Source: Tieghemostelium lacteum
Taxonomy: Eukaryota; Evosea; Eumycetozoa; Dictyosteliales; Raperosteliaceae
Assembly: GCA_001606155.1 (NCBI GenBank)
Contig: LODT01000037.1
Span: 1,426,001-1,490,000, forward strand
Length of the DNA: 64,000 nucleotides
Direction: 5' to 3'
Below are positions 1-64,000 of this stretch, in pieces (within the stretch, counting starts at the first letter, position 1; each line of letters opens with the position of its first letter). A program made the position numbers and the translations under genes. The notes below the pieces were generated by a model, which was given only the letters and a program-made list of their open reading frames with translations, did not search any database and was not told the DNA's origin.

Positions 1-1
1 A

Positions 2-97
2 CAACTTGATGAAAATGTTTTAGTATCAACACCAAATGTACCAAATAACAACAAAGAATTAGATAATGATAATAGTACCATTCATATTGATTGTTAA
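2..97 (+). CDS. 3' end of an unidentified gene (partial)
   Basis: An open frame enters from the left edge and runs 31 codons to a TAA at 95-97. The residues are polar and Asn/Asp-rich and end in HIDC, as many dictyostelid C-termini do. It would converge with the minus-strand gene that ends at 132, leaving only about 34 bases between stops, which is normal spacing here. The fragment is too short to assign a family. The frame could be chance, but AT-rich non-coding DNA rarely stays open with this composition. Confidence 0.45.
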   Translation, partial: QLDENVLVSTPNVPNNNKELDNDNSTIHIDC

Positions 98-131
98 AAA
101 ATAAAAGAAATCAATATTGTATATATTTATT

Positions 132-2762
132 TTAAACTAATAAAATAGTGGTTGTTTCTCTTGCAAGGTTTACAAGTTCATTTTTAATATTTAATAGGTT
201 ATGTTTTGAGAGTTCATTGTCAATCCATTTCCATGCTTTTTTAGTCAACACTGATGTTAATTCGGATTTATAAGAATATTCTTTTTCTAGATGAAAAAGA
301 ATTACCAAAGTCACCCATACATTTGTTAGATTCACTGGTAGTATGTCTGGCTTTTCTTGAATTTTAAAAGACTTCGTTTCATTTGTCCAACTTCCATTGG
401 CTTTTTGTAACTTTAATATTTTCATTAATGGATCTGTTTGTGTATTATTTTTAATATTATTATTATTATTATCAACTCTCGTATTTTCAGCTCTGGCTAT
501 ATCAAATGTAGAATAACTGTTTCCACCTCTACCTCCACCTCCACCTCTTTCACATTTGATATTCCTTTTTTTAATTGAATGATCATCACGCATAGATTTT
601 CTAATTGAAACATTACTGTCATCTCTTCTTCTTGAATCATGACTGACATCTCTTAAGAAGTTTCTTGAAAAACTATCCTTTCTTAATCTTCTTGAATCAT
701 CAAAAATACTTTTTCTAATTGATCGGTCTTTTGAAGTGTATTCTGGAATTATTATTTGTTTCATAGTTTCTGCAGTTGGTGTACTAGAAACATTTATAAC
801 GATAAATGATGTGTATTTTGATGATATTTCATAGAGTTTACTAATTTTGATAATTTCATTTTTCAAGAGTTCAAGTTGTAGTGGATCTTCTGGTTTTTGA
901 TCTTGTAAATGTTTTATACATTTATATGCACAAATACTGTGAATGTAATTGTCTTTGCTCATACTAGCATCTGTAAAATCAATGGTTATAGGATAGGATA
1001 TCTCTTGTCCAGTTGGTAATATTGCATTGAATGTTACAATGTGACCCTTTAGTGATTGTTCTGAAATATCATTTGAATTAATAATACCATAACCAGTAAA
1101 TCTCTCCCCATTGAAAACAGGTCTTGAATAGTTCATTGGTTGTAAGACCTTCAGGCCATTCCAATCAATTCTGATATTCGAAATGGTAGGTTCCATAGAT
1201 GCACTTAAAAATTCCATTACTTCCATTTCTAGATTCTCAATGTTTGTAATAATTTTATATTTTCCTCTTGATACCAATGAGAGTGATTTAACTAGATCAT
1301 CATCAACGTCATTACCAATACCCAATGTGAATACTCTGGTGCTGAAATAATTTTGTCTTACTATTTCAACAAGGGTTAATTTTTTGTTTACAGCACCATC
1401 AGTGAGAATGAATATCTGTCTGGGATAGATTGGATCATAAGTCTGTTTAAAAATCATTTCTAAAGGTGTCAGTAGATTGGTACCTCCTAAATCTGCATTT
1501 AGATTTGATATCATATCAGATGCAATCTTTAGAGTTTCGTCAGAATACAATTGAGGTCCATCAGGAAAGAGTAAATTGTGAGATGTACCAAACTTTATGA
1601 TTTGGAATTTTTGATTTTCATTCAGAGATCTTAAGATAATTTCCATTGCAGATGCCACGTTCTTTATAGGTTGACCATCCATACTTCCACTGCAATCCAA
1701 TAAGAATATATATTCACTCTTTTGTTCTAAAAACTCTGATCCCAAATTATTAAATTGGGGATAGAAATTTAAACCAACACCAAAACTTTGAGTGGCTGGA
1801 TTGTATTCAATACTTGAACTAGGTCCATTTTCATGATGAACTGGTTTGATTTCAACAAGAAAATGATTATCATCGAATCCTGAATTTAAATAAGAATTGA
1901 ATTTCAATTGTGCTTGTTTTCTGTCATTTCTGTAAACAACTTCTTTGTTGTTTTGAAATAATAAAAATGTGTGTGGTTGCTCGTTTATAGTATCTATAGA
2001 TTTTGAAAAATGAAAATTGTTTTCTTTTTTGTGCAGTTCAAAACATTCAATACACAGGTTATAGTCAGTACATTGTTGACATTGGTATCTGTTACCAACA
2101 ATAGGAAATTGATTACATTTACCACATTTAGTGTTCTCATGAAAAAATGAAATGTCATGTTCCTTGACTCTTTTTACAAAATCCAATGGTACAGATGAAT
2201 TGACATCCAGTGTAAATTGAAACTGGAAATTACCTTGTGGAAACTGTAAGCAATGTAAAAAGTAATACAAAGAACCATCTTTTTCCATGAATATCTCTGA
2301 TGCAATTCGTATTCGAATGATAACATCTTTACCAGGTGGAATGTTACCAAGAGATATCTGATGTACACCCTGATCTGACACTTCCTCAACGAGAAATGAT
2401 TGGTTTCCACTTGCAATAGCATCACTGTACCGATCTTGTGCTTTTTCTTTTTCTTTTATGCATCCTCTATGTAATTCACCATCATATTGAATTTCCATAC
2501 CACTAATACAACTGAATTGTGGTAATGGTAATGAAAATACACATTCTACTGAATTAACCAATTTATTAATGAAATGGTATTCCAGTGTTGTGACTGTACT
2601 ACAATCACTAATTTTTACATCAATATTTAAATTTGATAGAGCAAATGATTTATCATTTTTATCATTTACAAGATGAATACCAGATGTTGGTTTATGTTTA
2701 TCTATTCTATTGTAATATGTATAAAAGTTACTTTCCTCTATTGAAAAACGTCTAACAGTCAT
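132..2762 (-). CDS. VIT domain - ZZ zinc finger - vWA domain protein
   Basis: Single exon, 876 aa, ATG at 2762. Residues about 25-190 form a VIT (vault/inter-alpha-trypsin) domain. Residues about 213-255 form a ZZ zinc finger with Cys pairs at 213/216, 228/231 and 237/240. Residues about 350-525 form a von Willebrand A domain with an intact MIDAS start, DCSGS at 356-360. VIT-vWA proteins are known in ITIH, PARP4 and many dictyostelid cytosolic proteins, where vWA binds a metal-dependent partner. A ZZ finger wedged between VIT and vWA is less usual; ZZ fingers often bind N-terminal histone tails or N-degrons. The C-terminal third is Arg/Ser-rich with a Gly run near residue 750, then a helical tail like the one ending PARP4/VWA5-type proteins. 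There is no signal peptide, so it is probably cytosolic. The partner is unknown. Confidence 0.85.
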   Translation of the reverse strand: MTVRRFSIEESNFYTYYNRIDKHKPTSGIHLVNDKNDKSFALSNLNIDVKISDCSTVTTLEYHFINKLVNSVECVFSLPLPQFSCISGMEIQYDGELHRGCIKEKEKAQDRYSDAIASGNQSFLVEEVSDQGVHQISLGNIPPGKDVIIRIRIASEIFMEKDGSLYYFLHCLQFPQGNFQFQFTLDVNSSVPLDFVKRVKEHDISFFHENTKCGKCNQFPIVGNRYQCQQCTDYNLCIECFELHKKENNFHFSKSIDTINEQPHTFLLFQNNKEVVYRNDRKQAQLKFNSYLNSGFDDNHFLVEIKPVHHENGPSSSIEYNPATQSFGVGLNFYPQFNNLGSEFLEQKSEYIFLLDCSGSMDGQPIKNVASAMEIILRSLNENQKFQIIKFGTSHNLLFPDGPQLYSDETLKIASDMISNLNADLGGTNLLTPLEMIFKQTYDPIYPRQIFILTDGAVNKKLTLVEIVRQNYFSTRVFTLGIGNDVDDDLVKSLSLVSRGKYKIITNIENLEMEVMEFLSASMEPTISNIRIDWNGLKVLQPMNYSRPVFNGERFTGYGIINSNDISEQSLKGHIVTFNAILPTGQEISYPITIDFTDASMSKDNYIHSICAYKCIKHLQDQKPEDPLQLELLKNEIIKISKLYEISSKYTSFIVINVSSTPTAETMKQIIIPEYTSKDRSIRKSIFDDSRRLRKDSFSRNFLRDVSHDSRRRDDSNVSIRKSMRDDHSIKKRNIKCERGGGGGRGGNSYSTFDIARAENTRVDNNNNNIKNNTQTDPLMKILKLQKANGSWTNETKSFKIQEKPDILPVNLTNVWVTLVILFHLEKEYSYKSELTSVLTKKAWKWIDNELSKHNLLNIKNELVNLARETTTILLV

Positions 2763-2899
2763 TATTACTGATTAGAACTTCTTTTTGAAGTGTTATAAAA
2801 ATAAAATGAAATGAGTTTTTTGATCTTAAATTAATTTCGCACAAAAATGAGAATTAGTTTTTTGAATTTCAACAAAGGAAAAGTTGAGGATTTATTTTT

Positions 2900-4588
2900 T
2901 TAATTTTGTATTTGGTGTTGTTGTTCTTCGTCAATGGTGGCGTCATTTTCTTTTTCAGGTGCAGTAAGTTGTCGAATAATGTCATCAACAGAGAAATCAT
3001 ATTTTAAAAATATATCGCCTTGTTTGGAAATACTATAATAATCACCAATGATAATGGTGAATCCAGAAAGACCAATATCTCTTATACGATCAGCAGAATC
3101 ATAGAGTTTCTGATATGCTTGATAAACCTTTTCAAAACCATGTTCATGTACAAACATATTGAGACATGTCAATTCTCTCAAACCTAAACGAACTTGAGCA
3201 TAATCTCTAATAGCTTCATATTTCTCCAACAGTTTGGCAGTTTCCATAGAACTCTGATAGTTGTCTGCTAGAATCTGAATGAACTGATCAAACCCTACTA
3301 ATGGTGAGACTTTTAATGTACCATCCATATCAATGTGTGATACCTTAGATTTCAAATTTGGACAAATTCCAATGTTGACACGCATTTTCAAGTCTTTTAA
3401 TTTACCAGATTTCAAAGATTGTTGTAATTGTTGTTTGTTTTTAATCAGCATTTTGGTGAACTCCAAACACTGTGTCATTTGGTCATGTTGTTCCATGTAG
3501 TGATTATGTTCCTCTCTAGGATCATCATGATCGACCCAACGTATCGATCGTACCTTTAAAAGTTTTTCTAATTCTGTAAAATGTTTTTCAAATTCTTTTT
3601 TTTCGTTATTGAATTTGGTGTGTCTTTTGATAGCTTCAGCTTTCTCATTTTTCACCTCTTCCAAGAGTTCAGGGAACTTAATTCTATTTAAATATCCAGG
3701 CCATGTCTCTGGACTTGATCTATCAAGGTATACAACAGGGTCAGGAGATGTATAATTAATCTCTGAATGATTTAAATTGAATTTTATATTCTTGAGAATC
3801 TCTTCTCTAGCCTTTATATCTGAAACTGTTGCAACCTTTTCCTTCAATCCTTCCTTCCATTTCGAAAGGTCTTCAATGACCTGATGCAAAGCAAAGTAGT
3901 TTTCCTTGTATGTAAAATTTGATTCTGAAGGTGTAGTAGTCAACTGAATATTCAAATCCAACTCTCTTTTAACCTTTTTAATCAGTTGGTCTAATTCAGC
4001 CTTCTGATTTGCACTCTCGTAGAGAACCTGTTTTACATACTTTTTATTATCCAATAAAAAGTCTTTGAGAGTTGATTCCAAGTCAGGTTGTTTAACGTTA
4101 TCAACCTGGTCAATCTCTGTTATAAAGTCACTTGGCAAATCACACATTGCAAAGAGTTTAGATAGTTGAGTAGGTACATGATTGGGGTTCATTGAATTTT
4201 GAATCAATTCAATTTCCACTAATTTGAAATCGCCCTCTTTTTCCTCTACATTTTGTGGTACATAAAAACTGAGATTATGTATAGTGGGTTTGGCATTGGC
4301 ATCTGGAAATGGTCTTTTCTTATACTGATCAAATACTGACATGAACAGTTTCATATTCATTGCATTTACACTCTTTTCTTTTGGGTATCCAACAATAGTA
4401 TCAGGATGAACTTTTAGATAAAACTGTTTTAATATATTCTTTAATTTGGGCTTCTCATCACTATTACTACTCTGACTACTATAAAATCTACTACTATATT
4501 CTAATCTTTTATTAATATTTAAAATATTAACATGTTGATTAGAAAATGTTAATGATTTATTAAGATTTTTAATAAAACCTCTTAACAT
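2900..4588 (-). CDS. TCAIM-like mitochondrial protein (DUF4460/DUF4461)
   Basis: Single exon, 562 aa. The frame is open upstream to 4636, but only from a TTG; the first ATG is at 4588 after an A-rich leader, so I start there. The N-terminus (MLRGFIKNLNKSLTF, then Arg/Ser-rich) looks like a mitochondrial presequence. Residues about 50-130 contain a J-like segment with LKQFYLKVHPD, the hallmark of the DUF4460 domain. The rest, with coiled coil in the middle, matches the DUF4461 region of animal T-cell activation inhibitor, mitochondrial (TCAIM). TCAIM in mammals is a mitochondrial protein reported to affect morphology and 2-oxoglutarate metabolism. Its role in amoebae is unknown. The assignment rests on domain recognition by eye. 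Confidence 0.75.
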   Translation of the reverse strand: MLRGFIKNLNKSLTFSNQHVNILNINKRLEYSSRFYSSQSSNSDEKPKLKNILKQFYLKVHPDTIVGYPKEKSVNAMNMKLFMSVFDQYKKRPFPDANAKPTIHNLSFYVPQNVEEKEGDFKLVEIELIQNSMNPNHVPTQLSKLFAMCDLPSDFITEIDQVDNVKQPDLESTLKDFLLDNKKYVKQVLYESANQKAELDQLIKKVKRELDLNIQLTTTPSESNFTYKENYFALHQVIEDLSKWKEGLKEKVATVSDIKAREEILKNIKFNLNHSEINYTSPDPVVYLDRSSPETWPGYLNRIKFPELLEEVKNEKAEAIKRHTKFNNEKKEFEKHFTELEKLLKVRSIRWVDHDDPREEHNHYMEQHDQMTQCLEFTKMLIKNKQQLQQSLKSGKLKDLKMRVNIGICPNLKSKVSHIDMDGTLKVSPLVGFDQFIQILADNYQSSMETAKLLEKYEAIRDYAQVRLGLRELTCLNMFVHEHGFEKVYQAYQKLYDSADRIRDIGLSGFTIIIGDYYSISKQGDIFLKYDFSVDDIIRQLTAPEKENDATIDEEQQHQIQN

Positions 4589-5059
4589 GTTTTTCGTCTG
4601 ATTCGTTAAACTAAAAAAAAAAAAAACCTTTTTCAAATTATATTAAACTTGTAAACAATGACATGATAAATTATAGTATTTATTATAATGTTATTTTTAT
4701 TATTGTTGAGCACTACTATTGTGAAATTATTTTGGATTCAGAATAAAAACAATGAAGTTATAATATAGAATAAAGATGATGATTTATTAATTGAAATTTA
4801 ATGTTGGAGATACAAGATATTTAAAATGAAATAAAGCTATTTATACTGAATTAAATACAAGGACTATAAATCAAATTCTAAACACTGTTTTTAAAAAACA
4901 GGAACAATTGATATTACCAATTACATATAGAATTTGAAAATGTTGAATAAATCAACCATAGACCACGGTAAAATTACCAGACTCTTTATAGCTTTGAAAT
5001 CATTTCAAAATGTATTATACATCACCAGATGTTACATAATCGAAACCTAATAAAATAAT
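4589..5059. other. Tandem intergenic region, no gene seen
   Basis: AT-rich spacer between two minus-strand genes. The right part should hold the 3' UTR of the polyQ gene and the left part the promoter of the TCAIM-like gene, with an A14 run (T-run on the gene strand) next to its start. I see no open frame with coding character. Confidence 0.6.
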
Positions 5060-5798
5060 CTAATCATCATCTGAAAATCTTTGGTGATGATCAAAGAGAG
5101 TTTCCTCTTCATCATCAGAGCTATTCTCTAAATCACCAGTTAAATCTTGAACTGGTGTTTTTACTCCTTCTTCTTCTTCTTCTTCTACTTGTTCCTCATC
5201 TTCTAATTGTTGATGAGTAGCTTGTGGTGGTGTTTGTGGTGGTGTTACTAGTGTTTGTTGTTGTTGAGATCTAATTTGTAGTTGTAATTGTTGTAGTTGT
5301 TGATAATCTGTAACTACAACATCCCAAACTAAATCTGGGTTGAATGGAGGTGGATTAAGTGTTCTAAGGGACCCTCTTGATACTCCTAGAATACTTTTTC
5401 TAATTTTATTTCTAGTGTCCATAATATTATTCATTCTCTTTTGATGACACTTTAAAGATTCTGTCCAACCATCTTCTCTATATTTCTCAGCCTTCTCTGT
5501 TAATTTAATTTTACCAGCTGAGAGATTTAAACTTCTTGGTGTGAAGTATAGGACATTCATTGGATTGACTTCACCTTGACCTGCCAAAGCATAGCATCTC
5601 TCCAATAACTGCATTTTAAATAATGAATATTCATCCATTACCTGTGATGCTTGTTGAATCTGTTGTTGTGCAACATTAATTACCTGTTGCTGTAATTGTT
5701 GTTGTTGTTGTTGTTGCTGTAATTGTTGTTGTTGTAATAATTGCTGTTGCAATTGTTGTTGATGTTGGTAAGCCAACATTTGTTCAGCTATTAGTTGC

Positions 5799-5888
<90 letters not shown>

Positions 5889-7255
5889 AAATATAGTTGC
5901 TGTTTCTGTTGTTCTTGTGCTAGAGTATTATTAACTAGCTGTTTTAGTTCAGCATCTAGATTCTGTAGAGTTTGTTGTTCTAGAAGTTTAATATTATTTT
6001 GAACTTCATCATTCTCTGTCTTTGATTCTTGCTGAATCTGTACTCTATTATTATTGTTACTATTGTTTATATTATTATTATTTGATTCATTTTGTTTCTT
6101 ATTTTTAAAATCATTTATCTGTTTATCCAAATCGTGACAAACTTCAATTAATTTTTCAATTTTTTCATTTATCTTGTTATCACTGTTATTATTACTGTTA
6201 TTATTATTAACATTTACTGGTATAATATTATTATTATTGTTATATTGTGTTGATGTAAATGAAGTATTTTTTACATCTACATCTTCATCTTCATCACTAT
6301 CATCTATGGGAGCACTAAATCTAGATTTAGTTTTGATAGGATGACCAACTGATATCGATGAGACTTCAGAAGCTACTTTAGATTTTTCTTGAACAGCAAG
6401 AGAACTATCAAGAAGGGTTCTAACGGGTTCTGGTGTAGCTGAAATCTCTTTCTTAACTTCAGTTCTAACAAGTAAACCAGGTTTTGGTGGGGTTAAAATT
6501 TTTATATTTTTGGAAAGGGCAGGACTCTTTGCCTCAATTCCATTATTATAATTATAATTATTATTATTATTGTTATCATTTGAAGAGATAATATTTATAT
6601 TATTATTTTTTGTATTATTATTTTGTGTTGATATAATTTTAAAATCTCTTACAGCATTTTCATCTTCTCTACCAACCAGTTTTGATGGAACAGCTTTAAT
6701 TAACCCATGTAAAACAGATTTAGTTTTGGTTATATTATTATTGGAAGTGGCAGTTATGTTATTAACAATACTCTTTGCCTCAATTCCATTATTATTATTT
6801 TTGTTTTTAAAAAGATTATTATTATTGATGTTGTTTAAATTTTTAATTTTTAAGGTTTCTACCTCCTTTTTTAAATCTGCAATTGTCTGGTACAATTTAG
6901 TAATACATTCATCTTTACCCATGACAATTGAAGTTATATCTGATACCTGATATTCTAACATTTCATTCTCCAAAACTAACTGGTTTCTATCTTTCTGATA
7001 ATTTTTAAAATCTTCATCTATCAATTTCATCTCCCTCTTGTGTTTTGTGATTATATCATGTAAACTCTCCTGATATTTAAAACTTTTAGCTTTAATTATT
7101 TGTTCATGTTCTACATTTAACTTATTAATTTTAAAATTAAAAAATTGTAGAAAATCATTATTGAAATTTATAGAATCTTTTAATGCAATTTGTAATGATT
7201 CTATTTCTTTTTTAGAAGATGATGATACAAAGTAGGAAAAGATATTTGATAGCAT
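5060..7255 (-). CDS. Coiled-coil protein with long polyQ and polyN tracts
   Basis: Single exon, 731 aa. The frame is open to 7276 only via a GTG; the first ATG is at 7255. Residues about 10-130 are a heptad-rich coiled coil. Residues about 130-390 are a low-complexity Asn-rich region carrying two copies of the motif NNGIEAKS. A Gln tract of about 31 residues (DNA 5795-5888) and further Gln-rich stretches follow. Residues about 550-650 are an ordered, basic patch (LERCYALAG, then NPMNVLYFTPRSLN and NKIRKSILGVSRG) that is the only globular-looking part. The C-terminus is acidic. I do not recognise a family. The layout could suit a scaffold or a nuclear/cytoskeletal protein, but no function is claimed. 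Confidence 0.7.
5795..5888 (-). repeat. CAA trinucleotide run encoding polyglutamine
   Basis: An almost pure (GTT)n on the plus strand, read as CAA codons for about 31 Gln on the minus strand, inside the coiled-coil/polyQ gene. The purity of the codon run suggests recent slippage expansion and likely length variation between strains. Confidence 0.9.
6524..6795 (-). repeat. 26-bp direct repeat inside the polyN region
   Basis: The segments 6524-6549 and 6770-6795 are identical over about 26 bases and encode the repeated peptide NNGIEAKS in the same frame. They bracket about 220 bases of Asn-rich coding sequence and look like an internal duplication. Confidence 0.75.
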
Positions 7256-7521
7256 ATTAACTTTATAACAAAACACACTGTGTACTGATTTACTTGATTG
7301 ATGAATTTACTATAAAAAATAACTATTTTTTTTTTTATTGTTTTTTAATAGATCTAAAACAATATTCCCATTTTGGGTAAAAATAAATCATACTCATATT
7401 CTTATACCATTATTCTTATATAATTTATAGACCAAAGTTTTTTCATAAAAACAAAATACAAGAGGAAAATTAATTCAGAAAATATACACTTTTTTATTAA
7501 TTTTTTTGAATTTCTTTAAAG

Positions 7522-9315
7522 ATGGGTATTAAACAATCTAAAGAGGATATCCTGAAAATTGAAGATGTTAATGACTATGTAGAATATAAGAGTGAATATT
7601 TTAGATATCAACTACCTAATATATTGTTGATCAAGATATTCAATCTGATATTAGTTGATTTATATGACCGTAATTTCTCAATTTATCAAAAGAGAATAGA
7701 TTGTTTTCTTTCAAAGACAGTTTTGTTAGATAAGAATACAAAAGAGAATGTATTGACTAAAATGAAGGTTAATAGCACATTTGAAGTACCATTAGCTAAA
7801 CCAGAACCAGTAATTAGTTGGTACCTTCGAGTCAAAGACTATATTAATTTTACATCAATTACTGTATATCAAGAGACACTAGCGCTTGATCACTTTTTAG
7901 TTCAACAATTTAAAGATTGCTTACAGTCCTCAACTAAACCCATTATACTAAAAACTCGTGTAATTCAGCAAAATCCAAAAGATATGTTAATATCTCTATT
8001 TAGTAATTGTAAAATTGAACCGTTAGTACACAATATCTCCATTCTCAACCCTGATGGAATCCAATTTATTAGTATACATAAAGATACAGAATTAAAATTA
8101 AATATACATAAACTCTATATCTCTAGTGTACAAGATTGGTATTGGGAGAACTTTAACCCAGACGCTCTAAAAAAACTAAAAATTACAGAAAATAGTAACA
8201 GATCTAACCCTTACTATTTTGTTCAGGGTTTTGATTCATTTAGAAATCTATCTAAACTAAAGATAACTGTATGGTCATTTGGTCTAAATGAAGATATATG
8301 TAATATAATTAACCAAAATAAGGGACTAGAAGTATTTCATTACTTTGTTTTTGTACTGGGTGCTGTGGATTTCGAGGACTTTCTCACAAGTATTAAAGAT
8401 CATCAGTCACTGAGAACTATGAATTTGAGACTCTCTGGAGGTACATTTTTCTCTCTAAACCCATTTTCAGAATACCTTTGTCGAAATAATATAATACGAG
8501 AACTTAGTTTGACAAACCGAAGTGGTTATCAATTTGTAGATGAAATTGTAGAACCTATACTTAACAGTGCTTTAGAATCTGTATTTATAAACTCTGGATG
8601 CGTTGGTATTCTAGATAGTTGGCAAATGGTTAACCCTAGTTTAAGAGAACTAACTTGTATTGTAACTGAAAAGGATACAAAAATATCATGGAAACACATA
8701 AACAAAACATTTCCAAATCTATCATCACTGTCATTGGCATGTATAGTGAAACATGACTATATCACCTCATCACTATGTGAATATGATTTAAAGAAATTTA
8801 GTAATCTTAAGAAACTATCATTAGACTGTGCGTTAAGAGAAAGCTGTAATTTGATACTAAAATGTATATTATCAACAAAATTGGAAGAGATCTCCATTTT
8901 AAACCAGGTAATAAGTGGTAATTCACTTATAACCTTGTTAGATAGCAATCATCCAACGATAAAAAAGGTTGATGTCTCTGAAGTTGAATGGTCAGAATCT
9001 CTATCTATTTCCATTGTAAATAACAAAACTATTGAATATCTATCCATGCAACTTCATAAGCATTCAACCATCAACCAACTTCCATTCCTATGCAATCTAT
9101 TATCAAAAAATCAAACTCTTCATCACTTTCATTTTCCATTATCTTTTCCAACTAACGAAGAATCTCAATTCCCAATCTTTTTAAAATATTTAAAAAGAAA
9201 CCAAACTCTAATTTCATTTAAAGTTTACTCTCCAATAACAATTCCCCAGAAATTCATATGTGAATATATCAAAATATACAATACCAAATTATTTCACGAA
9301 GATCATCTAAAATAA
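7522..9315 (+). CDS. LRR-like dictyostelid protein with possible N-myristoylation
   Basis: Single exon, 597 aa, ATG at 7522 after an A-rich leader. The start MGIKQS fits an N-myristoylation signal (Gly2, Ser6). An F-box-like or helical segment (LPNILLIKIFNLI) follows at about 32-45. From about 165 onwards there are irregular leucine-rich repeats with LxxLxL spacing, as in the large dictyostelid families of F-box/LRR and FNIP proteins. No catalytic motif is visible. It shares a divergent promoter (7256-7521) with the polyQ gene. By analogy it could be a substrate adaptor, but that is only inference. Confidence 0.7.
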   Translation: MGIKQSKEDILKIEDVNDYVEYKSEYFRYQLPNILLIKIFNLILVDLYDRNFSIYQKRIDCFLSKTVLLDKNTKENVLTKMKVNSTFEVPLAKPEPVISWYLRVKDYINFTSITVYQETLALDHFLVQQFKDCLQSSTKPIILKTRVIQQNPKDMLISLFSNCKIEPLVHNISILNPDGIQFISIHKDTELKLNIHKLYISSVQDWYWENFNPDALKKLKITENSNRSNPYYFVQGFDSFRNLSKLKITVWSFGLNEDICNIINQNKGLEVFHYFVFVLGAVDFEDFLTSIKDHQSLRTMNLRLSGGTFFSLNPFSEYLCRNNIIRELSLTNRSGYQFVDEIVEPILNSALESVFINSGCVGILDSWQMVNPSLRELTCIVTEKDTKISWKHINKTFPNLSSLSLACIVKHDYITSSLCEYDLKKFSNLKKLSLDCALRESCNLILKCILSTKLEEISILNQVISGNSLITLLDSNHPTIKKVDVSEVEWSESLSISIVNNKTIEYLSMQLHKHSTINQLPFLCNLLSKNQTLHHFHFPLSFPTNEESQFPIFLKYLKRNQTLISFKVYSPITIPQKFICEYIKIYNTKLFHEDHLK

Positions 9316-9362
9316 ATAATATTATTCATAGTTTTTACAAAAATGAGGTTTATTTTTAAAAA

Positions 9363-9872
9363 ATGACATCTACGGGTAATAACGAAACATATGCAAATGA
9401 AGAGATTTCAATTGAAAATATAGAATTTAAAAACAATGATTTACCAATTGAAGAAAATATGAAAATGAAAATTCATTTTAAGAATTTAAAGTGTGATAGT
9501 AGTTTCTATTGTAAGGTTGAATATATAGTTGATATTGCTCTTAATCATATTCCAGTTTTAATACATCAATCTGAACCAATTGAGTTCAAAAGGAGTAACG
9601 ATCAAATTTATACATTTGATTTACATGATTTACAATCACTGAAATTCTATTTGGAAAGAGACAATATCAATACAATACATTGGCATAATATAAGTTGTTT
9701 TCATGTTCAACTTTGTATATCACAACCTAACACCAACACCACCAACAATCAAAACACATCAACAGATACCAACAATAGAAATATAATAGTTCAAATTGTT
9801 ACATCCATTGTCAAAGACAATGAAAAACAAACTTATAAAATGACATCTTACAATCCTTTTGAATACATGTAA
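9363..9872 (+). CDS. Small beta-rich protein, family not recognised
   Basis: Single exon, 169 aa, ATG at 9363. The alternating hydrophobic pattern of residues 15-115 suggests a single beta-sandwich. An Asn/Thr-rich linker and a last strand ending in YNPFEYM follow. There is no signal peptide or membrane segment. The start lies only 47 bases after the stop of the upstream LRR-like gene on the same strand, which is very tight even for dictyostelids. It may share a transcript or be expressed from a promoter inside its neighbour. Function unknown. Confidence 0.6.
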   Translation: MTSTGNNETYANEEISIENIEFKNNDLPIEENMKMKIHFKNLKCDSSFYCKVEYIVDIALNHIPVLIHQSEPIEFKRSNDQIYTFDLHDLQSLKFYLERDNINTIHWHNISCFHVQLCISQPNTNTTNNQNTSTDTNNRNIIVQIVTSIVKDNEKQTYKMTSYNPFEYM

Positions 9873-9920
9873 ATAATAATAATATAGATAATATAGTAAT
9901 GATAATAAATAATTCAGTAC

Positions 9921-10913
9921 CTATTTATTTAACAAAACCAGTTCTGGACTGTACCCTAGTGTCTTTAAATCTTTCCATGTCTGTAATTAATGAATTGTTA
10001 GTATTGTAATATTATAATGACTGATGGTGAAAATAATGATAACATACCTCTGATGCATCTTCTAAAGTTTGGTTAACATATAATTCTATAAATCCTCTAA
10101 ATGTAATACGTCTTTTCTCTGTGTGATATGTTTTAAAAAATAGACTTAATGTTGATTTATCCATTTCAACACCATTCACTACCTTAGAATAAGCTTGCAA
10201 TTCTTGTGATCCCATGCTATCATTCTTTGAGAATCTTTGGAAAATTTCATTTATACAACCAATAAACTTTTTAGTAACTGATCCATTCTGCATTTGGGCA
10301 CCAAATATAAATGTTAGTGAATAATGATTATATTTAATTACTATCTAAAATTAGATTGATAAATTACATGTATTAAATAGGGAATATGTAAATCTGAACC
10401 AGTATCTAGAATACCTTCAAATTCATCATTGTCTTTCTTATTTTCGTCTTTTGGTTGTTTTGATCTTTCCTCTTCAAGTTTCAGTTCGGAGAGTTTATCT
10501 AATTTCATATTGGTGAGTTCTTCTTTCATTAATTTCACTCTTTCGTCATTAGGTTGTGAACATTTCTCAGCTAATGATATATAATGTTCTGATTTATCAT
10601 ATTCATGAGTCATACCCATGACATAGGCAAGTCCTAAATAAGCCTCAACTGATTCAGGATTCAATATAATGGCTTTATTGAATAGTTCTTCTACTAATTT
10701 CATTTGTTCTTCAGTTGTTTCTGTATCTTCATCACTACTGTCACTGTCATCTCCTTCTTCGTGGTTATGTGTATCATCTATAGTTTCTTTTTTTAGCCTT
10801 TTATCTTCGTCAGCCCACAATTCGGCAATAATCTGATTTGCCTCATTACAAAGATCTAATGCCTGTTTAATACATGTACTATTGTTTATTGGTGTAGTTG
10901 ATGTTGTTGACAT
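9921..10913 (-). CDS. TPR and EF-hand-like protein
   Basis: Three exons joined by hand: 10368-10913, 10048-10287 and 9921-9980, with introns 10288-10367 (GTAATT donor) and 9981-10047 (GTATGT donor), all phase 0, giving 281 aa. Residues about 10-130 hold TPR-like helices with an acidic insert (EGDDSDSSDEDTETTEEQ) and the repeat AIILNPESVEAYLGLAYV. Residues about 183-265 are a degenerate EF-hand pair (IFQRFSKNDSMGSQELQAY). The last exon supplies ETWKDLKTLGY, a tail seen in plant calcium-binding TPR proteins. The EF loops lack a full set of acidic ligands, so calcium binding is doubtful. It is cytosolic, with a role unknown to me. It shares a 121-bp divergent promoter with TANGO6. Confidence 0.75.
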
Positions 10914-11034
10914 TATAATAATTTTTAATTGTTCGACTCGTCTGTGTCGGTTTTATAAATACAAAATCTAAAGATTTTTGGAATTTTTATTGAAAATTAG
11001 TTTTTTCACATTTCATCTTCTGAATTGACTACAT

Positions 11035-14000
11035 ATGACAAGTTCTGTTATTGAATGTTTATCTCAATTATTAGATATAATACACAATTTTCATAAGGAT
11101 AAAATTAACTTATCATCGAATTTAGATACTTTTTTAGATCAAATAAAGAATACAAAAGATAATATAGAACAAAAACAAGAAACTATATTATCACCTAATG
11201 ATTTAGAAAGTTTAACAATTGAAGATGACCATATAGAAATTGATCAAGAATCTAATCAGAATAACCAGATAAATGATTATAAAACTACACTACAATCATT
11301 TTATGAATACTTTAAAACTATTCTAGAAAATGAAGATAATGCAGTACAAGAAAATCAACAATTTATTCAATTAAAATGTTGTTTGCTATTAAGACACTTG
11401 CTATTGAATTTGAATAACAGTGCTAATAGTAGTGGTAATAGTGATAGTAACATTACCAATGATTTTATCTATTCTATAAATGTAGGTATTTTAAATACCT
11501 TGAATTTGAGAAGGTTAAGATTACTTATATAATGGTTTAATATAGGATAATAAGATTATAAAATCAGCAATTGATTTGATTATATATTGGGGTTTTACAC
11601 CTTGTTTTAGTAATAATATAGTTGGTGTACCATTGGGAAAGAGAATTGGAAAAAAACAACTAGATTTTATAAGTCAACCTGAGAGTATATTGGCTGAGAG
11701 TATCTATAGGAAATCAGTAGATTTATCAAATTATCAGTTAGATACATTTACATTTTTACTATTAAAACTAAAGGAATTTAATTTGGATTTGGATAGTATA
11801 ATATCTAGTAGATATTTAGTTGATATATTCTCAAGTTTACTACAACTCATAAACAGACCAAATAGTAATAATGTAAATAGTAATGAAGATAAGGTACAGA
11901 GATTATCAAAATATGGTAAAGAAATTGATAAACTATTATACAAGATACATCCAGATATAGTATTTGAGTCATTGATGCTTCTGTTATCTAGTTGCACTCC
12001 CAATGTCACACCACAATGGTATACAAGATCACTTGGTATAATGCTATCAAAGTGTCTATTGCGACCACATGCACTAAAGATACTGGTACAAAGTATTATT
12101 GGTAACTCTGAAACCAATCAAATTGGTAACAAATCATTGAATACCATTGTTCAGTTAGTCTGTACAGTTCCATCACAGCTTAAACCCAATGAATATCTTG
12201 AGAAAATTTCACCACAAGTTATTGAACTTCTTCATTTTAAAGATAAAGACAACACATCTAGAGTACAAGAAATTGCAATTGAAATTATTGATAGACTATT
12301 GAATCAGTACCCAGAATTAACACTACAATATCTAATATCACAAACTATCTCACCATTAATCACATTTACAAATTTATCAACTACCTCCTCTTCTGCTCCT
12401 AATAATAGTGATAATAATATAGTTATTAAAGAAATTGATATTTACTATGCAATAGAAGATTTACATAAAATTCTATCAAAACTAGTAATGAATCAGACAC
12501 TGTTAGGATTCATTTCAAAAATAATAGCAACACTATTTCAACTATACTGTTTTGTATCCAAATCTATTTCAACACTAAAAGTTTCATGTAAAGAAATACT
12601 CTCTACCTTTTTTAAATTTTCAAATAATTCAATGGTTGAATTAAAGAAATTAGTTTTACCAATAGTGTCTATAAATAATAATAATAATAATAGTAGTAGT
12701 AAGAATAATCAATCACTAATGGAATTGGAGGATATATTACCAGATGATAAACAACAACAAGAGGAAGCTAATAGTGAAATATTATCATTTACAATGGCTG
12801 AGAACGGTGGTGTTCAAGCTAAATTTATAAAGAATCATCAGAGAGATTTTAAATGGGAGGCAGAGTGTATAGTATCTATATTGGGTATAATGAAAAATGA
12901 TTTATTGGCTGGTAATTTATTTGTAGATTTGTTGAATGAATTCTCAATGTACTATGATGATAAGAATATGTCAGGAGCTAGTAAACACAAGTACTTTGTA
13001 CTGATGCAATTGATAATTATAATGTCAGAGTCACTTGGCAGTGCTGTTATTAAAAATGTCATTCAAATATGTACTTTTATAAAAGTAATGTTAACTAGAT
13101 TCATTCAAAAAATTCAAGAAAATCATATGGAGAATGATGAGATGGTTACAGATGAGTCTATGGAAGATGATCAAGAAATGATTATTCTAACTCTTAGTAT
13201 TCTCTCTAGTTTACTATTGGGTGATGTAAAAGTAAAGAAATCTGAAGAGATTCTAATATTTGATTTGCTACCTCTTATTGAACAGATGTCATTGCATCCT
13301 GATACTCTTATAAGTTCAATGTCTGAACAGATTAAAACTATCATTACTGTAAAGAAACCTACATGGTTAGAAGACATTCAATGTGATAATAGTAGTAATA
13401 GTACAGGTAATGACAGTATTGGAGATGATGAAGATAAACTTAAAGAGATTCTAAAGAATCTAAGTGACCCATTACTTCCTATTAGAAGTCATGGTTTGAT
13501 TGAACTTAGATCACTGGTACTTACAAAAAGTAAGGTAATTGAAAGAAATCTAATGAATGTTTTAGATGTATTTAAATCGCAATTGGCAGATGAAGATTCA
13601 TTTGTCTATGGATGTTCAGTAAATGGTTTATCAGCACTTGGTGATATATATCCTGATTTAATTATACCTCTTCTAATTGAAAGTTTCCAAACTCAAACTT
13701 TTAGCGAAACTAAAAGAATGAAAATTGCAGAATCTTTAATGTTGGTGTCACAAAGATGTGGTGATACTCTACCCAAATACTCTGATGCAATGGTACATTC
13801 ATTCCTGATATCATGTAAAGATCAAAATCCAATTGGAGTTAGAATGAGTAGTCTTTCTAATATTGCTACAATATGTGAACTCCTTCATTACTCAATACAA
13901 AGATATCTCGTTGAGATTCTACACTGTATTCATTCTATACTACAATCAGAGAAACTAGTTGAAATCAGAAGATCAGCTATATTTGTCTTTATACTTTTAT

Positions 14001-14215
14001 TAAAAGGTCTTGGAAAAGACTCTTTTGAATTGATACCTGATCAACTTCTATCACTTTACAATACCTTAAAAAACTTGGAATTTTATGAAACTGATGAAAT
14101 TTCAAAATCACATGCCAGATCAGCTCTCTATGAACTCTCTAATATCACCAAATCATTTGTATTTCCAAATTCAGAAAATTCATTTCAACCCTACTCTAAA
14201 ATTCATTTTAAATGA
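11035..14215 (+). CDS. tango6: TANGO6/RTP1-like HEAT-repeat protein
   Basis: Two exons, 11035-11481 and 11546-14215, with a 64-nt intron (GTAGGT donor, phase 0), giving about 1038 aa. The protein is almost all helical repeats. The C-terminal part (RSHGLIELRSLV at codons starting about 13477, then EDSFVYGCSVNGLSALGDIYP) is the RTP1_C1 signature of Transport and Golgi organization protein 6, and the end matches RTP1_C2 (LVEIRRSAIFVFILLLKGLG). Early in exon 2, VGVPLGKR matches the start of the conserved N-terminal block. In yeast the homologue Rtp1 takes part in nuclear import and assembly of RNA polymerase II; in animals TANGO6 affects secretion. There is an Asn/Ser-rich insertion near the middle. 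Confidence in family is high, in exact intron choice moderate. Confidence 0.85.
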
Positions 14216-14381
14216 AACTGTTTTCACAATAACGACTGAGTCTCGTTTAAAAATAAATAAAAAATCAAAAAAAATAAAATTTGAAAAAAAAAAAATACAA
14301 AAATTTTTGCAACTCTGGATATCGGCAAATTTTGATTGAGTTTTTTGTGTTTTATTTAGCTTTTCCACACAGATATATACC

Positions 14382-14869
14382 ATGTCCACTAAAGTAGAAT
14401 CAAAAGAAAAAGGTGTTGTCAGCAGAGAATACACCATCAATCTCCACAGAAGATTATATGGAACGTAGGTTTCAAAAGGAATTAGAGGTTAAATAGTGGA
14501 TATCGGATTAGGATTAGGATTAAGATTTAATCCACACCTCTTTACCCCATTAATCGATATAAAACGAGTAGAAACTGATTTTTATATTATCTATATAGCA
14601 CCTTCAAAGACAGAGCTCCAAAAGCTGTCAAACAAATCAAATTGTTTGCTCAAAAAGCTATGGGAACCAAAGACGTCCGTATTGACAACAAATTAAACAA
14701 ATACTTGTGGTCACAAGGTATCAAGAACGTCCCAGTTCGTGTCCGTGTTACTCTCTCCAGAAAGAGAAACGAAGACGAAAACGCTCGTGAAAAACTCTAC
14801 ACCTTAGCTTCTTTAGTCATTGTCAAATCTTTCAAAGGTCTCGAAACTAAAACTGTTGCTGACAACTAA
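14382..14869 (+). CDS. rpl31: 60S ribosomal protein eL31
   Basis: Two exons, 14382-14464 and 14599-14869, with a 134-nt intron (GTAGGT donor, phase 2), giving 117 aa. The protein reads [20 protein letters not shown] and continues with [27 protein letters not shown] and [10 protein letters not shown], the eL31 fingerprints. The length is normal for the family. Codons are strikingly C-ending (GTC, AAC, TCC, CGT), unlike the A/T-ending neighbours, as expected for a highly expressed gene. It is a component of the large subunit near the exit tunnel. Confidence 0.97.
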
Positions 14870-15125
14870 ATGAATAAATAGTTTTTGGATAGAAAAGTAT
14901 AATATAACAAAAAAAATAATCTATATAGAGAAAGACTTAATATTTTGACAAAAAAACTCCACACATTTACGAAGACCCACAACACCACTCTAGTATAACA
15001 CAATTTTATAATAATTTTAAAAAAGTACAAAAATCGATTCGAAGATTGAGAGAAGAAATAGTGTTTATGTGTGTTTATGTGTTTATATATATTATTACTT
15101 ATTTAGTTTTATTTATTAGAAGGTT

Positions 15126-16007
15126 TTATTTGACTTGTTCATAATCTCCAGAACTGTGATGGTGACCTGTAATTTTTGATTTAATGAACCCAAAACCATC
15201 ACCAACAAGACTGAAGAATGAGTGCCAGAAATGTTTGTTGACAATCAAATCTTTTCCACGATGACCTTTAATTGCTAAAATAACTGCACCCAAAATGAAA
15301 TAGGCACCAAATCCGCAAAAGAATATAATTAAGAATACATCACCACCTGAAAGACCTTTTTTGGCTTCTACAGGTTCACAAAACAAACTAGATTGTACTA
15401 CAAACTGGTTATTGATTATAAATGAATAGTGTTAATGAAGCTGAGTGAAATTCTCATTTTAAATGACATTTTTGATAGTTACAGTAAATTTACTATAACA
15501 GGTACCTTGCATAGTACCTGCAATACTTAAAACTTGAGATTCACCTTCTTCAAGGTCATTATTGCACATGAAGTTAACAGTTGAGATCTCAGCAAGCATA
15601 CCGCATTTTGCACCACCACCATAGGTTAATGTGAGATTGTAGTCTGCTGATGATGGAGTGATTTGAGATAATCTTTCGTAGGATCCCAAGTAAGTTTGAG
15701 TTGCAGTTTTAGTGCTGGCTTTGAGAATTACACAAATGGAGTTCTCATAAGTTCCAACACCAGCACATGGCTGATTACCTGTGAAACCACTGCACAAATT
15801 GAAAGAGTAGTTATTGTCATTCTTGGTGTCATTGTATGTAAATGGTTTAAGTTTCTTCAAATCAAATGTTTGGTTGTTTATGCCTGTGAAAACACATGAG
15901 ATGGGTTCACCAGATGACGAGTCTGATGGTACCACAATCCCATGTGAAACTGTTATTATTGCCAATAGTAATACAATGACAATACCTGTATAAATAAAAT
16001 TCTTCAT
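15126..16007 (-). CDS. MRH-domain type I membrane protein (ATG27/M6P-receptor-like)
   Basis: Two exons, 15483-16007 and 15126-15404, with a 78-nt intron (GTAACT donor, phase 0), giving 267 aa. A signal peptide (about 1-24) precedes a Cys-rich luminal domain with paired cysteines (NLCSGFTGNQPC, GGGAKCGM, NFMCNND, GTCYSKF, SLFCEP), as in MRH folds of mannose-6-phosphate receptors and Atg27. One membrane helix (VFLIIFFCGFGAYFILGAVILA) and a cytosolic tail ending DYEQVK follow. The YEQV end could be a tyrosine sorting signal. By family it would cycle among Golgi, endosomes and lysosomes. The donor is not the commonest form; another donor 15 nt later (GTCATT) would add five residues. The spacing of the last Cys pair favours my choice. 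Confidence 0.75.
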
Positions 16008-16492
16008 TATCTGAGAATACTGTTAACAATCTTATCTGATGGTATTAACACTAAATTTATAAAAAAAAAATCAGTTTACTTTGAATTTATGCCTTAACAT
16101 AAAAAAATTTAAAAAAAAAAAATAAATGAATAGTTGATCGAAATTTATAACCCCTTATTAAATAAGGATAGGGCTTTAATGCCATTTCTTTCTACATTTC
16201 AAGTCACCATAAAATTTTTTTTTTTTTAATGAACAATACCATCGATTGTATTTATTATTAGACTTGTTGATTGTTAAAATCATCATCTTCATCATGTTCG
16301 AATTTGGATATTTACAAAAATAATAATATCATGATTTTGTGTTTTTTTCGTATTCATCTGAATGGATTTTGAATGGGTATATTTAGTAAAAAACATTTCC
16401 TTCTACAAAAAATGTTTAAAGTTTGAATTCAAAATTACAAATTTAAAACACAATTATAATTATTGTATAAACAAAAATAAATAATACTCTGA
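16008..16492. other. Intergenic spacer, no gene seen
   Basis: Spacer between two minus-strand genes, 3' side of the UBL protein on the right border and promoter of the MRH protein on the left. A small inverted repeat (ccttatt-a-aataagg, 16153-16167) lies in it. A and T runs are present; no coding frame is convincing. Confidence 0.5.
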
Positions 16493-17245
16493 TTAAACAG
16501 ATCTGGTTTTTGATTGATGATTGAGTCTAGCAATTCCCAGTAGTAAACTTAATAAAACACCCATCAGAATACCAACTTTAAAGTTTCTAGATAGATAGGA
16601 TTTAGATAGAAATAATAGTGATATAGGACCTAAAAAGAAACCAATACTCATGCCACAAAGCAATTCAATGCTGTCTCTGGCTACTGAGTTTGGACCAATT
16701 CCAAATTCTCTCTGAAGAAAATCACGTTCTCTTTCACGTTCGGTAGCTACAGTAGCTGTCAAAGGGGGACTTAAAGGTAGTAACTGTAGTGCTTGTTGCT
16801 GTTGTTGTAACTGTATTAACTGTGTAGATGTTATTTGTTGTTGCTGTTGTAAATCATTTTCAAAAACAGCAAATGGCGAGGTATTTTGACGTCTTTGACT
16901 GTTGTTGAGAGACTGTATATCGTTATTTGGATTTGAAGGTGTATCTTGAGGTGTAGGTATAGTTTTTAAACCTTCGGTTATAGAACAAATAATTACAGCG
17001 TTATCCAGTATACCAGCCTCTTTAAGTGACTGGTAATTATCTTTAAGCATTTTACCATTGTATATAATACGTATCTGGCTAGAAGTCTTTTGTTTTTCAA
17101 ACAATATTTTATTTTTTAGAGTCTGTATACTGTCTGTGCTATCACAAGATATAATGAGATTGGGGTCATCGAGATGTTTGATTGTCAGTGATAACTGTGT
17201 TTTTCCAGTAGTGCTGAGCTTTTCATCAAATTGTAACTGACTCAT
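16493..17245 (-). CDS. Ubiquitin-like domain membrane protein (TMUB/Dsc3-like)
   Basis: Single exon, 250 aa, ATG at 17245. Residues about 16-90 form a ubiquitin-like fold (LSLTIKHLDDPN, then IRIIYNGKMLKDNYQSLKEAG). A Gln-rich linker (about 100-165) follows, then two C-terminal membrane helices (GMSIGFFLGPISLLFL and VGILMGVLLSLLLGIA). This UBL-linker-2TM plan is that of TMUB1/2 and of yeast Dsc3, subunits of ER/Golgi membrane ubiquitin ligase complexes. It is likely an ER or Golgi protein with the UBL in the cytosol. There is no di-glycine end, so it is not processed like ubiquitin. Confidence 0.8.
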   Translation of the reverse strand: MSQLQFDEKLSTTGKTQLSLTIKHLDDPNLIISCDSTDSIQTLKNKILFEKQKTSSQIRIIYNGKMLKDNYQSLKEAGILDNAVIICSITEGLKTIPTPQDTPSNPNNDIQSLNNSQRRQNTSPFAVFENDLQQQQQITSTQLIQLQQQQQALQLLPLSPPLTATVATERERERDFLQREFGIGPNSVARDSIELLCGMSIGFFLGPISLLFLSKSYLSRNFKVGILMGVLLSLLLGIARLNHQSKTRSV

Positions 17246-17789
17246 TCCTCGTGTACTTTTTATCTTGACAACAAACTACCAAATTTTTGACTGTGATATT
17301 ATTTTGTTTTTTTTTTATAAATAGAGTGAGTGAGAGCGGAGGTGTGTGGGGGGGTTATTTGTGTGTGACTGTAAAAATAGTCTCACTCAAATTTGTTTTT
17401 TTTTTTTTTTTTTTAATTTTTTCAAAAGAGGTATACAACTAAAAAATTCTCTTATTTGTCAATATTATAATTGTTCTCAAAACTTTTTTTTTTTATATAT
17501 AAATTTCAACAACACTAGAGTAAATTTAAATAGAAATCTATCTTTTTTTTTTTATGAGCTAAAGAGATATATCAAAGAAATATAGGAAATAGAAAAAAGT
17601 AGATCATATATAAAGCGCGGATATTTAAAAAAAAAAAAACAGAATAGAAATCGTAGTTAGTAGTCAGTTAGTTAAAAAAAAGCAGTTGTTAGATCAAAAT
17701 TCAAACACTATACCTCAACAATAGAACCTCTAGGGAATTAAGAAGTATAGATTAAATATATTCTTTTTTCACCTATTGGACTATTTGAA
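17246..17789. promoter_or_regulatory. Divergent promoter region (UBL protein / BABAM1-BTB)
   Basis: 544 bases between two divergent starts. A G-rich stretch at 17335-17370 (GTGTGTGGGGGGG) resembles the G/T-rich boxes bound by dictyostelid G-box binding factor. Long T runs (17396-17414 and others) and an A13 run near 17626 fit dictyostelid core promoters. No gene is seen. Confidence 0.5.
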
Positions 17790-19816
17790 ATGCAAATACT
17801 TCCTTTGAAGAGAAAAGAGTTTTCATTTACAGAGTGTTCACAACCCAAAAGGAGAATGTCAATTGTAGGTAGAATACACATACAACTATACAAAACCGTT
17901 CATACCAATATCGTAAAGACACATGTTTTTGTCTTGTGTCTAGATATTAATTACCATTATGAATGGTAGTAGTCATTGATGATTTGCTGTTATTGTTATA
18001 TTATTTCCATATTTTTAAAGATCTTAGCTAGCCACAACTCTGAATAATAGGGTATGAAAAAATTACAAATATTTTTCAGTACCAGATATAATTCACAAAG
18101 ATCTAAGTTTTTTTTTTTTTTTTTTGGTTTTTTCATCTCAAATGACTAATCATTATTATTATTTAACCTATTTATAAATATACTCAAATCACCCAACAAC
18201 AAACACATCAAAAAAATTTTTTTTATTAATATATATTAACTTTTTTTTTTTTTTTTAAATTAAATTATCCACAAACAGAGAGATATTGATGAAGATGAAG
18301 ATATGTCTTCTCCAATAGCTTCACCTAACGTACTTATAGAAGATATGAATAATATGGATGTAGAGTTGAATACAGAACAGGAATATATAGTTTTTTGTAT
18401 AGATTTAGATGAAGAGATCAGTTCAGTATTCAAACAAACCAATCCTAGATTGGATCATTTGAAAAAGGCTCTATCATTGTTTGTCAGAGCCAAATTAAAA
18501 GCAGACCCAACCACCAAGTTTGCTCTCAGTACACTCAGAGTATCCAGTATATGGTTGATGGATTTCACAAGTAATTTCAGTGAGGTTAAATCTAAATTTG
18601 ATAAACTTCAACCTGGTGGTAGATTTAATGCATTTGATATGACAACTTTATTTGACATGCTGTATGTATCTTTAATAACAATTTCTATAGAACTATAACA
18701 TCATTTTAACAACAATCATTCTTTTTAAATATATTTAGTGAAGACAAATATAATGAGGTTTCACTACAACAAAAACAACAGGAATCCAAGAGAAATTGGA
18801 GTTTTAGAACTATTTTTGTATATTCAAGATCTAGTACTATACCATGTTATTTAGGTGGTGAAACAAGTTTAGAAAACCTAAAGAAAATTAAAAATTTTTA
18901 TTTTGAACCAGTATATATGTATCACAATTATCAACTCGATCATCAAAAGGTTAGTATCTTATCATAGGAGAAAGAATATTTTATATAGTATATTAATTTA
19001 TATTTATTTTATTGACTGGTATTTAGATTGTGGAATCAATCGAAAAGGCAAATAAATCTATCTCCAAAGTATCAGATTTATCATCAATTAGAAAGTTTTA
19101 TTATTGTATTTTAGGATTGCTATATGTACCACCTTCCCAAAGACCACCATCACCAAAGTATCAACGTTTTCCAGTTGGTTTAATCAATGAAAATGTTCAC
19201 AAACTAGGTACATGGCTCAATCAAAAATATACTCTTCCATTAAAATTCCCTATATTTAATTTAAATCAAATTCGTACACAACAAATTTCTCAAACTGGAA
19301 TTCAACAACTTATCCAGCAAATGCATTTACCACAACAACAACCTATAATCCCACAACCACCACAACAACAACCACCTCAACAACTACCTCAACAACCACA
19401 ACAACAACCACCACCAAATATTCCAATCAACCCACCACAACAAGCACAAGCACAACCTAATCAACAGAATGATATTCAACCACCACCACAACAAGCTCAA
19501 CAAGTAAATAATCAAAATGATGTTGAAATTGAGCCACAACCAATTGATATAGTTCAAAATCCACCTTTAAATATAGAAAATAATAATATTCAAATACCTA
19601 TTGTAAATAATAATCCTGATGTACAAATTGCAAATAATATTAATGCGAATAATAATAACAATAATGAACAAAATAATATAAATAATAATAATGCCACAAT
19701 AGAAGCTCAACAACCTCCACAACAACCACAACAACAACCAATAATTCAACAACAACAACAACAACCACCACAACCACAACCTCAACAACAACAACAACAA
19801 CCTCAACCAATAATTC

Positions 19817-19866
<50 letters not shown>

Positions 19867-21129
19867 GGTGGGGTACCTAATTTAGTTTATTACCCCCCAG
19901 TTGTTCAAATTTTACCCAATTTTATATTCCAACATAATAATATGTTGGTTGACTCAGCAGGTGTACCATTGCCAATTCAATATTCATTTTTAAGTCTAGG
20001 AACTATCAATCAATTAACACAGTTACAACAACAACTTGGTATATTTATAAATAATGGTCAACCAGTGCCACAAACACTACAACAACAATTTATACATTTA
20101 CATCAACAAATTCAACAACAACAACAGATATTGCAATCACAATTTGACTTGATGAATCAAATCAATCAAAATGCACCAAATAACAGTAATAACAATATAA
20201 ATCAAAACGCAAACAATGCAAATGGAAACAACTCTAGAAATAGAACAACAAATAGTAATAATAACAGTAGTAATAATTTAGCAAATTCTACCAATTCCAA
20301 TCCACCTGGAACCACAAACGAAACATCTCCATTGACACCACCATTTATCTCCACTATTGGTAACGACATGAAACAGTATCTCAACAATGACCAATTTAGT
20401 GATGTCTCATTTTTAGTTGCAAAGAATGAAGGTGATCGTCCTGAAAAGATTTACGCTCATCGTGTTATTCTTTGTGCTCGTTCTAGATACTTTAGAGCAC
20501 TGTTTACCAATGGCATGAGAGAATCAGTAAAGGGTAGAGAAATACCAGTTAATGGTGTCTCACCAGATGTCTTTAATGCATTATTGTGTTATCTCTACAC
20601 TGACGATATTCCACAGAATAACAATCCAATAACTACAAGTTCTGATGGTCCTTCCCCAAGTGGTTGGTTAACTGAATTGTTGATACTGGCCAATCAGTAC
20701 ATGTTGGATGGTCTCAAAGTAAAATGTTGCGAATTAATTGGTGAGACTCTGACACATTCTAATTTGGTAGGATTAATGTCACTGGCTAATCTACACGAAG
20801 CCACCGAACTCAAAAAAGCTTGTATTAGCTTCTTTTATAACAATCTACCTTTCTTTTTAAGAGATTGTTCTTTTGAGCCTTCAGATAACTCTGATGGTAC
20901 AGAGACTCTAGGTTTCTTGATTGTCGATTATTTCAGTAAAGTTGCTAAATTATCAGTTTCTCCAAAATCTTCTTCTTCTTCCTCTAATACCACCACTACC
21001 ACTACTACAACATCTACAACACCAAACAACAATAATAACAGTGAAGAAAGTTCAAATGTTGATCCAACTGCTGCACAAAAAGATTTTGATGAATTAGTTT
21101 CATTGTTTGGAGGTCCTTTAACTTACTAA
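17790..21129 (+). CDS. BABAM1 (MERIT40)-like vWA domain fused to a BTB domain
   Basis: Four exons: 17790-17864 (tentative), 18279-18661, 18739-18949 and 19027-21129, about 923 aa. Donors are GTAGGT, GTATGT and GTTAGT; phases 0, 2, 0. Residues about 45-250 match BABAM1/MERIT40, the vWA scaffold of BRISC and BRCA1-A deubiquitinase complexes: EYIVFCIDLDEEIS, LFVRAKLKADPTTKFAL, FRTIFVYSRSS and the family end motif YCILGLLYVPPSQRP. A Gln/Pro/Asn-rich linker of about 400 residues follows, then a BTB/POZ domain at about 670-790 (FSDVSFLVAKNEG, YAHRVILCARSRYFRALF) with BACK-like helices. The last exon holds both the BABAM1 end and the BTB in one frame, so the fusion is not a joining artefact. If exon 1 is wrong, translation starts at 18303. 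I infer a nuclear adaptor bringing BTB/Cul3 activity to a BRISC-like complex. Confidence 0.8.
19741..19866 (+). repeat. CAA-rich tract encoding Gln/Pro low-complexity linker
   Basis: Dense CAA repeats, with a pure run of about 17 codons at 19816-19866, in the linker between the BABAM1-like and BTB domains. It is read as poly-Gln with Pro interruptions. Confidence 0.85.
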
Positions 21130-21364
21130 ATCATTCTAGAATGGGAATTTCAACACATATAATAACCCCCAAACAAAAAACTCAAAATTGAACCAATACA
21201 CAACCAAACAAAATCCATTTACATAGAATTTTTTTATAAAAGAGAACTCTTTTCTTCCCCATATATATAATAATACTAAAAATAAAAACTTTTAAAAAAA
21301 ATTATTTAATGAAAAAAATAAATTCTTTTTTCCATATTTGGAAATGTGATTGGACTTTTGGTGA

Positions 21365-22678
21365 TTATATGTTGTGTCTATCCAAATAGGAACCTTTGGT
21401 TCTGGCAGTGAGTACTTCCACACCAGTCTCAGTAATCAAAAGTGTATGTTCAAATTGTGCAGATCTTTTACCATCTAAAGTTACAGCAGTCCAATCATCA
21501 GGCCACATATCTTCTTTCCAAGTACCTTCATTAATCATTGGTTCAATGGTAAATACATGACCAGGTTTCATTACACCTTGTGCTTTGTTTCTAGCATAAT
21601 GAGGTACAGATGGATTACAATGGAATAGACGACCAATACCATGTCCACAAAAGTTCTTTACAACTGAGAAACCACCTTCATTGGCATGTTTAGAAATTAC
21701 ATTACCCAACTCTCTATACAAAACACCAGGTTTACACATTGCAATAGCTTTATCTAGACATTCATAGGCATAACGTACAAGTTTCTTTCCAGCTTCATCA
21801 ACGTTACCAATGAGATACATTTCATTGTGATCTATGTGGAAACCCTTGTAGTATAATGTGATATCTACATTGAGGATATCACCATCTCTAAGTTTTCTAG
21901 CATCTGGAATACCATGACAAATGACCTCATTCACAGAGGTACAACATGATTTTGGATACTTGTAGTAATTAAGTGTGGATGGATATGCATTTCTTTCAAT
22001 TGCAGCATTGTGTACTATAGTATCTAATTCCTCAGTTGTCATACCAACTTTAGCAGCATCACCTGCGATATCCAATACCTCTCTAGCTAATTTTGCACAT
22101 TCTCTAATACATTCAATTTCCTCAGCTGTATGTTCAACAATTGATGCATTTCTTCTATCTGATGCTCTCTCACTATGTGGAATTGCTGAAATACGTATAT
22201 TAGTAGATTTGTATTATAGTTTTGTAACATCGTATTAATACTATAATTAGTATATTTGAATATTTAAAATTTAGTATTTGACTAAAATAAAATGTCTTGT
22301 TATAATGTGTATGTGTGATTTTCTGAATAAACACTTACAATCATCGGCATAATCTGGTTTTTGTATGTGAGATGGTACTGTTCTTTGTGGGAACACTTTC
22401 TCTGGTCTTAGTGGACCTGTGAATTTGTATCCTTTAAATCTTGCAAGATTGTTAGTTGTAGCAGGTGTATTTATAGTCCCACCATCTGCTGATACTGTTG
22501 CTTTTGGTTCGTGTAACAGTTTATGAATAGGCCAAAACGTTTTAAAACACTCTTGTGAGCAAAAGTGTGAATTATTATCAATCTTTAATTTTAAACATGT
22601 AGGGCATTGTAATTTTGCCTCTTTTTCACATGCTGGATAAGAACATTTCTTTACTGGTATAGTTACTGCCACCGACAT
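21365..22678 (-). CDS. metap1: Methionine aminopeptidase 1
   Basis: Two exons, 22339-22678 and 21365-22185, with a 152-nt intron (GTAAGT donor, phase 1), giving 386 aa, the same length as human METAP1. The N-terminal 55 residues are the MYND-like zinc finger ([17 protein letters not shown], then SQEC and H residues) that docks the enzyme on the ribosome. The catalytic domain keeps the five metal ligands: Asp in VNVDITLYY, Asp in FHIDHNE, His in GHGIGRLFH, Glu in FTIEPMI and Glu in AQFEHTLL. It removes the initiator Met from nascent proteins with small second residues. The frame is open to a GTG upstream, but the ATG at 22678 gives the conserved start MSVAV. Confidence 0.95.
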
Positions 22679-23253
22679 TTTTATGTGCACAATTTATAAA
22701 ATTGAGAAAAACTACTAAAAAAAAAAAAAAATAACCTTACCTAAAGTGTTATGTAACATTAAATCTAGGTATAAGATTCAAATTAAACTTTAAAAATATA
22801 ATCAATGCTAAGACATATGAATTTGTCTACTTCATGAAGAAGGAAGCATAAATTGCTTACAATTCATTTGAAGCATCTGATACTTGGATAGTGATTTAAA
22901 TTGTTCAAATTTTGTATATGTTTTATAAAATCATTATCATTACAAGGTGAACAATTTATATTATCTAAATTCTCTAACTGGCCAGAGAATGTTGTCAATT
23001 TCATATTAAACATCTACATCCAATTTTAAATAACTTATTAAATTGATTTTGTCAAATATAAATTTTTTTTTATTTTTGATACTCCCCAAATTCCCACACC
23101 TATCACCTATATTTATTCACATATGATTGATCAATTAGCCTTTTTTAAAAATTATTATTTTTAAACAAAATAGTGGTTGGGGTTAGTAAAAATAAATAGC
23201 TTCATTCAACAAATACCGTAGCATTAAACATAATAGTAATAATATAGTTAAAA
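22679..23253. promoter_or_regulatory. Divergent intergenic region (metap1 / GT10) with a possible gene relic
   Basis: 575 bases between divergent starts. The outer parts are T/A runs typical of promoters. The centre (22790-23013) has less extreme composition and holds a short minus-strand LRR-like frame described separately. Confidence 0.5.
22864..23013 (-). pseudogene. Possible relic of an LRR/FNIP-type gene
   Basis: A 49-codon frame from ATG at 23013 to TGA at 22864 reads MFNMKLTTFSGQLENLDNIN and later NLNNLNHYPSIRCFK, with leucine/asparagine spacing like dictyostelid LRR proteins. After the TGA the frame stays open for about 26 further codons. It could be a decayed fragment of such a gene, a last exon, or chance. 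There is no matching upstream part in this window. Confidence 0.3.
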
Positions 23254-25438
23254 ATGAAAGTTAAAACATCTAAAATATTTCTACTACTACTATTTCTAAT
23301 AGCAACAGTGGTATTCAGTTGGTTTTATTATAATAAAAAGATATCAGTAGCTGGATTATGGGTTAATACTGTTCCAGAGATTGAAATTAATTACAATCAC
23401 CATGGTGATAAATCTGATGTAATCATATTCATGTGGGATGTTCCAAATATGCATTCAGATTGGACTGGTATATTGGAAAGACCTTATTTAGATGATTTTA
23501 AAAGTGAGGAACCTCAAGATCAGATGAGTAACCCAAATTCACTTGAAATAGACTATCCAGTACCAACTAATTACATTACAACACCAGAGAGAAAGTGTTC
23601 TGTAAGTTGTATGTTTACACACAACTATGAATATTTTCAAAAAGCACATGGTATTGTATTTGATCCTTATTATATGGACAGTGAGAGTTGGCGAAGAATT
23701 CCCATGAAACTTCCTGAAAAACACCCTCACCAGAAATTTGCATTATTCCATCATAATCCTCTCTCAAAGTATTCTCTTTTATCTCATCCAACTTATATGG
23801 CTAGAATGGATTACAATGTAAATTACCTAAGACCAAAAGCCAACGCTACTGATAATAGTGTAATTTCAACACCTGAAATAACATTAGCATGTTCGCCATA
23901 CAGTTCAGATCGTTCTATTAATAGAGTTATTAAACTACTTCACAAACCAATTAATTTGATGGAAAAGACCAAAAAGATTGCATTTATGTCTTCCAATTGC
24001 GCTGGAGGTTACGCTTCTATTAGAACTGTAAGTGAATCTACCTATTATACCATTTTTCATAATACATCACTAACCACGATTTTTAATATAGGGTTTGGTT
24101 TCAACGTTAATGAAATTATTAAAAATTGATTCCTATGGAAAATGTTTGAATAATATTGCAAAATCAATTTCACCAAAAGACTCTTACCAAAATGTAAATG
24201 ACAGAATTAGATACAACATGGAAATATTCAAAGATTATAAATTTGTTATTGCCTTTGAAAATGAAAATTCAACAAACTATGTAACAGAAAAGATATATTC
24301 AGCTCTTTATGCTGGCGCAATTCCTGTATGTAACACAATACATTTTAAGAAAATTTTAAAAGAAAAATACTAATTTAAAATATAAAATTAGATTTATATG
24401 GGTGCTGATAATATAGATGATTATGTACCAACTGGTTCTTATATAAATGTAAAAGATTTCACATCTATAAAGGATTTAGCTAGAAAGATTAAATTACTCC
24501 TCATTAATGAGACTGAATATCAAAAATATTTTGCATGGAAGAATAATCCCTTGGAAAACAAAGTTATTGATAAGTTAAAGAGATGTGTTAATAGTTATGA
24601 ATCAAAATGTTCAATATGTGAAATGATACATTCTGGAATTCCAGAGGAAGCGCAGCAATATAGAAAAGATAAAATTATTGAAATGAATGGCTATTACCAT
24701 TCCTTTTATCTTGATATGTCTGGTAAAGGTGACCATATCATCATTGAAGAATCTCCACAATGTAAAGGTGCATTCAATCTCACCAAACAGTTCACATTTA
24801 TGGCTTGGGTTAAACCATCATCATTTGGCGACCAGAGAATTATTGATAAAAATTATGGTGGTACAATTGAAGGTTATAATTTTGACATTCTAAAATCGGA
24901 TGATCCCAAATTTGGTTATGCTAGATTATGTGCTTCTATTAGCTGCTTTGAATCTAAAAAGAGACTATCAACAGACGTTTGGCATCACTTGGCTGTCACT
25001 ACCAAAAATAATGATGTAGATATCCACAAAAACAAGATAATATTTTATGTAGATGGTGTCTTTGATTTTGAATATGATAATTTAGATGATACCAGATCCA
25101 ATAATCTACCATTGACTATTGGTAAAATTTCAAACTATGGTGATATCAATTATGGTACTTACCACGGAAATTTAGATAATATTATAATATTCAATAGATC
25201 CATCAGCGCAGAAGAGGTTAGAAATTTAGTTTGGCAGAAACCCTATGGTGACGAAGAAGGTTTAATTCTATATTTGGATTTCGATTACAATAATCTCAAA
25301 ATGGCTTTAGATCGTACCATTATTGAAGACAAGTCATCATGTAAAAACATTGGGCACCTTAAAAAAGGATCAAACAATGATTATTCCCAACGAATCCTCT
25401 CATATGGAAAGGAAGTTACATTTAATAAATGTTTATAG
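23254..25438 (+). CDS. GT10 alpha-fucosyltransferase fused to a LamG/ConA-like domain
   Basis: Three exons, 23254-24027, 24092-24325 and 24392-25438, with introns of 64 and 66 nt (GTAAGT and GTATGT donors), phase 0, giving 684 aa. The protein is a type II membrane protein with one signal anchor (residues about 7-24). Residues about 50-380 are a family GT10 fucosyltransferase: MWDVPNMHSDW, KIAFMSSNCAGGYASIR, IDSYGKCLNN, FVIAFENENSTNYVTEKIY, and, across the second junction, GAIPIYMGADNIDDYVP. These include the GDP-fucose-binding motif. Residues about 470-620 are a LamG-like jelly roll (FTFMAWVKPSSFG, then WHHLAVTT, FYVDGV, GNLDNIIIFNRSIS). It should act in the Golgi lumen on N- or O-glycans; the LamG part may bind the acceptor glycan. 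The conserved motif formed across exon 2/3 strongly supports that splice. Confidence 0.88.
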
Positions 25439-25517
25439 AAAAATGAATATACTATTAAGATACATCCATTTTGATTATTAAATACAATAGTTTTTTAAAT
25501 TATTTATTAAATTTAAT

Positions 25518-28500
25518 TTATTTACCAGAATGAGGCAAAATTTCTAACCATACATTCATTTCCTCCTCAGTTTCAGCGGCTAAGAAATATAAACGTTGTT
25601 CAGTAATCACAGTAAAGGCATGTTTTTGTTTTGGTTTTGGATCATGGGATACTGAACCTCCAAAAATTGATAAATCAATGGTACCTTTTTCTTTTCTCTT
25701 TCCTTTTTTATCTACCTTGTAATATTTCATCACACCGGTATTGTAAACAAATAGATATTTCTTCCAATCACTAGAGTCTTTAGTGGCAGGTTTGTTTGTT
25801 TTGAATAAGTAACCTTCGTGTTCTCTCTTGATTGGTATTCTAATACCAAGATAGCTCTTCTTTCTCTCTGGTTGTGATGTTGATTTACTAGTTGAACCTG
25901 ATCTCCATGTACCACGACCATTAGTGATATCACCAGATGTTAAAACTAGTCCTAAACCTTGCAGTAGTTCATCAGTTGGTGATAGTGGTATGGTAGTACC
26001 ATTGGTGGTTGTAGCTGTTGAATCTGGACTAATTGTATTATTACTTTGTTCTGCATTTTCAGTTGATTTCACTTCTTCTGTAGGGTTTTGAAATGAATGA
26101 CCATTAGTATCAGTATTGACTGGTGTTGAGGATTGTTTATTAGCTTCAACTTGAGCTAATGGTATGGTTGTTGTTATAGTTGCTGAAAAAATTGGTGAAT
26201 TTGGATTGGATTCCGAGGAAACTGAAACACTTATTTTTCTATCTATAGCTGGTGAATTATGTTGATCAACAGAAGTGGTAGTTGTTGATGTAGTTGTTGT
26301 TGTTAAAGGTACATGTGGTTGTGGCGAATATTTAGCTTTAATCCAAGCAGATTTAATTTCATAGCTATCTTTGGCAGTTGGTCTCTGTAGAGATAATCCA
26401 CTGAGATGTCTTTCCAATTTACTATTGGATCTGGTATTACCTGTTTGTCTTAGAACATCTAAATCATTTTGGCTGGTTGATAGTGATCTAATGGATTTAA
26501 TCATATTAATTGTTTCAGATATACTTCCATTGGATCCAGTATTATTATTATTATTATTACCATTCAAATTCTTATGAATGGCTGAACAATCTAGACATAT
26601 TACAACACCATAGGTTAATGATGCCCATGTTGGATCTGGAGCTCCACAATCTGCACAAACTTTATTAGTTGGATCATTTAATGGATTTTCCTAAATATTT
26701 TTAAAAAATAAAATGTTAATAAAAATCATGATTTATAAATTAAAATTAACATTGAAAGGAAGGTGTTAGAAATTATATAACAAACATATATGGATAGATA
26801 TGGATATATAGATAGATATATAGATAGACAGGTTATATAGATATATAGGGGTAGTTGTTCTTAGATTGAGATTCTTTTTGATTTCTTTGAGAACAGGAAA
26901 TTAAAAGGCTTGGGAGTAGGTGGTAAAGATTTTGGTCTTGGTTTCTTATGACATACCTGAGCATTTAGTGGTGATAGGGAAAGTGGTGCGCCATTGGCCA
27001 TAGAAGCAGCTAGTGGGCTGACTGGTAATGGTGAATTTGAGGTTGATGTAGTTAGGAATGAATTTACAGGGGAGCTTACTGGAATAGGTGGTGAATCAAT
27101 TTCCTTTAAGGATTCTAATTTCTTTTTGATTGATTGTCTAATATGATAAATCCATTTAAAGAGATGTGTTGAATCTTGACATGAGAAGAAATAGATTCTA
27201 GATGGTGCTGCCAATTGGAAACAGTATGGATGATTGACAACTTGTACTAATTTAACTGAGCACAATGTCAAGTTGATGGATTTAATCTTGGTTGGTTCCT
27301 TATCGGAAGTTGGCAATCTGTGATAGTATAAACATGTGTTTTTCAAGTAGAATTGTTTTTGTTTCCAAATGACATCAGAGTGTTTCTTTTCTAATTGACC
27401 ATGGAATTCAGAGTCTTTTATAGGTTCATATGGCTCCTTGTTGATTTCATCTTGTTCATTGATGAGGGTTCTCTTTTTGGATTTTAAGTTTTCCAATAGT
27501 TGATGAATACAATCATCAATTTCACTCATCCAATTCATCTTTTCATCTAGGGACATGGTATCAAAGGTAACAGTGATAGTCTGTGGATGGTTGGTAGGTG
27601 AAGTTTCATTCTCCCAACTGCTACAAGAGACATTAATCAATTCAAATGAATTCTTTTCTGGGTGTGGGTCTAATAGAGATACATTCTCCAATTTAAAGGA
27701 ATCCAAAAACTTTGATTTACCTTCGTCTTTGGGGATTGTTAGAGTACCTCTTGAGAGTCTTGTTGATTCACGTAGTTTAGTAATAGACTTATTCTCAGTC
27801 TTTACCAACAGATCGTTAAATAAAAAGTACAGATATACCTTATCGTGATGGAATAATGCACCTTTGTGTACATATCTTCTATGTGGTTCTGCGAGATTCT
27901 TGAATTTACCAGAAAGTGAATTTTGAATCATCAATACCTGATTGAGATTTTCAGCTTCTCTCTTCTTCTCATTGACATATTCAGCAACCTCTTTCATCTT
28001 CTTCAAAGCCAAAGTGAGATCATTGTAATCTGTGTGAGTCTCTTGAGTGTGTTTCATCAAATCTTGAAGTAACAATACATATCTTGGAAGTCTTTGAATT
28101 GGCATAATGAGGAAACTTGATAGATCCAATCCATAAGAAGAACGATTCTTGTCGAGTAATTCTGCAAATTTTGGATTTTCCTTACACTCATTAATGGCTG
28201 CAAAACTGTTATTGTAATTGTTGACGTACATTGTATACACTTTCAAAAATGCAGTAATCTTGGTGAAAATGTCACCTAGTTTGTTTCCGACACTCAAACG
28301 GTATCTAGTTTGTAGCTCACCTAACATCAGTTTGTTGTATGAATAGATGACCTCAATGGATGAGAAAATGTTACGAACTTGTTGTGTGGTAAGGAACTTC
28401 TTGCATTCCTCAAGGTACTCTGTGATTACAGTATTCAAAGACTCTACATATCTTTTCTCTGTTGAAATAATCTCACGGACAATTTCATTTCTACGGAAAG

Positions 28501-29671
28501 TTGGTATCTCTCTATAGAGTTTCTTTCTCTCCAAACGACCTTTCACTATAGCCTGTGCCTTGCAGAGACCTTTGTAAGCCTTAGGATTTTGATCAAACAG
28601 TATTTTGTATTCATTCAAACGTGCACGATGTTTCTGTATGGCACCTTTCCAACGAAGTCTAGTTAGATATCCCCTAATTAGAGCTTGAATCTTAATGACT
28701 GACTTGACATCATAAAATTTAGTTTCATATTGATTGTATTTAATCTCCAGAGCTGATTGGGTTTTAGTATTGGGATCAAAACGTTCAAAACCACCAGAAA
28801 GTGACAAACTTCCACTTAACATTGCACCAGTTTCGGTTCTTCTCAATGTGGATTTTTGTGTACCTGTTGGTTTGAAATTTGGTGATACAGGCATTGAAAT
28901 ACCTGTTTGTTGTTGCTGATTGGCACTTGTGTTAGTTGGTGTGTTAACGCTGGAAGGAGTGGCATGAGGTGTTTGTTCACCTGGAAGAGTAGTGAATTTT
29001 GATCTTATACTACTAACTGATACACCAGTAGCTGTTGAGTTTCTAACTGATGAATCATCACCTTTTACTGTATTTGATGGTATAGATGTAGATGTTGTTG
29101 TAGTTATAGTAGAGGTAGTTGGTACCTCAGAAACTGTTGGTAAAGTAGTAAGCTTATTAACAGTAGTTGAAATTCTAGCTACTCTTTGTACAGTTGTAGA
29201 GAGTCTAGGTTTAGTAGGTGTAGAGGCACTGGTATTTGAATCAGTTGAAGAGGATCTATTACGATGTTCAGGATCCTCAAGACTCTGCAAATGGTCATTT
29301 ACCTTAATCTTTTGAATCAAAAGGAAAATGACACCCATAATCTGTTTAAGATTACCACTAACTATATCCTTAGCATTACATCCCATAACTTTGATATCAA
29401 ATGTCTTTTCCATGAATGCCAATGCAATGAGTACATTATCAATCTTGTGTTGTAAGAATTTTGGAGATTTGACATATCTTGGTATCTTTTGTTTACTCAA
29501 AACCTCGAGTAAATTCAAAAGAATCACACCATCTGAGAACTCTTGTGTGAGGTCTTTAATCACTATATTCCTCTCCTGTAAATGTTGATTTATCCAAACT
29601 GTAAATGAATCAATTTGAATGGCTTCCCAATTGGCATGATTGCCTGTTGAAACATATTCTCTATTTGACAT
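25518..29671 (-). CDS. gxcDD: GxcDD-like protein: CH-IQ-RhoGEF-PH-PH-ArfGAP-PH
   Basis: Two exons, 26957-29671 and 25518-26690, joined by a canonical GTATGT donor and phase-0 acceptor, give 1295 aa. Order: calponin homology (15-125), Ser/Thr-rich linker, IQ motifs (about 325-375, [14 protein letters not shown]), RhoGEF/DH (about 395-585, [17 protein letters not shown]), PH (about 610-735), PH (about 770-865), ArfGAP zinc finger (about 913-1000, Cys4 as C-x2-C-x16-C-x2-C) and PH (about 1194-1295). This is the architecture of the dictyostelid RacGEF GxcDD, which acts on Rac and the actin cortex. In the ArfGAP the residue that should be the catalytic arginine after the last Cys pair (CSAIHK) is lysine, and an Asn run interrupts the next segment. 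Reading through the intron gives a shorter protein ending [12 protein letters not shown]...RISI, without ArfGAP and last PH. Confidence 0.88.
26757..26850. repeat. TAGATA/TATATAGATA microsatellite in the gxcDD-like intron
   Basis: A run of GATA/TAGATA units lies inside the 266-nt intron that separates the GEF part from the ArfGAP part. It makes this intron much longer than most in the window. Confidence 0.75.
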
Positions 29672-30583
29672 GGTTTTCTATTGATTTTTAATATTTTACA
29701 AAATGGGTTGGGGGGGTCTCTGTCTTTATTATATTATTACTATTTTACTATTATTATAATTATTATTAATACAAATAAATAAATGTTTCACTGAACTACT
29801 ATTGCTGTTATTGTCTATTTTTTTTCTCTTTTTGATTATTATAAAATTACTGATATGACTATAATTTCTAAAATGTAATAACCATGAGTGTTGAGTTTAT
29901 TGAAACAAAAATAAAATCTAAATTTAATTATTATTTTGTAATTTTTTTTGTTTTAAATATTAATATATATGCGCATATAAATGATGATGATTATAGTGTG
30001 ATCTAATTATAATAATCAATAATAATCAATGACAAAAAACAATATTGTTTTTATTGTATTAAAAGTGTGCTTAAAAGTGTGGGTTTGTTTTTTTAGATAT
30101 CTTATTTTTGATTATTATAAAAATTGAATCTAAAGCCATTTACCACCACACTTCTCAATGTAATTTTGGTTAATTTAAAATTTTACACTTACTCTAGAAT
30201 AAATAAATAAATAAATTAATTTGTGTTTCTAAGCAGTGAAAAAACAGTGATTATATAACAACAAAAGATATGATATAAAAAAAAAGCCAAATATTAATTT
30301 TGGGTCAATTGTTTTTTTGAATTATAAAAATCTCTATTTTTTTTTTTTTTTTCATAAACAACTTTTTTATTTGAATTTTTTTGTGTTTTTATTATTTGAT
30401 CAACCGATCGTAAACCCTCAAATCCATTTTCCGATCTCTTTTTTTAGTAATACTTATAATTAATTCGAATAATATTTATTACATTATATTAAATAATTAT
30501 TGTGAATTTGCATTATTATTATCAATAAATTGAATTTTTATTTTTTTATTTTACATTTTTAATTTTCAGATAAAACCACACAA
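29672..30583. promoter_or_regulatory. Long divergent promoter (gxcDD-like / PTER)
   Basis: 912 bases without a gene. G-rich box ttgggggggtc near 29707, many T runs, and a polypyrimidine tract with TTTTCAG at 30563-30569, 14 bases before the PTER ATG. The last looks like the acceptor of a 5' UTR intron. No coding frame is convincing. Confidence 0.5.
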
Positions 30584-31708
30584 ATGGCAGAAACCAGACA
30601 AGGAAGAGTCCAGACTGTAACAGGACTCATTGATCCTGTAGAATTAGGCAACACAATGATGCACGAACATATATTTATAAATTATTTGGATTTCTTTGTG
30701 AAACCCACTGCATATGACCAAAAGAACTATGGATTATCATGTTGCTGTTCAGGTCAGAATCAACATGACCATGACTTAAAACCTGAAGATCTAGTTGAAA
30801 ATCAACCAATAACTCTAAAGAACCTTCATTTCATTCAAACTAACTATAATAAGAATCTGAGTAACTTGGTTTTAGACCAACATGACGTTGCTTTAAAAGA
30901 GTTGGAAGTATATAAAAGATTAGGTGGAAAGACAATAGTTGATGTAACTACTGCGGGTATTGGAAGAACTCCTCAAGGGTTACTTAAAATCAGTAAGGAG
31001 TCACAATTGAATATTGTCATGGGTGCTGGGTACTATGTTGAGAAGACTATTGGAAAGATGGTAAGTCAACTCTCTGAACAAGAGATGGAAGATGAGATTG
31101 TAAAGCAGGTATTAGAGGGAGTAGATGGTAGTGGAATTAAAGCAGGTATCATTGGAGAGGTTGGTTGCAGTTGGCCATTATCAGAGAATGAAAAGAAGTC
31201 TTTAAGAGCCTCTGCAAGAGCTCAGAAGAGAACAGGTGTTTCTATTACTATACATCCAGGAAGAAGTGTAAAAGCACCTGAAGAGATTCTTTCTATTATA
31301 AAAGAAGCAGGTGGTGATCTAAGTAGAGTTATAATAGGTCACCTCGATAGAACTATACATGATCTTCCAACCATGTTATATCTAATTGAGTCTACTGGTT
31401 GCGTATTGGAATTTGATTTATTTGGAATGGAGATTTCATTTTATCCCTATGGTACTGATGTTGTTGGTATGGCTAATGACAATCAAAGAATGGAATGGAT
31501 AAGGGACTTATGTCTAAAAGGCCACCAAAAGAATATTGTAATAAGTCATGATGTCTATACTAAAAATCGACTTGTTACCTATGGAGGTCATGGATACCAC
31601 CACATTCTCTTTAACATTCTACCAAGAATGGAAAAACTTGGAATCTCCAAAGACCAAATTAATGATATCATTGTAAATAATCCAAAGAGACTTTTAACAA
31701 TTGTATAA
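30584..31708 (+). CDS. pter: Phosphotriesterase-related protein (PTER)
   Basis: Single coding exon, 374 aa, ATG at 30584. The N-terminus GRVQTVTGLIDPVELGNTMM aligns with the start of animal PTER. Metal-site residues of the amidohydrolase barrel are present: HEH at 27-29, Glu in GIIGEVGCSW (the residue replacing carboxylated Lys), His in SITIHPGRS, His in IIGHLDRT and Asp in ISHDVYTK. Mammalian PTER hydrolyses N-acetyltaurine; the amoebal substrate is not known. A TTTTCAG just upstream suggests a spliced leader exon in the 5' UTR. It is cytosolic, with no signal peptide. Confidence 0.92.
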   Translation: MAETRQGRVQTVTGLIDPVELGNTMMHEHIFINYLDFFVKPTAYDQKNYGLSCCCSGQNQHDHDLKPEDLVENQPITLKNLHFIQTNYNKNLSNLVLDQHDVALKELEVYKRLGGKTIVDVTTAGIGRTPQGLLKISKESQLNIVMGAGYYVEKTIGKMVSQLSEQEMEDEIVKQVLEGVDGSGIKAGIIGEVGCSWPLSENEKKSLRASARAQKRTGVSITIHPGRSVKAPEEILSIIKEAGGDLSRVIIGHLDRTIHDLPTMLYLIESTGCVLEFDLFGMEISFYPYGTDVVGMANDNQRMEWIRDLCLKGHQKNIVISHDVYTKNRLVTYGGHGYHHILFNILPRMEKLGISKDQINDIIVNNPKRLLTIV

Positions 31709-31811
31709 TAAATTCATGTATATCCATATCGGGTTTCAAGTAAATCACATTTCTAACAAAAATGAAAAAAATTATTTTTGATTTTTATATATTACACAAA
31801 ACGAACGAGGA

Positions 31812-32326
31812 ATGGATACACAACAAAAAGAGAAAAGAATTAAAAAAATACCAATTGGTGGTACAAAAAATACATTAAATAATATCAGAAAGAGAAGAAT
31901 AAAGAAAGATAATATTAAAAACAAATTTAAAGAACTAGATGAATTTTTATTAAATAACTATGAATTCATACCATTGAATCAAGAAGATAGTACAACTAAA
32001 ATAGATACAGATACTCTAATGGAATCTGATTCATTTTTAAAAGTTTGTCAATTACATTATGAAGGTTTAGAGATGAAACATTTAGTATCTAGAGTAAATT
32101 TAGTATTTAATGAACCAAATAAGAAAAAGAATCCTGATGGAGTTAAAACCAAATCAATGTACACAACCCCTGAAAACAAACGTTATTTTTGTCTTACAAA
32201 GGTAATTTTATAATCTTAAATTTATTATTTCAAAATATCACACTTACTAATGCCTGATATATAAATTACTTAAAAAAACAATAGAAAGAAAATGTAGATA
32301 ATAAAGATGATGACAATAGTAATTAA
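31812..32326 (+). CDS. Small basic protein, family not recognised
   Basis: Two exons, 31812-32201 and 32285-32326, with an 83-nt intron (GTAATT donor, phase 0), giving 143 aa. The first 45 residues are strongly basic (KRIKKIP, NIRKRRIKKDNIKNKF), suggesting nuclear or nucleolar location. The rest has one helical segment (SFLKVCQLHYEGLEMKHLVSRVN) and an acidic end from exon 2 (KENVDNKDDDNSN). The size and basic start are reminiscent of small ribosome-biogenesis factors such as SLX9, but I see no decisive motif. Confidence 0.65.
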
Positions 32327-32426
32327 TTATGATAACACAAAACCACATATAAAGAATAGATATTACTTGAACTCTATTTTTTTTTTTTGAAGGGATAGAG
32401 TAAATTGAATCTATATAATATTTAAT

Positions 32427-34518
32427 TTATTTATCTACAAGCATATTACGATCGTGAAAATCATCATCTTGGTCATTATCAACAGCTATAGATTCCAATT
32501 CATTGATAACTTCAGGATACTGTCTGAAACGTTTTATAAAATTAATAATATCAGTTTTCTTTGGTGGAAAACCCAATTCAGTCATTTCCTTTGCATATTT
32601 TATACATGTATTGGCATATCCAACTTTAGCAGCACCGTGCATGAGTGATAGGAAAATACCGTAATCAGGTTTAAATGTAGTTTCTTGACGCATTTGTAAT
32701 AGTAATTCTTGAGCTTTTTCCAGACGTCTATTGGTAGTATACATACGAATCAGTATACCATAGGTAAGAGGTGTGTGTTCTAGTTGATATTCCTTGTAAT
32801 ACGAGTCGAATATCTCTCTGGCCATATTGATTTTACCGGCATAGGCATAGACTCTAAGATATTGATCCATTATATAACTGTTTAATTTGACACCAAATTT
32901 CTCAGTGTCTTTTAGAATTTGATTTGCTTTTTCAATGTTCACTTTTAACCCATTTTTTGAGAATGTTTTTTTCTCATCTGCGTTATTGTTGGCATAGCCT
33001 GCCAGAACCAATGAGAATACTCTTTGATCTGGTTTCTGGGGAAATAAATCCTTTCGCACTATAATCTCTCTATATAGTTTTTCAACTACACTAATCTCAC
33101 CTCTATTTGAAGCTGCTTGTAAAAGTGAAGTATATGTAATGATATCAGGTTGATAGTTATTCAATGACATCTCCTGAAGCAATTCAAATGCCTTCAGGTA
33201 ATAATAGTTATCAGGTCTTTTTGCACATGCATGTATCAGTGAATTAAAAGTCACTTCAGTAGGTGGTAAATTTAAATATTTAAATTCGTCATAATATGTA
33301 AATGCCTTTTCAACTCTTCCATCCTATTATTCCAATACCAAATATTAGTAACTCATATATCTATATTTACTAAACCATTATACAAACCTTTGCACAAGCA
33401 TCTATCATAATGGATAAAGTTACAGAATCCGGTTCCATACCTTTATGTCTGGCTTCTGAAAATAATTGAATGGCTTTTGAATATTGTTTATTAATTACAC
33501 AACCATTTATCATGGTTGAGTAATTGACATGATCAGGTACCAATGAATATGTATTTTCCATGGATTTCAAAATATGAAATGCCTCATCAACTTTTCCTGC
33601 TCTCATATGAACACCCAACAACGATGTAAATATATATGTTGTTGGTTTTATGCCTTCATTTAATAATCTCTGAAAGAGTATTAATGAATTTTCAACATCA
33701 GCATTAGTAGCCAATGCTGCCAATGCTGTATTATATAAATAAATATCTAAACTAATTCCTTTATCCTAATTATTATTTGAATTTTTAATTATTATAATTA
33801 AAATTAATATTTAAATTTGAATGGGTGTGTTAAAATAACTTACATCTAACATTTTTATAGTTTCTAATACTCTATTTTGGTGATTGGAAACACCCATTCT
33901 CTGCATGAATTTAATTACATTTTGGGAAGTTAATGGTATCACTTTAAATAATTCAACAGGATCTACAGATTCTGTTGAGAATTCATATAAATGCTGTTTA
34001 TGTTTACCCTGTATTGATACTTTTTTAGGAGCCATCATTATATCATAAAAAACTGATTTTGTTGTATCTGAAAGTGGTGATGAGGTATCTGGTAGTGTTT
34101 CAGCTTCTTCAATTTCACGTCTACTTATTGCAATCCTATTTAATGATTTTGATTGCTCTTTACTCAGTCTTTTAAATTGTTCATTTCCATCTTCGTCTTT
34201 ATTAGCTATTGGTGATTCTTTGTATATATTTGATGGTGTTGTTGCTAGATCTTTTGTGGTGGTGGTGGTGGTTGATGATGATGATTTAAGATCTTTTTGT
34301 TCAGATTTTTTTAATTTCTTTTTTGCTATTGTGTTTATAGATGATTTTGTTGTTTTTTCATTATTCTGTTGGGTTTCTGGGAGAATGAATTCATTGTTAT
34401 TTCTGTGTTGGTTATCGGAGAGTGTGGAAAATGTTCTTAGAAATGTTGAATTTACGGTCCTCTGTGAAATTATAAATTTTATAGATTTCTGATTGAATGG
34501 TTTAAATATATTGATCAT
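32427..34518 (-). CDS. Mitochondrial pentatricopeptide repeat (PPR) protein
   Basis: Three exons, 33844-34518, 33388-33765 and 32427-33323, with introns of 78 and 64 nt (GTAAGT and GTTTGT donors), phase 0, giving 649 aa. The N-terminus is a mitochondrial presequence (Lys/Arg/Ser, no acids in the first 30 residues). A Ser/Thr/Lys-rich region follows, then at least ten PPR motifs, for example YLYNTALAALATNADVENSL, VNYSTMINGCVINKQYSKAI, VTFNSLIHACAKR and LTYGILIRMYTTNRRLEKAQ. The repeat register runs unbroken across both junctions, which supports them. By family it binds organelle RNA for processing, stability or translation. The target is unknown. Confidence 0.88.
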
Positions 34519-34726
34519 TATCTATGCATTAAAACTCAAAGGAGAGGAAAGATGAAATCCTTTGAATGATAACTTTGTAAAACTAAAATTGGACGTTTTT
34601 TTAAAAACAAATTTTGACGAAAGAATTTGCCTAAACACACAAAAACGAAACTTTTTTTAATTTTTACAAATTGTGATAAAATTTTAATTTTTCAGATATA
34701 TCTCTGACACAGTTAATTATTCTACA

Positions 34727-35680
34727 ATGCACGGAGCTTTAGTACCAGACGACATTGATTACATCAATGATACACCAACAGTTCAAGAATATAAAAAATT
34801 AAAAAGAGTAATGAAGATTATGGTTAAATTCTATGAAGGTGGAAGTGCAACCAAACTCCAACAAGCAGAGTATTTCGAAGCTGAACTTAAGAAAGTTCAA
34901 ACTGATGAGAGCATGATCAAAGAACAATTAGATGTCTTAAAAACATTCCCAATACATCCAAAAAGAAGAGAATACGAAGAAGAGTTACAAGAGGAATTGG
35001 AAAAATTGTTGATTATGAAAAAGAAGTTCACCACCAAGGCTGACGAATACAGAAAACTCTATGTTTGGAGTAACGGAATAGTAGAGGTTACTCAATGGTT
35101 GGAAAACGGGTTGGATGACTATTGTGTAAACCATTTGAAGATGGATATCAATGGTTTGAAAGTAGAGCCACAAGAGAAACTCTCAAAAGAGAGATATGCA
35201 GCTTTTAAAGAAGGTCTCGATGAGATTACCTACAATCTACAAGAATCCCAAGACTTTTTCTGTGCTTCTTTGGATGGTCGTTTAAGACAATATCATCAAA
35301 TGGAGAAAGATATCGTTCAAAGTCAATTAAATGTACTCAAGAAATACAGTGAAGAAGTTCCACGTCAACAACACGTATCCTATGAACTCCAACAAGATTT
35401 GGAATACGTTGAAAAGAATATGACTGAGGACCCTTCTGCAATTGCCAAGAGAAAGAGAATGCTTGAAATGCATACTGATTTCTTTAAGGTTTTGAGATGG
35501 TATCGTGAAAAGATGAAGGCTCTCGGTGATGAATATGGTATTCAAGACCAAGACAAAAGATCTGAAGAGGAAAAAATCAAATCTGCCATGTCAACTCAAG
35601 TAGAATTCATGTCCAATTTAACACCTGAAAATACTCCAGAATTACAAGAACTAAAGAAACTTCACTTGAACCATGATTAA
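34727..35680 (+). CDS. Coiled-coil protein, family not recognised
   Basis: Single coding exon, 317 aa, ATG at 34727. The protein is almost wholly alpha-helical and charged, with heptads from about 25 to 115 and 180 to 290. No signal peptide, membrane segment or catalytic motif is visible. Codon choice is richer in C-ending codons than in neighbours, hinting at good expression. A polypyrimidine TTTTTCAG 32 bases before the ATG may be the acceptor of a 5' UTR intron, as at PTER. It shares a 208-bp divergent promoter with the PPR gene. Function unknown. Confidence 0.7.
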   Translation: MHGALVPDDIDYINDTPTVQEYKKLKRVMKIMVKFYEGGSATKLQQAEYFEAELKKVQTDESMIKEQLDVLKTFPIHPKRREYEEELQEELEKLLIMKKKFTTKADEYRKLYVWSNGIVEVTQWLENGLDDYCVNHLKMDINGLKVEPQEKLSKERYAAFKEGLDEITYNLQESQDFFCASLDGRLRQYHQMEKDIVQSQLNVLKKYSEEVPRQQHVSYELQQDLEYVEKNMTEDPSAIAKRKRMLEMHTDFFKVLRWYREKMKALGDEYGIQDQDKRSEEEKIKSAMSTQVEFMSNLTPENTPELQELKKLHLNHD

Positions 35681-36003
35681 AATATATTCAAATAATTATT
35701 CTTAATCTTATTTTTCTTTTAAAACACGGTATTAATAAATTTGGTTTTTTTCAAATAATCTATCTATAAATACACATAACCACAACTGCATTTAATTAAA
35801 TTGTTAATTAAATTACTGCAATTCAAGTAAATTTCTTTACAGTCAAACTAATAATGATGTCATTAAAATCGAGTATGACATACAAAATTGTGTTTTTATC
35901 TATTGCGTCTATTACTTGATATATATAATATATCCATTATTCTAGTAATATTGAATTCCAGTTAAATATTATAAATTTAATTTTCCTGTTACAGGACATG
36001 AGT
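35681..36003. other. Convergent 3' region, no gene seen
   Basis: 323 bases between convergent stops. AT-rich with polyadenylation-like AATAAA/TTTATT motifs on both strands and an inverted ATTAAATTGTTAATTAAAT stretch near 35793. It holds the two 3' UTRs. Confidence 0.5.
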
Positions 36004-36375
36004 TTAGTTCATTAAACCAAGGATTTCAGATTCAACTAAAATTTCACAATCAATACCATTTACATTGATTTTTTCACCTGAAACATCTTTTAATAATACT
36101 CTGTCACCTTTTTTCAATAAGGGTGGTGCAAAGTCATTTCCAACACGTCTGCCAGTACCGACTTCCAAAATTAAACCTTCATTGATTTTACTTTGAACTT
36201 TCTCTGGTAGATAGATACCACCTTGAGTTTTAACATCTCCGCTTTTTGCTAATCTCTGTACCAAAACACGATCAAATAATGGTTTGAATGATTTAATTGA
36301 TGACTATTCGTAACATCACCCACAGAATCAGTAATTATATATTGTAGAAATTATTAAAAGAAAGGATCTTACCAT
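36004..36375 (-). CDS. hspE: 10 kDa mitochondrial chaperonin (cpn10/HSP10)
   Basis: Two exons, 36373-36375 (only the ATG) and 36004-36303, with a 69-nt intron (GTAAGA donor, phase 0), giving 100 aa, the usual cpn10 length. The protein starts M-SSIKSFKPLFDRVLVQRLA and has the mobile-loop region KTQGGIYLPEKVQ, then VGTGRR and KKGDRVLLKD. It is the co-chaperonin that caps Hsp60 in the mitochondrial matrix. The intron directly after the start codon is unusual. The alternative, a downstream in-frame start, would remove the conserved first strand; no ATG exists there before the core. Confidence 0.93.
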
Positions 36376-36659
36376 TTTTCGAAAAATGATTTGAAAAGGT
36401 GAAAGAAAAAAAAAAAAAAAATGTTTCATTTACATGTTTTATTCGCATTGAAACTTAAATGTCAATATTAAAATCGAATAAATTTTGAGTTTTCCGAAAT
36501 GAAGATCTTCATAACCAGGGTTCACAAAAAAAAAATCTATTATTGTTTTTTTTTCTTTATTTCTCCTTATCTCCAACAGAGTCTTTTTATTTTTCTTTTT
36601 TTTTTTTTTTTTTTTTGAAATATCTTTGAAATCAAAGGAAAGAGTGTAATAAATAAATA

Positions 36660-38022
36660 ATGTTAAAATTAATTTCAAGTTTACTTTTAATATTAGTAAT
36701 TGCCAGTAATTTATCCAATGCCAAAGTGGTAAATGGTGGCATGCACACAGACAACGATTGGCAATTCATTACTAAATTTTGTTATGGTACTGAAGGACCA
36801 GGTAGTATCTCTGTTGAAGCTACTGCAAATAATAACAATACTCTAATTGTTCTCTATGACGATCAATCTAACTCTTTTCCAGAGGTATACAAGAATAAAG
36901 ATTTGACATGTGAACAAAAGATTACATCTACTGCAGATTTAAAGGTTTACATTGTCGATAACCTTTCATTTGCCAACAATGTAACTTTACCAGTTAACAA
37001 CCCAAATCAACCACATTTCTGGTACATTGTAGCTGCAGCTTGTGGTCAAAGTGTAGATGTTGATTATAATATTGAAATGTTAAATGCTGGTGGTCTTTGG
37101 AAAGCTCAATTCTCCTGGGATGAACAAGGTAAATTATCAAAAACATTGTTATTTAAACTAAAAAAAATCAAGATTTTAACTAACTAACCACACTTTTATT
37201 TTTCTTAATTTTATTATTCAAATTACATGGTGGTAAACAGGTTTGGAAGCATTATATTTATTCTACTTTTTCGTATTTTTATTTTTGACAGTATACACAA
37301 TCTATTCATCATGGGTATTAATTCAAAGTAGATCATTCCATCCAGTTGCTAAACTATTGTCATTGGCAATCTATTTGGAATTCTTTTCAGTATTTATTCT
37401 ATTGATTCACTATGGTGTCTATTCACACAATGGTGTTGGTGGTAATGGTGTTCAAGGTTTTGGTGAACTTTTGGATCTCAGTGCACAATTGGCATTCATT
37501 TTATTATTGATTTTGATTAGTAAAGGATGGGCCATTTCACGTGTCAATTTAGAGGATAAAAAGATTATTATGGGTGTTATGGGTGGTCTATCTGCACTCT
37601 ATTTGATTATGTTTATCTGGTATAAGGCAGGTCAAGACCCAGCCTCATCTGTGTACATGTACGACACAGTCCCAGGTATTCTCTTATTGATTGCTCGTTC
37701 ATTGGCTATGATTTGGTTCATGTGGTGTGCATACAATACCTACATGGAAGAACATCATCCATCAAAGAGACAATTTTACTTGTACTTTGGTATTGCTTTC
37801 GTTGCTTGGTTCATCTCTTTGCCATTCATTTGCATTATTGCAGCTGCTGTAGATCCATGGGTTCGTTTAAAGACTGTTATTGCATTCTACGTTACCTTTA
37901 ATGCATTAGCTTTCACTGCTGTTGCTTTCTTATTGGCACCATCAAGAGCCAATGAATACTTCTCCATTTCCTCAGGATCAAGTTCATCATCATCAAACAC
38001 AGCCAGTTATGAAACCTTCTAA
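36660..38022 (+). CDS. GPR180/TMEM145-like seven-helix membrane protein
   Basis: Two exons, 36660-37128 and 37241-38022, with a 112-nt intron (GTAAAT donor, phase 1), giving 416 aa. A signal peptide (1-21) leads into a luminal/extracellular domain of about 130 residues, then seven hydrophobic helices from exon 2 (LYLFYFFVFLFLTVYTIYSS, LSLAIYLEFFSVFILLIHYG, and so on) with the GpcrRhopsn4 pattern (DPASSVYMYDTVPGILLLIA, PSKRQFYLYFGIAFVAWFIS). Related animal proteins are GPR180 and TMEM145; plant and amoebal members exist. The tail is Ser-rich and short. The ligand is unknown and G-protein coupling is unproven for this family. Confidence 0.85.
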
Positions 38023-38175
38023 AGCGCTCTTTAACTAATCTTTAAATTTCAAAAAAAAACAACCACCACAACTCACAGATAGTGTAGTACCAATTTTGAA
38101 AATCTTTTGAATATTTATATGATAAATAAATAGTTAATTTATAATTCCCAATCAACAAACAATTTATACTCCACT

Positions 38176-38880
38176 CTACTTTAATCTATCCTTTATTGTA
38201 CCTTCTGTATATCTTTCATGTTTAGGTGGTTTCAAACCATTTTTATCAATTAGATTAAATACAAATTCTTTTTCTTTGTTTCTTATCTATTCGAGTAGTT
38301 TACAGGTTGGTTAATAACCTTCTTTATCGTGTGTGATGACTAAAATACATACCAATTTAACAACAAAATTATCACCTTTTGAAGTTATAGGTTCAGTAAA
38401 GATTGTAAACATTCCATAGAGATTACCAAATAAAATGTCAGTTAGGAATCTATCACCTATCATTACTATATCTTTAGGTGGTGCTTTAAAATAGTCAATT
38501 ACTGATTGTATACCATCTGGTTTTTTAGTGTTGTGTTTAAGTATATGAATTCCTAATGATTTCTCCATAGCATTTGCTAGAATGAAGTTCTTATCATCAC
38601 TTGATCCTGCACTATTAGAAATGATAGCTACATTATCATCTCCAAATATTCTTTTACATTCTTTTATTGAGTCTTTATATGGTTCATAGATTGTAGGCAT
38701 AAATGGCTGAGTTATTGTATTATCTTTATCCATCAAAACACCTTTAAATCCCATAGATTTCAATTGTTGATAATTGATATCTCTGATATCTACTACTCTT
38801 AAATGTGGTACTATTAATGACTTATTTTTGATTACATATTTTAAACATTTTAATGATTCAGAATTCCAACTTTGTACCAT
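38176..38880 (-). CDS. Mitochondrial PGP phosphatase, GEP4-like HAD protein
   Basis: Two exons, 38353-38880 and 38176-38286, with a 66-nt intron (GTATGT donor, phase 0), giving 212 aa. It keeps the HAD motifs: MDKDNTIT (nucleophile and acid Asp), ISNSAGS (motif II Ser), KKPDG (Lys) and MIGDRFLTDILFG (acidic pair). The N-terminal LRVVDIRDINYQQLKSMGFK is the GEP4/PTPMT1-analogue signature. GEP4 dephosphorylates phosphatidylglycerophosphate in cardiolipin synthesis on the mitochondrial inner membrane. Exon 2 adds the conserved basic tail (NLIDKNGLKPP). Confidence 0.88.
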
Positions 38881-39054
38881 TCCATTGGATGTGTGGTTTA
38901 ATAATGAAAAAATACTTTGTTTTAAAAGTATTTGGAAATTTAAATCAAAATTAAAAAGCTACAGTTCACTATAAAAACTTCTTGAAAGGATGTTCAATAT
39001 TGAATATTTAATATCACTGATCAGGTTTTATTCTTTTAAATACTACTAAACTTA

Positions 39055-40317
39055 TTAAAAGTGTGTTGTATTTTGGGAAATTAGATTATTGTAAACGAGG
39101 GATAATGAAGGATCAATAAAATATGAATGTAAAAATTTAAATATATTGTAGAGCAGTGGTATCATAATAATCAGGAATATAAATGAATGTTTTGCTGATG
39201 GTTTACTAGGAAATGTTTGAAAGTTTTTTGGTGGACTTTCAAGTGACTTTAACATTACCTCTCTAGTTTGATCTAATAAAGAATCAACAGTTGAATCTTG
39301 TGGTATCCTATATGGATTTAAAAATCTAACACTAAATTATAAATTCTAAATGTTAGTCAATCTCTTTATAAATGATTATAATAAATTGATAATTCTAAAT
39401 GTAAAATTAAAAATACATACTATGAGGTACCTGAATTTGGAAGTAACTGAGTGGGAGGCCACAGCAAATGGTTTCCAAAGAATACAACAGGTGATATTGT
39501 GGATTGTGATTTGAGTGCCAAATGAAAAGCACCCTTTTTAAATGATTGTAGATTTCCATCTGGTGATCTGGTACCTTCTGGAGAGATTGTAACGCATTTA
39601 TTGTATTTTGAAACTACTTCAGCTGCATCATTGATTGAGTCAATGGCAGCATCCTTCTTTTTTCTGTTAATTGGTATATGACCTACAAGTGCTGCCAATA
39701 CAAATACTACTGGTAGTATATATAATAGTTCACGCTTGAATATAAATTTACTTGGTATTGGTGAGTAGGCTTGAAGAATAACTGGATCCAAATAACTAGA
39801 GTGACTATATACCATCACTGTTGCCTTTTCTTGACAAATCTCTAAATGTTGGTCACCTTCAATAACAATTTTAATATTTAACAAAAACAATATGGATTTT
39901 GCCCAAAATCTGGACAGAATCTCTAAACTATAGTTTTTAGATCTGACCCTAAAGTATTTACACAGTGGATCCAATACTATCAAATTCAATGGCATAATAA
40001 TCCAAACAAGTACTATCATTCATTTTAATTAAAATTTACCACCACCAATATTTTTAGTTTTAGTGTTAATATATATTTTTTAGATTTGACATGTATTTGT
40101 AATCTCCGAAATACCATCTGATTGAATGTATAGATCAATTAGGAGGTTTTTACATACCTGTAAATGTGCAAACCCAAAGTAAAACTGCAGTCAATCTGAT
40201 CAATTTGAATAATTTAAATTCATTTGGTGGTGTTTGAGAACTCAATGTGAGTTTCTCATTTTCGTTTTTATCTGATTTTGTTTTATGTCTTTGATGTAAT
40301 GAACTACTTTGTTCCAT
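39055..40317 (-). CDS. Lysophosphatidic acid acyltransferase-like (PlsC) membrane protein
   Basis: Three exons, 40158-40317, 39421-40012 and 39055-39331, with introns of 145 and 89 nt (GTATGT donors), phases 1 and 2, giving 342 aa. A membrane segment forms across the first junction (LTAVLLWVCTF-TVLVWIIMPLNLIVL). The PlsC domain carries HX4D (HSSYLD), a substrate-binding block (PSKFIFKRELLYILPVVF), EGTRS and the fourth block (ISPVVFFG). A last membrane helix near the C-terminus (FIFLIIMIPLLYNIFKFL) is present. It probably acylates lysophosphatidic acid in the ER. The frame runs upstream of 40317 only to a TTG, so the ATG at 40317 is used. Confidence 0.88.
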
Positions 40318-40849
40318 TAAGATCTCTTTAATAGGAGAAAGGTCACTTCCAATGAAGAAATGTAAAAAAAAAAAATTCAATAGAAAGATCTTTATAATTA
40401 TTTTAAAATAAAATAAAATTTAATTAAAAATCTTCCCATCACATTACATTTTTTTTTTTAAGTCTAAAACTTGAACTTACAACAGTAAAAAAGATTGGTT
40501 GCAATAGAAGTCACACGACTCTTTAAACTAATCAATATTCATTAGTCCTTTACAGGCTTCTATTTAAACTTGTGATTAAAAATAAACATTTTTAAAATGA
40601 GGGTGATTTTCTAAAATTTTAATATGGAAATTAATGAAATCAGATTTTTAAAAATAGATACTGAAATATCACATCGATGAAATATCTTTTTTTAGTGGTC
40701 TATATTTATACATCAAAATTCGATGAAAAATTTTAAAAAAAAAATTTTCTTCTTTTTTTTTATAATTTTGATTATATTTTTTTTTTTTCACTAACACATA
40801 TGTAATTTTACTTATTTAATTTCAATAAAAATATTTATATATATTTAAA
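40318..40849. promoter_or_regulatory. Divergent promoter region (acyltransferase / KCTD9)
   Basis: 532 bases of AT-rich DNA with A12, T11 and A/T-mirror runs (tttttaaaaaaaaaatttt near 40730). No gene is seen. Confidence 0.5.
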
Positions 40850-42112
40850 ATGTTGGGATCAATGACAGAGAGTAAAAAAAGGGTTACTGTGTACCCAAAT
40901 GGAAAAAGAATAGGTGGTAAAGCGATAGTGTTACCAAAGAAATGGACAGAATTCATAAAAATGGTATCCAAGAAACTAGTATTACCAATATCAAAGATAT
41001 ACAATGAAGATGGTGGAGAAATTGATGAAATTGATACTATAATACCAAAAGAGACTTTATATGCATCATGTGGGGAGGCATTTATAAACCCTTACCCAGA
41101 TGGACCACCTAATAATAATAGTAGTTTAATTAGTCTAACAAAAGATCATCATTATAACCAACAACAACAACATTTAAATAATAATTACAAGTCAATTTTG
41201 GGAAGTGGTTCAGTGGATTCAGCTATACATGGTAATGAATGGATTACTATAAATGTAGGTGGAAAGATATTTACAACTACTAGAACTACAATACTTTCAA
41301 GAGATAAAGATAGTATGCTGGCAAAGATGTTTAGTGAGAATTGGGATAGTTCTCGTGATGTAAATGGTGCCTATCTGATTGATAGATCACCAGAGTATTT
41401 TGAACCTATTCTCAATTATCTCCGTTGTGGTACCATTGTTGTTAATGATTTTGTAAATGTAGAAGGTGTCTATCAAGAGGCTAGATTCTTTAATATAACT
41501 GGTATGATTGAAAAATTAAGTCAAATGGTAGAGAGAAGAAATAACTATCACGACCAGTTCACTAGAAAGGATGTCATTTCCATTCTTTTGACATCTAGTT
41601 CTAATAGTAGTCTCAGATGTCAAGGTCTCAATTTGGCAGGTGTCGATCTTTCCAAATTAGACTTGAGAAACATCAATTTTAAAATGACAAATTTCAAAGG
41701 AACAGATCTCAGTAAATGTAATCTTGACAATGCACTACTTCAAGAAGCTGATCTCTCTGGTGCCAATCTTTCAGGCGCCTCTCTACGAGGTACAAATTTA
41801 ACAGGCGCCAATCTAGAGGGATGTAATCTAAAGGGTGCCAATTTTGAGGATAGAGGTGGACAAAGAGCCATCTTGGAGAATTGTAATTTTAAAACTGCTC
41901 TTTTAGAAGAGGTAAATTTCTCTGGTGCTAATGTTAGAGTTTCTAATTTCAAAGGTGCCAATTTGGAAAATTGTAATTTCCGTGGTGCTGATTTAGCTGG
42001 TGCCAACCTTGAAGATACTAATCTTCGTGGTGCTAATCTTCACAAGGCGAATCTAATAGGTGTAAATTTAAGAGGTGCAAATTTTGATATTAGAACTGTT
42101 AGTTCTAGGTAA
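40850..42112 (+). CDS. kctd9: KCTD9-like: KHA, BTB(T1) and pentapeptide repeats
   Basis: Single exon, 420 aa, ATG at 40850; a second ATG at codon 5 is possible. Residues about 8-75 are the KHA-like ubiquitin fold (RVTVYPNGKRIGGKAIVLPK). Residues about 128-230 form a T1-type BTB (WITINVGGKIFTTTRTTIL, AYLIDRSPEYFEPILNYLR). Residues about 262-415 are pentapeptide repeats of the A(D/N)LxG kind. Order and length match human KCTD9 (389 aa), a Cul3 ubiquitin ligase adaptor. The insert at 78-125 is Asn/Gln-rich, typical for dictyostelids. Confidence 0.92.
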   Translation: MLGSMTESKKRVTVYPNGKRIGGKAIVLPKKWTEFIKMVSKKLVLPISKIYNEDGGEIDEIDTIIPKETLYASCGEAFINPYPDGPPNNNSSLISLTKDHHYNQQQQHLNNNYKSILGSGSVDSAIHGNEWITINVGGKIFTTTRTTILSRDKDSMLAKMFSENWDSSRDVNGAYLIDRSPEYFEPILNYLRCGTIVVNDFVNVEGVYQEARFFNITGMIEKLSQMVERRNNYHDQFTRKDVISILLTSSSNSSLRCQGLNLAGVDLSKLDLRNINFKMTNFKGTDLSKCNLDNALLQEADLSGANLSGASLRGTNLTGANLEGCNLKGANFEDRGGQRAILENCNFKTALLEEVNFSGANVRVSNFKGANLENCNFRGADLAGANLEDTNLRGANLHKANLIGVNLRGANFDIRTVSSR

Positions 42113-42421
42113 TATAATATACCTTTTTTTATAAATAGTAAATAATAATAACAATAATAATATCTATACTAATCACAACAACAACAACATATCATTTCAA
42201 ATAACCATTAATAATGTAAATAATCTTTTAAATAGTGGATAAATATTCCATTACTCAACCTGAATAAATATTTAATTTTTAAGTATTTTTTTTTTTTTTT
42301 AACATATCTCTAGTTCTTTTTATTTATTTGAATATCAATTATAGTAATTTGCTCAATTTAATATTTACATTCAGTATATTTGAGCATATCTGTTTTATTT
42401 TTTTGTTTTTTGAAGTTGTTT
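42113..42421. other. Convergent 3' region, no gene seen
   Basis: 309 bases of AT-rich DNA with AATAAT and CAACAA strings after the KCTD9 stop and a T14 run near 42287. It contains the two 3' UTRs only. Confidence 0.5.
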
Positions 42422-43488
42422 TTACTTCGATGGTTGACCTTTTAAAATTAAATCAATTTTCTTTGGTTTCGATAAAGAGGATTGATAAATTTCATTGGAT
42501 AGCGTACCTATAATTATATTATTCATATTATCCATATCGATTGAGTGAATAATTTTAGATGCTGTTGTTGGTGTTACATTGGTGATAGTCTCATCTGGTG
42601 GTAAGTAATCTTTGAGTGACAAAACTTGTTTTTGAATTTTAATAGTCTCATCCAAATAATAAATGGTATCGTCACTGGCAATTAGTATACCCTTTTTATC
42701 TCTCATCAGCTTGATTTGATAAATGGGTGCACCTGATATTTTTAAAATTTGAACCAGATTATTAGCCTTGAATACTAATAAGCTACCATCATTAGTACCA
42801 AATAGCTGTGTGTCATTAGGTAACATCAAACAACTTTGAATTATGGTATTTGAGAATTCTTGGCCGAGCATACCCCTTTTTCGAGAGATTAGAGTTTCAT
42901 TAACTGTCCAAAAGCTGACATGTTTATCACCCCATGAAATTATAGAACTACTATTGTAGGGATTAAATGATGCTCCTAATGTCTGATACGTATTGGGTGA
43001 TGAAATGATAAGGGACAGAGATTTGGTATCCCAAATGAATATCGAAGATTTATCATCTTTGGCAATTGCTAATAGTTTAGTATTGTCAGGAGAGAACTCT
43101 AAATGAATGATTCCAGAATACTTTCCAACCTTTATAGTACCTAGAGATCTAATCAATTTCAAATCCCAAATCATGATGGTAACATTATCACCATTGTTTA
43201 CTTGACCAGTTGCAACCATATTTCTCAATGAATTTACAGTTAAACTCGATATCCTATCTGTATGTCCCTTTAAAAATCTTTTTTGTTTACTTTCAATATT
43301 GTAGAGTATAGCTGTGTTTCCAGATGGAAATATAATCTCATTCTCTAAGTAAAAAACATTATTTCTATCATAGGAATTATTCCCATTATATCTATTCCAA
43401 AAAAAAATGATAAAAACATTTTATTAGAATTAGAGATTTTATTTCCACACAATCATAAAAAAACTTACAATGTATGTTGTTCTTCCAT
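42422..43488 (-). CDS. EML-like WD40 protein with truncated HELP motif
   Basis: Two exons, 43469-43488 (20 nt) and 42422-43391, with a 77-nt intron (GTAAGT donor, phase 2), giving 329 aa. The start MEEQHTLYNGNNSYDRNNVF leads into VFYLENEIIFPSGNTAILYN and then GHTDRISSLTVN and MVATGQ, the HELP-to-first-blade passage of echinoderm microtubule-associated-like (EML) proteins. About five WD40-like blades follow (TIMIWDLK, SIFIWDTK, VSFWTVN). EML proteins have two tandem propellers and about 600 or more residues; this one has half of that, so it may be a short form or a diverged single-propeller protein. Microtubule binding is inferred only from family. Confidence 0.72.
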
Positions 43489-43797
43489 TGAAATAAACAA
43501 GTAAATAGTAAAATGAATAAACAAAATTTTTCTCACATTCAATTAATAAAAAAATTTTATTTATAAACCCCACAAACAACCCCCAAGGATCAAACAGTGT
43601 GACAGCTATTATTATGCACACAAGTAAAAAAAAGGAATTTTAAAAGTAGTAACCCACAATTTTTATTGATAATTAGCCTTGCAGTTATCATAATACAAAA
43701 AAAACAAAACTATTGGTAAGTTTTAAAATCAAGAAATTAACTTTTTTAGGTAAAAACACATCACATCATATCAAACACAGTTGAATACAATATAATT
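43489..43797. other. Tandem intergenic spacer, no gene seen
   Basis: 309 bases between minus-strand genes. A C-rich patch at 43566-43585 (CCCCACAAACAACCCCC) may be a G-box-like promoter site on the gene strand. No coding frame is seen. Confidence 0.45.
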
Positions 43798-44513
43798 TTA
43801 TTGATAAGCTCTTGCAGTAATAGATTGATGACTCTTTGATGGATCAAATTTAAACATATCCATACCTCTTGAGCTATTAGTAGCAGGTTTCTCTTCCATT
43901 TCAACAGGTGTATTTGACAACTTCTTTTTAGCTTGATACTTCTTATAGGCAATGACACCACCTGCAGCAGAACCAGCAACAAAAGCAGCACCACCACATG
44001 CAATACCAATAATAGCACCGGTTGAAAGAGCAGCAGCGGAAACAGCAGCAGTCAAAGATGGATCAAAACCAGTGAACATGGATGCTTTTTCAGCTTCAGT
44101 GAAATGTGTCATGTGATTGGCTGATACTATAAGAGGATAGTTAGAATATAATTGTAATTAATATGATTAAAATATTGTTACTACATACAGCTTATAGAAC
44201 TTGAAGAGGCTTGTGGTGTTGATACCATTTGAACTGATTCTAGATCTCTACCAGATTTTAACATGTTAAGATCAGGTGTAACGATGATTAAACCTGGGTT
44301 ATAGTTATTTTTACTATTTTCATTTACAATTTCAATCATATTGGTTTTCCATATTTGAAATCTATTTTCTTCTTCTTCAGCAGTATCAAATGTAATCTTG
44401 TATGAATTTTTCCAATTTTTGAAACTGTCTCTTAATTTCTCATCAGATGGTATTCCTCTAACAATACATAAGGAGACACTTAACAAAACAATAAATAATA
44501 GACCTTTATACAT
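43798..44513 (-). CDS. Membrane-anchored I29 cathepsin-propeptide protein without protease
   Basis: Two exons, 44189-44513 and 43798-44126, with a 62-nt intron (GTATGT donor, phase 1), giving 217 aa. ATG at 44513 starts a clear signal peptide (1-20). Residues about 28-60 fit the ERFNIN motif of the I29 inhibitor domain exactly (E-x3-R-x3-W-x2-N-x3-I-x3-N in EEEENRFQIWKTNMIEIVNEN, tryptophan in the Phe position). Across the junction, LSANHMTHFTEAEKASMFTG is the I29 end. No peptidase C1 domain follows. Instead there is a Gly/Ala-rich membrane helix (about 125-150) and a basic/polar cytosolic tail (YKKYQAKKK...). Free I29 proteins inhibit papain-like proteases. The gene is divergent from a papain-like protease that lacks an I29. 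Confidence 0.8.
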
Positions 44514-45037
44514 AATTTTAAATAAATAAATAAAATAAATTAAAAAATACAAAATTTAAATTTAAAGAAGAAGAAAGAACAGAATATTTTCAAATAAATA
44601 GTATCTAATTAATTAATTAATTAATATCTAATTGAACCTGATAAAATATAAAAAGACATTCATGATCTCGCCTAATTTTTGCTTTAAAATTCTAAAATAT
44701 CTGGATAAAATTTTAAAATATCCTTAAAAATTTTAATTAATTAATTAATTAATTTAAACAATTGGGTTTCTGAAAGCGATATGATGATTTTTCATTGATT
44801 TATTGGTTTTTTTTAATTAATTAATTCCAGATTTGCAAAGATCAATCAGATATTTTAGTTTTTAAACTGATATTTATATCTTTCAAATAAATTCTAATTT
44901 TTACACTATCATTTATTGATCAGTTTAAATACTTTGTATCTTCTCTTCTTTCATATTTAAAAAACAGAAATTCTTTTTTTTTTATTTAAAATTATTTATT
45001 TATTATTTATTTAATATTTATTTGTACAATTAAAGAA
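44514..45037. promoter_or_regulatory. Divergent promoter with AATT tandem blocks (I29 / CAP-CAP-papain)
   Basis: 524 bases between divergent starts. Three blocks of (TTAA/AATT)n lie at about 44604-44625, 44733-44756 and 44814-44827. A nearly mirrored stretch, aaaattctaaaatatc and aaaattttaaaatatcc, lies near 44689-44725. Such AATT blocks are not seen at other promoters in this window. They might phase nucleosomes or bind a homeodomain-like factor. Confidence 0.5.
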
Positions 45038-46791
45038 ATGAAATATTTAGATAGAATAGTACCATTGGTACTTTTAATATGCCTTTTATTTGGTCAATCT
45101 GAAGCACTTTATGAAGTAACACCAACAGATAGAGTAACTGCTACAAATATTCTAAATACTCATAGAGCCAATCTAACACCAAAACCATATGGTGGAATGA
45201 ACCAAGTCTCATGGAGTATGGATTTAGAAAATTTAATCTATCAACATACTGCAAATTGTGCAAGTAACCCATTACCAGCAACATATGCCAATGTTACAAC
45301 TCTAATCTATGCACAATATTACCCAAATGCCACTGCAGTATGTATACACACTCTATATATTTATATAATATCAAGTAAAAATTAAATTTAAATATTAATA
45401 TTTTTGATAAATAGTTCTTTGATTTAATCTTAAAATTCTATAAAGATCAGTATGATTACTTTACCAAGGGTTGCAAGAATACAGATTGTTACTATTATGA
45501 AGCTGCTATTTCTAATAGCACAACTCAATTTGCATGTGCTTATTCAAAGACTGATTGTACTGCTTTAAATTCTGCCTACTCTGGTGTTTACCAATATGCA
45601 TGTTTCTTTTCACCATACCCAAATTACAGTGATTACCCATACAAGAATCAAAATGTTATAAATTCCTTTTCAGCTGCTGATATTGATGTCATTTTGAATT
45701 ATCTCAATAATGAAAGAAATACAACTAAAGTAAAACCATCAGTTCCTCTATCAAAATTAGTTTGGAATCAGACTTTGGCAGATGGTGCTGCAGAGTATCT
45801 TGAAAAGTGTGATTATAGACAATCTGAAGATGCTGCATATGGATATGTACTAGAATCTACCATCAGTACCTATGCCCCAGGTTATGATTTGTATAATTCA
45901 TTTAATGGTGGTGTATACCCTGTAAAGTTATCTTACAGCTACTGGGATAAAACATGTTCACCTTATCTATGTGACCCTTACTTATACATGATAAAAAACA
46001 CTACTCAATCCGTTGGTTGTGCCAGAAAAACTTGTGTTCAAAATGGATATGCTTTTGTTCAGACTACCTGTAGATACTATCCCCCTGCACCAATTAGAAT
46101 TTACCCATTCCCAACTAATGAAGTAAGACCAGGACCACCACCAGCTCCAGAGCCTACTGGAAGTATTGATTGGAGACGTTTTAATAAAGTTTCTCCAGTA
46201 AAGAACCAAGGTGGTTGTGGAAGTTGTTGGGCATTCTCAGCTGCTGGTGCTATTGAATCTGCATTATTAATGAAATCAAATCAATCAGCTCCTGATACTT
46301 TTGATGTCTCCGAACAGGAATTTGTAAGTTGTACAGGTCCATCAAGTCAAGGGTGCAATGGAGGTTGGCCATTGGAAGCAATGAATAGAAAGAATGTTAC
46401 TGTTGAGTCTTATACCCCATACCAAGGTGAAACAGGGCAGTGTTCAGATCCATCTCCATACAGACCATTACTATCATGGTCAGGTGCCGAACAAGTAAAA
46501 CAAGATAAAAACACATTTGTACAAGCACTTAAAGATCACGGTCCATTCTCCATTTGTCTCTATGTAGGTGGTGATTTCTATTCCTATTCAGGTGGTGTCT
46601 ATGAGTACAAGAAAATGTCACCAGGTATCAATCATGCTGTTTTATTAGTTGGATATGATCTACCAGGTGACTATTGGATCATTAAAAACTCATGGGGTGA
46701 ATACTATGGTGAAGATGGTTATATCAACATCAAAGCTGATGTTGATGATTTTGGAAAGATTCTAGAGTATGGTTATAGAGTTATCGCATAA
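45038..46791 (+). CDS. Secreted CAP-CAP-papain (C1) fusion protease
   Basis: Two exons, 45038-45337 and 45415-46791, with a 77-nt intron (GTATGT donor, phase 0), giving 558 aa. A signal peptide (1-23) is followed by a CAP/SCP domain (about 33-175: ILNTHRANLTPKPYGGMN, later FACAYSKTDC and YACFFSPYPNY), a second CAP domain (about 190-320: ILNYLNNERN, VWNQTLADGAAEYLEKC, VGCARKTC, TTCRYYPP), a Pro-rich linker and a papain-like C1 domain (about 347-558). The protease has all key residues: Gln365, Cys371 (CGSCWAF), His507 (INHAVLLVGY) and Asn525 (IIKNSWGE). No I29 propeptide is present. Many N-glycosylation sites fit secretion or lysosomal sorting. I know of no standard family with two CAP domains in front of a C1 peptidase. 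Confidence 0.87.
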
Positions 46792-47043
46792 TCTAATAAT
46801 AAATTTTAATTTATTCTTAAATTCAATTACTGAATGTTTAACTAAAATTGTTGTTCATTTTATAGTGATTGTGATGATCAATTTTCAAGTGAAAATTTTT
46901 AAAAAAATTTATCAATTTTCCAAAATGAATAGGTTTTTTTGTAGATCACTCAAGATGTAATTTGGTTCAATGAAATTGTAGATATTAATTAATTAAAAAA
47001 AATTAAATTGTTGTTAGGTATATATTTTTAGTCTATTGTAAAT

Positions 47044-49070
47044 ATGAAGCTACGGTATACAGTACCGATTATAAATATACTATTATGTTTTGTATCTATC
47101 GTAGTTTCAAATTTTGCTCATTTACAAGCTATACAAACATCTGAACCAAATCATCAATATAGAATGTGGGCAGGTTTTATGATTGGTCATGGTGTAGCAA
47201 ATAATGATCAAGTATTTAATCCACCACCAGTAGCTCCAATTCCTCACATTACATGTGGTGGCGCACCAGGTGGAGCTAATGGTTTTATGGCTACATGTGA
47301 TGGTGAATTACATGATCTGACAAATGTTGGCCAATTTAGAGCTAATTTATTCGCTTTAACACCACCAATTCAATGTGTTATGGATATGTATTGTAAACAT
47401 AGATATCATTTTTACAATAATTTTCCTGGTAAACATTCTGAAAGAATAATGATGAGAATGGCAATGAGATCTCACAGAATGACCCTCTTACAAAACCCAA
47501 ATTATGTTTGTGGTCCTTCAGATCTTAACTTATACACTCGTTATCTTCCATGTAAAGATTGTACAGTAAGTATTTCACTTTAATTAAATATTAATATAAA
47601 TTTCTAATATTTGTCTGTGATAAAGTCATATTTTTTAAACTCATTTTCAAGAGAGTTTAATACCAATAATGGACATCAAAAATTAATTCCAATATATTTA
47701 GGGTATTCAAGACAATATAACAGAGATTATTCACATCATGTTCTATTGAGAAGATTAATTAATGAGCCACCATATCGTACAAGAGCAAATGTATATATTG
47801 TACCTGAAAGAGGTAATGACTTGACATGCCAACAAAACCAAAGAGACAGTATTGTTGCTGCTTTAACTGCAGTTAATCGATTTAATTTCAATATGCACGC
47901 CAACCACAATGGTGTTGCTGATCACCCTATTGTATTGATAATTGAACATGCCTATGCCAGATTCTTTATTAGTATTTATTATTCACCACCTCCACCTCCA
48001 CCTCTAAAAAATCAAAAAGGCTTTAATCGTCCAAACCAATTTAATTATAGAGGTCTAACTCAATGGTATGTTATTTTACTAATTTGTATTAAGAAAATAT
48101 AATCTAACATTTCATCTAAAAGGGATGTGTTATTAACAGCAATGGGTGCCCAACAAACCATTAGAAATGCTTTTAAAACTGCCCTCTTTAATGCAGCAAC
48201 TTTTGATTGGTATGTAATCAAAATACCACATTAAATGTATTATTTTAAATCTTTTCTAATATTAACATATATTTATTAGTCAAACAGCTCAAGTGCTTTC
48301 TTTACATGCTAATATTGTACCTGGTCATGGTTTTGAAAAATACTTTACAGCTATTGCACCATTTGGAAATTCTTTAGTAGCTACACCCAATGTAACTATT
48401 TATATTATTTATATAATAATTATCTATATTAATTAACAATTTTACGAAATAGGTTGGTGTGTCTGGTCAATGGTGTAACCATGGATATTGTGGTTTATTT
48501 TGTGATTTTCTTCAGGCTCCTGGTGGAGCATTTTATGGCGAGAATCCTGGGTTGGGACTGTTCCCTATACCAGGAATTATTCCACAATGTAACATTGCTC
48601 AAAACTTTATAATACCTTCAACATTATATGATATGCATGGACAGGTAATTACATCGCCTTACTTTAAAGCACACACCGGGTGTACAGGAGCAAGACTATC
48701 CAATGCTGCCTATAATAACTTTTTAATGCCTGCTGCAAATCATGCACATAATCTTCCACCTGCAAATATACTGTTTGGTGCTGTACATGTACACAATGTA
48801 CCACATCTACAAGCATTTCAGCCGGCAGCTTTACATAATGTACCACCTGCTGATGAAATGGATCTATCTGATATAAGTCAAGAGTTTGAGATTACTGATG
48901 AAGAATCTGAGTATATAAGTCAAGAAATTTTGATTGGCTCATCGGAGTCTGATGAAATTACTGAACAATTTGAAATTGATGAAGATGAAGTAGATAGTGA
49001 AGAACATACTGAATATGACTCTAATGACTATGAGTTCTGGGGACCTGGTTGTAATCAAAATGAGAATTAA
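47044..49070 (+). CDS. Secreted protein with zinc-deaminase-like HxE and PCxxC motifs
   Basis: Five exons, 47044-47565, 47626-48065, 48123-48209, 48280-48391 and 48453-49070, with introns of 57-70 nt, give about 592 aa. The acceptor of exon 2 is uncertain: 47626 or 47656, both in frame. Residues 1-22 are a signal peptide. Residues 131-133 read HSE, followed after 35 residues by LYTRYLPCKDC (Cys170, Cys173). This is the arrangement of the zinc-dependent cytidine/adenosine deaminase fold (HxE...PCxxC, preceded by a hydrophobic LYT strand). Hydrophobic strands follow (KLIPIYLGY, ANVYIVPE, PIVLIIEH), then more Cys motifs (WCNHGYCGLFC) and an acidic tail (about 510-592). It may be a secreted nucleic-acid or nucleotide deaminase, but I recognise no overall family, so function is a motif-level inference. 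Confidence 0.7.
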
Positions 49071-49154
49071 TAATAATTAAAAATAAATACTTTAAATATT
49101 TATCAAAAAAATTGTTGGCTTATTAAATAATATTTGATTTGATTTTAAATTTAT

Positions 49155-49778
49155 TTATATACACTTTGGAATCATTTTTAAATTTCTAGAGTTTTTAGCG
49201 ACAGTAATTTTGTTGGATTGACAAGGAGGACCAGACCATGAATCATAATTACAATATTCTACAGTTGGAACATCATTATCACAATAATATTGAGTTGAAT
49301 AAGTACCATAGTTATAGGAGAATGAGGTACCATTTTGGTAATATACTAAACCAACTTGATTAGAGTCACTATCATAGAAACCAAATATTATACTGTTGTA
49401 TGGGGCTTGTGGTAACTCTGTAGATTGTGTATACTGGAAATAGTAATTATTGGATTGATCTTCAAGAGTACAACCACCTTGTTTATAAACAGTGGAGTTC
49501 GAAGGATCACTGTGGAAACAACCATCATATTGACTAAATATATTAAACTGTGCTTCTTGCTCTTCCAATGGTTTAATTATAAAATTAAATGGTAGAACAC
49601 TATTGAGAAAATCATAGCATAGATTGAATATTCCACTATATATTATACCTTGAGGTTCTGATGTACATTTTGAATCTGAGAATACTTCAAAATTATTAAA
49701 AATTGTGCCTTCTTCACTTGAAGATAAAACCAATGATAGATTAATTATTACAAATAGAAACAATAATATTGATTTCAT
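49155..49778 (-). CDS. Small Cys-containing secreted protein, family not recognised
   Basis: Single exon, 207 aa, ATG at 49778. Signal peptide at 1-19. The mature part has about eight cysteines (SKCTSEPQG, FNLCYDF, DGCFHSD, GGCTLED, YYCDND, VEYCNYD, PPCQSN, IPKCI) and is rich in Tyr, Ser and Asn, like many dictyostelid secreted or cell-surface proteins. No membrane anchor or GPI signal is visible at the C-terminus. It converges with the deaminase-like gene (84 bases between stops). Confidence 0.75.
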   Translation of the reverse strand: MKSILLFLFVIINLSLVLSSSEEGTIFNNFEVFSDSKCTSEPQGIIYSGIFNLCYDFLNSVLPFNFIIKPLEEQEAQFNIFSQYDGCFHSDPSNSTVYKQGGCTLEDQSNNYYFQYTQSTELPQAPYNSIIFGFYDSDSNQVGLVYYQNGTSFSYNYGTYSTQYYCDNDVPTVEYCNYDSWSGPPCQSNKITVAKNSRNLKMIPKCI

Positions 49779-50096
49779 TATATTTTTAGATTAAAATGAT
49801 GTAATGAAAAATTTTTCGTTGTTGGTATTTATATTTGGAAAAATATCTTGGATTTTTCATTAAAAAAGTTAAGTGGAACAAAGGAAGAGAAGCATTTATA
49901 AGATACAACTTGTTTTTTGATTATTTTTTGTTTTTTTGAATTTTATTGTATATTGAAATATTTTATGGTATTTTTTCCTCATCAATGATATCTTTTAAGA
50001 TGAGCATCTTAATGTTAATATTCCCAACTACAAAAATATTCCAACCAGTTTTCAATTTTTACTTCAGCTAATATATTTTCATAAAAATTTTTATAT
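49779..50096. promoter_or_regulatory. Divergent promoter region, no gene seen
   Basis: 318 bases of AT-rich DNA with T-rich runs between the secreted protein and the FNIP-repeat protein. No coding frame is convincing. Confidence 0.45.
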
Positions 50097-51527
50097 ATGC
50101 AACACAAAACCTTTGCAAATCTAGTGATTGTTTCTTATATTATTAAATCCTTTAGAAATGATACTGATATTATAAATTTACTAGTAACATGCAAAGAGTT
50201 ATATAGTCATCATAAATCTTTAAGATTTATAAATTTTCCAATTGAATACTATTCGAAATGTATTCAAATGAACATTGATGTCTCACATGTTCCCACACTA
50301 TTCAAACAAATATTTTTATATGAATCCCAACATTATCATATATTTAAAACCGATTTAGTAAAGAGATTAAGTGTATTTAAAATAACATTATCTCCGCACC
50401 TAGACAGAATGTGTCCTGATGTATTGGATAAAGATTTAGTACCACAAGGTACTCATAAACTACATATAGGTGGTTCGTTTAAAGGAACCGTTCCTGAAGA
50501 TATACTACCACAGAGTTTAGAAAACCTGAAATTCAATTACAATTTCAATCAACCTTTTACAAATAGTAGACAATTTCCTTCTCATCTTGTAAAACTCTTT
50601 TTAGGATCATCATTTGATCATGGGTTTCCAGAGAACATCTTACCACAAAGTTTGAAAAAGTTGAGTTTACCAGGACTTTGTGTAACCCCTCTATCACAAG
50701 TATCCATGCCTGATAGTATAACATCTCTGAGACTAGGTGACAAGTACAACCATCCAATAGATATTCTACCAAAGTCACTGATGGTTCTTATACTTGGAAA
50801 TGAATTTACTTATGAGGAATCTCTCATGCAAAGTTTACCACCGAGCTGTACTAAACTTCGAACTGGAAGAACATATAATGTGGAATTTGTACCCAAAGGT
50901 ATAAAGAAGCTCAGACTAGGTTACGGATACAATATTAAATTTGAACCTGGGCAATTTCCAGAAGGTCTAAAATCACTGAATGTAGGACATAACTACTATC
51001 ATGAAATGGAACGGGGTGTTTTTCCATCAACTTTAAAATCACTTTTTCTCCGTGGTGACCACGCATTAAATTTAAAAAGTGGTATGTTACCAAATCTTAC
51101 AAAACTACATTTAGGATTACACCCATATGATCCATTTGGAGATGGAATTCTTCCAGATACTTTAAAAACACTATATCTGAAATCTAGTTTCTCAAGGAGG
51201 ATAAATCAGTTTCCACCAAACCTTGAATTTCTCAGTGTTGGCATACATTTCCCCTATGAATGTCTTAGAGATGTAAAATCTCTAAAGATATTGAATTTTA
51301 GTGTAAAATATTACACCAAACTGAAACCTGGTGATTTACCAGACTCTCTTGAAGAAATTATAATTTCACAATGCGCAGAATTAGCAGAAGGTGTTCTTCC
51401 AAACAGTGGTAATCTAAAGATTCTTAGAGTAAATTCACTGTACAGGCATATTAATTTAAATGTACCACCATGTGTTAAACATGTAATTTATTTCACTGAA
51501 GAAGATGGAAAAACCTATATGATATAA
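50097..51527 (+). CDS. FNIP-repeat protein
   Basis: Single exon, 476 aa, ATG at 50097. The N-terminal 45 residues are F-box-like helices (IKSFRNDTDIINLLVTCKEL). From about 115 to 440 there are about 13-14 FNIP-type repeats with LPxSLxxLxLGxxFNxP spacing, such as ILPQSLENLKFNYNFNQPF, LFLGSSFDHGFPENILPQSL and LRLGYGYNIKFEPG. FNIP proteins are a large, expanded dictyostelid family, probably substrate receptors or scaffolds with solenoid structure. Its ligand is unknown. Confidence 0.88.
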   Translation: MQHKTFANLVIVSYIIKSFRNDTDIINLLVTCKELYSHHKSLRFINFPIEYYSKCIQMNIDVSHVPTLFKQIFLYESQHYHIFKTDLVKRLSVFKITLSPHLDRMCPDVLDKDLVPQGTHKLHIGGSFKGTVPEDILPQSLENLKFNYNFNQPFTNSRQFPSHLVKLFLGSSFDHGFPENILPQSLKKLSLPGLCVTPLSQVSMPDSITSLRLGDKYNHPIDILPKSLMVLILGNEFTYEESLMQSLPPSCTKLRTGRTYNVEFVPKGIKKLRLGYGYNIKFEPGQFPEGLKSLNVGHNYYHEMERGVFPSTLKSLFLRGDHALNLKSGMLPNLTKLHLGLHPYDPFGDGILPDTLKTLYLKSSFSRRINQFPPNLEFLSVGIHFPYECLRDVKSLKILNFSVKYYTKLKPGDLPDSLEEIIISQCAELAEGVLPNSGNLKILRVNSLYRHINLNVPPCVKHVIYFTEEDGKTYMI

Positions 51528-51961
51528 GAATAAAATACAATATGTATTAATCCCATCTGTGTATATTAATTTATCAAATTTCTTTTAATTTTTGAATATT
51601 TTTATTTCTTTTTTATTTTTTGGGATAGATTTAAATAGATAGATAGAGGAGAAGTAACTTGCACAGAGAGGAAAGAGAGAGAGAGAGGTAGGTTTAATTT
51701 TTTTGAAATTATTATATTATTAAATATCTACAATTATTATTGAGTTGTTTAAATGTTTTGGGGGAGGGGGAAGTAAGGATAGTATTGATTTATAAAAACA
51801 ATAATAATATAATGTTTGGGATTGATGTTGTATTTGTTATAGAGGGGTTTGGGTATTTTTTGGTGTTAAATAATTAATTATTGGATGCTTTTGGTTTGGG
51901 GGATATTATTGGGTTTTGGTATTGTATGTGTGGAGGAGGAGTCCACACCAAATTTGGGAGT
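51528..51961. other. Convergent 3' region, G-rich, with a hairpin
   Basis: 434 bases between convergent stops. Contains a GATA/GA microsatellite (51638-51690), several G runs on the plus strand (GGGGGAGGGGG near 51760, GAGGGG, GGTTTGGGGG) and an inverted repeat gtgtgga...tccacac (51928-51934 and 51942-51948, 7-base loop) 14 bases past the gskA stop. On the gskA transcript this would be a C-rich 3' UTR with a short hairpin. No gene is seen. Confidence 0.5.
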
Positions 51962-53892
51962 TTAATTTGTAGTATTAGTAGTTGTAGTAGTAGTAGTTGT
52001 AGTGGTAGTACCTATAATAGAGGTAGGAGTTGAAGAAGAAGAAGATGATGTAGTTGGTGGAGAAGGAGTTGGGTTGCTAGTTGAATTAGAACCAGCATTA
52101 CTACCTCCTGGTATAGAAACTGCACCAGTTGATTGACCTTGATTTGGAGTCAAATGTGGAAATAGTGGTGATGGTAATTCAATGCTAGAGAGTGCATGTT
52201 GTGGAATCAAAACTTTAGCTAGTTTTGGACCAATAGTCAATTGTTCTTGTACAGTAAAATTGAATAGAGGTGGTAATGGTTTACCATCTAGTAGTTTTGT
52301 ATTTGGATCACGAAGTTCATCAAAGAATGGATGAGCACAAATCTCTATTGGTTTTAATCTCTCTGTTGGGTCATAACGTAATATATTAGATAGTAATTCA
52401 ATTGCTTCAGGTGGAACCTATATAATTTAGATATATATTAGTATATTCATTAAATCTTATGAGATTTTTTAAAAATCTATAAACTTACATGATTTCTTGA
52501 TCTAAATACTTTTGACCAAGGATTTGGTTTAATTTCAGGGAATTTAAAAGAGGTGTAATAAGGGTTCATTGCATGGATTTGCTCTTTGGTAGGGGTACCT
52601 AAAACTTTAATAATTTCCACTAATTGATCGATACCATTTTCACCTGGGAAAAGAGGTTGTCCCAAGAGAAGTTCAGCCAAAACACATCCAAGTGACCAAA
52701 TATCTATGGTTGTTGTATAATTTGTTGAGCCAAATATCAGTTCTGGGGCACGATAGTGTCTCGAGCAGATATAAGAGACATTAGTCTCACCTTTAATGAG
52801 GATCTTTGCACTTCCAAAATCACATAATTTCAATATACCTGCACTGCTGTCCAATAACAGATTTTGTGGTTTAATATCTCGATGGCAAATTCCTAATTGA
52901 TGAATATAATTGATTGATCTACACAATTGATAAATATATAACTTTACATATAACAATGGCAGAGTTTGTTTTTGCACACTAAAATGTCTAGTCACCCTAT
53001 AAACTGTATCTGGTACATATTCTAAAACTAAATTTAAATAAACTTCATCATTCTATATATTACAATATTTGTGGTTGAAATTAAAAAAAAAAAAAAAAAG
53101 ATATTAATATATTTTCTTTGATTTTTTTTTTTTTTAGGTACTGGTTTTTTTTTTTCCTCTGTTGGAAATTAGACCTATATAGAAATAAATGAAACCTACA
53201 TCTGTTGTATAAAAACTATTTTTTAATTGGACTATATTTATGTGGTTCAGCAATTTCATTATTTGAAGCTCTCTATTTTTATATCTTTGATCTTGTAAAA
53301 CTTTTTTTATTGCTACATTTTCATTGGTATCAGCTACTTTTGCATGAGTAACTACACCAAATGACCCATTACCTAAGAGTAAAGAAGTTCAATAATATCA
53401 TAACATGTTAATATACTAAACTAAAATTTTTTTAATTTTTTGCAACCACCACTAATATATTAGGGGTGGGACATCTCTATTGTTTAATTATGGATTTCTG
53501 CGATACTAACCTACAATACCTTCTGTAATATAACAAACACCATTTGATTTAATGAGTACTTTATCAAATTTATTAGGTCTTGGTTTTGATGTTGAGGAAC
53601 TTGGCTGCTGTTGTTGTTTCGATTTATCTACAGTATTACTACTTGCTGTGTTTGCTGCTGCTGTTTCATTTTCTTTTTTTTGATCTGAATCATTATGTTA
53701 ATCAAAAACTGTTGAACATCATCATCATTATACACTCTCCACTATAGATATTTTGCCTCCTCCTACTGAATGTGGAGTGTGAAGGAGGACATATCTATAG
53801 GGGACATTGAAAATACTGTTTGTCTTGAGTGTCATTATCCTCCTACCATGTCAAAATCCAAAATACATACCAATAGTTTCTTTTGTACTCAT
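51962..53892 (-). CDS. gskA: Glycogen synthase kinase 3
   Basis: Five exons: 53871-53892 (22 nt), 53511-53684, 53200-53372, 52489-53052 and 51962-52417; introns 186, 138, 147 and 71 nt; phases 1, 1, 0, 0; 462 aa. D. discoideum GskA has about the same size. Motifs are all present: glycine loop [38 protein letters not shown], and the activating tyrosine in [12 protein letters not shown], then [11 protein letters not shown]. The N-terminus starts MSTKETI. The C-terminus is Ser/Thr/Pro-rich and ends in a Thr run. GskA controls cell-fate choice downstream of cAMP receptors and Zak kinases. The N-lobe lies in small exons, so single-frame reading would miss it. Confidence 0.95.
53742..53800. other. 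Imperfect hairpin inside the first gskA intron
   Basis: A perfect 10-bp inverted repeat (ctatagatat at 53742-53751, atatctatag at 53791-53800) encloses a second pairing (cctcct / aggagg). A competing pairing (tccac / gtgga) overlaps it. It lies in the 186-nt intron after the 22-nt first exon. No matching ncRNA family is recognised. Confidence 0.45.
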
Positions 53893-54396
53893 TTATAATT
53901 TAGAGTAGTTTGTAATCATGAATAATCCGATTACAGTGATATATAAATTTACAAATAACTCTCTCTAGTAATTTTTTTTGTTTTTTTTTTTCAATAATAT
54001 TTTAAATTTAAAAAAAAAAGTTGGTTTTTTTTTTTTTTTGATTTGGGTTTGCAAAATAGATAATATATATGACAGTTGATCACAGACATTTGAACAAAAA
54101 CAATAACTAAAACCAACACACTTTTTCAAAATAGAACTCAAATACTCAAAATTGATACCTATTTGTAGATAACCCCATATGGGTTTTAAAAAAAATTTTT
54201 TTTAATGTTATACATTTTCTCCAAAGCTTTTTTAAGTTTCTGTTCTATGAAAATAGACTTGTTTAAAAATTTTCATACTTGGAGTAAGAAATTAATTTTT
54301 CAAATAAAATTGCAACGACTAAATTTGCAAATTTTAGGTTTTTTTTTGTTTGAAAAAATATTATTAGGGGAGCACACTCGACATTTATTGCATATA
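53893..54396. promoter_or_regulatory. Divergent promoter (gskA / DnaJ-TMEM185)
   Basis: 504 bases with long T runs (53968-53980, 54027-54041) and a palindromic ATATGG/CCATAT stretch near 54175. The open frame from ATG 54205 that continues into the DnaJ gene crosses T-rich leader sequence and is not taken as coding. No other gene is seen. Confidence 0.5.
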
Positions 54397-56031
54397 ATGA
54401 ATATAAATACAACAAGATACTACACATTGTTGGGTGTTGAACCATCTGCAACTTCTGAGGAAATTAAAAGAGCCTACAGAGATGCAGCGTTAAAATATCA
54501 TCCAGATCGTAATCCGGACCCCAATGCAGCAGAAATTGTAATTTCCCAAATTATCACTAAAAAAATATGATACAACATTTGTTGTATTTTAGAGTAATTT
54601 TTATTTGATTCTAACATTACTATTTATATATAGTTTAAAGAGATTTCACATGTCTATCAAATATTGATGGATGAAGACAAGAGAAAACTGTATGACCAAT
54701 ACGGTGAAGAGGGATTAAATCTGTTTGGTAATGATATTTTAGGTGAGGAAGCAGAGTTAATTGCTAAAGCATTTTCAGGAAGTATGAGACTACTAGTCTG
54801 TATATCATTTTTATTGGTTTGTGTATTGGTATTAGCACCAATATTCATAGTTGTTAAGATTAACGGTGCTGTAGATTGGAGTTGGGGAAAAGTGTTTTCA
54901 CCAATGTTCATTCTACTGTCAGTTAGTGCACTGATTTTCATACCTATGACTATTAGAACCAAGTCTTTAAAAACACTTTGCAACCTTATACATATACTGG
55001 CAATTATTGCATTCCTATCGATGATTTCTACCAATTTGGACGACAAATCAGATATTCAATGGTCATTGGTATTCATTCCAATTTACTTTATACTAGTTTC
55101 CAATCTACTATTTGCAATGTTTCCTTATTTACTCCCTAGTCACTATAGAAAGAGATTTACAGATGATAAGTTCTATGATCCCATTACCAATTTTTCTTTG
55201 GGTTACCCTGGATATGCATTTAGAAGACTATTATTCCCATTATTACAGATTTGGTTCTTTATATTTTTAGTTGTCAAATTGGACAATGTTGTAGGTTGGA
55301 GTTGGTGGATTAATGCCATTCCTGTACTATTGTTCTTATTCTTCACCTTTGTAGCAACTATTCTAGACAACAAATCACTAATGAAACATACTGCTCAATT
55401 TGAAGGAATGGAAGATGTAGGTAAAGCCAATTCCTTCATTCTATGCTGTCTATGCATTATATTCATTCCTTTGATAATTTTCATTGGTTTATTAATGACC
55501 TATCTCAATGGAAATGGATTTTCAATTGCTGCTGTTTTTATTCCAATATTTATTGTAGTTGGGTATGTATCTTGATATTTATCCGATCTTCAAAGTGCTA
55601 ATATCCTTAATATCTTATCTAAATTTAGTATTCTATTTTGTGCATGTTGTCTATTGGTACCATGTTTCTTGTGTTGTTCACCATTTGGAAAATCAGTATT
55701 TGATAATCAATTCCCAACCGGAGAAGAGGATTTGTTCTCTCTTCTCAATAGTAGAATGAGAAAACCACAAAAGTTTTTATCTGATCAACCATTTTATCCA
55801 GAGTATCAGAGTATAGGTAAAAAAGCAAAAAAGAGTCCAGATTCAATAACAGCAAGTACTGATTTACAAACTGATTCTAATAATTATTATAATCAAAATA
55901 TTGTAAAAGAAATTAAAGAACAAAAAAGAAAGAGTAACGAAGAAGCTAGTAGTAGCAGTCATAACAATAATAATACAGAAGATACAATTATTTCAATTAC
56001 AGATAACAGTAGTCCTATACCTGAAAACTAA
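54397..56031 (+). CDS. DnaJ domain fused to a TMEM185-like membrane domain
   Basis: Three exons, 54397-54537, 54634-55562 and 55629-56031, with introns of 96 and 66 nt (GTAATT and GTATGT donors), phases 0 and 2, giving 490 aa. The J domain is split: [20 protein letters not shown] with HPD ([10 protein letters not shown]) in exon 1, then [20 protein letters not shown]. Eight to nine hydrophobic helices follow with the W-x-W motifs of TMEM185/fragile-X-F-associated proteins ([32 protein letters not shown]). The tail is polar, Asn/Ser-rich and cytosolic. It probably recruits Hsp70 to an endomembrane. The frame is open back to an ATG at 54205, but that extension is T-rich leader; I start at the ATG 54397 next to the J domain. 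Confidence 0.85.
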
Positions 56032-56131
56032 AAGTACCTTCAGAAATAAATCAATTATTTAATTTACTTTTTAAATATTCTTTTTTGTGAATATATACAA
56101 TATTTATTGCAAATGATATATATTTTATATC

Positions 56132-56595
56132 TTAATCTAATTCATCATCATCTGATTGATTATCGTCCTCTTTTGGTAATGTTAATTTATCTTGTAGTGC
56201 CAAGATGGTTAGTGAAGTTGATATGATTACAATAATCAAAACAACAGAAACCAATAACAGTGTACCCATGACTATAATCAGGTGAGTTGTAACTTGTTTA
56301 ACCAATTCCTTGTCGGCATCATCTGGTTGAATATTTAGAAGATTAATCTCATTATTAAATGTAACCAATTCAATAATCTTTTCCATTACAACTGGACTTA
56401 TAATTTCCTTATTAGATAATGTTGATACCAACAATTCTTGATGAATTTCTTTTAATTGTTCCAATTGAATTGGTTGTGGTGTTGTGGTTGTAGTAGTTTT
56501 TTGTTTTTTATCATCATTAGTATTTACTGATAATTGATTATTTTTAATTTTCATTTGAGATTGAATATCTTTAATTTTATCATCTAATGATTCAC

Positions 56596-56631
<36 letters not shown>

Positions 56632-58104
56632 TACTATTATTATTGTTATTATTATTGCTGTTGTTTATATTATTTACAAATTCTTCTAGTTCTTTTTGCT
56701 CCTGTTGTTCTTTTAGTGATTTTAATTTAAATTGATCAGTAATGTTTTGGAATGATTCTTGTACCATAGATTTCATTTCCAATAGGAATATTTTATGTGC
56801 TCTCACCAATAGATAGTCAATGTGATAGATATTCCAATTATCAGTTGGTAAATGTTGAAGAAATACAATAATATCAGAGAACTCTTTTTCTTTGATATAG
56901 GTTGCCCATTCTTTAGTGGTAAGCAGAGCAGCACAAACATAGATATGGAAATATCCAAAATTAGGGCCATGTGCAATATAACTATCCCAAAGTCTAGTTG
57001 AGAGGGCATAGTCAAATTCTCTAGCCAACAGACAAATCATCCAACGAATAGAGAATAAAATGAAATCACAACCTTCATTGGTAAGGTGATCTGACAAGTG
57101 TAAGTCCTTTAATTTCACCAGTCTTTCCAATTTGATTGACATCTTTTGAATGCCATCGTGAAAATCGATAAATCTGTTCTTTAGGTTATTCATCAACAGT
57201 GAAAAACACCAAAATGTATCTGCTTCAACTTTCTCTAAAATATCATTATTTAAATCATTTAAGTCACCATACAAGTCTATTTAAAAGTTTTTACCTAATG
57301 TTAGTATTCTTGTTACCCCCATTCTATAATCCCTATAAATAAAATAACATACTAATATATTGTGATAAGAATACTAATAGAAATTGTGCTGGAATATCAT
57401 TTAAACCTTGAAAATAGGATATCTTTGGATTGGTGATCGACCACACATATAAAATTCTTTCTAGAATTTTATGAAGTATAGTAGATTGTATCAATTTTGT
57501 TGAACTGAATCCTTTTGGTACAGTTCTGGGTACATCTAATCTAATTTGATTCAATAGTGTTTTATCTACATTCTGTAAATCACCATTTCTATAAAACTGT
57601 GTAACCAATTGTTTATACTGGTTCTTCTTTTCAAATAATATCTTATTGTGTAAATTCTTTTCCTTTGGTAAATAATTCTATAGTTTTAGTGCATTAGTAT
57701 ACAAATTCTAATTATCTAACTCCTATATGTTCTATTCTCTATTCTACATACTAATAATAGTTTCCAAACAAGAGGTCTTTGCTCAACAGGTATACCTCCC
57801 CATGAAAGGTATCTCAATGAGTCTATATTAATAACATCTTGTGATAATAGAAACTTGAATTGACCATATCTAGATTTTGATTTACTCTCTAATTTCTGTT
57901 CTTTTATGACAAATGAAGATGTTCCTCCTGTTGTTAATTCCTCTTTTGAGAAACCTGGTATAAAAGAACCCCTGTAATTATAGAGATTTGACTCAATCTC
58001 TAAAATAGCCTGTATGGCATGTGGTGGAAATGCCTATTCATTACCTAAAATTAATATCAAGCCATATAATAGGTAGATATTTAACATTAACATACCAAAG
58101 CCAT
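56132..58104 (-). CDS. TBC1D22-like RabGAP with C-terminal membrane helix
   Basis: Four exons: 58096-58104 (9 nt, M-A-L), 57752-58033, 57353-57677 and 56132-57276; introns 62, 74 and 76 nt; phases 0, 0, 1; 586 aa. The TBC domain (about 75-385) reads LRYLSWGGIPVEQRPLVWKL, then the arginine-finger motif IRLDVPRT and the glutamine-finger motif YFQGLNDIPAQF, then VEADTFWCFSLLMN. Both catalytic fingers are intact. This set resembles TBC1D22. A coiled/Asn-rich region (about 400-480) and one membrane helix (LIIVMGTLLLVSVVLIIVIIS, about 545-570) with an acidic tail follow. The membrane segment is not usual for TBC1D22. The 9-nt first exon is the weakest part of the model. Confidence 0.82.
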
Positions 58105-58285
58105 ATTTCTTTAAAAGTGTTATAATTTTACAATAACCTCTTCTTTTACAATTATTTTAAAAAAAAAAAAAAAAAAAAATAAAATTAAATTAATTGAAAT
58201 ATTTTCTCTAATTTTAGAGAAATGAATGGAATTGATGAAATCTTGATATATTTACATTCTGTGTTGTGGTGGTTGCCGGTTATAT

Positions 58286-60295
58286 TTATTGATCATGCAT
58301 TTCAAATGGAGATTCATGAATAACTTGAACCAAAACATTTTTATATTTTTTCAGTATTTTGTTTAGTTCATCACGAGAGATATTTTCTCTCCACATTATT
58401 TCCTCAATATGATGAAGCCCTCTGAAATATGGAGACAGTCTCTTAAACAACTGATAGGATTTCGTTTTATCGTCTATATTTTCAAAAAATGTTTTTTCGT
58501 GGACACCCAATTGTGAGGGAACCAATGGAAATACTGGTGGTTGATATAGTAAATTGGTCTGACTTGAATATTGATTATTTAAATTTATATTTATATTTTG
58601 TTGCTGTTGTTGTTGTTGTTGCTGTTGTTGTATATTATTGTTATTATTAAAAGATTTCATATTATTATTTGGAAGTGGTATAATGAGGTGAATAAAGGTG
58701 TAGAGTTGAAGAATGAGGTCATGTTGTAGTAGCCAACCAACAACTTGAAGGAATTGTGAGTGATGAGTATTGAGGAATTTAGAAATGTGATCAGATAGTG
58801 GTCGTGCAGTTGAGAATCTCTGGAGAATATCTGGTAATTTAAAATCTGGGAATAAAATTGTAAACTTTTTGTTTAATTCAATATAGTCAAATGAATTGTT
58901 AGATGAAGGACTTAAGACATAATAGTTATTCTTTGTCATCATGTTGATGATTTTTGCTTTTTTCCAATAGACTAAATGGGAGGCTAGTCTGTAGATTTGA
59001 GCTAACGGTATATCCGTCTCTAACTGTAAATCTCTGAACGATTTAACAGGTCTTGCAACTTCTAGTAATTTCATTAGTGATGGACTACTATCGTACATTG
59101 GCAATGGTATAGAATCATTACCTGTAAATGGAAGTAATGCATGATAAGTTCTCACAGGATACAATGGATAATGGTCTGGATTATTTAATGAAGAATGAAT
59201 GTTTATCCATTTGTTTATACGAACATTGATAACACCTTTCTCAGTAAGACCATTGAATATATCTCTAATCTCTCTAGCTAGAGATGATCTAGCTAATATA
59301 CGATCTGTGAGATCCTTATGATTAGAAGTCGGAGAGTTCAATACATTACTACTACTAGAATTATTAGATTGTTCCTTATTTTGTGAATTTTGGTCATTGT
59401 TGACTAGTGATGAGTTCTGACTACTAGAACTTACAGATACAGATTGAGGTGGAGGAGGTGATGTAATATCAACAGAAGTCTGTTCAGTCAACCATTTCTC
59501 TCTCACAGCTAACATTTCATGTACCTGATCAGTTATATAATTACATCTCAATTGTTCATGTTTTAATGCTGCTGCCAATTGCATTGAAATTCTCTTAAAA
59601 CTATCCAAAACCTTTTGTTGTGATAGTTCTCGATTTCTAGCTGATATTACAAAAACTATATTAAAAAGTGTAATTTCATCATGATAGTTCTTATCATCAA
59701 CACCTGTTTTGCTCTTTACTCCCTTTGGTCTATCTTCACAAATTGGTTGTGTACGACTTCCTCCATTTCCACCACTATTACTACTACTACTATTATTATT
59801 ATTATTACTATTATTTAAAGACTCTTTTAATGTATGTGTAGGTAAAAGTTGACCTTCCTTTTTATCGGATCTATTTGTACTTTCTCTTAATGATTGGTGA
59901 TGACTAGCTGTATTATCATCTTGATCGTTATTTGATAATAGTGTTGGATGACCAACAAAAGTTGTATTTTCAATAGTCAATTCAAAAGATTGATCACAAA
60001 GTCTTTGTTTTGGAGTGAGAATAGGTGTGATTACAACTGATGGTAGATTATAGATAAAGTATTTATCTTTAAGATTGGATGTACTGGTTGTACTTTGATC
60101 TTGTTGTGATTGATCAGTTTCATTACTACTCTTATTGAGTCCAGGTTGATTTGGGTTCATGGTAGTCAGAGGATGTTGCTGTTTAAATGCTTTCAATGTC
60201 TCATCTGAAACTTTACTTCTTGTAACTGTTGGATATCTGAAAATTAGTTTATCACCACCAATAGATGTGTGAACAACTAATATTATACCCAACAT
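58286..60295 (-). CDS. nprl3: NPRL3, subunit of the GATOR1 complex
   Basis: Single exon, 669 aa, ATG at 60295. The start MLGIILVVHTSIGGDKLIFRYP is the longin-like N-terminus of NPRL3. The segment ITLFNIVFVISARNRELSQQ and later VRTYHALLPF, PARPVKSFRDLQLETDIPLA (winged helix) and the end HHIEEIMWRENISRDELNKI are NPR3 landmarks. Ser/Asn/Gln-rich insertions lengthen it. With NPRL2 and DEPDC5 it forms the GAP for Rag GTPases that turns off TORC1 when amino acids fall, at the lysosome. Its neighbours are not other GATOR genes. Confidence 0.92.
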   Translation of the reverse strand: MLGIILVVHTSIGGDKLIFRYPTVTRSKVSDETLKAFKQQHPLTTMNPNQPGLNKSSNETDQSQQDQSTTSTSNLKDKYFIYNLPSVVITPILTPKQRLCDQSFELTIENTTFVGHPTLLSNNDQDDNTASHHQSLRESTNRSDKKEGQLLPTHTLKESLNNSNNNNNSSSSNSGGNGGSRTQPICEDRPKGVKSKTGVDDKNYHDEITLFNIVFVISARNRELSQQKVLDSFKRISMQLAAALKHEQLRCNYITDQVHEMLAVREKWLTEQTSVDITSPPPPQSVSVSSSSQNSSLVNNDQNSQNKEQSNNSSSSNVLNSPTSNHKDLTDRILARSSLAREIRDIFNGLTEKGVINVRINKWINIHSSLNNPDHYPLYPVRTYHALLPFTGNDSIPLPMYDSSPSLMKLLEVARPVKSFRDLQLETDIPLAQIYRLASHLVYWKKAKIINMMTKNNYYVLSPSSNNSFDYIELNKKFTILFPDFKLPDILQRFSTARPLSDHISKFLNTHHSQFLQVVGWLLQHDLILQLYTFIHLIIPLPNNNMKSFNNNNNIQQQQQQQQQQQNININLNNQYSSQTNLLYQPPVFPLVPSQLGVHEKTFFENIDDKTKSYQLFKRLSPYFRGLHHIEEIMWRENISRDELNKILKKYKNVLVQVIHESPFEMHDQ

Positions 60296-60441
60296 TGTTA
60301 TCTTTTAATTATAATAATCCCCAACAAAAGAAACTATAGATTATAAAATGAAAAATAAAAAAAAAAAAATCATTTGAACTAATCAATGAACATGTGCATA
60401 AGATAAGATAAAATAATAATGGGTATGGTTAATTTTTTATT

Positions 60442-62025
60442 TTATAAAGCAATAGTGTGTAAATTATTTAAATTCTTTGAAAATTCTGAATCAGGAGAAC
60501 CAAATCTATAGGAAACTTTTGGAGAAGAAGCAGATCTTGTGGTTCTAGTGTTTTGTTCTCTTTGTTGCTCTTTATAGGTATGAGATAAAATCGAGGATGA
60601 TGGTGATCTTTTGATAGATTCATTGAAACTATGACTTCCACCATGATGAGTGACAGTAGTTGTAGTATTGGTTGATGTCAAAATTGGAACATCAGAAACC
60701 AACAACGAAGAAGGTGCTGTTGTTGGAATGATACTACCACCATTATGGACCATTGCAGAAGAAGAGGACAATTGGAATCCATTTTGAGAATTTGATAGTG
60801 GTGATGGAATAGGTGTTATTGAACATGATGAAGTTGCAGGAACATAGTTTTGTTTCTTTAGATCATCTTCCTCCTGAGCGATCATTTCTATTACACAATC
60901 AAGGAATCTTATAGCAATATCTTGGTCACCCATGAAATAGAGAGTTGGCTCAAAAATCTCACATTCAGAGAGGAACAGTTTACCATCGTGATAACGTAAC
61001 ATGTCAATTCTAGCATAAAGTATTCTAGGATGCTTCTCGATAATTCTGTCCATGATGGATTGCGCCAATTGAATTTCAGATAGTGGAGGATTTGGGTTCT
61101 TCTCAACTGTTCCACCATAACCTTCTTGAACACGAAAATCATTCTTACTAGGTCTTTTGATGATGGAGTGACTGAATTTACCATTAAAGAAAATAAATGA
61201 AGTCTCACCTTGGTCGTGGATAGTCGAGATGAATGGTTGTAAAAGTACATCAGATTTTTCTAGTAGTTCCATATAGGAATCTTTATACTCTTCGTGAGAA
61301 TCCAAATGGAACTTGGTAGTACCATATCCACCTGCACCAATACATGGTTTGAAAACGAATTCCTTTTGATTACCACTGAATCTACCAGATTTCTTTCCTT
61401 CCTCAATTGATTTCAATAATGACTTTTTCTCATTTGGACGTATAAATATTGTAGGTATTATTTTAATATTGGATAAGGAAGAGGAAGAAGAGCAAGTAGA
61501 TGAAGAAGTTTGTTTCTTTGATTTACTGCTGTTATTGTATAAATAATTATTGATATTTTGAAATTCATCCAAATAATTCTTATCAATGTTCCATCTAATA
61601 GCACCCAGATCATTTAATACCCTAATTCCTAGTGATTGTATGTAGTCGATCCATTTCTTAAATTTATCAACTTTAAGCACATAATCCTAAAATATCCAAA
61701 TATTTATAATATTAATATTTTTTTTCAATTCAAATAATTCACTATTAAGAGAATTAATCCTATAAAGAGAGAGAGAATACATTACCCATAAGGATCTAAT
61801 AATTAAGACATCAAATTTCTCGCTACTCCAATCGACACTTTCATCATCCCAAACCAAAAATTGAAATCTAATTTTTTTGAGACTTGCCAAATTAATTAGA
61901 ATTTGATCATCCTCCGATAATGTTGGGAACCCACCAGATGTCACAAATCCAATACTTAAAGTGAAGTCTGGAGTGACATTACCACTGTTGCTTGATGCTT
62001 CTATTGAGTTGAATACACTTGTCAT
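60442..62025 (-). CDS. Bacterial-type ATP-grasp ligase-like protein
   Basis: Two exons, 61786-62025 and 60442-61686, with a 99-nt intron (GTAATG donor, phase 0), giving 494 aa. The N-terminal block (IGFVTSGGFPTLSEDDQILI, then FLVWDDESVDWSSEKFDVLI and, across the junction, RSLWDYVLKVDKF) is that of a bacterial ATP-grasp family of unnamed ligases related to glutathione synthetase and RimK. ATP-binding residues occur in EFVFKPCIGAGGYGT, DVLLQPFISTI, GETSFIFFNGKFSHSIIKRP and YARIDMLRYHDGKLFLSECEIFEPTLYF (split here into motifs: ARIDM and ECEIFEP bind metal). The last 130 residues are Ser/Thr-rich and disordered. The substrate is unknown; ancient transfer from bacteria is possible. An intron shows it is settled in the host genome. 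Confidence 0.82.
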
Positions 62026-64000
62026 TGTGTTTGGATATCAAAATCTCTTCTCTGTGAGAATATTAAAATTACTACTATGCTAATGCTAATTACTACTATG
62101 TTTAAAAATTAATGTATATACTCTGGTATTGGATATTTTTGGTAAACTTGATCCTATAATTTTATATATAAAAAAAATATATAAAAATTTTAAAAAATTT
62201 TATAATCAGTCAGTATTTCTTTCTTTGATATAACTGTTACACTACTGGTGTACTGATTAATTATTATTATTATTATTTGTTGTTATTTAACACCAATAAA
62301 TTTTCCTGAATTTTGGAAATATATATGAAAAAGTATAACAAGACAAATAATAATATTTTTAAAAAAAAATAAATATATAAATAGAATTAAAAGATGAAAG
62401 AGTGTAACACAAATTTAGTAGAATAGAAATATTTGATTAACCAAAAAAAAAAAAAAAAAAAATAATAATTAAATCAATTAAACTAATATAGTAAATTTAA
62501 GTGGAAATTGATTTAATGTTTAAATCTATTTTACAATAATTACCCACTACTCCACTTGTTGTATTAGTAGTTAGTTTAATCTACAAAAAACTAAAGCAAC
62601 TAGTATAGGAATATATAAATGTAGGAAACAAATATCCCAAACCAAAAATATTATTATAAGATATTTGTTATGAAAAAAAATTAATAAAATTGATTGATAG
62701 AAAATAAATAATAACCAATTAGAAATAAAATATTATTATTAATTTTAAGAAAGCTGTATTGGTTTTGAGGTTGATTATTATTTTTTTTTTTTTTGGATAA
62801 TAAATCTTTGCACTCTTATGCTAAATAGGGTTTGTGCTTTTTTTTTGATATTTTTACTCTTTTTTTTTTTCAAAAACATTAGTTTTGTTTAACCTCAACC
62901 AAGAAGCACATCTATCAACTAAATATGTGTGTGATTTTTGGTTCCTGTTTGAAATTTAATCACAACCACATCTGATAAACAAAGTTGACTTAAAAAAAAA
63001 AAACTTTTGTGAAAACAACAAATATTATGAATTTTACTATTTTTAAACTACTAATATACTTTATGCATATCTAGGCGATGATTATACAAAAATTATTGGT
63101 ATTAAAACAATTCTCTACACTCTCTATTTAAACATACCCTAAATATCACCACGCTTAGTTATTGTTGTTGATGTTGTTGTTTGGTTTTTCAAACTTTGAT
63201 TTCAAATGAAACTTTCAATCTGGGGATATATTTCAAATGCTATGTTGTGTTTGTTTTAATATAAATAGTCAGTATAAATAAAAAAAAATAACAAATAATA
63301 ATCAATCAAATAATCAAATATGTTTAACAAAAAACAAAAAAAAAACACAAGTATTTATATGTGCAACTACACTACTTTTGCAAGTACACCCCCTCCTCTT
63401 TATAATGGTAGGGTTTAAAATAGCAATATGAAAAAATCACCTTTAACCCCAGTGTTGTGGGTGAAAGTGTGAGTGTGGGCCAGATTTTAAAAAATATGTT
63501 ATTGTTATGTACAAAAAAGGTGTGGGAAGGTTTATGGTGTTAAAAAAATCATCACCAATGCAAAGTTTATTAATAATTATAATAACTTATTGGTTAGTTT
63601 TTAATACGAATCATTAATAAATCTGTAAATGTGTTGATGGTTAATAATAGATCATTGTCCTTTGGATATCGAAAATAAACAATATGGCTTTTTGAATTCA
63701 CAATATTTAATTAACTTTAATCTAATATTAGATTTTCTTTTGATTTCTTTTTTTTTTTTTTTTTTTTTGGTTTTGTAAACAAAGATATCACAATGGATAT
63801 GATGATGTAAACCTTAAAAAATAAAAATATCGTAACCCCCGTGATCTTAACATATCAGCCTTTTACTCTATATTTTATTTTTAAAAATATATCAATAATT
63901 TAACCAAAAATAAAATCTCTCTTGATTTGGTTGTTTGTTTTTTTTGTTAGGTTCTCTGTATAGTATATTTTCTTTTTTGGGTGTGATTTGTGTTTTTTTT
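62026..64000. other. Long region without a recognised gene
   Basis: About 2 kb to the window edge. A/T homopolymers (A19 at 62443, T20 at 63751 and others) and short GT/CA-rich stretches, for example tgtgggtgaaagtgtgagtgtgggcc near 63458-63482, resemble dictyostelid promoter DNA with G-box-like sites. I see no open frame, tRNA boxes or repeat family. It is likely the promoter of the ATP-grasp gene and of a gene beyond the edge. Confidence 0.5.

Follow-up and report, generated by a model that had tools for sequence, protein, structure and literature searches.

Deaminases outside the cell and the gene in the window

Secreted deaminases of animals (SNADs) are, reportedly, known from work of 2018. 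The job that a base-editing enzyme may have outside the cell is described as an open question for the SNADs in PMC11004436. In zinc deaminases with an HxE…PCxxC motif, the histidine and the two cysteines hold the zinc, and a water molecule activated by zinc and glutamate attacks C4 of cytosine (PMC11004436). The division of the deaminases that comprises TadA, ADAR and AID/APOBEC is described in PMC3482391, and APOBEC-like proteins are stated to be present in lineages of metazoans, dictyostelids and algae (PMC6757416, citing Krishnan et al. 2018 among others). Pfam holds a family named for the dictyostelid enzymes, PF18752 (DAAD, “Dictyosteliid AID/APOBEC-like Deaminase”; cut-off 25). When the literature was searched on dictyostelid DAAD and secreted deaminases, no experimental test of a dictyostelid DAAD appeared among the matches listed, judged by their titles and the openings of their abstracts.

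The gene described here lies in a stretch of 64,000 nucleotides, the whole of which is called the window. Its parts, all on the forward strand, are as follows.

47044-49070, + strand: DAAD-like gene with five exons and four GT/AG introns, placed from the sequence alone
47044..47565, + strand: exon 1, with a signal-type N-terminus (residues 1 to about 23) and the early deaminase core with H131, E133, P169, C170 and C173
47434..47562, + strand: HSE ... PCKDC zinc-deaminase motif, residues 131-173, with a gap of 35 residues from E133 to P169
47626..48065, + strand: exon 2, from the preferred acceptor (47656 is in frame too); its end splits a Trp codon (phase 2), like exon 1 of the paralogue on contig C24
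48123..48209, + strand: exon 3, part of the W-x28-C stretch after the core; its end splits a Cys codon (phase 2), like exon 1 of five paralogues
48280..48391, + strand: exon 4 of the gene model
48453..49070, + strand: exon 5, with CNHGYCGLFC, then a stretch peculiar to this protein, an acidic tail and the stop codon TAA

A sequence-only reading of this DNA had placed HSE at residues 131-133 and PCKDC at residues 169-173, and both were confirmed in frame from the ATG at 47044. Where it saw a signal peptide, the N-terminus is of signal type by hydrophobicity, as 15 residues starting at residue 7 have a mean Kyte-Doolittle value of 2.79 in the 582-aa model, while the best stretch starting beyond residue 40 reaches 1.46. 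Intron 1 has two in-frame acceptors, and an exon 2 starting at 47626 yields a protein of 592 aa and one starting at 47656 a protein of 582 aa, both free of stops. We infer that exon 2 encodes the helix after PCxxC, a strand, the signature QYNRDYSH, a further helix and a further strand. The protein contains 16 cysteines, and its last 75 residues hold 28 D/E and 0 K/R; this acidic tail, encoded in exon 5, mostly has no equivalent in the aligned paralogues.

Kinship with the DAAD family

Searching the genome (23.3 Mb, 43 contigs) with the DAAD profile resulted in 10 matches. Six genes lie above the cut-off, together with one fragment: five are matched over their full length (two genes on contig C37 and three in tandem on contig C40), and a sixth, on C24, is matched in two pieces. 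The window gene obtains 18.9 bits in this six-frame search and is, by DAAD score, the most divergent of the at least seven DAAD-type genes of this genome. A match on C19 (E 0.15) was taken for chance; its host protein looks like an AAA ATPase by eye. At the protein level, Pfam DAAD gives 25.3 bits for the 582-aa model, 23.2 bits for the 592-aa model and 27.0 bits for the core of the 582-aa model. Because the scores straddle the cut-off of 25, the window protein stands at the edge of the family. A genome search with the window protein itself retrieved its own locus and, elsewhere, a single C40 gene (E 0.065).

A profile built from the six paralogues scores the window protein at 16.9 bits (592 aa) and 13.9 bits (582 aa), and the best of 2000 shuffles at 6.4 and 4.5 bits, respectively. 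Aligned with this profile by hhalign, the window protein has a score of 38.2 (best of 200 shuffles 28.9) and a probability of 33-38%, and the profile match spans about 60-80 residues. The window protein is 22-25% identical to the six paralogues in the part encoded by exons 1-2, and 19-29% identical to them in the core. Regarding the acceptor of intron 1, we prefer 47626 to 47656, since it leaves an intron of 60 bases, provides the helix-like CTSYFLNSFSREF after PCxxC and has the higher paralogue-profile score, despite its lower Pfam DAAD score.

The profile and hhalign scores are modest evidence of kinship; the residues and the gene layout around them argue for it more strongly. No change is seen in HxE, LxL, PC(x2-3)CT or the Q, D and H of QxxxDxxH in 7/7 sequences (the window protein and 6/6 paralogues), which supports the earlier reading of a zinc deaminase with a complete His/Glu/Cys/Cys set and an LYT strand ahead of PCxxC. 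Both QxxxDxxH and the T after PCxxC, used here as a family criterion, were drawn from the alignment with the six paralogues. The window protein also differs from the paralogues within the motif, where the gap between Glu and Pro measures 35 residues versus 30-31 in the paralogues and 25-30 in the motif as quoted in PMC11004436.

As for the layout, the Trp and Cys codons which bound the stretch after the core are each split by a phase-2 intron in the window gene. The Trp intron has its counterpart, in column and phase, in the C24 gene, and the Cys intron in each of the five remaining paralogues; gene structure as a criterion for DAAD membership was set within this analysis. Trp and Cys are separated by 28 residues in the window protein and three paralogues and by 29 in two. 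Introns 1 and 4 of the window gene, placed from sequence like the others, have no counterpart in the six paralogues. Further downstream, CNHGYCGLFC of the window protein resembles the CxxGYxGxFC of the five C37 and C40 paralogues (one has CREKYTGSFC), and no such stretch is present in the aligned part of the C24 paralogue. Secreted proteins often carry EGF-like stretches of this kind, so the likeness is weak when taken alone.

Taken together, the window protein has the HxE, the LxL strand, PCxxCT, Q[WY][ND]xDxxH and the signal-type N-terminus in common with DAAD, and the C-terminal layout and intron positions with the DAAD members of its own genome. It differs by a longer stretch ahead of HSE and by a long C-terminal extension with the acidic tail. 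We regard it as very probably kin of DAAD and, most likely, as a divergent member of an already known deaminase family. The sequence-only reading had not recognised the rest of the protein and had called it the window's strongest candidate for an undescribed activity. Its account of the chemistry is plausible, but neither of these two points is supported, as the protein belongs beside a dictyostelid deaminase family that already has a name, AID/APOBEC-like, and the same genome contains six members that are easier to recognise. AID/APOBEC-like enzymes of dictyostelids are already catalogued (Pfam DAAD; PMC6757416), and the window gene would add a far-diverged relative, in which HxE, PCxxCT and QxxxDxxH are seen to persist although the sequence has otherwise mostly changed.

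Several features of the paralogues were observed besides. The C40 array (G000:C40:730327-736350; loci L009, L011, L012 and L015) consists of three intact-looking DAAD genes in tandem and the adjoining fragment, which contains stops. The copies on C37 and C40 form a within-genome expansion of signal-bearing deaminases. In the C24 gene (L013 1042-1974), the motif reads PCYQFC, the zinc cysteines being separated by three residues rather than two, a spacing covered by the x2-4 that PMC11004436 quotes. The C-terminal part encoded by this gene is different too and, by eye, appears basic. In the five DAAD proteins of loci L008-L012, N-terminus and core are joined, at residues about 100-210, by a long linker of low complexity that contains basic clusters (KKRGR in L009); the window protein has no such linker.

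Likeness to APOBEC proteins and SNADs

The cores of the seven genes were scanned against Pfam for families other than DAAD. The best E-values were 2.2e-4 for NAD1 (3/7 cores), 4e-4 for APOBEC2 (3/7), 4.7e-4 for SNAD4 (2/7), 7e-4 for APOBEC_N (3/7), 0.0068 for XOO_2897 (4/7) and 0.014 for OTT_1508 (5/7). With the longer frames of the paralogues, such matches are below the curated cut-offs. For the window protein, no APOBEC or SNAD model was matched in Pfam by either gene model or by the core, and the sole Pfam match besides DAAD is PF00383 (E 0.05-0.23; core 0.052). NCBIfam gave no match for two paralogues or for exon 1 of the window gene.

A PDB search with the core profile listed APOBEC3G first, with an E-value of 0.014 that is below the usual significance. 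Its 11 rows comprise eight of APOBEC3G, one of dCMP deaminase and two of sulfhydryl oxidases. The window core alone had no match in PDB up to E 10, and the full paralogue profile found no deaminase, its matches being limited to a pair of WASH chains (E 1.2 and 1.9) aligned via the linker region. The paralogue cores and the core profile thus lean weakly to APOBEC families. With APOBEC3G and the AID/APOBEC proteins the window protein has the zinc motif and the order of elements in common, the PDB match coming from the family profile and not from the window protein alone. AID/APOBEC enzymes are intracellular according to PMC11004436, whereas the window protein has a signal-type N-terminus. The SNADs resemble it in signal peptide and HxE...PCxxC core, and 2/7 dictyostelid cores match SNAD4; they are, however, animal rather than amoebal proteins, and the window protein is without a SNAD match. 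The strand-helix-strand order after PCxxC, read by eye and from the weak paralogue model described below, would place the protein in the TadA/ADAR/AID/APOBEC division.

AlphaFold models were of low quality, with a pLDDT of 33.2 for the window protein (alignment of 7 rows) and of 37.6 for the paralogue (alignment of 6 rows), both too poor for zinc geometry. The input for the window protein was translated from 47044-48066 in frame 0, serine being put in for TAA, which inserted intron 1 right after PCKDCT; this insert was probably harmful to the model. A fold search with the paralogue model gave 16 APOBEC3/AID chains among the best 50 of 643 matches (best E 0.57), which we take as a hint only, since the first 11 rows are other folds. 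With the window model, no deaminase was present among the best 50 of 71 matches.

Searches for more distant relatives confirmed none in the sequences covered. The paralogue alignment found 22 pattern-matching stretches in genome contigs and 29 in viral contigs, and exon 1 of the window gene found one in viral contigs, none of them confirmed as a relative. Similarly, no relative was confirmed by tblastn of phages at E up to 1, with residues 1-262 of the 592-aa model as query.

Proposed activity and genomic surroundings

Signal-type N-termini, as judged by hydrophobicity, are present in 7/7 DAAD-type genes of the genome (the window gene and the six paralogues), and for this reason the dictyostelid branch, like the animal SNADs, seems to be secreted. 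The product of the window gene is probably a secreted or endolysosomal, zinc-dependent AID/APOBEC-like deaminase and a divergent relative of DAAD, its place outside the cytosol being suggested by the signal-type N-terminus. H131, C170 and C173 would hold the zinc and E133 would activate the zinc-bound water, which would then attack C4 of cytosine and convert it to uracil. The substrate could be single-stranded DNA or RNA, outside the cell or in the phagosome, derived from bacterial prey, parasites or dead kin. On balance, we favour a secreted enzyme that deaminates cytosine in single-stranded nucleic acid and serves defence or feeding, and we do so with some reservation; confidence is lower for any named biological role, the least certain step of this explanation.

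Instead of polynucleotides, a secreted deaminase of the same family might have as substrates the free nucleosides, nucleotides or bases that arise when prey is digested, and so serve salvage or nitrogen supply. A bacterivore digests much nucleic acid, and the second Pfam family of the window protein, PF00383, is the cytidine/deoxycytidylate deaminase region, albeit only at the E-values given above. However, the window protein matches DAAD better and has its signature, the cores of DAAD lean to the nucleic-acid-editing APOBEC families, and we consider action on free nucleosides unlikely. We also give only a small chance to the idea that the gene represents a separate, unnamed dictyostelid subfamily of secreted AID/APOBEC-like deaminases, at the limit of what Pfam DAAD can detect or beyond it, by which foreign nucleic acid would be mutated or inactivated, either extracellularly or within the phagosome. 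If true, such a subfamily would give a bacteria-eating social amoeba an extracellular equivalent of APOBEC defence.

It is quite improbable that the protein has kept fold and zinc and lost catalysis, and now has a structural or binding role in the extracellular space. The longer gap between HxE and PC, changed loops, the 16 cysteines and the strongly acidic tail would agree with such a change of function, as would the strong divergence from the paralogues. Nevertheless, all four catalytic residues are retained while most of the other sequence has changed, and this points to selection for catalysis.

A chance occurrence of HSE...PCKDC in an unrelated secreted protein is very improbable and was rejected: HxE-x(20-60)-PCxxC arises in 242/100,000 shuffles of the 582-aa protein, so that the bare motif is not very improbable and chance copies are to be expected in any proteome, but the DAAD profile scores, QxxxDxxH in register, the W-x28-C spacing and the two shared introns largely refute this explanation. 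The motif combined with Q[WY][ND]xDxxH, a pattern derived from an alignment that includes the window protein itself, occurred in 0/100,000 shuffles of the same protein. In the window DNA, a degenerate HSE-type pattern was matched 6 times versus 2.39 expected, which is uninformative by itself.

Culture and gene knockout are straightforward in Dictyostelium. With at least seven such genes in the present genome and a tractable Dictyostelium, these amoebae would be a practical place to study extracellular base editing.

Pfam matches among the neighbours of the window gene include FNIP repeats and a counting-factor-associated protein, which, with the DAAD match of the gene itself, point to a dictyostelid. 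Upstream, at 45038-46791, an ORF with a CAP domain is followed by an ORF for a papain-family protease, and the two possibly form one gene with an intron between them. Downstream, 49155-49778 on the minus strand encodes a counting-factor-associated protein of the CfaA/B/C family (PF11912, 3.5e-19).
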